This document shows positions 1 to 64,000 of a stretch of DNA of 64,000 nucleotides, in pieces; the stretch's first letter is position 1, and every line of letters starts with the position of its first letter. A program made the position numbers and the translations under genes. Where the stretch lies: contig LUZN01000009.1 of NCBI GenBank assembly GCA_001603665.1, positions 1-64,000 on the forward strand, in the 5' to 3' direction. The notes beneath the pieces are model-generated. The model was not told where the DNA came from. It worked only from the letters and a program-made list of their open reading frames with translations, and ran no database searches. The stretch comes from Bacteroidales bacterium Bact_22. GTDB taxonomy: Bacteria > Bacteroidota > Bacteroidia > Bacteroidales > F082.

Positions 1-102
1 GGAAATCCTCGTGAATTTTAAGTTCTTGAAGTTATTTGAGCTCTTAAAGTTCTTTAAAAAAGTTAATAAAATAATTGAATAATATTAAAAAAGAAAAAAA
101 TC

Positions 103-2577
103 ATGAAAAAATTATCCTTATTATTATTAGCAATTGCGACAGTTCTCACCCTCTCGCAGTGCAAGAAAAAAGTTGAACAGATTGAACCTACGGGCGACAA
201 GCTCGTCCCTATCACCCTTGATGTGAAGGCGGTAAGCGACGGCCAGAAAATCAACGTGGACCCTAACACAGGCGAGGTGTCGTTTGAACTAAACGACGTG
301 GTTTACGTGGGCAGCGGCGGCAAATATGTGGGCAAACTCGAATGCCACGGCACCAAGTTTATGGGCACACTCACCAACCCTGTGCCAGACCAATCGCTCT
401 ATTTCTATTTCCTCGGCAACCGATTCATCTATGAGGAGGACGCCTTCGTACCAGGCACCAGCGATATATGCTCGTTCGACATCATCGACCAGTCTGACCC
501 CGACAACATGCCTGTGATTTCGATGGCAATCTCCGAAGAGCCTTTCACCGGCTCGGGCACATACCACGCCTTTTTCTATAACAAGGGCGCATTAGTGAAA
601 TTCAACGTGACCACAGAGTCAAACGATCCGATATATATTGAGAGACCGGGTCTCGTCAACTTTATGGAGCTTGACTTCGGTACCAACGACTTCATATACT
701 ACACCAGCAACGAATGCATTAATCTTGGTCGCGGAAGCGGCGAACGCTGGGTGATACTGATGCCGCAAAACGCCATCCCGGCGGGTGGACAAGGCTCGGC
801 CTACTCACACAGCCTCGCATACACCGGAACATGCGGCGCTATACCTCAAATAGTCTCCAACGGCTATTATTTCGACGGCATCCCGGTAGTCGTCAACACC
901 CCGACCGGACAACAAGGCGACGCCCCGGCAACTCCGGCTTATATCAATTCAAGCGTCAACGGATCGAAGATTTATGTCTCATGGCAAAGCTCATGGAATG
1001 CGGCATATTATAAGATTTACAGGTCTTCATCGTATAACGGCACATACGAAAAGGTTGGCGAAAGCGATGGCACGTTCTGGTACGACCTCCATCCTGAAGA
1101 GAACAACTACTACAAGGTGAGTGCCGCCAACGACTTCGGCGAAAGCAGCATGACCTCCCAATATGCCTATGTCCACTACACAGCCTCCTTGCCTCCGAGC
1201 ACTCCTTCCAACGTCACCGCAACCGTAAGCGGCTCAACCGTAGTGTTGGCATGGGACGAGGTTGAGGGCGCCGACTCATATTATATTTACAGGTCAGCCA
1301 CAGCCGACGGCACGTTCTATATTATCGGCGGAAGCTTTACCCCGACTTTCACCGACCAAGGTCCTGGTTCCGACAATTACTATAGACTGGCTGCCGTGAA
1401 CAGCGTAGGCCAAAGCGCCCAAAGCGACATTGTTTATTGTGCATTCAGCGGCTCGGCTCCGGCAACCCCTACTGGTGTCAGCTCTTACAACACTTATACC
1501 CATGCCACCATATCGTGGAACAGCTCGGAGGGTGCCAGTTCCTATAAAATTTACAAATCGTCAACTAAAAACGGCAGCTATGGTTGTATAGGCACAACCA
1601 CCCAAACCTCTTTTGTTGATGACAACCTTCAAACCGACAACTTCTATAAAGTGAGCGCAGCAAACTCATGGGGCGAGAGCGAAAAGAGCGGCTGGACCTA
1701 TTGCTATTTAACGACCGCGGCTCCTACAGGCGCCATCAACGGCAAGTTCAGCATCAGTGCAAACGACCAGGTGTATTTCTCACAAGGCAACCTGATGTAC
1801 AGAGCCACAACCCAAGTTTGGCGTTTCCAAGAAGAACAATGGAACATTTGTGGTCAAGACAACGCGAACATCTCGTCGAGCTACAACGGCTGGATCGACC
1901 TCTTCGGCTGGGGCACCAGCGGCTGGGACAACGGCAACACTTATTACAGGCCTTACAATTCAGAATTTGACAGTTGGAGTGATGGTGCGGGCTACGGTCC
2001 GACCGATGGTTCAAACTACGATTATAACCTGACCGGCACCTACGCCAATGCCGACTGGGGTGTTTACAATGCCATCCAAAACGGCGGCAACCAGGCGGGG
2101 CTGTGGCGCACTTTGACGTATGAGGAATGGTATTACGTCCTCAATGGCCGTGGCACAACATCGGGCATCCGCTACGCCAAAGCCTATCTGCCATTCGATG
2201 GTGGCCGTGAGGGCATATTGCTGTTCCCTGACGACTGGCCGGAGCTGGTCGATGTGAACAACACCAACAATCCGATGGCTGCATTCTCCTCAAATATTTT
2301 CTCGAGCGAAACTTGGGCGTTGATGCAGTATCGTGGAGTGGTGTTTTTGCCGGTAGCAGGTTATAGATTTTTGGGGGATCCATTTGGTCCTAGTATTGCA
2401 AATACATACTTTGATGGAACAGCGCGTTATTGGACAGCTTCAACACTAAGCTCGTACTGGACCTATACTTCAAAAGGCGCATGTTCTTTTAGGGTTGATA
2501 ACGATGAATGGCAGTTTGATTTCAATGAACCTCGTTATTGTGGTTATTCTATCCGATTGGTTCGTGATATTAGATAA
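103..2577 (+). CDS. Lipoprotein with fibronectin type III repeats and a C-terminal FISUMP-like/paralogous domain
   Basis: SPII-type signal (LLLLAIATVLTLSQCKKK); three repeats of xxSSVxxSWxx..YKIYRSSxxxGxYxxVGxxxxTxFxDxxxxxxNYYKVSAxNxxGES; C-term 'RYWTAST...CSFRV...YSIRLVRDIR'. Confidence 0.85.
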   Translation: MKKLSLLLLAIATVLTLSQCKKKVEQIEPTGDKLVPITLDVKAVSDGQKINVDPNTGEVSFELNDVVYVGSGGKYVGKLECHGTKFMGTLTNPVPDQSLYFYFLGNRFIYEEDAFVPGTSDICSFDIIDQSDPDNMPVISMAISEEPFTGSGTYHAFFYNKGALVKFNVTTESNDPIYIERPGLVNFMELDFGTNDFIYYTSNECINLGRGSGERWVILMPQNAIPAGGQGSAYSHSLAYTGTCGAIPQIVSNGYYFDGIPVVVNTPTGQQGDAPATPAYINSSVNGSKIYVSWQSSWNAAYYKIYRSSSYNGTYEKVGESDGTFWYDLHPEENNYYKVSAANDFGESSMTSQYAYVHYTASLPPSTPSNVTATVSGSTVVLAWDEVEGADSYYIYRSATADGTFYIIGGSFTPTFTDQGPGSDNYYRLAAVNSVGQSAQSDIVYCAFSGSAPATPTGVSSYNTYTHATISWNSSEGASSYKIYKSSTKNGSYGCIGTTTQTSFVDDNLQTDNFYKVSAANSWGESEKSGWTYCYLTTAAPTGAINGKFSISANDQVYFSQGNLMYRATTQVWRFQEEQWNICGQDNANISSSYNGWIDLFGWGTSGWDNGNTYYRPYNSEFDSWSDGAGYGPTDGSNYDYNLTGTYANADWGVYNAIQNGGNQAGLWRTLTYEEWYYVLNGRGTTSGIRYAKAYLPFDGGREGILLFPDDWPELVDVNNTNNPMAAFSSNIFSSETWALMQYRGVVFLPVAGYRFLGDPFGPSIANTYFDGTARYWTASTLSSYWTYTSKGACSFRVDNDEWQFDFNEPRYCGYSIRLVRDIR

Positions 2578-2620
2578 GGGCATTTTGGTTTAATAAAAAG
2601 GAGGGGATTATTCCCTGGTT

Positions 2621-2648
2621 TGTAGGGACGCGCTGCGCGCGTCCCTAT
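2621..2648. repeat. Palindromic dispersed repeat TGTAGGGACGCGC-TGC-GCGCGTCCCTA
   Basis: 11-bp perfect arms (2623-2633 / 2637-2647) with 3-nt loop, between convergent genes; same outer arms as the element at 32151-32180. Confidence 0.8.
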
Positions 2649-2654
2649 GTTTGT

Positions 2655-3602
2655 TTATAGCAAATCCAAAATTGTTTCCGGTGTAATCGACATTTCAGTT
2701 ATGGCACAAAGACCAGAACCAAGGTCTTTCAAGCTGGCACCGAGCAGATAAACTTGGCCATCGATAATTAGGAAACGGTCGTGATTTCGATGAGGCAGCT
2801 GAACAAACTCAATCTTGGGGTATTGCGTATTATGTTTTTTCAGGTCGGTCAAAAACTGTTCATTATAACGAGTGTAAATAACAGCGGACACACCATCAGA
2901 ACGCTTGGTAAGCATCGAAAGCACTCGGTCATCAACGAAATTGTCTATCAGTATAATCCTATCTTTAGCTAACCGAACCATATCTGAAACGTAAGTCCAG
3001 GCATCCCACACACAGCCAGTTGGAAATACCTGCTCAGGAAGCAGTTTAGGAGAGTTTTCCTCTATTTTTTCAAGAATTTCCTCTATTTTGTTATCCGTTG
3101 TCTGCATCCATTGTTTGTTTTCCAGTTGCTGTAATTCAACGCGGTCTAATCTTTGGAATATCTCCAAACTAGCGGCAATATAACGTTGCATTCCCACAAA
3201 GGCTCTCATTATCTTAATGTTGGTGTCAATTGCCACTCGGCTTCGGAGCAGTCCGCTGAGCATTCCTATACCTTGTTGTGTGAAAGCGTATGGCAATGCA
3301 CGACGATCACCGCCTCTCTCGTTTGAAGTGCCAAAATGGCACTTCAAACCATTATACTCTTCTTTGGTTAATTGAAACATGAAATCTTCGGGAAAACGTT
3401 CAATATTTCGTTTTACCTGCCTGTTCATCTGTTTCACCTCCACTTGATAAAGAAATGCCAGATCACGGTCAATAAGCACTTGAACACCTCTGATAGTCAA
3501 AATAAGTTTCTCAATATCATTAACACTTGGTGTCCCTAATTTTTCACAGTTTTTTACTATTTCTACAACTTGTTTGTCTTTTTTAATAATTATATTTTCC
3601 AT
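2655..3602 (-). CDS. ORF6N domain protein with C-terminal PLD-like region
   Basis: N-term IRGVQVLIDRDLAFLYQVEVKQMNRQVKRNIERFPEDFMFQLTKEE = ORF6N; C-term RIILIDNFVDDRVL...HDRFLIIDGQVYLLGASLKDLG resembles a PLD-like HxR/K motif. Confidence 0.85.
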   Translation of the reverse strand: MENIIIKKDKQVVEIVKNCEKLGTPSVNDIEKLILTIRGVQVLIDRDLAFLYQVEVKQMNRQVKRNIERFPEDFMFQLTKEEYNGLKCHFGTSNERGGDRRALPYAFTQQGIGMLSGLLRSRVAIDTNIKIMRAFVGMQRYIAASLEIFQRLDRVELQQLENKQWMQTTDNKIEEILEKIEENSPKLLPEQVFPTGCVWDAWTYVSDMVRLAKDRIILIDNFVDDRVLSMLTKRSDGVSAVIYTRYNEQFLTDLKKHNTQYPKIEFVQLPHRNHDRFLIIDGQVYLLGASLKDLGSGLCAITEMSITPETILDLL

Positions 3603-3754
3603 AGTATCTAAAATTTATAAATAAAAAAATCTCCTTTCGTCATCCGACGAAGTCATTTTTGATCAATAAGTTTTACGATGCTATGAAAGGCTGTGATTCT
3701 AAATCATTCGCAAAGATACTACATATTTATCGATTTGTCAAGAGATTTTGTAAA

Positions 3755-3783
3755 ATAAAAAAGGATGTCAAACCGACATCCTT
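3755..3783 (-). terminator. Rho-independent terminator of the TPM-domain gene
   Basis: AAGGATGTC-aaacc-GACATCCTT stem followed on the minus strand by TTTTTTATTTTA. Confidence 0.85.
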
Positions 3784-3791
3784 AGTATTTA

Positions 3792-5354
3792 CTACCACCT
3801 CCCAGAGTAGCCGCCGCCACCGCTGCGACCTCCACCGAAGGAGCCGCCCGACGAATGTGACGAGCCGCCACTGCTGTAGCCTCCGCCACTCGATGAATGC
3901 TCACGACGTGGTATCACCACCTGTTTCACGGTCTTTTCCTTGCAGAACAAACAACCGTATGTCACCTCGTCGAGACCGGTGTGCTCGTAGGTAGCCACCT
4001 TTATGACTTTGGTGTTTTCTTTCTTCAGTAGATGCGCGCCACAATGGTCGCAGTTGGTGAAGCTCTTGTATTTCTTACCTTTTTCTTTAATTACAAATGC
4101 ATGACCGTTCGCACAGTGCATCGTGGTGAACTGCCTTGCCTGGTTAAGCATCTCGGCAGTCTCCAACTCAGGAAGCTGCACTGTGGCGTCTGTCGTCATA
4201 TCCGCATGACACTCCGGACAGATCATCTCAGGACACTTCTTTTTGCGTTCTTCATAAATCGATTTGTAATACCATCCCATCCATAAAGCGAGTATGTTAA
4301 CCCACTGAGTGCGGTGGTAGTTCTTTGCCTTGTCGTAAACGCCACGTGGGTTGATCGAATCTTTCGCCACCTTGTCGGCCATCTTTAGCTCGCGACGATT
4401 TTGTTTTATGCATATCCATGAGAAATAAGCGAAGATGGTGAAACCGGCTATCCAATTTCTAATCACAATCTCCTCCTCGCCTTCCATCAACGCGAAAAAC
4501 ACTATGTAAGCCACCAAGAACCACACTATCGCCGACAGTCCGAAGTTGAGTGAACGGGCGCATCCAGCACCTTGCCATGCCGAGCCGCTCCACGTAGTGC
4601 CGGGCTCGTTGATAAACTTCAAACCCTCTTTCGAAGTGATGGTATATTCATCTTTAAAACTCTTATCGGCTTTGTTTTTATAAATCTTGTCGTCTTTTCT
4701 TGTAAAAAGAAAATAAAGGAACGAGATCGCCGGGATACAGAACACCAGCAGTACTATCATCCAGATGTAGAACGAACTCATCACCTCCTTGTCTTTCTCA
4801 GCTTTTATATCAGAATAAATCTGCTTGTCGGGCAACACGGTGATAAGCTCTTCGGGCATGGTGCCGCCGAAAACAGCGACGATATCCATCACTCCGGCAA
4901 GCATTCCACCTTCGTAGTCGCCTTCCTTAAAATAGGGTTTTATTGTATGCTGGAAAATCTCGAAACATTTCGCATCGGGCAATATCGCCTCTATACCGTA
5001 ACCTGTCTCAAACTCAAAGGCATGTGCGTCTTCCACAAAGAGAAGCAGCAAACCGTTGTCCTTACCCTTGTCGCCAATGCCCCAATAGTTAAAGAGACGT
5101 GTCCTGAAAGTAACAGGATCCTCATCGGTCCGGCTCAAGCAAACCAAAAACACATCGACACTATCGCGGATGGCGTTCAAGGCGGTGTTGATCTTCATCT
5201 CCGCCTCATCCGACAGGTAGTTGTCAGGGTCGCTGACATGGATGTAATTGCTCTGGGTACGGGTGTTCGGGACGTTGTAAATAGTCCACGCATTATCAGC
5301 AGACAAAGGCAAAATCGTTATTGCCAAAATCAATGTAAAAAATAACTTTTTCAT
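3792..5354 (-). CDS. TPM domain-containing (YgcG-like) membrane protein with Gly/Ser-rich tail
   Basis: Signal peptide from the internal Met at 5354; VSDPDNYLSDEAEMKINTALNAIRDS...FLVCLSRTDEDPVTFRTRLFNYWGIGDKGKDNGLLLLF; tail GGGYSSGGSSHSSGGSFGGGRSGGGGYSGRW. Confidence 0.9.
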   Translation of the reverse strand: MKKLFFTLILAITILPLSADNAWTIYNVPNTRTQSNYIHVSDPDNYLSDEAEMKINTALNAIRDSVDVFLVCLSRTDEDPVTFRTRLFNYWGIGDKGKDNGLLLLFVEDAHAFEFETGYGIEAILPDAKCFEIFQHTIKPYFKEGDYEGGMLAGVMDIVAVFGGTMPEELITVLPDKQIYSDIKAEKDKEVMSSFYIWMIVLLVFCIPAISFLYFLFTRKDDKIYKNKADKSFKDEYTITSKEGLKFINEPGTTWSGSAWQGAGCARSLNFGLSAIVWFLVAYIVFFALMEGEEEIVIRNWIAGFTIFAYFSWICIKQNRRELKMADKVAKDSINPRGVYDKAKNYHRTQWVNILALWMGWYYKSIYEERKKKCPEMICPECHADMTTDATVQLPELETAEMLNQARQFTTMHCANGHAFVIKEKGKKYKSFTNCDHCGAHLLKKENTKVIKVATYEHTGLDEVTYGCLFCKEKTVKQVVIPRREHSSSGGGYSSGGSSHSSGGSFGGGRSGGGGYSGRW

Positions 5355-5398
5355 ATCTCTAATCTTATAATCTTCTAAACTCATAAGCTTATAAGCTT

Positions 5399-6175
5399 TT
5401 AATCTTTAAAAAAATACTGCCCCTTCCCTCTTGTCTTCTTGCCATATTGTATGGCGTGCTTCGGACAATGATGGTAGCAGGCATCGCAGGTGTTGCAATG
5501 TCCGTTCCACTTCGGACGTCCGCTCTCCATCGTGATGTTTTTCACCGGGCACACCTTCTCGCAGATTCCGCATGAGATGCAGCTCTCGTTGGCGAAAAAC
5601 GGCTTGTCGGACGCCCATTTCCAGAAATTTTTGCCGATGACGTTGCTCTTGAAACGCGGCAAAGCACCTTTTATCATATCCGAAAATTCGGCGTGATTTT
5701 TGATAAGTTCAATCACCTTCGGTAGCTTTTCCTTGGCTTTCGCTATCTTTTGGTCGGCTACTTCAGGCTTATCGACGCTCATCCCCATCATGTTAACATA
5801 GGTATTCGGCATCTTAAAACAATAAGCGCCATTCAGTTCTAATCCTTTGTTTTCCAATGATTTACGGAATAATTTTTCAGTCTCACCGACGTTATCGCCG
5901 CAAGTCACAGCAGTCCAGATATACGATGGTTTGCCATTGATAATCAATTGATTAACAAATTCATCAACAAGATGTGGCGGTCGCCAGGAATATATCGGGT
6001 AAACGAATCCGAGCGTCTCGTTTTCAGCGAGAGTGTATTCAAAAGCGCCATTACGCTGGGCTTCAGGGATGAAGACGAGTTTGTCGTCCAACGCCTCAGC
6101 GATGCATTGTGCGATATATTTGCTGTTTCCGCAACCTGAATAGTAGAAAACCATAGTTGAAATAACTTTTTGCAA
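5399..6175 (-). CDS. EFR1-type flavodoxin/ferredoxin protein (2x 4Fe-4S)
   Basis: N-term VFYYSGCGNSKYIAQCIAE flavodoxin motif; CISCGICEKVCP and CNTCDACYHHCP; start may be at 6154. Confidence 0.88.
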   Translation of the reverse strand: MQKVISTMVFYYSGCGNSKYIAQCIAEALDDKLVFIPEAQRNGAFEYTLAENETLGFVYPIYSWRPPHLVDEFVNQLIINGKPSYIWTAVTCGDNVGETEKLFRKSLENKGLELNGAYCFKMPNTYVNMMGMSVDKPEVADQKIAKAKEKLPKVIELIKNHAEFSDMIKGALPRFKSNVIGKNFWKWASDKPFFANESCISCGICEKVCPVKNITMESGRPKWNGHCNTCDACYHHCPKHAIQYGKKTRGKGQYFFKD

Positions 6176-6189
6176 ATATAGGAAAAAAT

Positions 6190-7302
6190 TTGTACTTTTG
6201 CATTGTGAAATATTTTTTGAAGATATTAATCTTTTTGTTGGTCCCGATGTCGGCGGTTTGCCAGAACGATGGCGACACCACCGCGCTCCGCATCATCTTC
6301 TGCGGCGACCTCATGGGCCACGGCGGACAGATCAGGGCCTCGCAAACCGCCGACGGATACGACTATTCGCCGTGTTTTCAGTTTGTCGAGGGATACCTCA
6401 AGAGTGCCGACCTCGCCGTCGCTAACTTCGAGCTCACGCTGGCAGGTCCACCCTACAGCGGCTACCCGCAGTTCTCGTCGCCCGACCAGGTGCTCGTCGA
6501 CGCACACCGCGCCGGCTTCGGACTGTTCACCACCGTCAACAACCACTGCATGGACAGCGGAAAAGAGGGCTTTCTGCGCACCCTCGACGTGTTCGACTCG
6601 CTCGGCGTCGCCCACCTCGGCACCTACCGCGACACCCTCGAGCGACAGGCCAACCACCCGCTGATGATGGACATCAAGGGCTTCCGCCTCGCTTTTCTCA
6701 CCTACACCTATGGCACCAACGAGATTCCGGTGCCCGCCCCGCTGGTGGCCAACATGATCGACACCACCGTCATGGCCGACGACCTCGCCGAGGCGATGCG
6801 GATGGGCGCTGAATACGTCATCACCATGATACACTGGGGAATAGAATACGACACCATAGCCAACCGTCAGCAACGCGAGCTGGCAAAGTTCCTGCTCAGC
6901 CACGGCTCCGACATCGTCATCGGCGGACATCCTCATGTGGTGCAGGACGCCACCATGGACGCGCTGCCCGACAACGACAAAACGCCCGAGATAGTAGTAT
7001 ATTCGATGGGAAACCTCATCTCGAACCAGCGCTTCCGCAACACCGACGGCGGCATCATGGTCGAGCTCGAGCTCCGTCGCGACGGCGACAAGATACTCCA
7101 AGACTGCGGCTACATGCCTTATTGGGTTTACCGCGGCGTGTACAACGGACTATACCAATATTATATCCTGCCGACGCGTGCCGCGCGGCAGGATCCTAAA
7201 AAATTCCAGCTTTCGAAAGAAGATATCGACGCCCTGATATTGTTCGACAACAACACCCGCGAACGTCTCAACGGCTCGATTAAAGAGGTATCAGCGTACT
7301 GA
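6190..7302 (+). CDS. CapA family protein (poly-gamma-glutamate/capsule-type metallophosphatase fold)
   Basis: IIFCGDLMGHGGQI...ADLAVANFELTL...TTVNNHCMDSG...VIGGHPHVVQ...VVYSMGNLISNQ; the real start may be an internal Met, since the listed 5' end overlaps the -7 box. Confidence 0.88.
   Translation: MYFCIVKYFLKILIFLLVPMSAVCQNDGDTTALRIIFCGDLMGHGGQIRASQTADGYDYSPCFQFVEGYLKSADLAVANFELTLAGPPYSGYPQFSSPDQVLVDAHRAGFGLFTTVNNHCMDSGKEGFLRTLDVFDSLGVAHLGTYRDTLERQANHPLMMDIKGFRLAFLTYTYGTNEIPVPAPLVANMIDTTVMADDLAEAMRMGAEYVITMIHWGIEYDTIANRQQRELAKFLLSHGSDIVIGGHPHVVQDATMDALPDNDKTPEIVVYSMGNLISNQRFRNTDGGIMVELELRRDGDKILQDCGYMPYWVYRGVYNGLYQYYILPTRAARQDPKKFQLSKEDIDALILFDNNTRERLNGSIKEVSAY
6193..6200 (+). promoter_or_regulatory. 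Bacteroidota -7 box TACTTTTG
   Basis: TAnnTTTG consensus just upstream of the CapA-like CDS. Confidence 0.5.
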
Positions 7303-8746
7303 CAACCACGTTGTTGTTTGCGCCCGTCTGGCTCTGTACACGTGTCACGCCGCGCTCCGGACCGGTCACATCGGTGACAAGCGTAACAGTCGCGCCGTCA
7401 GCCTTGATTACACTCTCGATGAATGCCATGACACCGCCGTCGTAGTTGCACCCAGTGCAGATATTATAAGGTGGCACCTGTGAACGGTCGACAGACACAT
7501 CCTCGATGGTCATTGTGGCAAGGTCGTAGATTTTGAAACCAGTCAAGCCATTCGACATAACAGATCTGTAGCAGTGACCTTCGGCGTCGAATTCCGAATA
7601 GAACGGCCAGTCCGAAGGAAGAGAGTTCGATGTCAGTTGATAAGTATTGGCATTAAAGGTCCATTTGGTCTGACCGTCAATCCATGAATAATTCTCTTCA
7701 TCGCAGACATAAACTGTTGCATACCCGGAATCTTCGGTGAAATAGCCATCGGTCACATACGTTCCCGTTGCCACATCGCCCTCGATATCGACACGATAAA
7801 TCGTTGGAGTCCACTCGCCGTGTATCGACACGAAATATTTACCGTTTATGCAGCGCATTGTGGGCCCGTAATTATAATCTGAAACTGGAATACCCTGAAC
7901 TGCCGGTAGAGTACCGTCGGAAGCCATGATAGCCGCAATATCCGGGATATTGCTGCCGTAGCTGATGCATGTGCCAAGGTGACCGTCATTGTCGGTGACA
8001 GCATAAGCGATGTTGATAGGCTGTGATTCACTACCAGGCATCACATTGATGACTTTGACATTATCGCCACTTATCTGAAGCTTGCTCAATCCGCCATAAT
8101 ACGAACCCGAAGCGAGATAGATATCGGTGCCTATCTGCGAGATTAGGCCCAGCTTACGCAGTCTGTCGCCGGTTAAATCCCCGTCTAAAGGCTGTCCATT
8201 ATCGAAAATCCAAGGGATATTTGGACCTCCCAAATATTTAAGATTACCTATCGGGAATACTTGAGTAACCCCGTTGAGGTCGTAAATCTTACCGTCGCTA
8301 CGGCGGAGAAGGAAGTTCTCACCACAATCCGACCACCAGCTGTGCTCCACCGTGCCGCGGATACGATCGGCCATGTCGTCACTGAAACCGCTGTAGTCGT
8401 TGCACTGATAACGGCATCCCATGAGCCAGATGTAGACGTCACCAACAGGAATCATCTGAGTGATCTGGATGGTGAGACTACGCCTCAATTCCGAAGCGAT
8501 ACCGCTGTCGTCGCAGTCATACTCATAAGCCATAATCTGCAGATTGCCATTTTCGTCGACACTGTAGAGGAATCCGCCGGTCTCGCCGTCTTTGGCACCT
8601 TCTTTATTAGCTAAAGCAAGATAACGGGCACCATTGAGGTTCACCTTACTCATCTTAAACGAAGCATCGCCTCCTTTATTTTTCTTACAAGAAACAACGC
8701 CGAAAACCAGCGTCAGAATTATGAAAACACCTAATAATTTCTTCAT
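7280..8746 (-). CDS. Lipoprotein, paralog of 22600-24093
   Basis: SPII signal GVFIILTLVFGVVSCKKN; collinear similarity to the 497-aa protein (lALAD/N..., IWL.xCR..., LxRxxDGxIxxxxxV, C-term ISTLIxL). Confidence 0.8.
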   Translation of the reverse strand: MKKLLGVFIILTLVFGVVSCKKNKGGDASFKMSKVNLNGARYLALANKEGAKDGETGGFLYSVDENGNLQIMAYEYDCDDSGIASELRRSLTIQITQMIPVGDVYIWLMGCRYQCNDYSGFSDDMADRIRGTVEHSWWSDCGENFLLRRSDGKIYDLNGVTQVFPIGNLKYLGGPNIPWIFDNGQPLDGDLTGDRLRKLGLISQIGTDIYLASGSYYGGLSKLQISGDNVKVINVMPGSESQPINIAYAVTDNDGHLGTCISYGSNIPDIAAIMASDGTLPAVQGIPVSDYNYGPTMRCINGKYFVSIHGEWTPTIYRVDIEGDVATGTYVTDGYFTEDSGYATVYVCDEENYSWIDGQTKWTFNANTYQLTSNSLPSDWPFYSEFDAEGHCYRSVMSNGLTGFKIYDLATMTIEDVSVDRSQVPPYNICTGCNYDGGVMAFIESVIKADGATVTLVTDVTGPERGVTRVQSQTGANNNVVVSTLIPL

Positions 8747-8842
8747 GATACTATAATTTTTAGGTCAACATTCCACTTAATTGATTAGTAATCAACCTGC
8801 AAAGATAAGAAGAAATCTTTAAAAAAGCAATTTTTTTGCAAT

Positions 8843-10444
8843 TTATTTTTCGATACACGCCTTCACGAAACTCATGAAAAGCGGATGCGGATGCAGCACC
8901 GTCGATGAATATTCGGGATGGAACTGCGTGCCGATATACCAGCGCAACTCAGGGATTTCGACAATCTCGACGAGTCCCGACTCAGGGTTGACACCCACGC
9001 AATGCATGCCGTTTTTCTCATATTCGTCGCGATACTTGTCGTTGAACTCATAACGATGGCGATGACGTTCGCGCACGAGGTCTTTCTCGCCGTAGGCCTG
9101 CCAGGTATGACTTCCTTTGACGAGCTCGCAGTCGTAGGCACCGAGTCGCATGGTGCCGCCCATCTGGGTGATGTTTTTCTGCTCCTCCATCATGTCGATG
9201 ACGTTGTTTGGAGTCACAGGGTCCATCTCGCTGCTGTTGGCGTCGGCATAACCGAGCACGTTGCGGGCAAACTCAATGACCATCATCTGCATGCCCAGAC
9301 AGATGCCAAAGGTAGGAATATCGTGCTTTCGCGTGTATTCGGCAGCGATGATCTTACCTTCGATGCCCCGCTGACCGAAGCCCGGACAGATCACTATTCC
9401 CGCCATGCCGTCGAGCATCCCGGCGACGTTGTCTTTAGTGATATGCTCACTGTTGACGAAATGAATCTTTACCTTGTAATCGTTATATGTTCCGGCGTGC
9501 GCTAAGCTCTCGCGGATGCTCTTGTAGGCGTCCTGAAGGTCGTATTTTCCGACCAAGGCGATGTCGACGGTCTTGGTGGCGTTGTTGCGATGTTCGAGGA
9601 ACTTCATCCATGAGCCGAGCTCCAACGGTGGGAGGTCGTCGATGCCCATTTTTCTTAGGATGATGGCATCCAGGCCCTGACGCTCCATGTTGACCGGCAC
9701 CTCGTAGATGCTTGGCAGGTCCTGACTCTGGATGACGGCTTCCACGTCGACGTTACAGAAATGCGCCACCTTCTCGCGCAGCTCACGGCTGAGCTCGTGT
9801 TCGGTCCTCAGCACCAGCACCTCGGGCTGGATTCCCAGTCCCTGCAACTGTTTCACGCTGGTCTGCGTCGGCTTGGTCTTCAACTCACCCGCCGCGGCGA
9901 GGAACGGTACATAGGTCAGATGCACGTTCAATGCCTTCTGCGGTCCGAGTTGCCAGCGGAGCTGACGAATAGCTTCGAGGAACGGTTGTCCTTCGATGTC
10001 GCCTATGGTGCCGCCGATCTCGGTGATGACGAAGTCGAAGTGTTCCTTGGTGGCGTTGAGCAGGATACGGCGTTTGATTTCGTCGGTGATGTGCGGCACG
10101 ACTTGAATGGTCTTCCCGAGATAATCGCCGCGGCGTTCACGTTCTATCACGCTGAGGTAGATTCTACCTGTTGTGACGCTGTTGTCGCGTGTCGTCTCAA
10201 TGCCAGTGAAGCGTTCGTAGTGACCGAGATCGAGGTCGGTCTCGAAGCCGTCGGCAGTCACATAGCATTCGCCGTGCTCGTAAGGGTTGAGCGTGCCTGG
10301 GTCGACATTGATGTAAGGATCGAATTTCTGGATGGTGATTTTATAACCGCGGGCCTGAAGAAGCTTGCCCAGCGAGGCGGAGATGATGCCCTTCCCTAGT
10401 GAAGACGCCACACCTCCTGTGATGAAAATGTATCTTGTTTCCAT
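8843..10444 (-). CDS. pyrG: CTP synthase
   Basis: METRYIFITGGVASSLGKGIISASLGKLLQARGYKITIQKFDPYINVDPGTLNPYEHGECYVT; GATase FGICLGMQMM; start set at 10444. Confidence 0.98.
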   Translation of the reverse strand: METRYIFITGGVASSLGKGIISASLGKLLQARGYKITIQKFDPYINVDPGTLNPYEHGECYVTADGFETDLDLGHYERFTGIETTRDNSVTTGRIYLSVIERERRGDYLGKTIQVVPHITDEIKRRILLNATKEHFDFVITEIGGTIGDIEGQPFLEAIRQLRWQLGPQKALNVHLTYVPFLAAAGELKTKPTQTSVKQLQGLGIQPEVLVLRTEHELSRELREKVAHFCNVDVEAVIQSQDLPSIYEVPVNMERQGLDAIILRKMGIDDLPPLELGSWMKFLEHRNNATKTVDIALVGKYDLQDAYKSIRESLAHAGTYNDYKVKIHFVNSEHITKDNVAGMLDGMAGIVICPGFGQRGIEGKIIAAEYTRKHDIPTFGICLGMQMMVIEFARNVLGYADANSSEMDPVTPNNVIDMMEEQKNITQMGGTMRLGAYDCELVKGSHTWQAYGEKDLVRERHRHRYEFNDKYRDEYEKNGMHCVGVNPESGLVEIVEIPELRWYIGTQFHPEYSSTVLHPHPLFMSFVKACIEK

Positions 10445-10511
10445 ACAATTTTGAAAAAGCAAAAATAGTATTTTTTGAAAAACGTCAAAAAAAATTTTAA
10501 GAATTTTTTAG

Positions 10512-10519
10512 TATTTTTG
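10512..10519 (+). promoter_or_regulatory. Bacteroidota -7 box TATTTTTG
   Basis: TAnnTTTGC upstream of the NUDIX gene. Confidence 0.55.
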
Positions 10520-10541
10520 CAGTTGAAAAATAACAAATTCA

Positions 10542-10973
10542 ATGTCATACACTTACGAATATCCCCGTCCTGCTGTCACTGCCGACTGCGTGGTGATTAC
10601 GAAGGAAAATGAGCCGAAGGTGCTGCTGATTCAGCGTGGAAATGAGCCGTTTAAAGGTCAGTGGGCATTCCCTGGCGGTTTCATGAATATGGATGAAACC
10701 ACAGAGCAATGCGCAGTGCGGGAACTTGAGGAAGAAACGGGGCTGAAAGTTTGTAACATCCAGCAAATCGGGGCTTATTCGAAAGTCGACCGCGACCCTC
10801 GGGGAAGGACGGTTACTGTGGCTTATTTGGCAATAATCGACAAACCCGAAACCGTCAAAGGCCTCGACGATGCCGCCAAAGCACAGTGGTTCCCGCTTTC
10901 GGCATTGCCAAAATTAGCTTTCGATCACGAAGAGATTCTTAAAGACGCGAAGAAACTTTTTTCGTCCTTATAA
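10542..10973 (+). CDS. NUDIX hydrolase
   Basis: GGFMNMDETTEQCAVRELEEETGL Nudix box. Confidence 0.95.
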   Translation: MSYTYEYPRPAVTADCVVITKENEPKVLLIQRGNEPFKGQWAFPGGFMNMDETTEQCAVRELEEETGLKVCNIQQIGAYSKVDRDPRGRTVTVAYLAIIDKPETVKGLDDAAKAQWFPLSALPKLAFDHEEILKDAKKLFSSL

Positions 10974-11442
10974 AATGTCCTTCCTGAACCGCTGCAAAAG
11001 TGGCGATGGCGCAAACCGCTATCGCGCTGTATCTCAAATCAATAAAGGATAAAGTGAGAGGAAGGGAAAACAGCAGCACTCCCGTAACCTTATTCATCAC
11101 GCTATGGACGGCTACGAACCGCTTTTGGACAACAAAACCAGAGACAATATTGATTGCTTTAATTAACGCGACAATACCAATCCAGACATAAAGCCAAAGC
11201 GAAATATCAATGACTGGCAACAGTTTAACCAAACAAATCACAACAAAAATAATATCCGCGACAGTATCCAACTTGGCACCAAACTCACTGACAGTATTTG
11301 TCTTTCTTGCCACCCACCCGTCGACTATATCAGAAATTCCGGCAGTAATATAAAGCGCATAAAAAGCCGCTGAAAATACAGGGCGAAACAACATTGCTAT
11401 GCTGCACAGAATACGGATTATGGTGATGATGTTTGCCAGCAT
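10939..11442 (-). CDS. CDP-alcohol phosphatidyltransferase family protein
   Basis: ANIITIIRILCSIAM...SDIVDGWVARKTNTVSEFGAKLDTVAD motif. Confidence 0.92.
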   Translation of the reverse strand: MLANIITIIRILCSIAMLFRPVFSAAFYALYITAGISDIVDGWVARKTNTVSEFGAKLDTVADIIFVVICLVKLLPVIDISLWLYVWIGIVALIKAINIVSGFVVQKRFVAVHSVMNKVTGVLLFSLPLTLSFIDLRYSAIAVCAIATFAAVQEGHFIRTKKVSSRL

Positions 11443-11717
11443 TATTTTTTCCAGCGTTTTAACATCGGGAAATACTGCCGCATCATGTCTTTGTACTCCT
11501 CTTTAGTCATCGGCTTCGGCATGTTTTTGTTCACCTCATTGACAAACTGCGCACAGAATTCAATCATCTCGTCCATGGTGCAATCGTTGGTAAACTTGCC
11601 ATTCTGATAGCAATACATGCAATAATCCTCATTTTTGCTTCCATCGGCGTTAGTGCCGCAATTCTCATCATTCAGAGGCATTCCGCAACTCTGACAAAAT
11701 TTCATTTCCTGTTCCAT
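11442..11717 (-). CDS. Zinc-ribbon domain protein
   Basis: FCQSCGMPL...DYCMYCYQNG Cys pairs; overlaps the next start by 1 nt (operon). Confidence 0.82.
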   Translation of the reverse strand: MEQEMKFCQSCGMPLNDENCGTNADGSKNEDYCMYCYQNGKFTNDCTMDEMIEFCAQFVNEVNKNMPKPMTKEEYKDMMRQYFPMLKRWKK

Positions 11718-11757
11718 AGTAAAATCTCGATTGTCATAATACTATCTATTTAACACA

Positions 11758-11943
11758 TTAACCACGAATAAAGTCCTGCTCCGACAAGACATGGGATGAG
11801 ACCAATGAGCATACCCCAACATGAATGTCCTCCGGGTAGTCGGCAATCCACCACACAGGATTCTTCACCAGCGGGATCAGAATCATTGCCGTAAAAGCCG
11901 CAGTTAGTATTATTGTTTCGATAATAATTATTGTCCAGTTCAT
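11758..11943 (-). pseudogene. Probable internally deleted remnant of a small membrane protein
   Basis: N-term MNWTIIIIETIILTAAFTAMILIPLVKNPVWWIADYPEDI; the next frame encodes CWGMLIGLIPCLVGAGLYSWLMC*, a plausible terminal TM helix, directly after the break. Confidence 0.5.
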
Positions 11944-11945
11944 AG

Positions 11946-12986
11946 TTATTTCTGTTTAAATTTTAAATATATTTGCCATGCTTCTTGAACATCTTCAGCA
12001 TCAAAATTACCCTCGAAAAACGACACCTGACAATCCTCTTTGAAAGGTGACCAGTTGCCACAAATGATGCCGTCGTGGGCGATGATTGGCTGGAAGATGC
12101 CGCTGTTGTTGTGGGCATGATGACGGTGTTCAGCAGGGAGCACGATATCTCGGCTTTTGTAGCCGATGAGGTACTCGTCGTAAGGTGGAATCAGCAGGAA
12201 CTGGCCTTTGTGGAAGCCGCGTGTACGGCAGTCGGCGGTGAGATAAAATTCGCGACGTTTCCATTTTTCAATATGAAGATAATCACCCAACAATTCGATG
12301 CCTTTCCGGCAGTCATTGATACCGAGTCCCGACCACCACACGAAATCCTCCAACGTTGCAGGCTGACGGCTCTGAAAATATTTCTTTGCCAGGCGCATCA
12401 AGGCCTCGTCGCGGTCGATATTCTTTCGAGGTCCGACTTTGCTCTCGGCAAGCGCGTATGTCGCCTTCATCATCTGTAACTCACCGCTGCACAGCGTCCC
12501 GGTAAACTCTCCCATCCGGATGTGATACGACAGGCGGTGGTCGCCCATGGTAATGTCTTTTTCAGCTAATGCTGCAACAAAATCCTCTTTCGTCACGCTG
12601 CCTTTGTCGGCGGCAGTCTGCACCAGAATCTTTCTTATTTTCAGGTATTCCTCTTCGGGAATGTCTATTTTGTTGCTGTGCATCCAGCCATTGGTGACAG
12701 CTATCGCCTTCGATGCGCAGAGGTCGAGCATCCACCAGTAGTCGTCGGCTGAAACAAGCTGCCAAGTGCCTCGCATGAGGTGCAGACGAACTATTTTACC
12801 GCTGTCAAAAGTTTTTTTAAAATCTTTCGTTGATGGTTTTTTCGTTCGCATTGCCACAGCCCACCGCATCAGGCGGTATTCTTGCGCCTGCACAGCACCA
12901 AGATGGCTCACCAGTTCCGCAGGATCGCTGAACTGCGGCGACGCGAGCTGCTGGTTGAGAAGGCGAATGGCAATAGGATTCATCAT
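11946..12986 (-). CDS. Winged-helix DNA-binding domain protein (YcaQ/AlkZ-like)
   Basis: LVSHLGAVQAQEYRLMRWAVAMR...VRLHLMRGTWQLVSADDYWWM...PPYDEYLIGYKSRD. Confidence 0.85.
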   Translation of the reverse strand: MMNPIAIRLLNQQLASPQFSDPAELVSHLGAVQAQEYRLMRWAVAMRTKKPSTKDFKKTFDSGKIVRLHLMRGTWQLVSADDYWWMLDLCASKAIAVTNGWMHSNKIDIPEEEYLKIRKILVQTAADKGSVTKEDFVAALAEKDITMGDHRLSYHIRMGEFTGTLCSGELQMMKATYALAESKVGPRKNIDRDEALMRLAKKYFQSRQPATLEDFVWWSGLGINDCRKGIELLGDYLHIEKWKRREFYLTADCRTRGFHKGQFLLIPPYDEYLIGYKSRDIVLPAEHRHHAHNNSGIFQPIIAHDGIICGNWSPFKEDCQVSFFEGNFDAEDVQEAWQIYLKFKQK

Positions 12987-13312
12987 TTTAAATTCTTCTT
13001 CGCCTCCGCACTATTCGCATGAACCATGGCGATTTTTGAGCAATGCTCCATTTCCGAGCAGTCGCCACATGTTTCTACACCTTTTTGCATCGCACACTGG
13101 CGAATTGGACAAAGCTTGTCGCAGAAGACGGTCTTTCGGCCATTAACACGACAACCATCACAATTGATATGCTCAGGCAAAATTAAAACATTATTCAATT
13201 CCGACCACAGCTTTGCTGTTTTTTCACGCAAAGCGTTGTCATTATTCTTTGTGGCAATAAAAGCGTCACATTTCTCGCAGTTCAAGCCACAGAAGGCAAT
13301 CAAATCATTCAT
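12983..13312 (-). CDS. DUF3795-type Cys-rich protein
   Basis: IAFCGLNCEKCDAFIATKNND...INCDGCRVNG...CPIRQCAMQKGVETCGDC. Confidence 0.88.
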   Translation of the reverse strand: MNDLIAFCGLNCEKCDAFIATKNNDNALREKTAKLWSELNNVLILPEHINCDGCRVNGRKTVFCDKLCPIRQCAMQKGVETCGDCSEMEHCSKIAMVHANSAEAKKNLK

Positions 13313-13318
13313 CTCTTT

Positions 13319-14479
13319 TTATTTTTCTAGTTTCATCACTTTAACCGGTCTGTCGGCCCCGACAACGAGATTTGGACAAACGGTCTCAATGCCTGTATCT
13401 TTAAATCCGCATTTCTCCATTATCTTGCCAGAGGCAGGATTTTCCGGGAAATAATCGCCCCAAAGTGTATTGAAATTTTTCACATTAAAGCAATAATCAA
13501 TTACCAACTGCAATGCTTCAGTGCAGATACCTTTTCCCCAGTAGGGCTTGGCAATCCAATAACCGACTTCGGCTTCGTCATTTTTTATTCTCAAGTTCGA
13601 TACAGAAGCCGGTAAATATCCAACACATCCGATAGGCTCGCCGGTCTCCTTCCACTCTACAGCCCACATACCTTCACCGCTAAAAACTGTGCGGATAATT
13701 TTCAAGCTCTCCTCCACGCTTTTATGCGGCGGCCATCCTGCTCGAGGTCCCACATCAAGATCGGAAGCATATTTGAAAAGCGCCTCGGCATCACTATCAA
13801 GCCAAGGACGGAGTGTCAGTCTTGCAGTCTGTATTATAAGCTTTGTCTTTGCAGCAAATGGTGGCAACTGACCTTCGTTGTACGACATGGCCTTCTTTGG
13901 AAAAGTCTTTTCATATTCATCGAAAGCCTCCGGATTTTCATCCGCGACAAAATAACCTTTCGGCGGACAATAAGTGCCTTCGCGGTTGCCCCAATAGCCC
14001 GGAATCAGTTCCTGAGCAAGGAAGAACGGCACCTCATCGTCCTTCGGCATCTCGTGGTAATGAATGCGGAGTTTACTGGCAAGGTCGAAGCCCGCATGAC
14101 GATAGAAGTCGATGTTGCCCTCCATCTGGAGCAATCCTACGCCCATCGCCTTGGCCTTTTCAAGTGCGTAGTTCAAGAGTTTCAAGCCATATCCTTTCCT
14201 CTTATAATCAGGATGGATGCTGATTGGGCCGAAAGTCCATGACGGGAAATATGCTCCATCGTCAAGTATTATATCCGCTTTCGAAAACATCACATGACCG
14301 ATGATTTTGCCGTTTTCCTCCATCACAAAATCGAGTTCTGGAATAAAAGCCGGATTGTTCCTATATTGGTTAAGCACATAATGCTCTGTGCAACCCGGAC
14401 GATAAACGTTCCAGAAAGCTTCGCGAGTGAGGTTTTCCACTTCGCGCCAATCATTGGGTTGTTCAAATCTTATATTCAT
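13319..14479 (-). CDS. Tandem GNAT fusion (two N-acetyltransferase domains)
   Basis: Domain 1 SIHPDYKRKGYGLKLLNYALEKAK; domain 2 TARLTLRPWLDSDAEALFKYASD...VGYWIAKPYWGKGICTEALQLVIDYCF (RimJ/RimL type). Confidence 0.9.
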   Translation of the reverse strand: MNIRFEQPNDWREVENLTREAFWNVYRPGCTEHYVLNQYRNNPAFIPELDFVMEENGKIIGHVMFSKADIILDDGAYFPSWTFGPISIHPDYKRKGYGLKLLNYALEKAKAMGVGLLQMEGNIDFYRHAGFDLASKLRIHYHEMPKDDEVPFFLAQELIPGYWGNREGTYCPPKGYFVADENPEAFDEYEKTFPKKAMSYNEGQLPPFAAKTKLIIQTARLTLRPWLDSDAEALFKYASDLDVGPRAGWPPHKSVEESLKIIRTVFSGEGMWAVEWKETGEPIGCVGYLPASVSNLRIKNDEAEVGYWIAKPYWGKGICTEALQLVIDYCFNVKNFNTLWGDYFPENPASGKIMEKCGFKDTGIETVCPNLVVGADRPVKVMKLEK

Positions 14480-15045
14480 TATAAATACCTTCTAACTTTC
14501 TTTTTGTAATCGAGATAATCTTGACCAAAAGCGTTTTCCATAAATATTTCTTCGCTCTTGATCTGTTTGTGGAAGAGGAATATGGCGATGGCTACGACTA
14601 CTGCGTGCCATGCATTGGGATAAGCAATTAGAATGCCAAGATATATAAGATCAAAGCCGAGGAATGCGGGGTTGCGGCTGACGCGATAGATGCCTTTGGT
14701 TACAAGAGTGGTTTCCTTTTGATCAGGGATACCGGCTCGCCAACTGTCACGCATCGTCATCATACCTGCAATGAAACATGTAACACCAATAGCGGCGACA
14801 ATGATTCCTATCCATTTTACGTAGGCTGGCATCTTCATAAAATCCCAAACTATACTTGCAGCTTCAACAAATGGGATGATGAAGGTGGTTATCTTCAAGG
14901 ACGTTTCAATACGGCGTTGTTCAGCTGGTTTATTGCCTTTACCGAGAATCATAGTCTTCACACCTTGTCTGGATTGAAGTGCGGCCTTGGTGAAATAGGC
15001 GATGTAGAAAACCGCAATCACAAAAAATGCAGCGTAAAGTTCCAT
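14479..15045 (-). CDS. Isoprenylcysteine carboxyl methyltransferase-like membrane protein
   Basis: TLVTKGIYRVSRNPAFLGFDLIYLGI...EEIFMENAFGQDYLDYKKKVRRYL. Confidence 0.87.
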   Translation of the reverse strand: MELYAAFFVIAVFYIAYFTKAALQSRQGVKTMILGKGNKPAEQRRIETSLKITTFIIPFVEAASIVWDFMKMPAYVKWIGIIVAAIGVTCFIAGMMTMRDSWRAGIPDQKETTLVTKGIYRVSRNPAFLGFDLIYLGILIAYPNAWHAVVVAIAIFLFHKQIKSEEIFMENAFGQDYLDYKKKVRRYL

Positions 15046-15048
15046 TTA

Positions 15049-15627
15049 TTATCTCCTCCACGATCCTATGACTTCACCAATATATACAGTGTGAATACCT
15101 GCATCGAAATCAGCGTACCAGTCTTTCGGAGTGTTATTTCTGAAGTCGTTTTCGTTCTGATGCCAAGAGGTCATTATATCACATTCAATCACCAACTTAG
15201 CCTCCTCGTAATAAGGTGTGCCGTCAGGAGTGTATGCTGTGTGAAGTCCAAGTGCAGCTGCCTTGTCTCCATCCCTACCACTGTTTCGACCCATATATTT
15301 CCAAACCGCAGGATCTTCAAATTCCATAATGGTAAAACGGTTGTGACGCTCCATAAACTCCCATGTGTATCGGGCTGGAGCAACATACACTGTTACAGCA
15401 GGACGATCATGGCCGAGATAGTTTCCGATTCCACCCCATCCGATTGTCATAGCGTTGTTTTCGGTTGTGTCGCCTGAGCAGAGAATGAGGTTTTTTGTGA
15501 AGAAAGTGAAGCCGTTATCAGCAAACTCCTTCTGTACGTCAAATGGTTTGAGCTCGTTATTCATAATTTTTTCCTTGCAGCCAGTTAATGCAGCGATTAA
15601 CAAGGCGATTAGTAATAGTTTTTTCAT
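15049..15627 (-). CDS. Flavin reductase-like domain protein with lipoprotein signal
   Basis: MKKLLLIALLIAALTGCKEK lipobox, then LCSGDTTENNAMTIGWGGIGNYLGHDRPAVTVYVAPARYTWEFM. Confidence 0.75.
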   Translation of the reverse strand: MKKLLLIALLIAALTGCKEKIMNNELKPFDVQKEFADNGFTFFTKNLILCSGDTTENNAMTIGWGGIGNYLGHDRPAVTVYVAPARYTWEFMERHNRFTIMEFEDPAVWKYMGRNSGRDGDKAAALGLHTAYTPDGTPYYEEAKLVIECDIMTSWHQNENDFRNNTPKDWYADFDAGIHTVYIGEVIGSWRR

Positions 15628-15634
15628 GGTTGTT

Positions 15635-16453
15635 CTACAAAGCATGTCCTCCTGATACTTTAATTACTTGACCTGTAAGCATTTTAGCCTGCTCACTTGC
15701 CAAAAACAATATGGTTTCGGCTATATCTTCCGGTTGAATCAGCTTGCTCATTGGTATTAACGGAATAACAGCTTTTTCCAGTTCTTCATCAATCCAGCCT
15801 GTTTGCGTTGGACCTGGTGCAATACAGTTTACCGTGATACCATACTTCGAAACCTCAAGAGCGATGCTGCGGGTAAGTGCTTCAATCATTGCTTTGCTGG
15901 CTCCGTAAGTGATTTGACCTGCAAAAATCTGTGATGAATCTGTAGAAATATTGATGATTCTACCGTAATCCCCACGATGGTTTACGAACTCTCTTGTCAT
16001 AAGAATGCTACCTCTGACATTGACTGCAAAAGTGTCGTCAATCACTTTTTGAGTAATTTTTTCAATGGTATCCAAGCCGTCCATGTCACCATCTGCAGCA
16101 TTGTTGACCAAGACATCAACCCTACCGTATTTTTCAAGGACTTTAGAATAGATTTCCTTAACAGCATTCTCATCAGTAATATCACTTTCGAGTATCAGAT
16201 AATCGGAATTCATTTCCTTTAGTCTGTTTTCAACAACATTAGCATTTCCAGCATTAGCCTTGAAATATCTGTCAGCTCCGTTCTTGTCGGTTTTATTATC
16301 ATCAAACTGCCGCGCAATTTTCTTATAAACCAAAATCACCTTTGCACCTTCACGAGCAAAAGCAAGCGCCGTTGTCGCCCCGATGCCCTGAGGGTTGTTG
16401 GCACCAGTTATTAAAGCAACCTTATCTTTTAGTCCATAGTTAATCATAGTCAT
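15635..16453 (-). CDS. SDR family oxidoreductase
   Basis: KVALITGANNPQGIGATTALAFAREGAKVILV; VDVLVNNAADG; YGASKAMIEALTRSIALE. Confidence 0.93.
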   Translation of the reverse strand: MTMINYGLKDKVALITGANNPQGIGATTALAFAREGAKVILVYKKIARQFDDNKTDKNGADRYFKANAGNANVVENRLKEMNSDYLILESDITDENAVKEIYSKVLEKYGRVDVLVNNAADGDMDGLDTIEKITQKVIDDTFAVNVRGSILMTREFVNHRGDYGRIINISTDSSQIFAGQITYGASKAMIEALTRSIALEVSKYGITVNCIAPGPTQTGWIDEELEKAVIPLIPMSKLIQPEDIAETILFLASEQAKMLTGQVIKVSGGHAL

Positions 16454-16466
16454 TACCTCCTAATTA

Positions 16467-16700
16467 TTATACCAGCATTTCACAAATCTTATCTTCCCTT
16501 ATGATTTTTGGAGCCGACTTTCCGGCGAGAACCAACACCTTCTTTCCATTCCGATAAATATGAAGCTGTCGGGATCTAACCACAGCAGTCAGTTCCGGGT
16601 CGTCTTGCATCGATAACCAAAGATGATGATAAACGCCGTCCTCATCAAACAGTTTCTTCTGCAGGTGGGAGCACATGTTAGTGGTGTCGATTGTCAGCAT
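16467..16700 (-). CDS. Small hypothetical protein
   Basis: 77-aa ORF in a tight same-strand operon; no recognised domain. Confidence 0.55.
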   Translation of the reverse strand: MLTIDTTNMCSHLQKKLFDEDGVYHHLWLSMQDDPELTAVVRSRQLHIYRNGKKVLVLAGKSAPKIIREDKICEMLV

Positions 16701-17044
16701 TATCTTTTCTTTGTATATTTAGATTTAACTATTTCGTATGAGTTTTTTGTCAGATCTTTTAGCAGGTCGTCTGTAGCGGTGTAAGGATTTATTCCTATCC
16801 AATATTTTGAATTGAAATGGTTGTCGGGAGGACATATTCCATTGGTTTCCATCAGCTCAGGGATACGCTCAGTTTGGCATTTGACTATAATGGAACGAAA
16901 GTCGTCGATATCGCAATAGCAAAACGTGTGGCCATTGACATAGAAGGCCAACACGGAGTCGCCTCCAGGCATCTTTGCGAATGGCAGTTTTTCCTCCACA
17001 TCGCCTAATGAAAGGCAGTATTCACGAAAGTCCTCAATGTTCAT
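16700..17044 (-). CDS. MmcQ/YjbR family protein
   Basis: MNIEDFREYCLSLGDVEEKLPF...VLAFYVNGHTFCYCDID...HFNSKYWIGI. Confidence 0.88.
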   Translation of the reverse strand: MNIEDFREYCLSLGDVEEKLPFAKMPGGDSVLAFYVNGHTFCYCDIDDFRSIIVKCQTERIPELMETNGICPPDNHFNSKYWIGINPYTATDDLLKDLTKNSYEIVKSKYTKKR

Positions 17045-18146
17045 AATTCTTCTTCTCTCCGAAAACGCACCATCTGATGAATGGAATTCTTCTGAGAACT
17101 TCATAAATCACTGGTGAAAGCGTGAAGACGGCGACGGCCAGAATCAGGTACATCGCGTATGGCGGCAATGAAGTGTGGCGATACAACTGATAGCCGAGAC
17201 TTGCAACCACCAGATAATGAACGATATAGAGGCCAAAACTCGATTTTGTCATATAACCGGCAAACTTTCCAGTGTAGTCGAACTTCGCCTTGAACCATCC
17301 CATCATCGCGAGGCAGGCCAGCCATCCGTAGAGACAGGTAAGCCAGTTGCCAAGATATTGCGGCGAGGTGTTATCCTGTCCGAAAGTGGTGATAATCAAT
17401 GCAATACCTAAAACAACAGCGGCCGCCATCAATGGAATCCAATATTTCGTGACTTTTTCCTGAACCTCGTCGTGCGAAAACACGAAATATCCCATCAGGA
17501 ATAGTATCAGATAGAAAAATGGCTTATACAGATTATATAATCCATCGGCCGAATCAGTGCGCGGATTCATGATCAGAGTTTGCTCGCCAAGCCAGAAAAA
17601 CACTCCTAACAAGATGATTATCACTATATTAGACTTTCCGCAAAGGTTATAAAACTTGTCTTTGCCGTCTATTGCGCGCAAAATCAGCAACACTATGCCA
17701 AGCATCCACAGCATCTGGATGAACCAAAGCGGTCCGATGCCGCTGATAGCGCACATGAAATATTTGGCGACTCCAGGCGCATTGGTGAGAACCTCACCCC
17801 TGCCGGCCACCAAAGTGTTGAAATAGCCAGTCATCCATTGGAACACAAACAATCCGATAGTTCCCGGCACCAATAGTTTCCTTGTTCTCGACTTAAACCA
17901 TTGTCCGGCAGTGACTTTCTCCAACGAATATCTCGAGCTGATGCCAGCCAGCAAGAACAGCAGCGGCATAAACCAAGGATAAAGGATATACATCAGCACA
18001 TCCTGATATTGCGGATTTGCAGGAAACTCACCGAAGCCGCCGATGCCACCGAAAACGCCTTTGTTGTTGTAGAAATAAACCACATGGTAAAGCAGCACCG
18101 AAAGCACTGTAACCCAGCGCAAATTGTCAATCCAATGTTTTCTCAT
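17034..18146 (-). CDS. Acyltransferase family membrane protein
   Basis: RKHWIDNLRWVTVLSVLLYHVVYFYNN...PLLFLLAGISSRYSLEKVTAGQWFKSRTRKLLVP. Confidence 0.9.
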   Translation of the reverse strand: MRKHWIDNLRWVTVLSVLLYHVVYFYNNKGVFGGIGGFGEFPANPQYQDVLMYILYPWFMPLLFLLAGISSRYSLEKVTAGQWFKSRTRKLLVPGTIGLFVFQWMTGYFNTLVAGRGEVLTNAPGVAKYFMCAISGIGPLWFIQMLWMLGIVLLILRAIDGKDKFYNLCGKSNIVIIILLGVFFWLGEQTLIMNPRTDSADGLYNLYKPFFYLILFLMGYFVFSHDEVQEKVTKYWIPLMAAAVVLGIALIITTFGQDNTSPQYLGNWLTCLYGWLACLAMMGWFKAKFDYTGKFAGYMTKSSFGLYIVHYLVVASLGYQLYRHTSLPPYAMYLILAVAVFTLSPVIYEVLRRIPFIRWCVFGEKKNYEH

Positions 18147-18152
18147 AACTAC

Positions 18153-19418
18153 TTAATATTTTTCAACAAAATCGGTAATTATCTTGAAAATCGGCTCGTA
18201 AGAAACGAAGATGCCGTTTTCGTATGTATCGTAAATGGTGTGATAATACTGGAAAGCGTCACCGTTTTCGTTTTCGAACAGGATGCACGGCACATGACGT
18301 TCAGCGAACGGATAATGGTCGCTGTTGGCAGCCAGCTCTCCCCTGTTCAAAGCCTCGAAATAATGCTTCTCGCTGTTGATTTTCTCCATCAAAGCGTAGC
18401 CACGGTTGCCCTCGTCGCTGACCTCGCAGTACTGCACCGGGTTGTTGTCGCCTATCATGTCGAGGTTAAACAGATATCTTATCTCGGCGAGCGGCACGAC
18501 AGGGTTGTCGACATAGAACATCGAGCCGTTCAAGCCCGAGTCTTCACCCGAAAACGCTATGAAATACATGTCGTACTCCGGCTTGTTCTTAGCGTAGTGT
18601 TCAGCCAAGGTGACGATAGCCGCCGTTCCCGACGCGTTGTCGTTGGCGCCCGGATAATACACCTTCTTTCCGAGGTTGCCGAGGTGGTCGTAATGAGCCG
18701 TGAACACGAAGCAGCTGTCGTGCCGCTCGCCGTTCACCTTCGCGATGACGTTGAAAAGCTCATAGCCCTGCAGCCATTCATTGTCGACGTCGAGCTTCAC
18801 GTTTTTCACGCCCTCGATGGCCTCTGGAGTCACCCAAACGATAGGTTTTCCCATCACTTTGCTGCCGTAAGCTTTGTAAAATTTTATCGGCGACGTCCAC
18901 GTCTGGATGAAACCGCCAACCGATGAGTCTTTTTTATGCAACGGCTTGAATTCCTTGTGCTTGTACATAAACCAGAAGTCGCACACCACCATGCAGTTTT
19001 CGTATTCCGGCTTTGCCAGGTCGGCATACATCTTCTCGGCATCGAAATTCACCGTATCGACATGATAAACCGGGAACTCGCCGTGCACGCCGGGCGAATA
19101 TTCCCTCATCGAGAAATCGACACCCGGAGTGAGTTTCTTGCCGTCGGCCCACATATCCATCTTTCCGCAGAAAGTGTTGATGTCGATGGTAAACGACTGG
19201 CACTCAACCGCGTCGGCACCTGCCTTCCCAAACTCCTTGACGAGATATTTTCCGGCCTTGTTGGCGCCGTGTTTGGCATAGCCGCGACCCTGATATTTCT
19301 TGGAACTGAGTTCTTTAACGATTTTCTTGTAATGTTTCAAATCCTGAGCGTTTGCTGACGTCTCCGTCAAAAATGCAATGGCGAAAACGGCCATCAATAA
19401 AACCAAAATTTTCTTCAT
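18153..19418 (-). CDS. M28 family metallopeptidase
   Basis: FTAHYDHLG...YYPGANDNASGTAAIVTLAEHY...YFIAFSGEDSGLNGS...NLDMIGD. Confidence 0.92.
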   Translation of the reverse strand: MKKILVLLMAVFAIAFLTETSANAQDLKHYKKIVKELSSKKYQGRGYAKHGANKAGKYLVKEFGKAGADAVECQSFTIDINTFCGKMDMWADGKKLTPGVDFSMREYSPGVHGEFPVYHVDTVNFDAEKMYADLAKPEYENCMVVCDFWFMYKHKEFKPLHKKDSSVGGFIQTWTSPIKFYKAYGSKVMGKPIVWVTPEAIEGVKNVKLDVDNEWLQGYELFNVIAKVNGERHDSCFVFTAHYDHLGNLGKKVYYPGANDNASGTAAIVTLAEHYAKNKPEYDMYFIAFSGEDSGLNGSMFYVDNPVVPLAEIRYLFNLDMIGDNNPVQYCEVSDEGNRGYALMEKINSEKHYFEALNRGELAANSDHYPFAERHVPCILFENENGDAFQYYHTIYDTYENGIFVSYEPIFKIITDFVEKY

Positions 19419-19491
19419 ATTTTTAAATAAGCTGATTTTCAATTCTGCAAAGATACAAAAAATTCTTACCTTTGCGGAAATAATTCACAAT

Positions 19492-20070
19492 ATGAAAAAA
19501 CTGTTTTACACCTTAATATTAATTATCTCCGCGATGATGATTTTTTCTTGCGAAAGCCAGGAAAACAAGGCTATTCGGACGATGTGCCAAGACATCCATA
19601 ATCGATATCCATTGGCCACTTTGCAGGATATCTACAAAACCTGTTACCAGGATTTCTTCGGTGCCGAGCATCTGATGAACGACACCGCTGCAGCGCGACA
19701 ATACATCCATTACGAGCTCGAGCAGTGCCGCGACACCGACCTCAGCCTCATGCCTTTACGCGAGCCCACAGGTTTCCGTCACCGCTTTGTGAGGATCAAC
19801 TTCGCCAACATCGTCGACGGTCAACTCACTGAGGAACAATTAGTTATGATGTTTGTCGGCGCGGCGGCACACGACAACGCTTATAGCGACGACTGGGCAT
19901 CGGAGTGGGCGCTCATCGAGCAGATAGCCCTCGAGGTGAACCCCGACTGGGCTGATGACGAGCTGCAGGCCGAGCTGACGGAAGCAGCCGAGAAGCACTA
20001 CGCGGTACGCCACAGCGAGGCCTTCCGCGAAGCGTACAACCCGCATTATCGCATAGTTCGAAACAAATAA
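19492..20070 (+). CDS. Hypothetical lipoprotein
   Basis: MKKLFYTLILIISAMMIFSCES SPII signal; start moved from 19378 to 19492; TACCTTTG promoter just upstream. Confidence 0.75.
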   Translation: MKKLFYTLILIISAMMIFSCESQENKAIRTMCQDIHNRYPLATLQDIYKTCYQDFFGAEHLMNDTAAARQYIHYELEQCRDTDLSLMPLREPTGFRHRFVRINFANIVDGQLTEEQLVMMFVGAAAHDNAYSDDWASEWALIEQIALEVNPDWADDELQAELTEAAEKHYAVRHSEAFREAYNPHYRIVRNK

Positions 20071-20129
20071 ATCATCATTTTTTAGTATCATTTTTGCAAA
20101 ATTTTGTAATTTTGCGGCGGATTATATCT

Positions 20130-21116
20130 ATGAGAAAGATCGTCATCATATTGCTCTTCGTTTTCGGCAGCCTCAGCGCCTCAGCACAGCTGCTGTACAC
20201 CATCGACGAGTATCTGAGCAATATGTATTACAAGGTAAACTACGACACCGCATACATCGGACGACCGATGGGCACCAAGTGGACGCTGGCATTACGCACC
20301 TATTTCAACTGGACTTCATACAACGTGTCGGGTGTCGAAGAAGGCGATTCCTATAAGTTTCATCTGAGGTCAGAAATCAACCCTAAGATGAGTATATACG
20401 GAGGTTATCTGGGATTCGGCGCCAGCTTGTCGCGAAGCTATAAGAAACTCATCGGTCAAACAGAGCCCGACTGGAGTTTCCGAATGAACAACTACGGCAA
20501 CCGCTTCGGCTTCGAGTTCTCGCTCGCGCAGCTCAACAGCCTAAACGGCACCTTCTCCTTCTGGCAAGACCACTATAAGATTTCGATTGCACTCCCAAGG
20601 GATTTCGTCTCGCAGACCTCGATGTACGCCTCATTTTATTTCGCCACCAACAATACCAAGTTCTCGTATCCTGCAGCATTTACTCATTCTTACATACAGA
20701 AACGCAGTGCCGGCAGCCTCCTCCTCGGCGGCTCCATTAACCTTAACATCACTACCATTGGCGACAGCCTGCAGAACACCGAGATTATCCGTGTGATAAA
20801 TGCCTCGCTCGGCTTAGGCGTCGGCTACGCCTATAACTTTGTGCTGCCTCACGACTGGCTCGTACACGTCTCGGCGCTGCCTTACCTCGTCGTGTTGGGC
20901 GGATCACAATACCGCATCGCCGGCGAACGCGAAGAGTCGTCGGCTGCCGAGTTCCCAGAGTCGGTGATAGTTGGCCGCACCGCCGTGATACACACCATGG
21001 GACGATGGTTCGCGGGAGCATCGGGACAAATAAACTACTATAACATCGAATGCGACGAGATACGTGTCGGCGACAGCCAATGGGAGCTGATAGCGTTCGT
21101 CGGGGTACGACTTTAA
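20130..21116 (+). CDS. DUF4421-like outer-membrane/beta-barrel protein
   Basis: Signal peptide; DTAYIGRPMGTKWTLALRTYFNWTSYNV...GGYLGFGASLS...NTEIIRVINASLGLGVGYAYNFVLPHDWLVHVSALPYLVV. Confidence 0.8.
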   Translation: MRKIVIILLFVFGSLSASAQLLYTIDEYLSNMYYKVNYDTAYIGRPMGTKWTLALRTYFNWTSYNVSGVEEGDSYKFHLRSEINPKMSIYGGYLGFGASLSRSYKKLIGQTEPDWSFRMNNYGNRFGFEFSLAQLNSLNGTFSFWQDHYKISIALPRDFVSQTSMYASFYFATNNTKFSYPAAFTHSYIQKRSAGSLLLGGSINLNITTIGDSLQNTEIIRVINASLGLGVGYAYNFVLPHDWLVHVSALPYLVVLGGSQYRIAGEREESSAAEFPESVIVGRTAVIHTMGRWFAGASGQINYYNIECDEIRVGDSQWELIAFVGVRL

Positions 21117-21526
21117 TTCTGATTCTGTGCTTTTATGATACGATTGTAGAGCTCAGGGAGCCTCTTAGCAATGACAACCGGACGGCCGTTCTCGGTGAAG
21201 CAGTGCACGCTGTGACCTTCGGCCACGAGCTTTCCGTCCTTCCGCATGATATATTTGAATTCGAACTTCAGGTCGCTCATATTGCAAATCGACACCTCCA
21301 CCTCCACCATGTCTTTAAAAGTGGTCGGACTCTTGTATTTGCACTCTATCGACACCACCGGCGACACCACACCATCGGCTTCGATCTTGTCGAAACCCCA
21401 GCCTAGCTTGTCGAGGTAATCGATACGTGCTTCCTCCATGATTCTCACATAGTTAGAGTGATGGGTGATGCCCATGCGGTCACATTCGTAATATCTTATC
21501 TCGTGTTTGTAGATATGCATTTTCAA
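21113..21526 (-). CDS. Acyl-CoA thioesterase (4HBT/hotdog)
   Basis: HKHEIRYYECDRMGITHHSNYVRIMEEARIDYLDKLG. Confidence 0.93.
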   Translation of the reverse strand: MKMHIYKHEIRYYECDRMGITHHSNYVRIMEEARIDYLDKLGWGFDKIEADGVVSPVVSIECKYKSPTTFKDMVEVEVSICNMSDLKFEFKYIMRKDGKLVAEGHSVHCFTENGRPVVIAKRLPELYNRIIKAQNQN

Positions 21527-21528
21527 AA

Positions 21529-22596
21529 TTATTTACATCTTATAATCAACTGACTACCAGAGGTATAGGTGAAATCGTCGTCATACATGCGGCCGGTGTG
21601 CTCCGTCTCTTCCTCGTATTCTTTCCTCTCCCCTCTCTTGATGGTCTCGTTGAAAGCTTCTTTATGATCATTTGTAAAGCCCGCCTTCACCACATAAGTC
21701 ACGCTGTCGTCGGTCATTTCTTTAATCTCGAGATAGGCGTAGTCGCTGTTGATATGGAAATCGCCGTTGTATAACACCATCGCCTCGTTGTAGTAGTTTT
21801 TACCTTCTTTAGCTATTATGATACATCTCAGAGCCTCTGAATATCCGAAGCCGTGATGCGACTCCGCCACCATAAGAAGAATCGGCTTCTTGTCACCATC
21901 GCAGCCCTCGACTTCAATGGTGTCGAAGTCAATGTTTCCATCTTTCCATATGGCGTTGAACTTCACTCCGTTGCTAAAGGTGTAGATGCCTTTGCCGCTG
22001 CAGTAGCCTTCCAGGAACTCGCACACGTCGCCGTTCACCAGCTTATGTACGCAAGGTCCCACGAGTCGGCCTTCCTCAAACTCGCCCTCGTATGTCTCTT
22101 GCCCTTTGGCGAAGTTGCCATCGTAGCCGTCTTTCACAATCACTCCGTGGCCATGACGTTTGCCTTCCTTGAAGCCGCCGGTATAGACCTCCGTTATGGT
22201 GCTAAGATGCATTCCATGCTCGTCGCTGGTGGTCTGCGTGCCTTGGCCGTGCTCCATATCGTCGAGCCATTCGCCCTCGTATTTATAGGTATGGCTTGCG
22301 CCGCCGCCCATCGAATAACGTTTGTAGGTACCTTTGCCGCAGCGTTTGTCGTCTTTCCATTCGCCTTCATACTCAGCTACATAGCCATTCAGCTCGTAGT
22401 CCATATAGCCGAAGCCGTCCTTCTTCCCGTTTTTGAACTCGCCCTCGTAGTAATCGTGGCGTCCGCTGCCCGTTGGACTTGGCGCTTTGAGATAACCCTT
22501 GCCGTGCGGCTTTCCTTGCTCGTTGAGTGCGCCGTCGTAGATGCTGCCATTAGGAAGCCTGATGGAGTTGGCTGAGTTTTTATGGAATGGTCTCAT
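21529..22596 (-). CDS. MORN repeat protein
   Basis: YYEGEFKNGKKDGFGYM, YEGEWKDDKRCGKGTYK, YEGEWLDDMEHGQGTQ, YTGGFKEGKRHGHGVI repeats. Confidence 0.92.
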   Translation of the reverse strand: MRPFHKNSANSIRLPNGSIYDGALNEQGKPHGKGYLKAPSPTGSGRHDYYEGEFKNGKKDGFGYMDYELNGYVAEYEGEWKDDKRCGKGTYKRYSMGGGASHTYKYEGEWLDDMEHGQGTQTTSDEHGMHLSTITEVYTGGFKEGKRHGHGVIVKDGYDGNFAKGQETYEGEFEEGRLVGPCVHKLVNGDVCEFLEGYCSGKGIYTFSNGVKFNAIWKDGNIDFDTIEVEGCDGDKKPILLMVAESHHGFGYSEALRCIIIAKEGKNYYNEAMVLYNGDFHINSDYAYLEIKEMTDDSVTYVVKAGFTNDHKEAFNETIKRGERKEYEEETEHTGRMYDDDFTYTSGSQLIIRCK

Positions 22597-22599
22597 AGT

Positions 22600-24093
22600 T
22601 TAATTTCCTCCGTTTAACCTGATAAGAGTCGAGATAACACGTCCTGCGCCGCCGCCTTCGCCTTCGGCGATGATATGAACCTGACCGGCATCTTCGCCTA
22701 TCACGCTGAAGTAGAAATTCAGCTTACGGCCGTCGATGAGCATGCAGTTGCTGTTGAATGTCAACGCGTTATAGTTATATTCCCAGTCGGCATATGAGCC
22801 TTGGACTATCAACGAAGCATATTGGCTGATGTCGTCCCAGGTGATAGCATGGTTCATCGCGTAGCCGACGGCCATGTCGCAAACACGGAAAACTGTCGGA
22901 TTCGACTCATTATCAAGGACATAAGCCACGCCGTTGGTATATTGTCGGGCATCCGAAGGGAAATATTCAGGCAACGGCATGATGTTGGTCCAGCCGTTTG
23001 TCAGATCCAGGCAGTTGATATTGTCGTTTTGCAGCCACGACATTGTCGTACCATGGAACACCGGGCGATAATACCCTACAGTGCCGAGGGTGAGATTTAC
23101 AAAATAATCCACACTTGTTATAGGTGCGCTCACATCGACGGTCTCATTTGCCATATTTATCTCCACCTTACGGAAATCGGTCTCCGAATGGTTCGAATAT
23201 TCATTCACTGTCATGATATACAGCTTATCGCCGACCGACAGCAGCTGCGAAGTCGTATACATCGCTCCATTGGCATTAGGCACCAGAACCTGCCTGATGG
23301 TATAATCGTTCGGGAATATCACGAAAGGCTGGATGTTCCAATACCCCTGACTGTTGATGTTATAGCCTATCATAGCCCCCACCACGCCGTCGTCATGAGC
23401 AGGATATACGCTCTCTGCATATATGCCGTCAGGAATCATCGTAGTGACGCTGATGCTGTTGCCATTATCTTTGAGATAATAAATCTGGCTGCCGTCTTCA
23501 TTCCATTTTATCTCCACGATGTCGCCGCCGTATTGTTCCACAACGCCGTAGAAATCGGTCGGGCGCTCAAGGCCGTAGTTCACGATGTTATAAGGACGTC
23601 CGTCATCCAACGTCCATCTGAATATTGCGCCGTCGGTCTTCCTCACGAGATAATGTATACCGTCGTAATTACTAATCAGTTTATTGATCTCATTCCGAGT
23701 ATCGGAGTCGAGCTCTTCAATGCCGGGATAGAAATGGCGGCAGTCGAACAGCCAAAGCCAGTCTTCGCCTATCTGATAGATGTAATGAATCTTCAGCTGG
23801 AGGTTGGCTTTAACGAGATTAGCAGTACCCTCGTCGCCTTCCACTTCGATGGTATATTCCACCGATTCGAGCATTCCGTCTTCGTTGACTATATACAAAG
23901 GAGTGTATTCCGAGTCGTCCTTTGCCGGAGTGTCGGCCAGAGCGAGCATTGTGGCATGCGTGAGGTCCATCTTCTTGAACTTCATGTTACTCAAGCCGTG
24001 ATTATCGTCGCTACCATTATTTTTCTTGCAGCCGACGCCGATCATAAGCAGCACTGTGACCGCCATCATCATTTTAAAAATTCTTGTTTTCAT
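22600..24093 (-). CDS. Lipoprotein, paralog of 7280-8746
   Basis: SPII signal VLLMIGVGCKKNN; collinear with the 488-aa paralog. Confidence 0.8.
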   Translation of the reverse strand: MKTRIFKMMMAVTVLLMIGVGCKKNNGSDDNHGLSNMKFKKMDLTHATMLALADTPAKDDSEYTPLYIVNEDGMLESVEYTIEVEGDEGTANLVKANLQLKIHYIYQIGEDWLWLFDCRHFYPGIEELDSDTRNEINKLISNYDGIHYLVRKTDGAIFRWTLDDGRPYNIVNYGLERPTDFYGVVEQYGGDIVEIKWNEDGSQIYYLKDNGNSISVTTMIPDGIYAESVYPAHDDGVVGAMIGYNINSQGYWNIQPFVIFPNDYTIRQVLVPNANGAMYTTSQLLSVGDKLYIMTVNEYSNHSETDFRKVEINMANETVDVSAPITSVDYFVNLTLGTVGYYRPVFHGTTMSWLQNDNINCLDLTNGWTNIMPLPEYFPSDARQYTNGVAYVLDNESNPTVFRVCDMAVGYAMNHAITWDDISQYASLIVQGSYADWEYNYNALTFNSNCMLIDGRKLNFYFSVIGEDAGQVHIIAEGEGGGAGRVISTLIRLNGGN

Positions 24094-24165
24094 ATCTTTT
24101 TAGAATATTTCTGACCGCAAAGATATGAAAATTTCTTGAATTATCAAAATAATTTTTCCTTGAAA

Positions 24166-25053
24166 CTAATCGAATGGCTCGACGTGGACGCCGACATGGG
24201 TTTCTGGGCCGTATTTGCTGCGTAGGAGATTTTCTATTTCTGTTGCCTTGTCGTGAGCTTGCGTCAGGGTGATGTCGCCGTTCATTTTGATATGCAGCTC
24301 AATGGCGTAGTGGTTTCCAACGCGGCGTGTCTTGAGGTTATGCGGATTGCCGACATTTTTAACCTCCGAGACCATCTTCAAAATCTCTTGCTCCACGCTC
24401 TCTGGCAACGCCTTGTCGGTGAGGTCGCCGACGCCGTTTTTCAACAGGTCGAACGCCACCTTGCCAATGAAAACGCCAACAACAACCGAGGCTATCGGGT
24501 CGAGGATAACCCACCGCTGGCCGAGGAAGATGGCGCCTCCGACACCCACCAAGGTGCCGATCGACGAAAGCGCATCGCTGCGATGATGCCAGGCGTTGGC
24601 TTCGAGTGCCTGCGAGTCGAGTTTGCGGGCTTTTATTATGGAATAGCGATACACTGCCTCTTTGAGCAATATCGAGGCCACGGCAGCCCAGAGTGCGAGC
24701 ATGCCCGGCGCTTCAAGGGTCTGTCCTTCAAAGAAGTCGTCGATCTTCGTCACGCCGTTGCTGATGATACCGAGAGCCACCACCACGAGCATCAGCCCGA
24801 TGATAGTCAACGCCAACGTCTCGAACTTGCCGTGGCCGTATTCGTGCGACTTATCCTTAGGCTTGCCACTGATCTTGACGAACACAAGCACCACGATGTC
24901 GGTAAGGAAATCCGACAAAGAATGTACGGCGTCGGCGACCATCGCGGAACTGTGTCCCAGCACGCCTGCGACGAACTTCAGCACCAGCAGCAACACGTTG
25001 ACCACGCTGCCGATGATCGTAACCTTGAATATTTCTTTTGTTCGATCCATCAA
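24166..25053 (-). CDS. Cation diffusion facilitator family transporter
   Basis: SSAMVADAVHSLSDFLTDIVVLV...HEYGHGKFETLA...NAWHHRSDALSSIGTLVGV. Confidence 0.95.
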   Translation of the reverse strand: MMDRTKEIFKVTIIGSVVNVLLLVLKFVAGVLGHSSAMVADAVHSLSDFLTDIVVLVFVKISGKPKDKSHEYGHGKFETLALTIIGLMLVVVALGIISNGVTKIDDFFEGQTLEAPGMLALWAAVASILLKEAVYRYSIIKARKLDSQALEANAWHHRSDALSSIGTLVGVGGAIFLGQRWVILDPIASVVVGVFIGKVAFDLLKNGVGDLTDKALPESVEQEILKMVSEVKNVGNPHNLKTRRVGNHYAIELHIKMNGDITLTQAHDKATEIENLLRSKYGPETHVGVHVEPFD

Positions 25054-25346
25054 ATCAATTCAATATAAAACGAAACCGGACGGAATCCATCGTTGCAGCT
25101 TATCATTGCTGAATTGGGATTCTTCATCCATCCGTCGTAAAAATTACCGCGACCGGCTGCCAATTCCTGCACAAACCAACGCATCGACTCCCAGGCGCTG
25201 TCGCACATCCCCTCAGGCTTTGCGCCATCGACGGAAATCCACGACTGGCCTTCACGCACATCGCAAGTATGCTCAATAGGATTCTCGAATTTCGCCTGCA
25301 AATCCTGATAGTTTGCCTTCCTTATCGCAGTGATTTTGACGTTCAT
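25050..25346 (-). CDS. TIGR04076-like family protein
   Basis: VREGQSWISVDGAKPEGMCDSAWESMRWFVQELAAGRGNFYDGWMKNPNSAMISCNDGFRPVSFYIE. Confidence 0.75.
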   Translation of the reverse strand: MNVKITAIRKANYQDLQAKFENPIEHTCDVREGQSWISVDGAKPEGMCDSAWESMRWFVQELAAGRGNFYDGWMKNPNSAMISCNDGFRPVSFYIELI

Positions 25347-25347
25347 G

Positions 25348-25809
25348 TTATCTAATCTGATAGTTTTTCATTCTCTCTTCAGCCATCTTTTCAAACTTCG
25401 TTCCCGGCTTGCCGTAGTTGGCATAAGGATAGATGCTGATGCCGCCGCGAGGCAGGAACAACCCCAAAACCTCGATGTAACGCGGATCCATCAGCTTTAC
25501 CAAATCGTTGAGAATGATGTTGATGACATCCTCATGAAAATCGCCATGATTTCTGAAAGAAAACATATAAAGTTTCAAACTCTTGCTTTCAACCATTCTC
25601 TTATCGGGGATGTACATTATCTTAATCTCAGCAAAATCAGGCTGTCCGGTGATAGGGCAAAGCGCGGTGAACTCAGGGCAGTTGAACTGTACCCAGTAGT
25701 CGCGCTCAGGATGCTGATTTTCAAAGGCCTCCAAGACCTCCGGCGCGTATGTCTCCGGGATCTCCGAATAGCGGCCTAACGACTGCAAATGATCTTGTTT
25801 TCTATCCAT
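25348..25809 (-). CDS. queF: NADPH-dependent 7-cyano-7-deazaguanine reductase (preQ1 synthase)
   Basis: [60 protein letters not shown]. Confidence 0.96.
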
Positions 25810-25855
25810 TTTATGATTTAAGATTCAAAGATTTAAAGATTTAAAATTTAAAGAT

Positions 25856-26542
25856 TTATTTGAAAATGTTGTACGATATGTTGTTGTCGTAAACATCAAT
25901 ATTTTCTGCTTTTTTCACCCATTTCACCACTCTAATCGTCACCGGAAGGATGATGATTTCGTAAGCGGTCTTGAGCGCCACCTGCCAAAGCACGAAACTT
26001 GGCATCTGATCAATCGGGACAATGCCTATCAATGCCACAGGGAAGAAGATAACCGAGTCGCAGAACTCGCCGAGCAGGGTGCTCAATACGGCACGGACGG
26101 TGAAGCGTTTGCCGTTGTCGCGCACCTTCATCTTGCTCATCACGAAGGCGTTGAGGAACGAGCCGACCAAGAAGGCTAAAAATGAAGCTAACACGATTCT
26201 CGGAGCTATGCCGAAGATGGCGTGGAAGCCAATGCCTGCTGGTGTTTCCTGCCACCATGCCACGCCAGGGATGAGGTCGATGAGCCATCCGAGGATGACG
26301 AAGAAGAAGTTCAGTGCGAAGGCCATCCAGATGAGAGTCTTGGCCCTGCGGAAGCCCCACACCTCGCTCACCACGTCGTTGACGATGTAGCTGATTGGGA
26401 ACACGAAGATTGCTCCGGTGAAATTAGCCGGACCGAATGAGATTTGTTTTGTGGCGAAGAGGTTCGCCATCATTAAACTTGCAGTAAACAGCGTCGCTAA
26501 GATCAAATACAGCACGCTGACTTGATGATTTTTTTGTGTCAT
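25856..26542 (-). CDS. Queuosine precursor transporter (YhhQ/VUT-1 family)
   Basis: FPISYIVNDVVSEVWGFRRAKTLIWMAF...RIVLASFLAFLVGSFLNAFVMSKMK...LGEFCDSVIFFPVALIG. Confidence 0.94.
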   Translation of the reverse strand: MTQKNHQVSVLYLILATLFTASLMMANLFATKQISFGPANFTGAIFVFPISYIVNDVVSEVWGFRRAKTLIWMAFALNFFFVILGWLIDLIPGVAWWQETPAGIGFHAIFGIAPRIVLASFLAFLVGSFLNAFVMSKMKVRDNGKRFTVRAVLSTLLGEFCDSVIFFPVALIGIVPIDQMPSFVLWQVALKTAYEIIILPVTIRVVKWVKKAENIDVYDNNISYNIFK

Positions 26543-26544
26543 TT

Positions 26545-26580
26545 TCTTGTTTTGTTAAAGGGGGTTTAGCAAGTACCCCT
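26545..26580 (-). ncRNA. preQ1-I riboswitch aptamer
   Basis: Minus-strand AGGGGTACTTGCTAAACCCCCTTTAACAAAACAAGA: P1 AGGGG/CCCCT, P2 pseudoknot CUUG/CAAG, conserved C after CUUG, A-rich tail; ends 2 nt before the transporter ATG; queF is the next gene. Confidence 0.9.
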
Positions 26581-26596
26581 GGTTAGTAAATCGCTG

Positions 26597-26604
26597 CAAA
26601 ATTA
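26597..26604 (-). promoter_or_regulatory. Bacteroidota -7 box TAATTTTG for the riboswitch/transporter transcript
   Basis: CAAAATTA on + strand, placed so the transcript starts just before the aptamer. Confidence 0.5.
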
Positions 26605-26628
26605 CGAATTTTTTCAATACTCAAAACA

Positions 26629-26700
26629 TTTTTAATGCCCTTTGCAGAAATGCGACCTACCACAGGGTACTGTTGAGCATTTCGAAAAGGGTATTAAAAA
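26629..26700. repeat. Large imperfect inverted repeat (~24-bp arms, 23-nt loop)
   Basis: TTTTTAATGCCCTTTGCAGAAATGC (26629-26653) against GCATTTCGAAAAGGGTATTAAAAA (26677-26700), loop containing TACC-ACAG-GGTA. Confidence 0.85.
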
Positions 26701-26735
26701 TGGCAATAAAAATGCTATAACTGGATTCTTTTTTG

Positions 26736-26743
26736 TATATTTG
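26736..26743 (+). promoter_or_regulatory. Bacteroidota -7 box TATATTTG
   Basis: TAnnTTTGC 18 bp upstream of the thioesterase ATG. Confidence 0.55.
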
Positions 26744-26760
26744 CAGATAAATTCATAGTT

Positions 26761-27219
26761 ATGAAAGCAACCTATTCGCAACGCCTTATCAAGCTGGCCG
26801 ACCTCAACCATCATCAGACTTTCTTTGCAGGTCGCTGCTCTGAATATTTCCTCGAGAGCTCGTATTTTGCTGTGGCTCAATATGTTGACACAAAAGACAC
26901 CGTCCTTCTCGTGCTTCACGGAATAGATTTCAAATTCCCGATCTTCGCGGGCGATATCGTCACATTCGAAAGCAAAGTCATAGCTGCAGGACGCTCTACC
27001 TTGACCGTCTACACCAAGATGTACCGCAGTCGCGAGCCCGAAAAGATTGCCGCCGACGGCTTTGCCACCTTCTCATATCTCGACGAAAACCATCATTCGA
27101 AGCCACATGGCGTGGTGATAACACCCGAGACTGACGAGGAACGCTGGCTTAACAAGCAGGCTGTCGAGGTTCTTGAAGAATCGAAACAACGTGCCAAAGC
27201 AATGAACGCCGCACATTAA
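26761..27219 (+). CDS. Hotdog acyl-CoA thioesterase
   Basis: GIDFKFPIFAGDIVTFESKVIAAGRSTLTVYTKMYRSREPEKIAADGFATFSYLDE. Confidence 0.85.
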   Translation: MKATYSQRLIKLADLNHHQTFFAGRCSEYFLESSYFAVAQYVDTKDTVLLVLHGIDFKFPIFAGDIVTFESKVIAAGRSTLTVYTKMYRSREPEKIAADGFATFSYLDENHHSKPHGVVITPETDEERWLNKQAVEVLEESKQRAKAMNAAH

Positions 27220-27221
27220 TT

Positions 27222-29012
27222 ATGAAAAGATTATTTCCGATAATTCTGTTGTTCCTTCTGGTTTCCTGCACCCGTACGCCTGTGGCGGAATGGACTGAAG
27301 GACAGGCTGAGGCTGACGGCCGCGCACTGAACACCCTTGTGCTTCAAGATGTTACGAAAGGCTCACGTGTGTGGTTTCAGGAATTGTTTGACACAAAAAA
27401 CATTGTCGAAGGTCCGGCGATAAACCATTATCAGGGCACTTCATGGTATATCGACATCCCTAACGACGGCACCGTCACCATAAAATATTACGGCAGGGCG
27501 CTTCCGCGGCATTCGTGGGCTCCCGAGGGCTTCGTGATGCAGCAGAGAGGCAAGGCCGACAAACCGATGCAGGTGAATTATCACTTCATCAATGATACAA
27601 CAAATACTGGCATTGACGAAGATTTTATACCGAAATATGAGGCGCAGTCGGCCGACATCATCCCGCAGGTGAAACGCGTGCAATATGGCACCGAACCGCT
27701 TGAGCCGAGCGAGAGCCTCCCTCATGGCTGGTATCGCATCACCATCGATGAAAACGGCGAGTCGACGGTGGAGTCCGACGACGAAGACGGCGCTTTTTAT
27801 GCCAAAATTACCCTCGACAAGCTGCCGAAGCCGTTGCAGCCTATGACGATAGAAGACTGGCCCGACAACCAATACCGTGGCTTCATGCTCGACGTGGCGC
27901 GCGACTTCCGTCCGGTCGACGAGGTGCTGAAAGTCATCGACCTGATGGCACAGTATAAGTTTAATGTGTTCCATTTTCATATCGGCGACGACGAAGCTTG
28001 GTGTTTGGAAATCAAAGACTTACCCGATTTAACCGACCTCAGCGGACATCATGCATTGCCCGACTGGGACCTTCAGGAGACTAAGGCGTTGAAGCCTACG
28101 GCTAACGGTCGTGTCGGCAACAAGACATATTACACTGCTGAGGAATACAAGCAGATTTTGCGTTATGCATGGGAGCGCCACATCGCTGTCATCCCTGAGT
28201 TCGACGCGCCCGGACATTCGAGGGCGTCGATCAAGGCGATGCAGGCTTATGAGAGGCGCACGGGTGACAGCGATCTGCGTCTGCAAGACGCAGCCGACAC
28301 CTCGCGCTACTGGTCGGCGCAAGACTTCACCGACAACGTGCTAAGCGTCTATCTCCCAAGCGTCTACACGTTCTACGGCATCGTCTTCGACGAGGTGATA
28401 CGCCTTCACAGCGAGGCCGAGGTGCCTTTGTTAGCCATCCACATCGGAGGCGACGAGGTGCCGGGTGGCGCCTGGAGTGACAAAGACCGCCACGCCATGA
28501 AAGACCTCTTCACCAACAGCATGCTCGAGCTCGCCGAGCAGCGCGGCATCCTCCTGGCAGGATGGGAAGACATTGCTAAAGGCATCGAGCCGGCGACAGC
28601 CGAACGGCTCAAGCAGTCGTTGTATTTCATCAACATCTGGACCGGCAAAGGCATGGAGGGCTTCCCTTGTGTGCTGTCGCCGGCGACAAACAACTACGTC
28701 GACCTCGCCTACAGCGCTGACCGCGAGGAGCTCGGACTCTTCTGGGCGGGCTTCGTCGACGAGCGCAAGACCTACTCGATGAACCCCGCCGACTATATCG
28801 GCGACATCGTCGGAGTGTCGGCACATCTCTGGTCGGAGCAGCTCCGTTGTTTCGACGACGTGACCTTCCAGATGCTCCCCAAAGCGCTCGGCTGCGCCGA
28901 GCGCGCCTGGAACACCACATCACCAGGCGACTTCAACCAATTCTACAGCATCATTGTCCAGCGCGAGATGCCCGTCTGGGAACAAAAAGGCTATAAATTC
29001 AAAAAGAGATAA
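27222..29012 (+). CDS. Beta-N-acetylhexosaminidase (GH20), lipoprotein
   Basis: LLFLLVSC lipobox; RGFMLDVARDFRPVDEVLKVIDLMAQYKFNVFHFHIGDDEAWCLEI...IPEFDAPGHSRA...HIGGDEVPGGAW. Confidence 0.95.
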   Translation: MKRLFPIILLFLLVSCTRTPVAEWTEGQAEADGRALNTLVLQDVTKGSRVWFQELFDTKNIVEGPAINHYQGTSWYIDIPNDGTVTIKYYGRALPRHSWAPEGFVMQQRGKADKPMQVNYHFINDTTNTGIDEDFIPKYEAQSADIIPQVKRVQYGTEPLEPSESLPHGWYRITIDENGESTVESDDEDGAFYAKITLDKLPKPLQPMTIEDWPDNQYRGFMLDVARDFRPVDEVLKVIDLMAQYKFNVFHFHIGDDEAWCLEIKDLPDLTDLSGHHALPDWDLQETKALKPTANGRVGNKTYYTAEEYKQILRYAWERHIAVIPEFDAPGHSRASIKAMQAYERRTGDSDLRLQDAADTSRYWSAQDFTDNVLSVYLPSVYTFYGIVFDEVIRLHSEAEVPLLAIHIGGDEVPGGAWSDKDRHAMKDLFTNSMLELAEQRGILLAGWEDIAKGIEPATAERLKQSLYFINIWTGKGMEGFPCVLSPATNNYVDLAYSADREELGLFWAGFVDERKTYSMNPADYIGDIVGVSAHLWSEQLRCFDDVTFQMLPKALGCAERAWNTTSPGDFNQFYSIIVQREMPVWEQKGYKFKKR

Positions 29013-29038
29013 CAGCCTGCCTATTTTTCCAGAATTGG

Positions 29039-29071
29039 TGTCATTTTGTCGTCAGAATCTGCCAATTTGTC
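29039..29071 (+). promoter_or_regulatory. Two direct repeats TGTCATTTTGTC / TGCCAATTTGTC, candidate activator sites
   Basis: 29039-29050 and 29060-29071, 21 bp apart, upstream of the -24/-12-like element. Confidence 0.45.
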
Positions 29072-29084
29072 CATAAAATGGCTC

Positions 29085-29100
29085 TGGCACATAATTTGTA
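29085..29100 (+). promoter_or_regulatory. Candidate sigma-54 (-24/-12) promoter TGGCACATAATTTGTA
   Basis: Matches TGGCAC-N5-TTGC at all fixed positions except the last C (T here); 52 bp before the hsp20 ATG. Confidence 0.5.
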
Positions 29101-29151
29101 TATTTCCAGTTGAAAAACAAAATGTTTAACAAACTAATGGAGGTATAAATT

Positions 29152-29574
29152 ATGTTACCAGTATTTAAAAACAGTTGGTTCCCAACAGTATTTGATGATT
29201 TCCTGAACACTGATTTCATGCCTCGTGCCAACAGTACAGCACCGGCAGTGAACGTGAGGGAAGATGAAAAAGCCTACACAATGGAAGTCGCTGCACCTGG
29301 CATCAGAAAAGAATTCTGCCGCGTCAGCATCAACGATGACGGCAACCTTTGCGTAGCAATCGAAAACAAGACAGAACATAAGGAAGACGACCGCAAGCAT
29401 CACTATCTGCGCCGCGAGTTCTCCTACACCAACTACGAGCAGAACTACGCTCTGCCGGAGGATGTTGATAGCGAGAAGATCTCGGCAAAGGTCGAAAACG
29501 GCATCCTCACCGTCGTCCTGCCTAAGAAAACTAAGGTAGAGACGAAAGTCTCGAAGACCATCAACGTCGCATAA
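29152..29574 (+). CDS. Hsp20/alpha-crystallin small heat-shock protein
   Basis: Alpha-crystallin core YTMEVAAPGIRKEFCRVSINDDGNLCVAIE...NGILTVVLPKK. Confidence 0.96.
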   Translation: MLPVFKNSWFPTVFDDFLNTDFMPRANSTAPAVNVREDEKAYTMEVAAPGIRKEFCRVSINDDGNLCVAIENKTEHKEDDRKHHYLRREFSYTNYEQNYALPEDVDSEKISAKVENGILTVVLPKKTKVETKVSKTINVA

Positions 29575-29599
29575 CGCGACAGTGTTGAGACAAAAAATT

Positions 29600-29629
29600 A
29601 GAGGCGCCCTCACCGACGTCTCTTTTTTT
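29600..29629 (+). terminator. Rho-independent terminator after hsp20
   Basis: AGAGGCG/CGTCTCT stem (one G-U) followed by TTTTTT. Confidence 0.6.
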
Positions 29630-29631
29630 AT

Positions 29632-29639
29632 TATATTTG
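29632..29639 (+). promoter_or_regulatory. Bacteroidota -7 box TATATTTG
   Basis: TAnnTTTGC upstream of the GH27 gene. Confidence 0.5.
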
Positions 29640-29661
29640 CACTTTGATAAACATATTAACT

Positions 29662-30873
29662 ATGAAAAAACTTATAACACTCCTTCTTATCGTGCTGATA
29701 AGCATCGCTGCAACAGCACAGAACACCAAGCCACAACCGTTGACACAGGAAGAGTTTGAGGCCTTGTGTCCTACTCCGCCTATGGGCTGGAACAGCTGGA
29801 ACCGCTTCGGCTGCGACGTCAACGAACAGCTGCTGATGGGAGCCGCCGACGCAATGGTGGCGTCAGGCATGAAAGACGCCGGCTACGAATATATCGTCGT
29901 CGACGACTGCTGGCAGATCGACCGCGATGCCGACGGCAACATCGTGTGCGACCCCGAGCGCTTCCCGCACGGCATGAAATATGTCGCCGACTACATCCAC
30001 TCCAAGGGACTGAAGTTCGGCATCTACTCTTGCGTCGGCGCCTACACCTGCGCCGGACGGCCGGGCAGCATGGGCCACGAATACCAAGACGCACTCTTCT
30101 ACGCCCGCACTGGCGTCGACTACCTGAAATATGACTTCTGCAACAACCGCGGCACCAACTCGAAGACAGCCTACACCATCATGCGCGAGGCACTGAAAGA
30201 GGCCGGCCGTCCTATCGTGTTCAGCATCTGCGAATGGGGCAGCACCAAGCCGTGGGAATGGGGCAAAGGCATCGGCCACCTCTGGAGAGCCACAGGCGAC
30301 ATCATCAACCTCTGGGACGGTCGCGAAGACTGGGGCGGACACGGAATGGTGAACATCATCGACCTGGTGCAGGACCTCTACCCTTACAACGGTCCGGGAC
30401 ACTGGAACGACCCCGACATGCTTGAGGTGGGCAACGGTGGCATGACCGCCATCGAAGACCAGAGCCACTTCTCGATGTGGTGCATGCTCGCCGCTCCTCT
30501 GATGGCCGGCAACGACCTCGGTAACATGAGCGACGACACCAAACGCATACTCACCAACAAAGACGTCATCGCCATCGACCAGGATCCGCTGGGCATCCAG
30601 GCACATCTCTCCGTCGCTATGGGCGACCGTCAAATCTGGGTGAAGCAGCTCGCCAACGACGAATGGGCAGTGTGCTTCTTCAACCGCGGCGACGACGCTT
30701 GGAACCTCAACTTCAACTGGAATGACATCCCCGAGCTACGCGCAACGGGCGACAACTATAAGGTTTACGACCTCTGGCAGCATAAGATCATAGCTAAGTC
30801 GACAAAGAAAAACGTCACTGGCAGCATCCCCTCACACGGCGTGCTGATGGTGCGGCTGACACCTGTCAAATAA
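29662..30873 (+). CDS. Alpha-galactosidase (GH27)
   Basis: CPTPPMGWNSWNRFGCDVNE...YIVVDDCWQIDRDADGNIVCDPERFPHGMKYVADYIHSKGLKFGIYSCVG...YLKYDFC; signal peptide from 29662. Confidence 0.96.
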   Translation: MKKLITLLLIVLISIAATAQNTKPQPLTQEEFEALCPTPPMGWNSWNRFGCDVNEQLLMGAADAMVASGMKDAGYEYIVVDDCWQIDRDADGNIVCDPERFPHGMKYVADYIHSKGLKFGIYSCVGAYTCAGRPGSMGHEYQDALFYARTGVDYLKYDFCNNRGTNSKTAYTIMREALKEAGRPIVFSICEWGSTKPWEWGKGIGHLWRATGDIINLWDGREDWGGHGMVNIIDLVQDLYPYNGPGHWNDPDMLEVGNGGMTAIEDQSHFSMWCMLAAPLMAGNDLGNMSDDTKRILTNKDVIAIDQDPLGIQAHLSVAMGDRQIWVKQLANDEWAVCFFNRGDDAWNLNFNWNDIPELRATGDNYKVYDLWQHKIIAKSTKKNVTGSIPSHGVLMVRLTPVK

Positions 30874-30875
30874 CA

Positions 30876-30903
30876 AAAGAGGCTCTCAATCGAGAGCCTC
30901 TTT
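30876..30903 (+). terminator. Rho-independent terminator after GH27
   Basis: Perfect 12-bp stem AAAGAGGCTCTC-aatc-GAGAGCCTCTTT. Confidence 0.88.
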
Positions 30904-30927
30904 CATTGATTATCAACAATTTATTGA

Positions 30928-31149
30928 TTAATATTCATCCTCGTGGAAGAAGAAGTCGTCTTTTGTCGGATAATCCGGCCAAAGGTCTTCGATGCGCTCA
31001 TAAACGTCACCCTCGTCCTCAATCTCCTGAAGATTCTCAATAACTTCCTGCGGTGCGCCTGTTCTCATTGCCCACTCAAGCAGCTCATCTCTTGTTGCCG
31101 GCCACGGAGCATCCTCCATTTTCGACGCTAATTCTAATGTCCAATACAT
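30928..31149 (-). CDS. DUF2795 family protein
   Basis: MYWTLELASKMEDAPWPATRDELLEWAMRTGAPQEVIENLQEIEDEG...YERIEDLWPDYP. Confidence 0.85.
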   Translation of the reverse strand: MYWTLELASKMEDAPWPATRDELLEWAMRTGAPQEVIENLQEIEDEGDVYERIEDLWPDYPTKDDFFFHEDEY

Positions 31150-31237
31150 AGTTAATTCTTTCTTAGTTAATCCGTTTATTTTGGGGTGCAAAAATACTAC
31201 AAATTTTTATTTTGTCAAGTATTTTTTTCAAAAAAAT

Positions 31238-31771
31238 TTACTTGGCAGGTTCCCACTTCACATCACCCTCAGAAAACACCCGCGACATCACGAAAAACAT
31301 GTCCGACAGACGATTTAAGTATCTCATTATCACTGGGTTAACATCATGCTGCCTGCTCATGCGCACAACAGCTCTTTCTGCTCTTCTGCACACCGTACGG
31401 CACACATGACACTTCGAAGCGAGTAGGTTGCCGCCCGGGATGATGAGACTGTTAAGCGGTTTCAGCGTTTCGTTCATCTCGTCGATGAATTTCTCTATGC
31501 CTTCCACGTCGGATTCTTCCATCTGCGGGAGCTGCTTGCGGAGCTCACTGTTCTCGTCGGTCGCCAGCAGGCATTCAGCCACCAGCAGTCGCTCCTGGAT
31601 GCGCTTGAAAACGTCGTTATACCTGTCGGTCGAATCCATCAGCACCGCGATGAAGGCGCTCAACTCGTCGAGGGTGCCGTAAGCTTCGAGACGTAGGTCA
31701 TCCTTGCCCACTCGGGTGCCGTTAACGAGCGATGTAGTGCCCTTGTCGCCTGTCTTAGTGTAAACTTTCAT
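31238..31771 (-). CDS. Cob(I)yrinic acid a,c-diamide adenosyltransferase (PduO type)
   Basis: VYTKTGDKGTTSLVNGTRVGKDDLRLEAYGTLDELSAFI...CRTVCRRAERAVV...YLNRLSDMFFVMSR. Confidence 0.95.
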   Translation of the reverse strand: MKVYTKTGDKGTTSLVNGTRVGKDDLRLEAYGTLDELSAFIAVLMDSTDRYNDVFKRIQERLLVAECLLATDENSELRKQLPQMEESDVEGIEKFIDEMNETLKPLNSLIIPGGNLLASKCHVCRTVCRRAERAVVRMSRQHDVNPVIMRYLNRLSDMFFVMSRVFSEGDVKWEPAK

Positions 31772-32142
31772 ATCTTTAATATATAATGTTCTTTTTCTAT
31801 TCTATTCATAACAAAAATAATGCCAAAACGCCAGCAATCGATGCTCAGCCGCACCCTTTCGTCGTCTTTCAGCCTTTCCCAATCCGCCTCGTTCTGCCTG
31901 TTGCAATGTATGTCTTTAACGATCATCACCGCGTCTTCATCTTTGAAAATCAATTTGTTATCATTGATGAAGTCTTTCAATTTGTTATCCAAATCATCGT
32001 AAAAACTAATGTCATTCCGAGCGGAGCGAGGAACCTCCTTCACCTTTTCCAACACATTTTCATATAATGAAAAAACCAGCGGCGAGTGGAGGTGGTATTT
32101 CCCTTGAGCCTTGATACGATATTTCAGATAACTGATAATCAT
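31768..32142 (-). pseudogene. Class I SAM methyltransferase family ORF lacking the Rossmann core; intact reading frame
   Basis: N-term YLKYRIKAQGKYHLHSPLVFSLYENVLE and C-term DIHCNRQNEADWERLKDDERVRLSIDCWRFGIIFVMNRIEKEHYILKI match the two ends of a Bacteroidota methyltransferase family; no SAM-binding motif between them. Confidence 0.55.
32011..32039. repeat. Dispersed repeat GTCATTCCGAGCGGAGCGAGGAACCTCCT inserted in an ORF
   Basis: Encodes in-frame VPRSARNDI on the minus strand; recognisable as a widespread bacterial intergenic repeat word. Confidence 0.6.
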
Positions 32143-32150
32143 TTTTAAAA

Positions 32151-32180
32151 TGTAGGGACGCAGCACGCCACGTCCCTACA
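32151..32180. repeat. Palindromic dispersed repeat TGTAGGGACG-cagcacgcca-CGTCCCTACA
   Basis: 10-bp perfect outer arms; same family as 2621-2648. Confidence 0.8.
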
Positions 32181-32204
32181 GAATATATTGGGGTTTGTAA
32201 TCGT

Positions 32205-33839
32205 TTACTTTTTGATAAACTTCACAACTGCGCCGTTCATTCTTACGAAGTAAACACCACTCTCGAGATCTGCCACGCTGACAGTGTTCACGCCTTCGAC
32301 CACGTCGATGCTCATCACTGTGCGGCCAACCATGTCGATAATCTGCACGTTGGCATCGTTTTCGGCAACGATGTTGACGCTGTTCTCGGCAGGGTTAGGA
32401 TAGATGTTGACCAAAGTTGCAGCATTTTCAGCGACTGAGGTGTAGCCAATGCCGTAGATCTGGACTTCGGCGACTTCCCATGTCGATGATGCTGTAGCTG
32501 TGCTGGTGTATTTGAATGCGAGGTACATGTGGTGCAGATCCTGCATGTTGACCAACGTATATGATGTTGTAGCCCAAGCATATTCACCTGCCGACCATTC
32601 GAAGTTGTCGGTGATATCAATCCAAGCGAATTCGTTAGGATCGCTCATTCCGTCGTAATCTTCTGTGTACAACACTTTAAGAGGGTCACCATCAAACTTA
32701 TAAGCATTCATGAAGTTTACTTCAATCTCGTTGCTTGTGTAGCCATGCAAAAGATCAGGTGTGATAAGCCAGTCTTCGTTAGGATAGTTGGTGCCGCCTG
32801 CATATCCGCTCATCTTTGCGTATGGAGTGCCCTGATATGCACCTGTTGCCCATCCCTGTTCGCCTTCCACATCGTAAGCTGTGAATGGTGCCAAACTATT
32901 GGCAAAATCTGATGCAAACAAGAGTGTCACATCGTCGGTAGTCTCGCTGGCTGTCGGATAATCGCCATCGGTCTTATAGTTGATGTTCTCACCGCTGTTG
33001 GTATACGGGAAGATAGCGAAGTTGTAAGTCGTTGCGCCGTTCAAACCTGTGAAAGTGACAGTCTGTACGCCATACGACACATTCTTTGCCAATGCGCCGT
33101 TAGGAACCGGCACGCCGTCGGTAGGAACCGGGATAGCACCTGTTGAAGCCACCACGAGATATTTTGCCGGGAGCTGCTCGCCAACGGCATCAGTCCAATC
33201 GAGTGTCACGTTGACTTTATCAAGTGCTGAATAGAAAGCCGACGGGTAGTTGCTCGGTTCAGGATAGATGACCGGTGCGCCGCCTTCTTTGTAGAACATC
33301 ACTGCCACGCCTGCTGTCGATGTCGGCAGATAGCAGTTGAACAGAGGTGCTCCGTTCTGGCTGTTCTCGTTGAAACGCATGACGTTACGTGTGTTGTCGC
33401 CCTGTGCTGTAACGATTGCTGTGCCGTCGCTTTCAAAAACGATGCTCCATTCGCCGTTGGCGGTGTTGGTTGTCTGAGTCTTCAGCTGGTTGGCCGAGCT
33501 GCTGGCTGCATAGAGGTAACCGTTTTTCAACTCATCGAAGAACGTCCATGCACCTGTGCTGCCGCCCAGTCTGATCTGATGAACCTCAGTCTGGCTGTTA
33601 GGATCTGTAGCCGGGACAGCTGTGATGGTGCCGCCGTTTTCAGAAACCTGGATGGCATGACGGTTTGCTGACTTCTGATAACTCATAGCGCAATAGCCGA
33701 GAGCATCATCATAACCGACGATGAGGTAATTGGCATCTGCCTCAAGTTCTGCGGCCGATGTAATCTTTGTGTAGGTAGTCTGAGCCATCATGCTCATTCC
33801 CATCAACACTACTGCTAAGAATAGTAAAGTTTTTTTCAT
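32205..33839 (-). CDS. T9SS type A sorting domain-containing secreted protein (cleaved-adhesin/choice-of-anchor-like)
   Basis: Signal peptide; C-term NIYPNPAENSVNIVAENDANVQIIDMVGRTVMSIDVVEGVNTVSVADLESGVYFVRMNGAVVKFIKK. Confidence 0.9.
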   Translation of the reverse strand: MKKTLLFLAVVLMGMSMMAQTTYTKITSAAELEADANYLIVGYDDALGYCAMSYQKSANRHAIQVSENGGTITAVPATDPNSQTEVHQIRLGGSTGAWTFFDELKNGYLYAASSSANQLKTQTTNTANGEWSIVFESDGTAIVTAQGDNTRNVMRFNENSQNGAPLFNCYLPTSTAGVAVMFYKEGGAPVIYPEPSNYPSAFYSALDKVNVTLDWTDAVGEQLPAKYLVVASTGAIPVPTDGVPVPNGALAKNVSYGVQTVTFTGLNGATTYNFAIFPYTNSGENINYKTDGDYPTASETTDDVTLLFASDFANSLAPFTAYDVEGEQGWATGAYQGTPYAKMSGYAGGTNYPNEDWLITPDLLHGYTSNEIEVNFMNAYKFDGDPLKVLYTEDYDGMSDPNEFAWIDITDNFEWSAGEYAWATTSYTLVNMQDLHHMYLAFKYTSTATASSTWEVAEVQIYGIGYTSVAENAATLVNIYPNPAENSVNIVAENDANVQIIDMVGRTVMSIDVVEGVNTVSVADLESGVYFVRMNGAVVKFIKK

Positions 33840-33914
33840 GTTTTAAATTTTTAAGTTTAACTTATATTTCTTAATTCAAAAATTCAATAACCTATAACCA
33901 ATAAACAATAACCA

Positions 33915-34151
33915 TTAAATCTTCTCGACAGATTTAATTTCAGGAATAACGCTCTTCATGGTATTCTCGATGCCATTCTTCAGCGTCTGGGTGCTATGCG
34001 GACAGTTGGCACAGTGGCCCGTGAGCTTCACCCACACCGTCATGTCGTCGTCCATACGCACAAACTCCACGCCACCGCCGTCGGCCTTCAGATAAGGCTC
34101 GATCTGCAGCAGCACGTTCTTCACTTTCTTAATTATCGCTTCTCTATCCAT
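33915..34151 (-). CDS. NifU family protein (C-terminal Fe-S scaffold domain)
   Basis: PYLKADGGGVEFVRMDDDMTVWVKLTGHCANCPHSTQTLKNGIE. Confidence 0.94.
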   Translation of the reverse strand: MDREAIIKKVKNVLLQIEPYLKADGGGVEFVRMDDDMTVWVKLTGHCANCPHSTQTLKNGIENTMKSVIPEIKSVEKI

Positions 34152-34154
34152 TTT

Positions 34155-35177
34155 TTAAACCAATTCAATAACTTTTCTTGCCACTTTCTCGAATGCCGCC
34201 GTTACCGGACCGAAGTTTCCGAAGGTGTAAGGCGTGCCTTTGTCGCCCGCGCTGGCTATGTTTTCATCCATCGGGATGGAGCCGAGGAACGGGATGCCGA
34301 GCTCTTCGGCGAACTCCTTGCCGTGACCCTGTCCGAAGATGTAATATTTCTTGTCGGGCATGTCGCTTGGCGTGAAATATGCCATATTTTCGACCAGTCC
34401 GATGATCGGGACGCTGACGCCTTTATGTTTGAACATATTAGCCGCACGCCGCACATCGGCGAACGCCACTTTCTGAGGTGTCGTCACTATGATCGAGCCC
34501 GAGACCTTGAAGTTCTGCGCCATGCAGAGCTGTATGTCGCCTGTTCCCGGAGGCATGTCGACCACCAAAAAGTCGAGCTCACCCCAGTCGGTCTCGGTCA
34601 TGAGCTGCGTCAGGGCGCTGGTAGCCATAGGGCCACGCCAGATGAGCGGCGTGCTGGCGTCGACCATCATGCCGATACTCATCAACTTGATGCCGAACTT
34701 GTTGACCGGCACCATATACGTCTTGCCGTCCTTGTCGTAACACTCAGGCTGCACGCCTTCAGTGCCGAACATGATTGGCACCGACGGACCGTAGATATCA
34801 GCGTCGAGCATACCCACACGGAAGCCCTGCACTGCCAGTGCCACCGCGAGGTTCACAGCCACCGTCGACTTACCGACACCGCCTTTGCCCGAGGCCACCG
34901 CGATGATGTGATGCACCTTCGAGAGCATCGTCACCGGAGCCGTCGGGATGATGTCGACATCAATATCTCCGAAATTATCGTTTAAAATCTTCTTCGCGTT
35001 CTCGATGACGAACTTGTTTTTCTCGTCGTCGACATCGTCAAGCACGAGCTTGAAACGAACCATACCTTCACCCACTTCGACGTCCTTAACCATCTCAGCG
35101 TCAACGATATTACTTCCCTTCGGGAAATAAACAACGTCTTTCAAAACTTCCAAAACTTTCTGTTTCGATGGGATCAT
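34155..35177 (-). CDS. Mrp/NBP35 family P-loop ATPase, Fe-S carrier
   Basis: HIIAVASGKGGVGKSTVAVNLAVALAVQGFRVGMLDADIYGPSVPIMFG...DFLVVDMPPGTGDIQL. Confidence 0.96.
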   Translation of the reverse strand: MIPSKQKVLEVLKDVVYFPKGSNIVDAEMVKDVEVGEGMVRFKLVLDDVDDEKNKFVIENAKKILNDNFGDIDVDIIPTAPVTMLSKVHHIIAVASGKGGVGKSTVAVNLAVALAVQGFRVGMLDADIYGPSVPIMFGTEGVQPECYDKDGKTYMVPVNKFGIKLMSIGMMVDASTPLIWRGPMATSALTQLMTETDWGELDFLVVDMPPGTGDIQLCMAQNFKVSGSIIVTTPQKVAFADVRRAANMFKHKGVSVPIIGLVENMAYFTPSDMPDKKYYIFGQGHGKEFAEELGIPFLGSIPMDENIASAGDKGTPYTFGNFGPVTAAFEKVARKVIELV

Positions 35178-35216
35178 AACTACACTTTTATACTAATTTA
35201 AGACTACAAAGATACA

Positions 35217-36005
35217 TTAATTTTTAATATGCAACAAAAACTTTTCTGTTTCACGCATAAATCCTGCCGGATCGTCGACATGAATCCAATGCCCCGATTC
35301 TGGCAATGTAACTAATTGATAATCAGTAAATTGATGTTTGATTTGTTCAATATCTTTTTCCAGAATATAATCCGACTGACCGCCTCGGATGAACAGCGTC
35401 GGACCATGGTAAACGCCTTGATTTTCAAGACCTTTTCCTATCTCAGTGATATTTTTATAAATAGATTTCAGATATGGCTTCCAGCGAAAACCGTGCTCGT
35501 GGCTGTACGACAAGTTTTTCAGCAGGAAAAGCAAAACTCTTTTTTCAAAATTATATTTCGCCAGCTGCTCCTCGACATCAGCGCGGCGCTGCACATGTTT
35601 AAGGTCGACCTTTCCCATGGCATCGATGAAGCCCACATGCTGCAGCGGATGCTCGAACTTACGCGGACTGATGTCCAAAACCTCCAGACGCTCAACGAGT
35701 TGCGGATTCTCGAAGGCCAGCATCATCGCAATCTTGCCTCCCATGCTGTGCCCGATGACGTAACAACGCGTAATATGCTCATACTCAAGCACTTTCTTGA
35801 TGTCGCGCGCCATCACCTTGTAGTTGAAAGTCTCATATCGCGGCGACTGCCCATGGTTTCGCATGTCGGGAACAATGACGTAAAAGCCCAGCTCGGCAAA
35901 GCGTTTCCCGAAATAATCCCAGTTGTCGGAAAGCCCCAGCACGCCGTGCAAAACCACTATCGGCTTGTTTTTCGGATCGCCATATTTTCTATAAAAAAGC
36001 AGCAT
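35217..36005 (-). CDS. Alpha/beta hydrolase
   Basis: VVLHGVLGLSDNWDYFGKRF...VPDMRNHGQSPR...YVIGHSMGGKIAM...SGHWIHVDDP. Confidence 0.94.
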   Translation of the reverse strand: MLLFYRKYGDPKNKPIVVLHGVLGLSDNWDYFGKRFAELGFYVIVPDMRNHGQSPRYETFNYKVMARDIKKVLEYEHITRCYVIGHSMGGKIAMMLAFENPQLVERLEVLDISPRKFEHPLQHVGFIDAMGKVDLKHVQRRADVEEQLAKYNFEKRVLLFLLKNLSYSHEHGFRWKPYLKSIYKNITEIGKGLENQGVYHGPTLFIRGGQSDYILEKDIEQIKHQFTDYQLVTLPESGHWIHVDDPAGFMRETEKFLLHIKN

Positions 36006-36457
36006 TATTCTTTGTTTTTCGTATCAAAAATAATCGTAACCGGTCCATCATTGATGAGCTCCACTTTCATGTCGGCACCGAATTCACCGCATTCCACCTT
36101 TCGGCCCGAAACCTCAGCTAACCTCTTGAGAAACAACTCATAAAGCGGGATGGCATGCTCGGGACGGGCGGCACGGATAAAACTCGGACGGTTGCCTTTT
36201 TTCGTCATCGCGTGAAGCGTAAACTGGCTCACCACCAGAAAATCGCCTTCAACCTGAATGATGTCGAGGTTCATCGCGTTATTCTCATCGGCAAAAATGC
36301 GAAGCTTCGCCAGTTTTTGGCAAAGATATTCCACATCTTCTTGATTATCAGCGTCTTCGATGCCCAGAAGTACCATCATCCCCTTCCCTATCTGCGATTT
36401 CAGAACGCCGTCGATGGTGACGGATGCGCGCAATACGCGTTGTGCTACGATTCTCAT
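36005..36457 (-). CDS. dtd: D-aminoacyl-tRNA deacylase
   Basis: MRIVAQRVLRASVTIDGVLKSQIGKGMMVLLGIEDAD...VVSQFTLHAMTKKGNRPSFIRAA. Confidence 0.96.
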   Translation of the reverse strand: MRIVAQRVLRASVTIDGVLKSQIGKGMMVLLGIEDADNQEDVEYLCQKLAKLRIFADENNAMNLDIIQVEGDFLVVSQFTLHAMTKKGNRPSFIRAARPEHAIPLYELFLKRLAEVSGRKVECGEFGADMKVELINDGPVTIIFDTKNKE

Positions 36458-36530
36458 TTTCAAAAATGTTTGTTTTGCAAAATTATAAAATTATATCGCA
36501 AAAATGAAATCTTTGAATCAAAAAAATATG

Positions 36531-36538
36531 TAATTTTG
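36531..36538 (+). promoter_or_regulatory. Bacteroidota -7 box TAATTTTG
   Basis: Just upstream of the rbfA ATG. Confidence 0.5.
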
Positions 36539-36545
36539 CATCGCT

Positions 36546-36887
36546 ATGGAAACAAAAAGACAACAGAAAATTGCGAAGCTGATCCAGAAAGAGCTCAGCG
36601 AGATATTCCAGAGGGAGATCCGCACCCAAGGAAACATCATGATTACCGTGACGAAGGTCAACGTGACGAGCGACATGTCCTACGCCCGCGTCTACCTCAG
36701 CGTGTTCGGTCCCGACCGTGAGGCCAAGACCGCCGTGGTGAAAGAGGTGAACGCCATGACAAAATCAATCCGCGGCAAGCTCGGCGACCGCATCAAGATG
36801 CAGGTCAGGGTGATTCCGGAACTGCAGTTTTTCGAAGACGACTCGCTCGATTATATTGAAAACATTGACAATCTGCTCAAGTCTTGA
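36546..36887 (+). CDS. rbfA: 30S ribosome-binding factor RbfA
   Basis: RQQKIAKLIQKELSEIFQRE...VTKVNVTSDMSYARVYLSVFG...IPELQFFEDDSLDY. Confidence 0.93.
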   Translation: METKRQQKIAKLIQKELSEIFQREIRTQGNIMITVTKVNVTSDMSYARVYLSVFGPDREAKTAVVKEVNAMTKSIRGKLGDRIKMQVRVIPELQFFEDDSLDYIENIDNLLKS

Positions 36888-38101
36888 AGCTGCCGTTATT
36901 CATAGCGCAACGTTATCTTCTCGCCAAGAAGAGTCACAACCTCATCAACATCGTGACATGGATTTCGATTGTGAGCGTTGGCATCGCCGCCTTCGCCATG
37001 ATCTTCGTGCTCTCGATCTTCAACGGCTTCAACGTGGTCATCAGCGACTCGATTCATAAGATGTCGGCCGACCTGCAGATCACTTCCATCGATGGTAAAA
37101 CATTGAATATCAACGATTTTCCTTTTGATGAAATTAAAAATATAAAAAATATCGAGCTGGTTTTGCCGACCATCACCGAAGATGCGCTGTTCCGCAATCA
37201 GGACAAGCAGCAGATCGGGCAGATCAAGGGCGTTCCGGAGGAGTTTTATCAAGTCGAGCGAATCGACAAATCGATAATAAAATCGGGACGTTTCGACACT
37301 GACGCTGATGTCGGGATGGCGATTCCTGGCGTCGGAATGGCCTATTATCTTGGCATCAACCCCAACAACCCTTTCTCGATGCTTCAGGTGTACGTCCCAA
37401 GACGCGGCAACGCCTCGTCGTTTAACCTCGAAAACAGCTTCAACATGGGGCAACTGTTTGTGCATCAGACGTTTGAGACCAACCAGGACATTGATGCAAC
37501 TACGGTTTTGGCACCTTACGAATGGCTATCAGAGCTCATTGAATACGAGGGACTTGCTTCGGCAGTAGAGGTTTTCACCAACCAGTCGGCCAATTTGAAT
37601 AAAATCAAAAAAGAGATAAAAACCATCCTCGGCCCCGACTATCACGTCCTTGACCAATACGAGCAGCAATCGACGCTTTACAAGATGATGAAATCGGAGA
37701 AACTCGCGGTGTATCTGATTCTTGTTTTCATTTTGGTGATGGCGACGTTCAACGTCATTGGCTCGCTCAGCATGCTCATCATCGAGAAGAAAAAAGACAC
37801 GGTTACGCTCCGTGCCATGGGAGGCGACAACTCGTTGATACGCAGCATCTTCCTCAACGAAGGAACCATCATCTCGGTCGTCGGCGGCATTCTCGGACTG
37901 ATCCTCGGCATCGTCGCGGTACTGCTGCAACAATACGTCGGCATCATCCGCCTTGGCGATGGCACAGGCAGCTATATCGTGGAATACTACCCCGTTGCGC
38001 TGCAGCTGCAGGATGTGCTTATTGTGCTGGCTACGATAACGATTATTGGTGGTATTGCAGCGTATACTACTGTTAAAATTTCAATGAAAAACGCGGGTTA
38101 A
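36884..38101 (+). CDS. FtsX-like/LolC-E type permease
   Basis: FIAQRYLLAKKSHNLINIVTWISIVSVGIAAFAMIFVLSIFNGF...NVIGSLSMLIIEKKKDTVTLRAMG; TTG start overlapping the rbfA stop (TTGA). Confidence 0.92.
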   Translation: MKLPLFIAQRYLLAKKSHNLINIVTWISIVSVGIAAFAMIFVLSIFNGFNVVISDSIHKMSADLQITSIDGKTLNINDFPFDEIKNIKNIELVLPTITEDALFRNQDKQQIGQIKGVPEEFYQVERIDKSIIKSGRFDTDADVGMAIPGVGMAYYLGINPNNPFSMLQVYVPRRGNASSFNLENSFNMGQLFVHQTFETNQDIDATTVLAPYEWLSELIEYEGLASAVEVFTNQSANLNKIKKEIKTILGPDYHVLDQYEQQSTLYKMMKSEKLAVYLILVFILVMATFNVIGSLSMLIIEKKKDTVTLRAMGGDNSLIRSIFLNEGTIISVVGGILGLILGIVAVLLQQYVGIIRLGDGTGSYIVEYYPVALQLQDVLIVLATITIIGGIAAYTTVKISMKNAG

Positions 38102-38851
38102 TTCTACAAATTCCGCTACCGATAATTGTTCCGGGCGTTTATTGAAAATCTCATTATCTATGATTTCTGCTGGAATCATTGAGCGCAGGGAGTTTCGTAA
38201 GGTCTTGCGGCGCTGGTTGAAGGCCTGTTTCACCACTGTGACAAACAGTTTCTCGTCGCACTCTAACTCCTTGACATTGTTGCGCTTAAGCCTGATGACA
38301 GCCGATTTCACCTTCGGTGGCGGGTTGAAGACGTTTTCGTTGACGGTGAAGAGGTATTCGATGTCGTACCAGGCCTGCAGGAGCACGCTCAGTATGCCGT
38401 AGGTCTTGCTTCCCGGACCTGCTGCAAGGCGCTCAGCCACCTCTTTTTGAATCATCCCGACGCATTCCGACACGTTGTTGCGGTACTTTAAGATTTGGAA
38501 AAAGATTTGGGAGCTGATGTTGTAAGGGAAATTGCCGATGACGGCCGTGTCGCCACCCGTCATGTCGTATTTTAAAAAATCCCCTAGCACCAAATGCCCC
38601 TCCAGTTCAGGAAATTTTTTCTTCAAAAATTCCACTGACTCCTTATCGATTTCCACTACTTGTAGTTTATCTAATTGATTTTCAATAAGATACTGCGTCA
38701 GCACTCCCATGCCGGCACCGACTTCAATCACCACATCGTGGTCAGTCGACAAAGCGTTGACGATGTTGCGGGCAATGTTCAAATCGACCAAGAAATGCTG
38801 TCCGAGAGCTTTTTTAGGTCTTACTAAATCGATATTGTTATTGTTTCCCAT
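38081..38851 (-). CDS. rsmA: 16S rRNA dimethyladenosine transferase
   Basis: RPKKALGQHFLVDLNIARNIVNAL...VIEVGAGMGVLTQYL...VIGNFPYNISSQIFFQIL. Confidence 0.97.
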   Translation of the reverse strand: MGNNNNIDLVRPKKALGQHFLVDLNIARNIVNALSTDHDVVIEVGAGMGVLTQYLIENQLDKLQVVEIDKESVEFLKKKFPELEGHLVLGDFLKYDMTGGDTAVIGNFPYNISSQIFFQILKYRNNVSECVGMIQKEVAERLAAGPGSKTYGILSVLLQAWYDIEYLFTVNENVFNPPPKVKSAVIRLKRNNVKELECDEKLFVTVVKQAFNQRRKTLRNSLRSMIPAEIIDNEIFNKRPEQLSVAEFVELTRVFH

Positions 38852-38857
38852 AATCTA

Positions 38858-40699
38858 TCATTTTAATTCGTCACGCAAACGGCGGTAACTCTTTCGAGCC
38901 TGCGCCACATAAACACTTGCTGTATAATAATCGAAGAGTTTCGAGTAGCACTCCATCGCCTCTTCTTTTCTATTCAATTGATTCTCAAGTAGTAATGCAT
39001 CTTCTATCAAAGCCTCATCGGCAATGTAGCTGTCGGCATAGCCTTCGTAGACACGCTTAAACAGACTGTCGGCAAGCTCGTAATCGCCTTTGTTTATTGC
39101 TATCTTCGCTTTTCGGTAAAAGACATTCGGCAGACTCACCTCGTTGGGGTTATACGCCGCCACCGAGTCGAGGACCACGTCGGCAAGGTCGTACTTGCGC
39201 TGATAGATGTAATAGTCGGCCTTCGCCAGTCGTTGCAAGCCGATGGTGTCGTATTCGAGGTTATCGCTGATTGTCAGTGAGAGCGTCATCGCATCGTTAG
39301 CCACGAGCTTCGAGGTGGCGGCTTTTAACACGTCGAGAGCGGCGTTAGCCCATCCGAATTCACCAATAAAATAACGCAGTTGCGCGTTTTTAAACTTCGC
39401 TTCGTGAGCTATCGGCTCGTTTTTCATCGACTTCTCGACCTGCGAATAGAGCAAAGTGGCCTCCCACACCTCGTCGGTAAGCAGATATATGTCGGCCAGC
39501 TTCATCTTCAGCTCGGCGTTGGTCTTTGGCAAGAAACCAAGCTCTAACACTCTGTTTAACAATGCTTTAGCATCGTCATATCTCCCGAGTTCAAAAGCCA
39601 AAATATCGGACTGCACCAGCACCAGCGGCATCATATCGCTGGTGTAACCGATCTTATCGAAGGCATCGTTAATCTTCTTCGAAAGGTTCTCATAAAATGC
39701 CTTGTCGCGATTGCCTTCGGCTTCAGCTTTTGCGTAGCTGTTCTTGATAAATCCGACTGTCGCCTGCACATAGAAAACGCCCTCGCCCGACTTCTCCAAG
39801 ATATAGTCATAGGCCTCAATCGCGATGTCGTATTGCCTGTTGTCGCCCGCAATCTGCGCCACATAGAGGATGTCGCGCTCATAGTCGCCCTTCCCGCGTC
39901 GGTCGAGGGCTTTAAGCTGCATCAGGGCGAGATCGTAGTCCTGCTCCTGCAGCGAATACCACATCAGCAGCGACGAAAACTCCTCGTTCTCGGGTTCTTC
40001 CTGCGTTTTGCGCAGCAGCGCCATCCTGATAACGTCGCTCACATTGCCGTTGAGGTCGTACATCATCATCACGCGAAGGCGGTTCTTCACCATCTCGTAT
40101 TGATCGGGTTTCTCCTTTAAATACTGGAGATAGCACTCGGTAGCGTTCTCAAAGTCGAGCATCGAGTTGTAGGTGTAGGCCTTCTCAAGATAGAAATTAT
40201 AGTTGACATTCGGATTCTTCGCGCCGCGGTCGAACAGACTTATTGCCACATCGTTGAAGTTCCTGGCTCTCAACAAGTTTGTGACTTCAGTGATGGCATT
40301 TCGGGTGTCGGGCACCTCTTTTATCACCTTATTAAGATATTTCACCGCCTTGGGGTTATCGCCCTGCTGCGAGTAGACGTAAGCCAGGTCGACGTGCGAC
40401 TTCCAGTTCTGCGGATTTTTCTTCAGAAACGCCTTGTAAGCCTTCTCCGCAGCCTCGTAATCGCCAGTCATCACAAGACAATCGGCATATTGGTTGAAAT
40501 AGCTGGTCTGCTGATATGTGTCGTAAAGATTTTTGTAGATATCGCGCGCCTTCTCGTAATCTTTTTTATAATAAAACTCACGCGCCAACTTCTCATCGAT
40601 CTGGCGTTGAGTCATAACTTTTTGAGCATCAATATTTTGCAACGATGCAAAAAGAAAAACGATAAGGGGAATAATCGTGAAAAAGCGCGACGACCTCAT
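38858..40699 (-). CDS. Tetratricopeptide repeat protein
   Basis: Signal peptide and multiple TPR helices (e.g. YEKARDIYKNLYDTYQQTSYFNQYADCLVMTGDYEAAEKAYKAFLKKNPQNWKSHVDLAYVY). Confidence 0.9.
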   Translation of the reverse strand: MRSSRFFTIIPLIVFLFASLQNIDAQKVMTQRQIDEKLAREFYYKKDYEKARDIYKNLYDTYQQTSYFNQYADCLVMTGDYEAAEKAYKAFLKKNPQNWKSHVDLAYVYSQQGDNPKAVKYLNKVIKEVPDTRNAITEVTNLLRARNFNDVAISLFDRGAKNPNVNYNFYLEKAYTYNSMLDFENATECYLQYLKEKPDQYEMVKNRLRVMMMYDLNGNVSDVIRMALLRKTQEEPENEEFSSLLMWYSLQEQDYDLALMQLKALDRRGKGDYERDILYVAQIAGDNRQYDIAIEAYDYILEKSGEGVFYVQATVGFIKNSYAKAEAEGNRDKAFYENLSKKINDAFDKIGYTSDMMPLVLVQSDILAFELGRYDDAKALLNRVLELGFLPKTNAELKMKLADIYLLTDEVWEATLLYSQVEKSMKNEPIAHEAKFKNAQLRYFIGEFGWANAALDVLKAATSKLVANDAMTLSLTISDNLEYDTIGLQRLAKADYYIYQRKYDLADVVLDSVAAYNPNEVSLPNVFYRKAKIAINKGDYELADSLFKRVYEGYADSYIADEALIEDALLLENQLNRKEEAMECYSKLFDYYTASVYVAQARKSYRRLRDELK

Positions 40700-40703
40700 G
40701 GCA

Positions 40704-41177
40704 TCACTCCTTCCTCAGTTGTTTCACGACTTTCTTCTGCGCGTCAAACTTCTCCTGAAAATATTTGATTTGAGCCTCCATCATGTGGAGTTCTCTTTCC
40801 TCGTCCTGGATGTATTTCGATGTCGTTTGTTCGTCGTAAACGTTATTCTCGACATCATCTTTCAGATCGGAGAGCTGTTTTCTTGAATATTTGGTATTCT
40901 CGAGCAGCACAACTCGTTGATCTTCAAACTGTTGCAGATATGCCTGCAAGAGTTCCATCTCCTGACGTATGTCTTTTTTTCTCGCCACCGTGGTGTCGAG
41001 AGCCTGATATTCGCCAACCAAGAAGCTAAAGTCTTGATTATAAAGCGTTTCCACCTGACGCTCGACCGCATCCACGCGTTTCTGCATGGCGTTGATCTGT
41101 CCCGACGGTGACTTGTCGGAGCAAGCCACCATCAGAGTCAAACCTATGATTGTCAATATTTTACTTAATGATTTCAA
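40704..41177 (-). CDS. Coiled-coil lipoprotein, hypothetical
   Basis: ILTIIGLTLMVACSDKS lipobox; heptad-rich remainder; cotranscribed with the TPR gene. Confidence 0.75.
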   Translation of the reverse strand: MKSLSKILTIIGLTLMVACSDKSPSGQINAMQKRVDAVERQVETLYNQDFSFLVGEYQALDTTVARKKDIRQEMELLQAYLQQFEDQRVVLLENTKYSRKQLSDLKDDVENNVYDEQTTSKYIQDEERELHMMEAQIKYFQEKFDAQKKVVKQLRKE

Positions 41178-42432
41178 AGCCTGTATATGGTTGAAGTGCC
41201 TTAGGAATCAAAATACCGTCTTCTGTCTGGTTGTTTTCGAGCAGTGCCGCCACGATACGCGGAAGTGCGAGGGCGCTGCCGTTGAGGGTGTGAGCCAAGC
41301 GGATGTTACCGTCTTTGTCTTTGAATCTCAGCTTCATACGGTTGGCCTGGAATGTCTCGAAGCACGACACCGAGCTCACCTCGAGCCACAGCTGCTGTGC
41401 TGCCGACCACACCTCGTAGTCGTAGGTCATTGCTGATGTCCAGCTCATGTCGCCTCCGCAGAGACGCAACACATGGAATGGCAGCTCGAGCTTACGGAGC
41501 AGTCCGGCCACGTGTTCCTTCATCGCCTCGAGGCGCTCGTAAGAGTTGGCCGGGTTGGCGATTTCGACGATCTCGACTTTGTCGAACTGGTGCAGACGGT
41601 TGAGTCCGCGCACGTTCTTGCCCCATGAGCCAGCCTCACGACGGAAGCAGTTGGAGTAAGCCACGCGTTTGATCGGGAGCTCGTTCTCCTGCACTATCAT
41701 GTCGCGGAAGATGTTGGTCACCGGCACCTCAGCGGTCGGGATCATATACATCTTATCGAGCGGCACTGCGTACATCTGGGCTTCCTTGTCAGGCAGCTGA
41801 CCGGTGGCGTAGGCCGATGCCTCGTTGACCACGATAGGAGGCTGCACCTCGTAGTAGCCGTCTTTCACTGCCTCGTCGAGGAAGAAGTTGATGAGTGCGC
41901 GCTGCAGACGTGCGCCTTGGCCGGTGTAGAACGGGAATCCCGCGCCTGTCACCTTGTTGCCGAGTTCGAAGTCGGCGAGTTTATATTTGTTGAGCAGTTC
42001 CCAATGCGGAAGGGCGTTCTTCGGGAGGTTAGGCATCTTGCCTTCCTCGCTCACCACGAGGTTGTCGGCGGCTGTCTTGCCACGCGGCACCATAGGGTGC
42101 GGAGTGTTAGGAATCTCAACCAGCTTATTCTGAATCAACACTTTAAGCTCTTCGAGACGGTCGCTTTTCACCTTGGTGAACTCTTTCAGCTCGGCCACGC
42201 GGGCTTTGAGCGGTGCTGCCTCGGCTGCTTTTCCCTGCTTGCAGAGGTCGCCCACCTGGCGTGCTATGCTGTTGGCTTCGGCCAGAGCCTCGTCGTTTTC
42301 CTGCTGTGTCTTACGGCGTTCGTCGTCGAGCGCTAAAATCTCGTCGAGGAGCTCAAACCTTGTGAAGTTCTTGATACTCAGACGGTTAATACACTCCTCT
42401 TTATGTTCTCTAATATAAGGTATTGTTAACAT
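41161..42432 (-). CDS. serS: Serine--tRNA ligase
   Basis: MLTIPYIREHKEECINRLSIKN...IPTAEVPVTNIFRD...YSNCFRREAGSWGKNVRGLNRLHQFDKVEIV. Confidence 0.98.
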   Translation of the reverse strand: MLTIPYIREHKEECINRLSIKNFTRFELLDEILALDDERRKTQQENDEALAEANSIARQVGDLCKQGKAAEAAPLKARVAELKEFTKVKSDRLEELKVLIQNKLVEIPNTPHPMVPRGKTAADNLVVSEEGKMPNLPKNALPHWELLNKYKLADFELGNKVTGAGFPFYTGQGARLQRALINFFLDEAVKDGYYEVQPPIVVNEASAYATGQLPDKEAQMYAVPLDKMYMIPTAEVPVTNIFRDMIVQENELPIKRVAYSNCFRREAGSWGKNVRGLNRLHQFDKVEIVEIANPANSYERLEAMKEHVAGLLRKLELPFHVLRLCGGDMSWTSAMTYDYEVWSAAQQLWLEVSSVSCFETFQANRMKLRFKDKDGNIRLAHTLNGSALALPRIVAALLENNQTEDGILIPKALQPYTGFEIIK

Positions 42433-42514
42433 ATTAGTAAAAAATTAACCTGCAAATATAATAAATAGTTTAATAGCTTAATAGTTTAATAGATAAAAAA
42501 TGAAAAAATCCGAC

Positions 42515-42543
42515 AAAAAAAGCCGGCGAGATTCCTCGCCGGC
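42515..42543 (-). terminator. Rho-independent terminator of the rplU-rpmA operon
   Basis: GCCGGCGAG-attc-CTCGCCGGC stem, then TTTTTTT on the minus strand. Confidence 0.88.
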
Positions 42544-42570
42544 CTATTTTCTGTTCGTTTCCAAACAACG

Positions 42571-42843
42571 TTACTCTGTCACTTCGCCCTGAACCGGGAT
42601 GACGTTAACGTACGAACGATCTTCTCTCTTTCTTGTGAATTCCACGATGCCGTCTGTAAGTGCGAACAAAGTGTGATCTTTGCCCATGCCTACATTGTCA
42701 CCAGGATAGTGCTGTGTGCCACGCTGACGAACGATGATGTTGCCTGCGATAACTGCCTGTCCACCGAAAACTTTCACTCCGAGTCGTTTGCTATGTGATT
42801 CACGACCGTTTTCGGAACTACCAACGCCTTTCTTGTGTGCCAT
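42571..42843 (-). CDS. rpmA: 50S ribosomal protein L27
   Basis: [48 protein letters not shown]. Confidence 0.99.
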
Positions 42844-42866
42844 AATTCTTTAATTTTTTCGGTTTA

Positions 42867-43178
42867 TTATTCAGTGATGTTTTCAATGCGCACCTTGCTC
42901 AGATCCTGACGGTGGCCGTTGAGAGTCTGATATCCTTTTCTTCTTTTCTTCTTGAAAACAAGAACCTTGTCTGCTCTCAGATGCTTGATAATCTTAGCAT
43001 CCACTTTAGCACCTTCGAGGACGGGGGTGCCAACCCTTGTGTTGCCGTCATTGTCGATCAACAACACCTTGTCGAAGCTGATTGAGCTGTCGATTTCGCC
43101 ATTCAAGCGATTGCAGAAGATTTCGTCTCCCTTGGTCACTTTGAACTGCTGCCCTGCTATTTCTACGATTGCGTACAT
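42867..43178 (-). CDS. rplU: 50S ribosomal protein L21
   Basis: MYAIVEIAGQQFKVTKGDEI...KVLVFKKKRRKGYQTLNGHRQDLSKVRIENI. Confidence 0.98.
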   Translation of the reverse strand: MYAIVEIAGQQFKVTKGDEIFCNRLNGEIDSSISFDKVLLIDNDGNTRVGTPVLEGAKVDAKIIKHLRADKVLVFKKKRRKGYQTLNGHRQDLSKVRIENITE

Positions 43179-43216
43179 TAATTTGTATTTAAATTTTCTT
43201 CAAATTTTTCGGACTG

Positions 43217-43224
43217 CAAAATTA
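43217..43224 (-). promoter_or_regulatory. Bacteroidota -7 box TAATTTTG for rplU
   Basis: CAAAATTA on + strand, 39 bp upstream of the rplU start. Confidence 0.5.
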
Positions 43225-43265
43225 CAACTTTTATTAATACGCCCGACATTTTTTTTGAAATTAAT

Positions 43266-46200
43266 TTATCTGATCACAATTTTCTGGGTTTTCTCATTCA
43301 ATTTCAAGATATAAACGCCTGTCGCATGTGACATTTCGCGTAACGTTTCCACGCCGTCGATGCGTTTTTGCATCACCATTCGTCCCATCACGTCGAAGAT
43401 TTGGAGCTCGCCTTCTCCGTTGACGATGATATCGGTGCCTGATTGGTAGGCAAAATTAGAGATCTCGGAGCTATCTGAGTTCTCTGAGCCCTCGAATATG
43501 ATTTTAAATCTTGCCTGGCGGTCGGCTGGTGAACCGATAAACGTGTACGACGAGGTTTCGCTCAAATCGATTTCTTTTCCGTCTAATATATCTATCAATT
43601 TTATGTTTTTCAAATCTATTCCTTCAAAACTGATGGTATACATTCCTGTTTCTTTTGCCTTGAAATTGAGAGGCATTTCGCCTTGGCGGTTCGAGCTGAC
43701 TATTGCGTACTCTTCGAAATCCTGCGGGATGTATAATTTCGTATTACCATCGAAGATTTGTAGCTTGGGCAAGGTGCTCTTGCTGTCGAAACGCACGATG
43801 GCGCGGTCGATGGCGCTGCCACGGTTTCCTTTGCTGAGGTTGATCACCAACGAGGCATCATTACTGTTGTTGCCCTTAGCGCTATTAGAATTATTAGAAT
43901 TAGGTGTGAATGTCACGTAATCTCCAGAATGATCAGAATAGACAAAGATGCCTTCCATTGGATTTACAGTGTTGCCTGTGGCTGGTACGATTCCCGAGCC
44001 GTCGTCATTCATACGATAAAAATCCATATCGACTATAGCTCCCACGCTGAACGGATTGCCCACAAGGTTCCAGCCTTCAAATTCAACGTCATGTGTCTTG
44101 GTGATCTGGACTTCGCCGTTGCCGCTGTAAGGCACGCCAGTAAAGGTGAGCGTCACGTCCTGACTGTTGGCGTAGAGATAGCCTTTGCCAGGAATGATGT
44201 TGAAATCGCTCGAGTGCTGATGGTAGTTCTCCCATTCAGCTGTAGCTGCTTGGTTGAAGCGGTAGAGGTCATACGAATAAGGGGCCGCAGTTTCATCGGT
44301 AAGCATATTCTCAACCTCAGAAGGTGTGGTGGACACAGGCGAGGCAATGAGATACCAGCCACTTTCATCGTCGTTGTAGCCCTCGATTTCGAGTGTGTAG
44401 GTCTCGGTGGGAACTTCAACTTTCTTGTAAAGCAACAAGTTAGTATAGATTGGGTTAAAGGGATCATCGTTCATGACATAGAAACCCATGATAGCTGTAC
44501 CTCGCGTACGGAAACCAAGAAATCTATCATCACAGTTTTGGAATTCGTTTGAATACCCAACTATCCATGTAGCGCAATTATTAGTTTCATCATACAATTG
44601 AGCCCCGCTTTGGGCCAGGCAGCCACCTGCGTATTTTCCAATTGCAGCGTTGTAGATAGTCCAATTGCCGTCGCTATTTGGGGCGATGTGCCAAACGATG
44701 TCAGCATTGTCTGTCGTAATCACATTGTCAATCGCATTGACTACTTCATATTGGAACGCGTGATCGGATGAAATCACGTTGTTCATGGAATAGAGTTTGC
44801 CATTGAGATTATATACAATCAGATAGTCGCCTTCGACAATGTTTCCTTCGAAGAGCTGATAACGGTCACCTTGAATCTCCGTAACCGTAACGCTGACATC
44901 AGCGGCAGGCATTGTGAAAGAATACACTCCGCCAACTGATGCGATGTTGTGGTTGTTGCCGCCGTAGGTTAGTGTAGCAGAGGTGATGGTATAGGCTGGT
45001 GGGTTCGTACCAAGTGTAACTTCAGTGCCTGCTGTATAGTAGTCTATATTGTTGAAGGTCACGTTAGGAGCTGGTGTGGCAGTGATATGCGGGCTCAAAG
45101 TCAGAGTGTAGGCCTGCACCGCTGCATTGTTCTCAGTGATGTCGCCAAAGATAATGTTCCCGATACTTGCAACACCACAACCTATGTTGGAAGCCACTCC
45201 ATTTAAAGTGCAGTTGTGATAGTAGTTATAACCGATACTGCCAGATTGTTGTGATCCAATGATAGCACCTCCATTATAAATATCAGTGTTATCATAAGTG
45301 ATTGCAGTGTTTAAGACCATGTTGTTCTCAATTGTTTGGTTCGCGCTGTGACCAGCTATGCCGCCGACCAAACCATTGCCAGTTATGTTGGTGTTGATGA
45401 CGCGACAGTTCTCAATGGTGCCCAGTTTATTGCCCGCAATGCCACCGACACAATTTCTTCCTATGACAACGGCATCGTCAAGGATGACATTTTTCACCGT
45501 GCCGGTAGAGCCAACCGCTCCAAATAAACCTTGTAAATCGTAGTTGGGCTTGTTGATACGGATACCACTGATGATGTGGTTATCACCGTCAAAGGTACCA
45601 TTGAATAGATAGTCTTCATTACCATAATTACTTCCGATAGCGGTATAATTCTCACCGTTGGTGAGCTCGTTAGGATTATAGTTGATATCGGCGCCAAGCT
45701 TGAAGTATATGCCGTTGTATCCGCTGCTGGCATAGTCATCGCCCGTACCAGTATTCAGGCGGGTAGCCAACATGTCGAGCTGGGCAGCATAAATAATAAT
45801 GTATGGAGAATCGCTGGTACCGGCACCTCCCCACGGAATGGCAGCAAGATTGGCGCTTACAGTGACATCACTGGCAGGCATCACGAAAGTGTTGCCCTCT
45901 ATAGGGGAGCCGTTCACTAAGAAGCCTTGGAATTCATATCCTGCAGATGGAGTGACGTTGTAGCTTAATGTGATTTCGGTGCCAGGGGTATAATAGCTTG
46001 TGTTGTTGTATGTTGCAGCAGGAGCTGGTGTGGCGGTGATGTCTTTATCCAAAACGAGGGCATAGGCAAAATGCGTCCAGTTGGCGGTGTAGCTGCGGTC
46101 GCCTGTCGAGCCTTGGGCGATGGTCACCGTCTGTGTCGCCTCAGTGAGGCCGGTGCCAGTCCAACCATCGAAAGTGCAGCCTGCTTGGGTCGGATTATTG

Positions 46201-47669
46201 AGCGAAAATGTCGGTGTTTCAATATTATAGGTAGTTGGATTTTCTGTCGCAACAGTGCCACCGTCAAGGTTGTAGGTGATATTATAGTTGCTGATATTCC
46301 ACTTGGCATAGAGCGTGACAGTTTCGCCATCCACTGCAGTGAGGTTGCTGACGCTCTGGCCATCTGTGTATTCCGCCTCGCCATCAAAGGTTGTGCTCCA
46401 TCCGATGAAGTCGTATCCAGTGAGAGTGAAGGCGTTGGCAGTGAGGTTCTGCGCCTGTCCGTAGGTAAATTGCTGGTCGCTCATCGTGCCACTTGCGCCA
46501 TCGTTGTTCTTGTCGAAATGAACGTAATAGGTGATCGGAGTAAGCGTGGCGCTCACGATACCATTGTCGTTGTTGGGCATGGTGAAGGTGTTGCCGCCGA
46601 GAGCGTTGCCGTTGAGTCTATATGTTACCAGATAGCCTGTGGAGTTGTTATGGCCCAAGGTGACGGTGGTGTTGCTGGCGTAACAGGTGGTGTTGCCAAT
46701 CACCACGCTCTCGCCCGTGGCAGTGATATTGGCACCCAGCGTGAGGGTGTGGACGCTGCGCGCGCCGTCCATGTCGCCTGCCGGATTGCCTACGCCCACG
46801 TTGGTGGCGTTGACCGAGCCGTTAATGGTGCAGTTGCGATAGTAGTTGCGGGAAAGATGAAGACGATTAAGATTATCACCTGATGTCCTGTAGCCGATGA
46901 TGGCACCGCCAACCGACTGGCCGCTTATGACTACTACGTTTAAAGCAACGTTATCCTCGACATAGTGATTTACGTCATATTGTTGGCTTTGATATCCGAT
47001 GATGCCACCACAAATCGCGCTGATGGTATTCGCAAATTTAGGATGCGATTTGACAGTAGCGGAACTGGTGCAACGACGGACATTACCATTGGAGTTGGCT
47101 CCGACGACACCGCCGTGTTTGCTGGCATTGTCAGCCACACGATAGATGCCGACATTGCTTGCCACAACACAATCCTCAATGGTGCCATTGTTGCAACCTG
47201 CTATGGCACCCACCTGCTGGTAGCCGGTGATGCTGGCATCGGCAACCGTCAGATTCCTGACGGAACCGCCGCTCAGGTTGCCAAAAACGCCTTGGAGTTG
47301 GTCGGCATTGGTTGTGCCGTTCTTGTAGATACGTACACCGCTGATGGTGTGACCTCCACCGTCGAAATGCCCTTTGAAGGAATTACCGTAAGCACCGATA
47401 GCTGTGAAGTTATTCTCAGAGGCATAGTAATCAGTGCTGTTCCACGCATAAGTGTAGGTGTAGGCAAGGTCGGTGGTCAGCAAGAAATACTTGCCGCTGT
47501 AGTTTGTGCCGCTGTTCACGTTCGTAGCCAGCGTATACAGGTCTTCTTTAGACTTAATCTGATAGGGGCTTTCTTGTGTGCCCGCGCCAGTCCATTGCGC
47601 CATGGCATTCTGTCCGAAAGCGAGTGCCACAAAAAGCAGCATCGCCGAAAAAAACTTGTAGTTTTTCAT
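43266..47669 (-). CDS. Large T9SS-secreted adhesin-like protein with GLUG motifs and InlB B-repeats
   Basis: GHFDGGGHTISGVRI..., IFGDITENN; GYDFIGWSTTFDGEAEYTDGQSVSNLTAVDGETVTLYAKW; C-term QIFDVMGRMVMQKRIDGVETLREMSHATGVYILKLNEKTQKIVIR. Confidence 0.9.
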   Translation of the reverse strand: MKNYKFFSAMLLFVALAFGQNAMAQWTGAGTQESPYQIKSKEDLYTLATNVNSGTNYSGKYFLLTTDLAYTYTYAWNSTDYYASENNFTAIGAYGNSFKGHFDGGGHTISGVRIYKNGTTNADQLQGVFGNLSGGSVRNLTVADASITGYQQVGAIAGCNNGTIEDCVVASNVGIYRVADNASKHGGVVGANSNGNVRRCTSSATVKSHPKFANTISAICGGIIGYQSQQYDVNHYVEDNVALNVVVISGQSVGGAIIGYRTSGDNLNRLHLSRNYYRNCTINGSVNATNVGVGNPAGDMDGARSVHTLTLGANITATGESVVIGNTTCYASNTTVTLGHNNSTGYLVTYRLNGNALGGNTFTMPNNDNGIVSATLTPITYYVHFDKNNDGASGTMSDQQFTYGQAQNLTANAFTLTGYDFIGWSTTFDGEAEYTDGQSVSNLTAVDGETVTLYAKWNISNYNITYNLDGGTVATENPTTYNIETPTFSLNNPTQAGCTFDGWTGTGLTEATQTVTIAQGSTGDRSYTANWTHFAYALVLDKDITATPAPAATYNNTSYYTPGTEITLSYNVTPSAGYEFQGFLVNGSPIEGNTFVMPASDVTVSANLAAIPWGGAGTSDSPYIIIYAAQLDMLATRLNTGTGDDYASSGYNGIYFKLGADINYNPNELTNGENYTAIGSNYGNEDYLFNGTFDGDNHIISGIRINKPNYDLQGLFGAVGSTGTVKNVILDDAVVIGRNCVGGIAGNKLGTIENCRVINTNITGNGLVGGIAGHSANQTIENNMVLNTAITYDNTDIYNGGAIIGSQQSGSIGYNYYHNCTLNGVASNIGCGVASIGNIIFGDITENNAAVQAYTLTLSPHITATPAPNVTFNNIDYYTAGTEVTLGTNPPAYTITSATLTYGGNNHNIASVGGVYSFTMPAADVSVTVTEIQGDRYQLFEGNIVEGDYLIVYNLNGKLYSMNNVISSDHAFQYEVVNAIDNVITTDNADIVWHIAPNSDGNWTIYNAAIGKYAGGCLAQSGAQLYDETNNCATWIVGYSNEFQNCDDRFLGFRTRGTAIMGFYVMNDDPFNPIYTNLLLYKKVEVPTETYTLEIEGYNDDESGWYLIASPVSTTPSEVENMLTDETAAPYSYDLYRFNQAATAEWENYHQHSSDFNIIPGKGYLYANSQDVTLTFTGVPYSGNGEVQITKTHDVEFEGWNLVGNPFSVGAIVDMDFYRMNDDGSGIVPATGNTVNPMEGIFVYSDHSGDYVTFTPNSNNSNSAKGNNSNDASLVINLSKGNRGSAIDRAIVRFDSKSTLPKLQIFDGNTKLYIPQDFEEYAIVSSNRQGEMPLNFKAKETGMYTISFEGIDLKNIKLIDILDGKEIDLSETSSYTFIGSPADRQARFKIIFEGSENSDSSEISNFAYQSGTDIIVNGEGELQIFDVMGRMVMQKRIDGVETLREMSHATGVYILKLNEKTQKIVIR

Positions 47670-47695
47670 CTTCTTTAAATTCTAAACTCCACTCT

Positions 47696-47953
47696 TTAAA
47701 CTCTACTCTTTTTTCTAAATGCATATCCTAATCCGAGTGCGGTAAATACCAGCAGTCCGCTGCCAATAGGTGCGTTGCTGTCGAAGTCGATATCCTGACC
47801 ATGAGACTGTGGCAGATCGAATGTTACACCGCTTTCGTTGGTGCGATAAACGTCATCGCTGGCGTCGTTCCAAGTAAAGAATGCGTCGCGCTGCGCATTG
47901 ACGCTGAAACCCAGAACTAAAACTGTTGTGATTGTGAGGAGTAATTTTTTCAT
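47696..47953 (-). CDS. Small secreted protein with C-terminal Gly-rich TM/RKK tail
   Basis: MKKLLLTITTVLVLGFSVNAQ signal; C-term APIGSGLLVFTALGLGYAFRKKSRV. Confidence 0.8.
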   Translation of the reverse strand: MKKLLLTITTVLVLGFSVNAQRDAFFTWNDASDDVYRTNESGVTFDLPQSHGQDIDFDSNAPIGSGLLVFTALGLGYAFRKKSRV

Positions 47954-48004
47954 TGATATATCTATTATGTTAATTCTATTCTTCTTTATGTATTTGTCAA
48001 CTTT

Positions 48005-48058
48005 AACTTTTGGCTATTGGCCTTTGGCTGCCAACAGCTAATGGCCAACGGCCAAAGT
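48005..48058. repeat. Imperfect palindrome directly after the giant adhesin stop codon
   Basis: AACTTTTGGCTATTGGCCTTTGGCTG-ccaa-CAGCTAATGGCCAACGGCCAAAGTT; no U-tract. Confidence 0.7.
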
Positions 48059-51000
48059 TTATTTCATTATGATTTTCTGTGTCTTTTCATTCAATTTCAA
48101 GATATAAACGCCTGTTTGTGACGGTTTTGCGATAGTTTCAACGCCGTTCACGTGTTGTGTCAACACCATGCGGCCCATCACATCGAAGATTTGGAGCTCG
48201 CCATCGCCGGTAACGATTATATCGGTGCCGCTCTGATAGGCAAAGATTTCTGAGTTCTCTGAGTTCTCGAAGCGGATAATAAACCTCGCTTGCCTATCCG
48301 CTGGTGAACCGATAAAGGTATACGATGGGTTCTCGCCGAGATCGATAACTAAATTTTCTAATAAATCTATTAATTCTATATTATTCAAATCTATTCCTTC
48401 AAAACTGATGGTATACGTTCCTGTTTCTTTCGCCTTGAAATTCAACGGAATATCGCCTTGACGGTTGCTGAACGCGATGGCATAGTCGGTGCCGTCTTGC
48501 GGGATATATAATTTGGTGCTGCCATCGAATATCTGCAATTTCGTCATTGTGTTCTTGCTGTCGAAACGCACTATGGCGCGGTCGATGATGGAAGTTGAGA
48601 GTTTAGAGTTTAGAGTTGAGAGGTTGATGACAATCTGTTCTGGTTCGTGTGATTGGCTACGGCCTTTGGTGCTATTAGAATTAGGTGTGAATGTCATTTC
48701 CTCGTAGTCAGAATCGGTATGTACGAAGATGCCTTCCATCGGGTTAACGGTGTTGTCTGTGGCTGCGATGATTTCCGAACCCTCGCCATTCATTCGATAG
48801 AAATCTTTTTCGATAGTGGCTTCCACGCTCCACGGGTTACCTACAAGGTTCCATCCTTCAAACGACACGCCTTCTGTCTTGGTGAGATTTACTACGCCAT
48901 CGCCGCTGTAAGGCCAACCGGTGAATGTGAGCGTAACATCTCCGCTGTTGGCGTAGAGATAACCTCTTCCCGATTCAAGGTCGAAATGGTAGTGGTCGGT
49001 TCCTTCTGCCTTCCAGTTTTCCCATTCCGCAGCAGCTTCTTGGTTGAAGCGGTAGAGGTCGAAGGTGTTGTCTTTCATGTGTTCCACATTATTCACATTA
49101 ACATCATTATACAAAGGCGAGGCAATCAGATACCAGCCGCTCTCATCGTCGGTATAGCCTTCGATATCCTTGGTGAATGTTTCAACTTTCCTGTAAAGTG
49201 ACGGTGTACCGCCAAAGTTAAACTCATAACAAGAGAAACCTTGGGATAAAAAACTAAGATATGAATTAAAACCACTATTCGAATTGGATTGGTTATTAAT
49301 ATTGTAAGCACCGTTACCCAGGGCGTCGTTAATCGACCACCGAGTTTGATAAGACTCATCTTCAGATAAACAGACATATCCAGCAAGGCTTTTAACTCCT
49401 GCGTATTTTTTGACTGCAGCGTTGTAGATAGTCCAATAGTCGAACTCATCATTGTGGGCAATATGCCAAATAATGTTAGCATCGCTTGTACTTATTACAT
49501 CATCAGCCACATTGACTGTTTCGTATTGGAAGTTGTTCCCGGAGACCACGTTATTCATGGCGTAGTTTTGATATACAATCAGATAGTCGCCTTCAACAAG
49601 GTAGTCTTCGTTATAGAGTTTAAAAGCAATAAGTTCTGTAGTCGTAGCGCTGACGGTGACATTGCTGGCAGGCATCTCGAAAGTGTTGCCGCCGGTGAGG
49701 GCGACGTCGTTGTTATCGGCATCCTTCACGGTGTAGCTGCCACTGATGGCATAGCCCTCTTCAGGGCTGAGGGTGACGCTGGTACCTTCGGTGTAATAGT
49801 TGTTGCCGCTGTATGAATACGCCGCTGTTGCCGTAGCGGTGATATGCTCACCCAAGGTGAGGCTGAACACCTGCACCGCGCCGTCGTCCTCGGTGATGTC
49901 GCCGTCTTTGTAACCGATGTTGGTTGTGTTGCCGTTGGCAGTGCAATTGTAGTAGTAGTTGTGGTTCAAGGTGGCATAACCACTATTACTGATAATAGCT
50001 CCGGCACTGCCGCTGTTGATGGTGCAATCTATGGCGAAACAGTTTTCGACGACGGGATCCTCATAATCACAACACCGATAATTATACCCCACGATACCAC
50101 CGGCAGCTCCAATGGCTGTGACGCTGGCTCCGTACGCCGTACATCCACTGACAATACCACCGACATTTTCGCCTACAATGCCGCCGTAATCATCACAATT
50201 TTCATATCCGTTGTTGGTGATGGTGGCAGCACTGGTACAGTTGCGAATGGAGGGCATCTTACCTACATCGCCACTGTTAATACCCGCAATACCGCCATGG
50301 TAATCTGATAAATAGCCATAAGCCTTGATGATGACGGTGCTGGTGACGTGGCAATTCTCGATGATACCGTTATCCTCATTGTCACCCGCAATACCGCCAA
50401 TATAAAACTCGCCGGTGATAATGGCATCGGTAAGAGTGACATTCTTCACGGTGCCATGGTTTAAACTGAAGAGTCCTTTGTTATCATTATGAAGATTGTC
50501 GTATGGATAGATGCGGATTCCGCTGATGGTATGGCCTGCACCGTCGAAGTGACCGCCCTCGTTAACGCGGATCGGTGTGTAGTTGCTCTCGGTCTCACCA
50601 AGGCCTTCATAGCTGTAGGTGAGATCTCTGCCCAACTGGTAGTATTCGCCGTTGTTGATTTCACTTATAGCTAACTGGTCCATCTGGGTGCGATACATGA
50701 TAATCCACGGGTCGTTCTCGGTGCCGCTGCCCGCCATGATGGTGACGGTGATGTCGGCGTTCACGGTGACATCGCTGGCAGGCATCTCGAAGGTGTCGCC
50801 GCCGGTGAGGGCGACATCGTTGTTGTTGGCATCCTTCACGGTATAGCTGCCGTTGAGGGTGTAGCCCTCTTCGACGCTCAACGTTACGCTGGTGCCGACC
50901 GCATAATAGCCGTTACCCTGGTAGGTGACTGCCGCTGCCGGTGTGGCGATGACATGTTCGCATAAGGTGAGCTTGTTGACACCGCGGGCGCCGTCACAGT

Positions 51001-54000
51001 CACTGCCGTTGGCGCCCACATTGGTGGAGGCGCCATTCACTGTGCAGTTGTAGTAGTAGTTGTCGATAAGGGTAATACTGGTTGTAAAATATTTGCCACA
51101 GATAGCACCTTTCTGGTAATCTCCTGTCGATGTAATCTGTGAATTCAACACAAGGCAGTTCTGAATAATATTGCTGGTATTGGTATAATCTCCCAAGATG
51201 CCACCGACAGAGTCTTTGCCGGTGATATGGGCATCGCTAAGGACGACGTTTTTGATAGTAGCATCACACACACCGCCGAAGAGACCTTGGTATTTGTCAG
51301 CATTGGTAGTACCCGTCTTGTTGATGCGGATGCCACTGATGATATGGCCGTCTCCGTCGAAGGTGCCTTTGAAATATCTTTGATTAACCCTAGTGCCTAT
51401 GGCAGTGTAGTTCTCGCCATTGTCGTCAAGGTCATTCGGGTCGTAAGCGATGTCGGCACCTAGCTTGATGAATTTGTTTGTGTAGAGGTTGCCGCCGTTC
51501 ACGCGGGTGGCGAGCAGGTCGAGCTGTGAGCGATACATAATAATGTAGGGGTCGGCCTCGGTGCCGGCGTGGCCAGTTGTGAAGTCGATTGCGGTTACTG
51601 TGGCGCTCACGGTGGCGTTGGTGGCAGGCATGATGAAGCTCCAGGTGCCGTCGCCGTTGTCGGTGGCTGCTTCGCCGCCCACGGTGACATCCGTGAGGGT
51701 GCAGCCTTCGGCAGCGATGGTGACATTGGCGCCAGCCAGCACACAGGCGGTGCGGCCTTCCTGCGCAAGCACGCCCGATGTGGCGTCGACATACTTCGGA
51801 AGCGTCAACGTAAAGACGGGCTGCAAGGTTTGTCCGGCGAGGGCATCAATCTGTGTATCGCTGAGGCTTCCGCTATAGACAGCAGTGCCGTCGCTGAGGT
51901 ACTGGCCGCTCTTGACCGCGACACCATTATCGCCATTGTAGCTGCTGGCATAGATACGGTCGGTAGCGTTGCGCCAACCAAGGGTGAGGGCGCCATTAGC
52001 ATTGATGCCGCCACCGTTGGCACTGACGCTGCCGCCGTTGATGGTAATATCATAGGCATAAATGTTATGGCTATTGGAAGAGATGGTGGTGATAATGCCA
52101 CCGTTGATGGTCAGGCCGCCGTCGTTAACAACAGGATTACTAAGCGATTCACCTACATAAATGGCCGTGCCATCGCTGCTAGCCACCAGACTGCCCGTAC
52201 CGAGGCTCTGACCGTAGATGCTGAGGCTACCGAAAGTAAAGATGGAAAATTGTCCTTCCACGGTGAGCGTGGCGCCATCCATCAGAATCAGATGAACGGC
52301 TCCATAGGTCTTGATAGCCTGATCGTCAGAAACAGTGATATTCACATTGCCGCTGACGGCATACCATGTCTCCGTTCCTACGGCGCCGAGTATGACGGTG
52401 CTGCCCGTACTGCTCTCGATGAGGGTGTAGTCGGTGCATATTTGCTCGTTGCCGTCGGCGTCGATATAGGGCACTCCTATGGTGGCGCTCACGGTGACGT
52501 CGCTGTCGGGCATGGTGAAGCTGTTGCCGGCAAGCGGAGTGCCGTTCAGGATGTAGCTGGTAACGGCGTAGCCCTGTGACGCAGCGTCGCTCAGCGTGAT
52601 GGTTTGTGTGGCACCGCTGTAGATGGTAGTGGAGGTGCCGTTATTGTAGCTGAGGGCGGTGGTGCCAAAGGCGGTGAGACCGCTCAGGTCGTATGCCGTC
52701 TGGTCGCCTGCAATGCCGACATGCTCACCCAAGGTGATGACACGGGCACGACGGGCACCGTCGCAGTCGCTGCCGTTCACGCCGCCATTATTGTTTGAAG
52801 TGTAGTAGTTGTTGATGAGGGTGGAGTTATTATTTTTTCCTGTGATGGCACCTTTCAAACTATCATTTGCTACAGTACCGGTATAGAGGCAATCTTTTAG
52901 TGTGGTAAAAACACATATACCTGCGATTCCACCGCAATACCATCGACCATTAACACTTGCGGCAATGACGGAGCCGCTGACAGTGCCATTATATTGATAT
53001 CCCACAATGCCGCCATGATAATCCTTATCATCGTTTTCCACACCTATGGTGACGTCGTTTCCTATACGGCAATTAGTTATGGTACCATATTCATTTTTAC
53101 CAGCGATACTGCCGACATACTCACCACCGATAATAATGCTGTTGGCAAGGGCGATATTTTTCACAGTGCTTCCTGAATAAACATAGCCGAAGAGCCCTTG
53201 ATAGTCGTTGGTAGTGTAGATGCGGATGCCGCTGATGGTCTTGCCGTTGCCGTCAAAGGTGCCGCGGAAGAGATGTGAATCTTTGCCGATAGCGGTATAG
53301 TTATTCTCGGTACTGTTGGCGTCGTTCCAATCGGTCGTATGTGTATATGTGATGTCGTTATTCAGTCTGAAATGCTTGTTATAGAAGCTGTTGGCGGTGT
53401 AGCCGTGGGTGCCGTTGACACATTTTGCGAGCACGTTGAGACCTGTAGTGTCGGAGATGATATATGGATGTGTCTCACTTCCTGTGGCGCCGCCAGCAAT
53501 ACCCCACACGTCGGTGAAGGTGCTGCTCACGGTAACATCTGATGCCGGCATCTCGAAGGTGTTGCCTACCACAGCGTGGGCCGTGCCGTCGTTGTAGGTA
53601 TAGCCGAGTTTATTGCCAGGATTTATCGTGCCAGTGTAGCCAAGTGTGATTGTAGTGTTTGAAGCGTAATAGGTCACGTTGTCAATCACAACGCTCTCGC
53701 CGCTGGCGGTGATATTATCACCTAGGTTGAGGAGGTGGACGCTGCGGGCACCGGCAATGTCGCCGCTGCCGGTTCCCACATTAATGGCATTGGCGGAGCC
53801 GTTCACGGTGCAGCCGCGGTAGTAGTTGGCCGTGTAGGTGCCATCATGGTAGTATTCTCCGATGATGGCTCCCACGATGCTGTTGCCACTCACGCTGGCA
53901 CCGACGACAAGGCAGTTTTCAATTTTGCCAGCTTGGTTCTTGCCTACGATACCGCCATATTTATTGCAACCCGTCAGTCCGTCGGCGATGCTTATGGTGG

Positions 54001-56554
54001 CGGCACTGGTGCAGTTGAGAATTTTTTCTGAGGAAAGGGCAGTCAAATTATACCCTACAATACCACCGTGCAGCGTGGAATTGTTGGCGACGGCATGGAT
54101 GGCTACGGTATTTGTGACATGACAGTTCACAACATGCCCATAGTGCCTCTCACCCATGATACCGCCGACAGAGATGTATCCCGTAATGCGGGCATCGGTG
54201 AGGGTGACGTTCAACACAGAACCGTCATAAGTCCTACCAAACAGTCCCTGGAAACTGTCATCGTTGCTGCTGCCGCCCTTGTAGATGCGGATGCCGCTGA
54301 TGGTATGGCCATCACCGTCAAAAACTCCTTTGAAATTGCGATAAGAGTCGCCATAAGAGCCGCCGATGGCGCTGAAGTTGTTCTCGGTGCTGGTGGCGTC
54401 GTTCCAGGCGGTGTTATGGACGTAGGTGATGTCGGCATCCAATTTGAAGAACTTGCCACTGTAGTTGTTTCCGCTGTTCACGTTGGTTGCCAACAGGTCG
54501 AGTTGGCTGGCATACAGAATCATGTATGGATCGTCCTCACTTGTGCCGCTTCCTGTCCATGGGATGGCGGTCCACTGGGCGTAGAGATCGACGGTGCCTC
54601 CGTCCTCGGAGGTGAGTCCTGTGACTGCCTCTCCGTCGCTATAGCTGGCGCCGCTGCCATCAGGTTGGGTGTTCCATCCGGCGAAGGTGAAGCCCTCGCG
54701 GCTGAAGGCGTTGGCGCTGAGGCTCTGCGCCACTCCATATTGGAATGCCTGGTCGCTCATCGTCCCCGTAACCGGGATGCCTATGCTGCCGTTGCCATAG
54801 AAACTGACGGTGTAGGTACTCCAGCGGATGGGGTAGGTTGCGCTAATCGAGCCGTTGTAGTTGCCAGTGCCCGTGGCGGTGACGGAGCCAGTGCCTGCCG
54901 AATAGGCGTTGGTCCACGACAAAGTGTAGCCTATGGTCTCGTAGAGTCGCACTTGGTTGGTGTTGTTCTTGATACCTTTATAGAAATATACCATCGGGCG
55001 CGGATGGATGGCATTATTGCTCACCACATACTCGCTCTGTAAGCCTGCAAACTCGGTATTGGTGGCGGCGAGAGTGTAGCTCTCCGTGCAGGTGACACCG
55101 TTGAAGGTCTTATCGAAGCTGTCGGTGTAGCCGCTGTTGCCTAAACCTTGGAAGAAAGTGCCTGTAAGGTCTTTGAAGTAGCATTGTAAACTGGTGATTG
55201 CCAATGTTGTACCGGCATTGGCATTGATGGTACCCTTGAAGGTGATCACATTGGTGCCGTCGCCCGAAACGTAAGTGGCATCGCCCCAGGAGGTGACAAG
55301 CTTCTTGTAGCCGCTGTAATTAGCTGTGTTCACAATCTCGCTGAACGGCACGCTGATATAGAATGTGTTATCTTTTACGTAAGGTCCCGCCGAAACAGTG
55401 ATGCCGGCGATGTTGATAGGTGTCGGATAGGTTTCATCGACCAAGGCGAGACGGACCTTGAGGTCTTTGAAGTCCCATTCGTCGTGGTCGTTACCACCGC
55501 CACCGGCGTCAAAACGGATATTGATGTTTTCAGCGGTAGGTAGAAGCACTAGCGAGCCGGAAGTGCTGGAGTTGTAAGAGCTGTTTATGAACTTCTGCTC
55601 GTAGAGATGGCTGTTGTTGTAATCGAACTCATAATGGGTGATGTTTGCGGCAATTTCCGCTGCCTTGTCCACATAGTTGTAACGATGCGGGAAGAACTGA
55701 TAATGTGGATCGCTCATCACGCTGCCACTAGGGGAATAGCTCAAAATGAAACAAGCCCGGTAGAGGGAATTGGTAAGCGTGCCTATGCCGCCATTGGGGT
55801 CATCCACTTTGTCGTATGTCCCTGCATTACCGGTATAAATTTGTATATACTGGTAACCGTCATGTTCCTCTTTTTGGGTGAAATAAACGGTGGCGTACAT
55901 CTTATAGCTGAGGGCGTTCAAGATAGTGCGCAAGTTGCTATTGCTATTGTAGAGGCTGTTGGTGCTGACAGTGTGAACGCCTTGGCTGTAGCCAGCGTCG
56001 GTTACCTGTGTCCAGTTGGACGAGGAATAACTGACATCGAGGTATTTGTTGCCACTGCCCGACATGATGCTGCCGCCATCGGTGAAGTACACCAGATCGG
56101 TGACGCTGTTGTTCAAGTAGGTGTTGCTGAACTGGGCACCCGTGGTGATGTCGCGGTCATTGTGTGCCAGTTCGAAGCCGTTGACATCGAGCACCTCGAA
56201 GCGGTAGCTGCGGGTGGTGCCCGTCTGATAATGGTATGCGTAAGCAGTGGAGTATTGTGCGCTTTCACTAACCTCTACCTGAAAAGTAGTAATGTTTTCA
56301 GGGAAGGTGTAAGTGTCGCTCACAGCGGTGTAGTGTATTCCCGCATAAGCCGAGAGGTTCACCGTGCGGTACTTGATGGTCTGCTGTGGCAGGCTGCTGC
56401 CGCTACGCGTGATGGTGAACAGGGTCTTGTGTGTGTTGCTGTTGTACGATGCCTCAATGGTGAAGGTCTGAGCCCAGACATTCTGTCCAAAAGCGACAGC
56501 CGCCAAAACCATTATTGTTGAAATGATTTGCTTGAAAGTAAAAGTTTTTCCCAT
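48059..56554 (-). CDS. Giant T9SS-secreted adhesin (2831 aa): Calx-beta-like N-term, InlB B-repeat, GLUG arrays, beta-helix-like segment, T9SS CTD
   Basis: FTFAGWNTQPDGSGASYSDGEAVTGLTSEDGGTVDLYAQW; multiple FDGDGHTISGIRI...GLFG GLUG blocks; LTINGGIITTISSNSHNIYAYDITINGGSVSANGGGINANGALTLG; C-term nearly identical to the 1467-aa protein. Confidence 0.9.
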   Translation of the reverse strand: MGKTFTFKQIISTIMVLAAVAFGQNVWAQTFTIEASYNSNTHKTLFTITRSGSSLPQQTIKYRTVNLSAYAGIHYTAVSDTYTFPENITTFQVEVSESAQYSTAYAYHYQTGTTRSYRFEVLDVNGFELAHNDRDITTGAQFSNTYLNNSVTDLVYFTDGGSIMSGSGNKYLDVSYSSSNWTQVTDAGYSQGVHTVSTNSLYNSNSNLRTILNALSYKMYATVYFTQKEEHDGYQYIQIYTGNAGTYDKVDDPNGGIGTLTNSLYRACFILSYSPSGSVMSDPHYQFFPHRYNYVDKAAEIAANITHYEFDYNNSHLYEQKFINSSYNSSTSGSLVLLPTAENINIRFDAGGGGNDHDEWDFKDLKVRLALVDETYPTPINIAGITVSAGPYVKDNTFYISVPFSEIVNTANYSGYKKLVTSWGDATYVSGDGTNVITFKGTINANAGTTLAITSLQCYFKDLTGTFFQGLGNSGYTDSFDKTFNGVTCTESYTLAATNTEFAGLQSEYVVSNNAIHPRPMVYFYKGIKNNTNQVRLYETIGYTLSWTNAYSAGTGSVTATGTGNYNGSISATYPIRWSTYTVSFYGNGSIGIPVTGTMSDQAFQYGVAQSLSANAFSREGFTFAGWNTQPDGSGASYSDGEAVTGLTSEDGGTVDLYAQWTAIPWTGSGTSEDDPYMILYASQLDLLATNVNSGNNYSGKFFKLDADITYVHNTAWNDATSTENNFSAIGGSYGDSYRNFKGVFDGDGHTISGIRIYKGGSSNDDSFQGLFGRTYDGSVLNVTLTDARITGYISVGGIMGERHYGHVVNCHVTNTVAIHAVANNSTLHGGIVGYNLTALSSEKILNCTSAATISIADGLTGCNKYGGIVGKNQAGKIENCLVVGASVSGNSIVGAIIGEYYHDGTYTANYYRGCTVNGSANAINVGTGSGDIAGARSVHLLNLGDNITASGESVVIDNVTYYASNTTITLGYTGTINPGNKLGYTYNDGTAHAVVGNTFEMPASDVTVSSTFTDVWGIAGGATGSETHPYIISDTTGLNVLAKCVNGTHGYTANSFYNKHFRLNNDITYTHTTDWNDANSTENNYTAIGKDSHLFRGTFDGNGKTISGIRIYTTNDYQGLFGYVYSGSTVKNIALANSIIIGGEYVGSIAGKNEYGTITNCRIGNDVTIGVENDDKDYHGGIVGYQYNGTVSGSVIAASVNGRWYCGGIAGICVFTTLKDCLYTGTVANDSLKGAITGKNNNSTLINNYYTSNNNGGVNGSDCDGARRARVITLGEHVGIAGDQTAYDLSGLTAFGTTALSYNNGTSTTIYSGATQTITLSDAASQGYAVTSYILNGTPLAGNSFTMPDSDVTVSATIGVPYIDADGNEQICTDYTLIESSTGSTVILGAVGTETWYAVSGNVNITVSDDQAIKTYGAVHLILMDGATLTVEGQFSIFTFGSLSIYGQSLGTGSLVASSDGTAIYVGESLSNPVVNDGGLTINGGIITTISSNSHNIYAYDITINGGSVSANGGGINANGALTLGWRNATDRIYASSYNGDNGVAVKSGQYLSDGTAVYSGSLSDTQIDALAGQTLQPVFTLTLPKYVDATSGVLAQEGRTACVLAGANVTIAAEGCTLTDVTVGGEAATDNGDGTWSFIMPATNATVSATVTAIDFTTGHAGTEADPYIIMYRSQLDLLATRVNGGNLYTNKFIKLGADIAYDPNDLDDNGENYTAIGTRVNQRYFKGTFDGDGHIISGIRINKTGTTNADKYQGLFGGVCDATIKNVVLSDAHITGKDSVGGILGDYTNTSNIIQNCLVLNSQITSTGDYQKGAICGKYFTTSITLIDNYYYNCTVNGASTNVGANGSDCDGARGVNKLTLCEHVIATPAAAVTYQGNGYYAVGTSVTLSVEEGYTLNGSYTVKDANNNDVALTGGDTFEMPASDVTVNADITVTIMAGSGTENDPWIIMYRTQMDQLAISEINNGEYYQLGRDLTYSYEGLGETESNYTPIRVNEGGHFDGAGHTISGIRIYPYDNLHNDNKGLFSLNHGTVKNVTLTDAIITGEFYIGGIAGDNEDNGIIENCHVTSTVIIKAYGYLSDYHGGIAGINSGDVGKMPSIRNCTSAATITNNGYENCDDYGGIVGENVGGIVSGCTAYGASVTAIGAAGGIVGYNYRCCDYEDPVVENCFAIDCTINSGSAGAIISNSGYATLNHNYYYNCTANGNTTNIGYKDGDITEDDGAVQVFSLTLGEHITATATAAYSYSGNNYYTEGTSVTLSPEEGYAISGSYTVKDADNNDVALTGGNTFEMPASNVTVSATTTELIAFKLYNEDYLVEGDYLIVYQNYAMNNVVSGNNFQYETVNVADDVISTSDANIIWHIAHNDEFDYWTIYNAAVKKYAGVKSLAGYVCLSEDESYQTRWSINDALGNGAYNINNQSNSNSGFNSYLSFLSQGFSCYEFNFGGTPSLYRKVETFTKDIEGYTDDESGWYLIASPLYNDVNVNNVEHMKDNTFDLYRFNQEAAAEWENWKAEGTDHYHFDLESGRGYLYANSGDVTLTFTGWPYSGDGVVNLTKTEGVSFEGWNLVGNPWSVEATIEKDFYRMNGEGSEIIAATDNTVNPMEGIFVHTDSDYEEMTFTPNSNSTKGRSQSHEPEQIVINLSTLNSKLSTSIIDRAIVRFDSKNTMTKLQIFDGSTKLYIPQDGTDYAIAFSNRQGDIPLNFKAKETGTYTISFEGIDLNNIELIDLLENLVIDLGENPSYTFIGSPADRQARFIIRFENSENSEIFAYQSGTDIIVTGDGELQIFDVMGRMVLTQHVNGVETIAKPSQTGVYILKLNEKTQKIIMK
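49651..49740 (-). repeat. Internal DNA repeat of the giant adhesin (copy A)
   Basis: Near-identical to 50759-50850; encodes GSYTVKDADNNDVALTGGNTFEMPASNVTVSA. Confidence 0.8.
50759..50850 (-). repeat. Internal DNA repeat of the giant adhesin (copy B)
   Basis: Encodes GSYTVKDANNNDVALTGGDTFEMPASDVTVNA; see copy A. Confidence 0.8.
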
Positions 56555-56698
56555 GTATAATTTTTATTATTTATATCTTGATTTTTGAGGGTACAAAAAT
56601 ATACTAAAAATAGCGAACGGATTTTATTCTGCGTGTAAAAGATTTTTTTTTGCGTGTATTTGGTGTTGCAATTTTTAGAATTGAAACAAAATTTTTTA

Positions 56699-56706
56699 TA
56701 TCTTTG
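56699..56706 (+). promoter_or_regulatory. Bacteroidota -7 box TATCTTTG
   Basis: TAnnTTTGC 28 bp upstream of the AraC-type gene ATG. Confidence 0.5.
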
Positions 56707-56733
56707 CAGCCGATATTTTTCGAATAGGTGTAG

Positions 56734-57768
56734 ATGAAGGAAATGCAGTTTTCAGCGGTGATGATGATGACGCTCATGGCGTTGGCGTTGCTCACCTTGC
56801 TGCCCGCCAAAGTACGCGAAGACCGCGTGGCCAACCGCTCGCGCTGGCTCATGACAGGCGGCCTGTTGCTGATAGCCGTGCAGTTCCTCATCCAATATAT
56901 CAGCGGCATGCGCTCATCCGACTTGCAACATGCCCTCACCGTCAACCTGGTGTTTTTCATCCCTTCGGCAGCCCTAATGTCGCTCAACATCCTCAACCTC
57001 GAGCGGCTGGGACGTGTGCGCCGTATCGAATGGACGATAGGCATAGTCACATGGCTGGTATCACTGGCGTTGGTGGCCTGCAAGGCGCTGGTGGCGGCAA
57101 GCGTGGTCTACGGCATGATGCAGGTCTACTACAGCTGGCTGCATCTGCGCGAGGTGCCCCGCCTGGAGCTGGCTCTCGCCGACTACTACGACACCGACGA
57201 CGACGGACTGCTCTGGTGGATCAAGATCACCATAGTGATACTGGCCCTCATCACCATGATGGTGCCTCTCATCATCTTCAGCGAAGGCTGGCTGATGGCA
57301 TGCTTCGCCTTGTTTATTTTTGTGGGTATATTCTACATGTGGTTCTGCTTTGTGCGCTACGTCATCACAGGCGCTGCCAATCACGTGCGCGAAGCTGAAC
57401 AAAGCATCGAGCAGGACGAGCACGCCAGCACGGTGACCGACGAGGCTCTGCAAAAGGTCGAAAAGGCCGTGAAACAATGGACTGCAGCCGGCGGACATCT
57501 GCATAGCGGCACCACCAAGCCCATGGCTGCTCAAGCCATGCAGCTGCCTCAATACCTGCTGTCGGCATGGATCAAAAATCAAGGATACTCCTCATATTCG
57601 AAATGGATCACCACCCTGCGTGTCGAAGAGGCGAAGCGCACGCTCCACGCGCATCCCGAATGGTCGAACGAGGCCGTTGCCGACCACTGCGGCATCAGCC
57701 GATCGCACTTCCAGCGGGTGTTTGCGGAGATCACCGGAGTAACCCCAATGCAGTATCAAAAGGGATAA
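56734..57768 (+). CDS. Membrane-embedded AraC-family transcriptional regulator
   Basis: Several hydrophobic helices, then C-term WITTLRVEEAKRTLHAHPEWSNEAVADHCGISRSHFQRVFAEITGVTPMQYQ (AraC HTH). Confidence 0.9.
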   Translation: MKEMQFSAVMMMTLMALALLTLLPAKVREDRVANRSRWLMTGGLLLIAVQFLIQYISGMRSSDLQHALTVNLVFFIPSAALMSLNILNLERLGRVRRIEWTIGIVTWLVSLALVACKALVAASVVYGMMQVYYSWLHLREVPRLELALADYYDTDDDGLLWWIKITIVILALITMMVPLIIFSEGWLMACFALFIFVGIFYMWFCFVRYVITGAANHVREAEQSIEQDEHASTVTDEALQKVEKAVKQWTAAGGHLHSGTTKPMAAQAMQLPQYLLSAWIKNQGYSSYSKWITTLRVEEAKRTLHAHPEWSNEAVADHCGISRSHFQRVFAEITGVTPMQYQKG

Positions 57769-57905
57769 TTTCGTCACAAGACTTCCGAATTTCGTCACAA
57801 AATTGGTGTATTTCGTCACAAAACGACCGAAATTCGTCACAAAATCCCGGATTTCGTCACAAATTTGCCGAATTTCGTCCCAAAATGGAATTTTTCGTCC
57901 CAAAA
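57769..57905. repeat. Seven-copy direct repeat array, unit TTTCGTCACAAAA + 7-8 variable nt, period 20-21 bp
   Basis: CG of the core at about 57772, 57793, 57814, 57835, 57855, 57876 and 57896; last two units share GTCCC; partial copy TGTCACAAAATG near 57926. Confidence 0.92.
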
Positions 57906-58009
57906 GGATTTTATTGCCATCAATGTTGTCACAAAATGTGATGAGATATTTGTTTGAAAGAAAACAAAAAAAATCTGTAAAAAACCGTAAAATATGTGTG
58001 ATAATTTGT

Positions 58010-58017
58010 TAATTTTG
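58010..58017 (+). promoter_or_regulatory. Bacteroidota -7 box TAATTTTG for purL
   Basis: TAnnTTTGC 20 bp upstream of the purL ATG. Confidence 0.55.
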
Positions 58018-58037
58018 CACCTTGAAAAATTAATACC

Positions 58038-61000
58038 ATGATAATCTTTTTCAAAACCCGTCAAAACACCGTCATCGCTGTAGAAAGCGCTGATAATCAC
58101 AACGATAACGACATTAAAAAATTCAGTTGGCTCTTCGGCGACGCCACAAAAATTGAAGAAAAAACCGTCAAAGGCTTCTTCTTCGGTCCGCGCCGCGAGA
58201 TGATAACCCCTTGGAGCACCAACGCCGTCGAAATAACTCAAAACATGGGCATTCGCGGCGTTTCTCGTATAGAGGAATTCCATCCCGTCGAGGAAAACGA
58301 CAACAGCTTCGACCCGATGCTGCAAAACAAATACCACGACCTCGACCAGAACATGTTTTTTGTCGACCGCAAGCCTGAGCCGCTGAAATATATCACCGAT
58401 ATCGACGCCTACAACAACGAGGAAGGCCTCGCACTCAGTCAGGAAGAGATTGATTATCTGAAAGGTATAAGCAAAAAGATAGGCCGCGCCCTCACCGACT
58501 CGGAGGTCTACGGCTTCGCACAGGTCAACTCGGAGCACTGCCGCCACAAAATCTTCAACGGCACCTTTATTATTAATGGCAAGGAGATGCCCGACACTCT
58601 CTTCGCACTCATCAAGAAGACCTCGAAAACCAACACCAACCGCCTCGTGTCGGCATATAAAGACAACGTCGCCTTCATCCTCGGACCGAAGGTCGAACAG
58701 TTTGCGCCGGCAACTCAGCATAAAGCCGACTTCTTCAAAATCAAAGATATAGATACTGTTATCTCTGTCAAGGCAGAGACGCATAACTTCCCGACAACCG
58801 TCGAGCCGTTCAACGGAGCCGCAACAGGCACCGGCGGTGAGATTCGCGACCGTCTCGCTGGCGGTAGAGGCTCGATTCCGTTGGCAGGAACAGCCGTTTA
58901 CATGACTTGCTACCCTCGTAACGACGAGAGCCGCGAGTGGGAAGACAACTTCAAGGCACGTCCGTGGCTCTATCAGACCCCTGAAGAGCTGCTCATCAAG
59001 GCTTCGAACGGCGCATCAGACTTTGGAAACAAGTTCGGACAGCCGCTCATCAACGGCTCGCTCCTCACCTTCGAACATAGCGAAAACGACAATAAAACCA
59101 ACGACTACGGCTACGACAAGGTCATCATGCTCGCGGGCGGCATCGGATTTGCTCCGGCTGACGACAGCATGAAGGAAGACCCAGAGCCGGGCGACCTCAT
59201 CATAGTGCTCGGCGGTGACAACTACCGCATCGGAATGGGCGGCGCCGCGGTCTCGAGCGTGGGTACTGGCCAGTATTCCAACGCCATCGAGCTCAACGCC
59301 GTGCAGCGTGCCAACCCTGAGATGCAGAAACGTGTGGCTAACGTCATACGCGCCATGGTGGAAAACGACAGCAACCCAGTGCGCTCAATCCACGACCACG
59401 GCGCCGGCGGTCACCTCAACTGCCTCAGCGAGCTCATCGACAAGAGCGGCGGCACAGTATACGTCGACAACCTCCCAATCGGCGACCCTACCCTTTCCGA
59501 TAAGGAAATTATCGGAAACGAATCGCAGGAACGTATGGGACTCCTTGTAAATAAACAAGATACGGAGATCATCCGCCAGACAGCCGAACGCGAGCGCGCA
59601 CCTTATTATATGGTTGGTGAGTCAACAGATGATAAGCGTTTAAGATTTGTCCGCAAAAACGGCGTGAATCCTATAGATTTGAGCCTCTCCGACTTCTTCG
59701 GAAGCGCTCCAAAGACCGTTTTGACCGACAACGACGTCGATTACAAATTCAAGAAAATCGAATATCAGGATAATAAATTCGAAGATTACCTCAAGAAGGT
59801 GCTTCAGCTCGAAGGCGTGGCTTGTAAAGACTGGCTAACCAACAAGGTCGACCGCTCGGTTACAGGTCGCGTCGCCTTGCAGCAGTGCGCCGGCGAGGTA
59901 CAGCTTCCACTCACCGACCTCGGCATCATGGCACTTGACTATCAAGGTGTTAGAGGCATCGGAACAGCACTCGGACACGCTCCGGCAGCAGCTTTGATAA
60001 GCCCTGAAGCTGGCTCGAGACTGTCGGTGGCTGAATCACTTACCAACTTGGTGTGGGCTCCTATCGAGGAGAACCTCAAAGGCGTTTCATTGAGCGCCAA
60101 CTGGATGTGGCCAGCCAAGAACCCAGGCGAGAACGCACGACTCTACCGCGCCGTTAAAGCGTTGAGCGACTTCGTATTAGCTCTCGGCATCAACGTCCCG
60201 ACAGGTAAAGACTCATTGTCGATGACACAGAAATACAAAAACGGTCAGAAGGTCCTTGCTCCTGGCACCGTCATCGTGACGGCAGCAGGCGAAGTCACCG
60301 ACATCCGTAAAGCTGTTAAACCAGTGGTTGTCAACGACAAAGACACCGAGATTCTGTACATCGACTTCTCGAAAGACGCATTCAAACTCGGAGGCAGCAG
60401 CTTCGCACAGATCATCAACAGAGTCGGCGAAAGCACACCAGATATTGTTGATACTGAATACTTTAAGAAGTGTTTCAACACCTTGCAGAAACTCCTCGAG
60501 CAGAAACTCGTTCTCGCAGGTCACGACGTGTCGGCAGGCGGTTTGATCACCACCTTGCTTGAGATGACGTTCGCCAACAACGAAGGCGGCTTGGACATCG
60601 ACCTAAGCGCACTCGGCAGCGACCTCATCAGCGTGGCATTCAGCGAGCAACCGGCTGTCGTTATCCAAGTTAAAGATAAGAAGGTCAAAGAGTTACTCGA
60701 CAAAGAAGGCATCAAATATGCTGTCATCGGCAAGCCAAACAGCAAGCGCAGCATCAATCTTAAGAAAGACAAAGAGTCTTATGAATTGGATATCAACGCT
60801 TTACGCGACCTTTGGTATAAGAGCTCATATCTACTCGACAGAAAACAGAGTGGCGAAGCGAAGGCAAAAGAGCGTTTCGAAAACTATAAGAATCAAGCAC
60901 TTAAGTTCGATTTCGGAAGCTTCACCGGCAAGGCCAAGGATTTGGGCATCGACATGCACCGTCGCACTCCTTCGGGCATAAAAGCCGCCATCATCCGTGA

Positions 61001-61739
61001 AAAAGGCTGCCAATGTGACCGCGAAATGGCTTACGCGCTCTACACTGCCGGATTCGATGTCAAGGATGTACACATGACCGACCTCGTAAGCGGACGCGAA
61101 GACCTCAGCGACGTGAATATGATAGTGTTTGTTGGCGGTTTCAGCAATTCCGACGTTCTCGGTTCGGCAAAAGGCTGGGCTGGAGCATTCCTCTTCAACG
61201 AGAAGGCACGCATGGCTCTCGAGAACTTCTACAAACGTCCTGATACCATGAGCCTCGGCGTCTGCAACGGCTGCCAGCTCATGACGGAGCTCAACCTCAT
61301 CTACCCTGACCACGACAAGCATCCGCGCATGATTCACAACGACTCACACAAGTTCGAATCAGGTTTCGTGAACGTGAACATCGAAGATAGCAACAGCATC
61401 ATGCTCAAGAGCCTCAAAGGCCGTCGTCTCGGTGTGTGGATCGCTCACGGCGAGGGCAAGTTCAACTTCCCTTACGGCAAGGAGAAATACAACATCGCGT
61501 TGACCTACAGCTACGACGGATACCCGGCAAATCCTAACGGTTCGCCATGGTCAGTGGCCGGTATTTGCTCCGCCGACGGCCGTCATCTCGCGATGATGCC
61601 GCACCTCGAACGCGCCTTCCTCCCATGGCAGTGGGCTTACTATCCGCAGAATCGCAAAGATGATGAGATAGCACCATGGATTGAGGCGTTTGTCAATGCT
61701 AAAGAATGGATTAAAAAGAATCAGCGCATCAACTTGTAA
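58038..61739 (+). CDS. purL: Phosphoribosylformylglycinamidine synthase (single chain)
   Basis: [48 protein letters not shown]-term GATase [10 protein letters not shown]. Confidence 0.98.
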
Positions 61740-62719
61740 ATCATCTCTCGGTAGAGGTCTTTTTGCGAGACGTCGCCGATGTTGTAGCCTTTGGATTTAA
61801 GGTCGAAATCACGCAAAATTGCGATGTTGTCGACACATTTTTTGATGTTGTAACGTCGGGCGGCCTCGAAATAATCTTCGACGAAGAACGGGTTGACACC
61901 GAGGACCGAGGCGACGCTGTTTTTGCTCTTATCGGTGGCATAATGCAGCTTCAAAACCTTGCAGTAATAAGCGTAAAGCATTATCACTGTGGCGATTAGC
62001 GGGTTTTCTTTGGTGTTGTCGCCGAAATAATTGATGATTTGCACCGCCTTCGGGAAGTCGCCGTAGCTTATGGCTTTCTGAAGCTCAAACACATTGAAAT
62101 CCTTGGAGATTCCGATGTTATACTCCACGTCGAAGTCGTCGATTTCTTTTTTCTGCGGCACCGCAACCATCAGCTTTTCCATCTCATTGCGTACTTTCAG
62201 CAGGTCGGTGCCAAGGTAGTCGGCAAGCATCTGACAGGCCTTCTGCGAAATCTTATAATTTTTGGTTCCAAGATAGTTGACAATCCATTTCGGGATGTCG
62301 CGGTCGTAAAGCTTCTTCGACTCAAACAAAACATAGTCTTTGTCGAGTGTTTTCGCGAATTTTGTGCGTTTGTCGAGCTTCTTGTATTTGTAGTTCAGAA
62401 CCAGAATCGTGGTCTCAGGAATCATCTCCAAAAACGGTTCCATCGACTCGATATTTTTCACATCTTGAGCTTCTTTCACGATGATTACCAAGTAGTTACC
62501 CATCATCGGGAAGTTACGCGCCTGTGTCACGATGTCGTGCACGTTGACGTCTTTTCCGTAGAGGACGATTTGGTTGAAAGCCTTGTCGGCCTCATCCAGC
62601 ACGGTGCTCTCGATGGCATCGCTGATGGTGTCGATGAAATAAGGCTCCTCACCCATCAGGAAATACACCGGATGGTAAATCTTGTTTTTAATGTCCGAAA
62701 GAATCTGCTCGTAGGTCAT
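61721..62719 (-). CDS. holA: DNA polymerase III subunit delta
   Basis: [22 protein letters not shown]...[20 protein letters not shown]...[17 protein letters not shown]. Confidence 0.92.
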
Positions 62720-63489
62720 CAGAATCTCAAGTGTTTGACTGTCAGCTTGTTATCGATAATCTGATGCAGTGCGTCGATACCGATTTTGATATGTTCGTCG
62801 ACGAACATCGAACTCACTTTCTTGTCGCTAGCCTCAGTCTTGACGCCCTCAGGAATCATCGGCTGGTCGGAGACGAGCAGCAAAGCGCCTGTCGGGATCT
62901 CATTGGCGAAGCCGGCTGCGAAGATTGTGGCTGTCTCCATATCGACTGCCATGCAGCGTGTTTTGTGCAGATATTCCTTGAATTCCTCGTCGTGCTCCCA
63001 CACGCGGCGGTTGGTGGTGTAGACGGTACCTGTCCAGTAGTCGTGGCCATGGTCGCGGATGGTTGTCGAGATAGCTTTCTGCATCGAGAAGGCCGGAAGT
63101 GCCGGGACTTCAGGCAAGATATAGTTGTTCGACGTTCCCTCGCCACGGATGGCAGCGATAGGCAGGATGAGGTCGCCGACGAGATTTTTCTTCTTCACGC
63201 CGCCGCATTTGCCCAGGAAAAGCACGGCTTTCGGGTGGATGGCGCTCAGCAGGTCCATGATGGTGGCGGCGTTGGCGCTACCCATGCCGAAGTTGATCAT
63301 GGTGATGTCGCCAGCCGTGGCGCAGGGCATCGAGCGGTCCTCGCCCACTATCGGCACATTGTTCCAAGCGGCAAAAGCATCGAGATAATGCTTGAAATTT
63401 GTCAAAAGTATATATTTCCCGAACTTGTCCAAATCCTGACCAGTGTAGCGTGGCAGCCAGTTTTCAGTGATTTCCTGTTTAGTCTTCAT
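62719..63489 (-). CDS. amn: AMP nucleosidase / phosphorylase superfamily
   Basis: MKTKQEITENWLPRYTG...MINFGMGSANAATIMDLLSAIHPKAVLFLGKCGGVKKKNLVGDLILPIAAIRGEGTSNNYI; start placed at 63489. Confidence 0.9.
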   Translation of the reverse strand: MKTKQEITENWLPRYTGQDLDKFGKYILLTNFKHYLDAFAAWNNVPIVGEDRSMPCATAGDITMINFGMGSANAATIMDLLSAIHPKAVLFLGKCGGVKKKNLVGDLILPIAAIRGEGTSNNYILPEVPALPAFSMQKAISTTIRDHGHDYWTGTVYTTNRRVWEHDEEFKEYLHKTRCMAVDMETATIFAAGFANEIPTGALLLVSDQPMIPEGVKTEASDKKVSSMFVDEHIKIGIDALHQIIDNKLTVKHLRF

Positions 63490-63524
63490 AAACGTAATTT
63501 TTTGCAAAGATAGAATATTTTCGT

Positions 63525-63532
63525 TATTTTTG
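63525..63532 (+). promoter_or_regulatory. Bacteroidota -7 box TATTTTTG
   Basis: TAnnTTTGC just upstream of the radical SAM start. Confidence 0.5.
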
Positions 63533-63548
63533 CAAAAAAATTTAAGAA

Positions 63549-64000
63549 ATGGCATTTTTATCTGAAGATTTGGTATTCGGTCCAATTCACAGCAGACGTT
63601 TAGGTAACTCATTGGGTGTCAATTTATTACCTAAAGTAGGAAAGATTTGTACCTTCAACTGCGTTTATTGCGAATGCGGCTGGAATCCGGAGAAAAGAGA
63701 CGAAAAAGCACGCTTAGCCACCCCTCAGGAATACGAGCAAACACTGGAGAATGCGTTGAAAAGTCTCGTAGGGACGGCAAAAGAGCCCGACAGCATCACC
63801 TTCTCGGGCAACGGCGAGCCTACTCTTCATCCCGATTTTCCGGAAATCATCGACATCACGATAAAGCTGCGCGACAAATACGTTCCGAAGGCAGTCATCA
63901 GCGTGTTGACAAACGGAACCAATATTCATAAAGAAATGATATTCAAGACTTTACAAAAAGTCGACAATAACATCTGCAAGCTCGACGGAGGAACTTTGGA
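63549..64000 (+). CDS. Radical SAM protein, 5' part only (runs off window)
   Basis: Own translation MAFLSEDLVFGPIHSRRLGNSLGVNLLPKVGKICTFNCVYCECGWNP...SITFSGNGEPTLHPDF; CxxxCxxC; open to the window end and absent from the ORF track. Confidence 0.9.
   Translation, partial: MAFLSEDLVFGPIHSRRLGNSLGVNLLPKVGKICTFNCVYCECGWNPEKRDEKARLATPQEYEQTLENALKSLVGTAKEPDSITFSGNGEPTLHPDFPEIIDITIKLRDKYVPKAVISVLTNGTNIHKEMIFKTLQKVDNNICKLDGGTL

Follow-up and report, generated by a model that had tools for sequence, protein, structure and literature searches.

The tandem array that lies between a membrane AraC-type regulator gene and purL is probably a set of operator sites for a different protein altogether: a family of membrane LytTR regulators represented in the same genome by a gene on contig C19. 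We favour this reading with considerable, though not full, confidence because the repeat word is strictly linked to lytTR, recurs in drifted form at distant orthologs and keeps a single orientation. The putative LytTR operators comprise seven or eight units, where two are usual. A natural misreading is thereby corrected, namely that the array is a property of the AraC-type gene that it adjoins.

The array in the window

In the window – the whole 64,000-nucleotide stretch of Bacteroidales DNA analysed here – the array and its neighbours are placed as follows:

56734..57768, + strand: membrane AraC-type regulator gene (ORF; six hydrophobic segments and an HTH_AraC domain)
57768..57906, + strand: seven regular units ATTTCGTCACAAA, candidate operator sites (direct reading, weight-matrix scan, core/spacer comparison)
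57925..57936, + strand: weak eighth unit GTTGTCACAAAA (weight-matrix scan; membership doubtful)
58010..58017, + strand: purL promoter -7 element TAATTTTG, common to relatives that have no array
58038..61739, + strand: purL (phosphoribosylformylglycinamidine synthase), possible target of the array

A preliminary description, drawn from the letters of the window, had reported seven direct repeats of about 21 bp between the regulator gene and purL, and direct reading bears this out: the first T of TTCGTC in the regular units stands at 57770, 57791, 57812, 57833, 57853, 57874 and 57894, giving successive spacings of 21, 21, 21, 20, 21 and 20 bp. It was right, too, that the array starts straight after the regulator's stop codon (TTTCG from 57769, the ORF ending at 57768), that GTCAC gives way to GTCCC in the last two regular units (six and seven), that the adjoining gene encodes a membrane AraC regulator, and in its identification of purL. 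To these seven units we add the weak eighth, which is set off from the seventh by a gap of 31 bp and has a weight-matrix score of 10.5 against 13–29 for the others. A perfect inverted repeat, TCACAAAATGTGA at 57929–57941, overlaps this weak unit.

Tandem Repeats Finder ranks the array as the strongest in the window (score 116–143). Matches to the word with up to two mismatches number 16 in the window, compared to a shuffle mean of 8.3, and no shuffle reached 16. Since columns of the 13-bp core are 0.90 identical among the array's units and spacer columns 0.37 (permutation p 0.0003) – cores kept, spacers diverged – the units are probably bound by a protein. The proposal of a protein-binding array with sites two helical turns apart is well supported; as regards the binder, the most likely candidate is the membrane LytTR protein of contig C19 and not the adjacent AraC protein.

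A conserved home at lytTR–fabH

A search for the core in the genome and its relatives, as the preliminary description had proposed, returned a second array, of seven units, on contig C19. It separates fabH from a divergently oriented lytTR gene, whose product combines a LytTR domain with four hydrophobic segments. For the AraC/purL part of that description, the search returned what the description itself had named as refuting evidence: relatives that keep the regulator with no array next to it. At lytTR–fabH the picture is one of strict conservation. Each of the 19 genomes that carry a close ortholog (73–100% identical, the source genome included) has five to seven units between the two genes. 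Both the window array and the lytTR arrays keep a period of 20–21 bp, within the 20–22 bp of LytTR direct-repeat operators, and in every one of the 19 the word sits just upstream of the lytTR promoter, in a register that is fixed in most: the last unit lies 32–33 bp from the TAnnTTTG element of lytTR in 14 of the 19, and 34 bp from it in nine distant loci. On the fabH side the corresponding distance is 36, 57 or 77 bp in 19/19; this amounts to a single fixed phase, some genomes having degenerate terminal units. The 57-bp phase is found also at SGNH-hydrolase promoters of two genomes (G063, G131) and, roughly, at fadD in three (G067, G115, G116). Two further LytTR proteins are encoded in the source genome, a membrane protein on C48 and a response regulator on C54; no units were found upstream of either gene.

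The regular units of the purL-side array stop 116 bp short of the -7 element of purL, a distance that falls outside the 36/57/77 bp series seen at fabH. The lytTR/fabH architecture is thus not reproduced in the window, where the units form an array of sites and not a standard LytTR promoter.

Distribution and drift of the word

The paired word occurs in 30 of 173 family genomes, all 30 belonging to the source genus, while the reversed-pattern control gave no match in the 173. Beyond close orthologs the word changes along with the regulator. Where lytTR orthologs are 43–44% identical, and likewise stand at fabH, the cores have drifted to TTCGCCAC (G128, G090) and TTCACCAC (G044); distant orthologs across Bacteroidales have the drifted cores TTCGCCAC, TTCACCAC and TTTACCAC at about 20 bp. 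The related loci come from rumen and gut Bacteroidales MAGs. Pairs of TTYRYCMC spaced 19–22 bp lie upstream of lytTR, in one orientation, in 30 of 73 LytTR relatives drawn from other Bacteroidales genomes, against none of the 73 for the reversed pattern and 3 of 2632 control stretches. A motif-free lag test upstream of lytTR peaked at 20 bp, with 21 loci against one control stretch, the compared lytTR loci sharing descent in such a way that these counts are not independent events. The one-sided orientation, together with a word that drifts along the regulator lineage, argues for a binding relation between the two.

Weighing against the favoured reading, ten genomes of the genus have TTCGTCAC arrays and no close lytTR ortholog, only a 41–44% identical ortholog elsewhere; the word may therefore have several readers among LytTR proteins. 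The TTCGTCAC arrays examined precede fadD or an SGNH hydrolase gene.

Two side observations belong here. Arrays of the TTCGTCACTAAAA type stand before fadD (L129, L139, L140) and before the SGNH hydrolase gene (L128, L135, L155, L156) in genomes from which the close lytTR ortholog is missing. In G093, G105 and G061, degenerate pairs of the word stand before a second membrane LytTR gene (L220:3800-3861, L235:3865-3900 and L222:3950-4010), a hint of cross-regulation.

Ectopic sites and dispersed elements

The purL-side array was found in one genome only when purL loci were compared with those of 15 relatives. We regard it as an ectopic, lineage-specific set of candidate sites, to be grouped with other ectopic arrays. 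Two-unit sites in the source genome lie before ribF (C75) and before an outer-membrane-protein gene (C60), which in a relative belongs to the Omp85 superfamily. Elsewhere, G110 and G119 have arrays in the space between convergent genes, a space that is almost nil in most relatives possessing the gene; in G139 an array lies at the resolvase start codon, and G048 has one close to an AbiH gene. In two genomes arrays of four to five units (L136:4000-4095, L141:3976-4050) occupy the convergent 3′ ends of acyltransferase and transglutaminase-like genes, a gap that in most relatives is almost nil.

We also saw a dispersed element, roughly 78 bp long, in which direct repeats TTCGACCnnnAGATAC, spaced 61 bp from each other, flank two LytTR-type sites. 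It sits at asd–ribF, rsmI–OMP, rfbC–tsaB, a DPP-IV peptidase gene and other gene ends (L157:4920-5005, on C75 of the source genome G000; L217:3940-4010, on its C60; L146, L149, L150, L151 and L152); its inner spacer is similar among loci within one genome and different between genomes. Depending on the species, the asd–ribF junction (L338–L356) holds the 78-bp element or, unrelated to it, GTCATTTCGACTGAAGCG-type repeats or GGACAAGGCATGCCTTGTCC palindromes: this junction is a landing hotspot for intergenic repeats.

The source of the purL-side array was sought in the lytTR array of its own genome. In a scrambled-spacer test the two scored 144 against a null maximum of 107, a result suggestive of copying; in a permutation that left spacers intact, 213 of 720 spacer orders were equally good. 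Orthologous lytTR arrays mostly retain their spacer order (1–7 of 720 in seven of ten comparisons). With 213 of 720 orders equally good, the purL array could not be traced to the home array, and no source copy for it was demonstrable.

Competing explanations

The explanation that comes first to mind – and that the preliminary description had put forward – is that the array is the operator of the adjacent membrane AraC-type regulator, acting on that regulator's own gene or on purL. The gene adjoins the array, the array lies upstream of purL, and AraC sites can stand about two helical turns apart, a spacing that would suit such a protein. The comparative data tell against it. The AraC-type gene was found in 15 of 99 genus genomes, and the array accompanies it in one of these 15, being absent beside the full-length matches (40–73% identical) of the 14 others; the co-occurrence of array and regulator family that had been suggested as a check is therefore not what the genomes display. 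The array is likewise absent upstream of purL in 15 relatives, where the -7 element TAnnTTTG is retained, and it is present at lytTR–fabH in 18 other genomes, many of which have no AraC-type gene. We accordingly rejected both an AraC operator, the array failing to track the gene among the 15 genomes that have it, and a conserved purL operator, given the absence from 15 relatives despite the common -7 element. The adjacent AraC-type protein is probably not the binder, and the operator explanation as a whole we hold to be very improbable. Because relatives do not have the array there, it has no conserved role at AraC–purL; the adjacency of these genes is itself particular, since in G137 and G061 a convergent low-molecular-weight phosphatase gene comes after the AraC-type gene, with purL kilobases distant. 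(On its other side the AraC-type gene adjoins a divergent gene, 48059-56554, for a secreted, repeat-rich protein of 2831 aa, a relative of which holds the matching place in G137 and G061.) Still less can be said for iterons or another replication-linked repeat, a suggestion that the 20–22 bp spacing, and nothing else, recommends: no replication initiator gene was found among the array neighbours (the AraC-type gene, purL, lytTR, fabH and others) and no plasmid context was seen, the purL context being chromosomal and the conserved, recurring neighbourhood being lytTR–fabH. We give this suggestion practically no credence.

A more serious contender is a movable, dispersed intergenic repeat, derived from LytTR sites and without function at purL, which we consider a real possibility while leaning against it; this judgement concerns the local role of the array and overlaps with the reading of its units as LytTR operators. 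Ectopic arrays, and the 78-bp two-site element at varied gene ends with spacers common within a genome, favour it, as does the restriction of the purL array to one genome. Against it, the purL array retains its cores while its spacers are randomised, no terminal repeats were seen at that array, no source copy is at hand, and the word has a strictly conserved home. The mobile or dispersed repeat of the preliminary description therefore survives in part: related arrays and two-unit elements do occur at unrelated gene ends, but the word's home by lytTR is fixed. It is also conceivable, if quite unlikely, that the units are sites of another protein, whether a paralogous LytTR regulator or a factor of unrelated kind, which only by chance acts at lytTR–fabH. 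The ten genomes with TTCGTCAC arrays and no close lytTR ortholog fit this idea, as do the degenerate pairs before the second LytTR paralog; the repeats upstream of lytTR itself across Bacteroidales, with a word drifting with the regulator, do not, nor does the absence of such sites before the two other LytTR genes of the source genome.

A model for array function

From these regularities we infer a scheme of binding, cooperativity, autoregulation and a possible effect on purL. The direct-repeat sites would be recognised by the membrane-anchored LytTR regulator encoded on C19, whose gene is divergent from fabH. In the home array, placed between the lytTR and fabH promoters at set distances, binding would most likely be cooperative, one protein unit to every two helical turns, and occupancy would control both promoters; autoregulation of lytTR would probably take the form of positive feedback. 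The purL-side array, as a second set of sites for the C19 regulator at the 3′ end of the AraC-type gene, should recruit the same protein. With the purL -7 element 85–240 bp downstream, the array may modulate purL at a distance. Alternatively, it could be a competing sink, holding 8 of the ~19 sites found in the genome (counted as pattern matches), or it could have little effect. Direct action on purL is possible, and the promoter register lends it no support; here we rate a regulatory role and an idle or sink role as roughly equally likely.

A bolder view, which we think unlikely, is that multi-unit arrays of LytTR sites are movable modules in this genus, serving as anchors or sinks and not as promoter operators. 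Such arrays and two-site elements would arise anew at gene 3′ ends, including gaps between convergent genes, in which a promoter is not to be expected, and would bring chromosomal loci to a membrane-bound transcription factor or titrate that factor.

For the C19 LytTR operators that we favour, the significance is twofold. They supply a candidate DNA word, and a regulon to start from, for the membrane LytTR proteins of gut Bacteroidales, a class that is widespread, little studied and tied to fatty-acid genes: fabH at home and fadD in sister species. And LytTR operators of seven or eight units would open cooperative binding, titration and the tethering of DNA to the membrane to direct test.

Relation to known systems

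No published description of the arrays, or of the lytTR–fabH link, was found in the literature searched. Among the nearest known systems, REP/MITE-like repeats resemble the arrays in that their ectopic copies at gene ends vary from species to species; the present word differs from them in its conserved home locus and fixed promoter register, and no terminal inverted repeats were seen.

The direct repeats that LytTR proteins bind lie just ahead of the promoters of the regulators themselves, the typical case being a pair of 9-bp repeats separated by 12 bp (PMC6193735). Sites of the AgrA/HdrR type follow this plan – two 9-bp repeats about 12 bp apart – and share with our arrays the 20–22 bp period and tandem orientation, whereas here the core TTTCGTCACAAA is different, the copies are more numerous and the regulator is membrane-bound and has no receiver domain. 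Closer still are the membrane-LytTR operons of Bacteroides, whose regulators carry transmembrane segments and in which 11-bp repeats, 11 bp apart, stand 11 bp upstream of TATCTTTG promoters (PMC6193735). The likeness extends to repeats about two helical turns apart upstream of the regulator's promoter, to the combination of transmembrane segments with a LytTR domain, and to a promoter of the TAnnTTTG type. The differences are these: five to seven units in place of two, a different core, a single array shared by two divergent promoters, lytTR and fabH, and an additional array at the unrelated AraC–purL locus.
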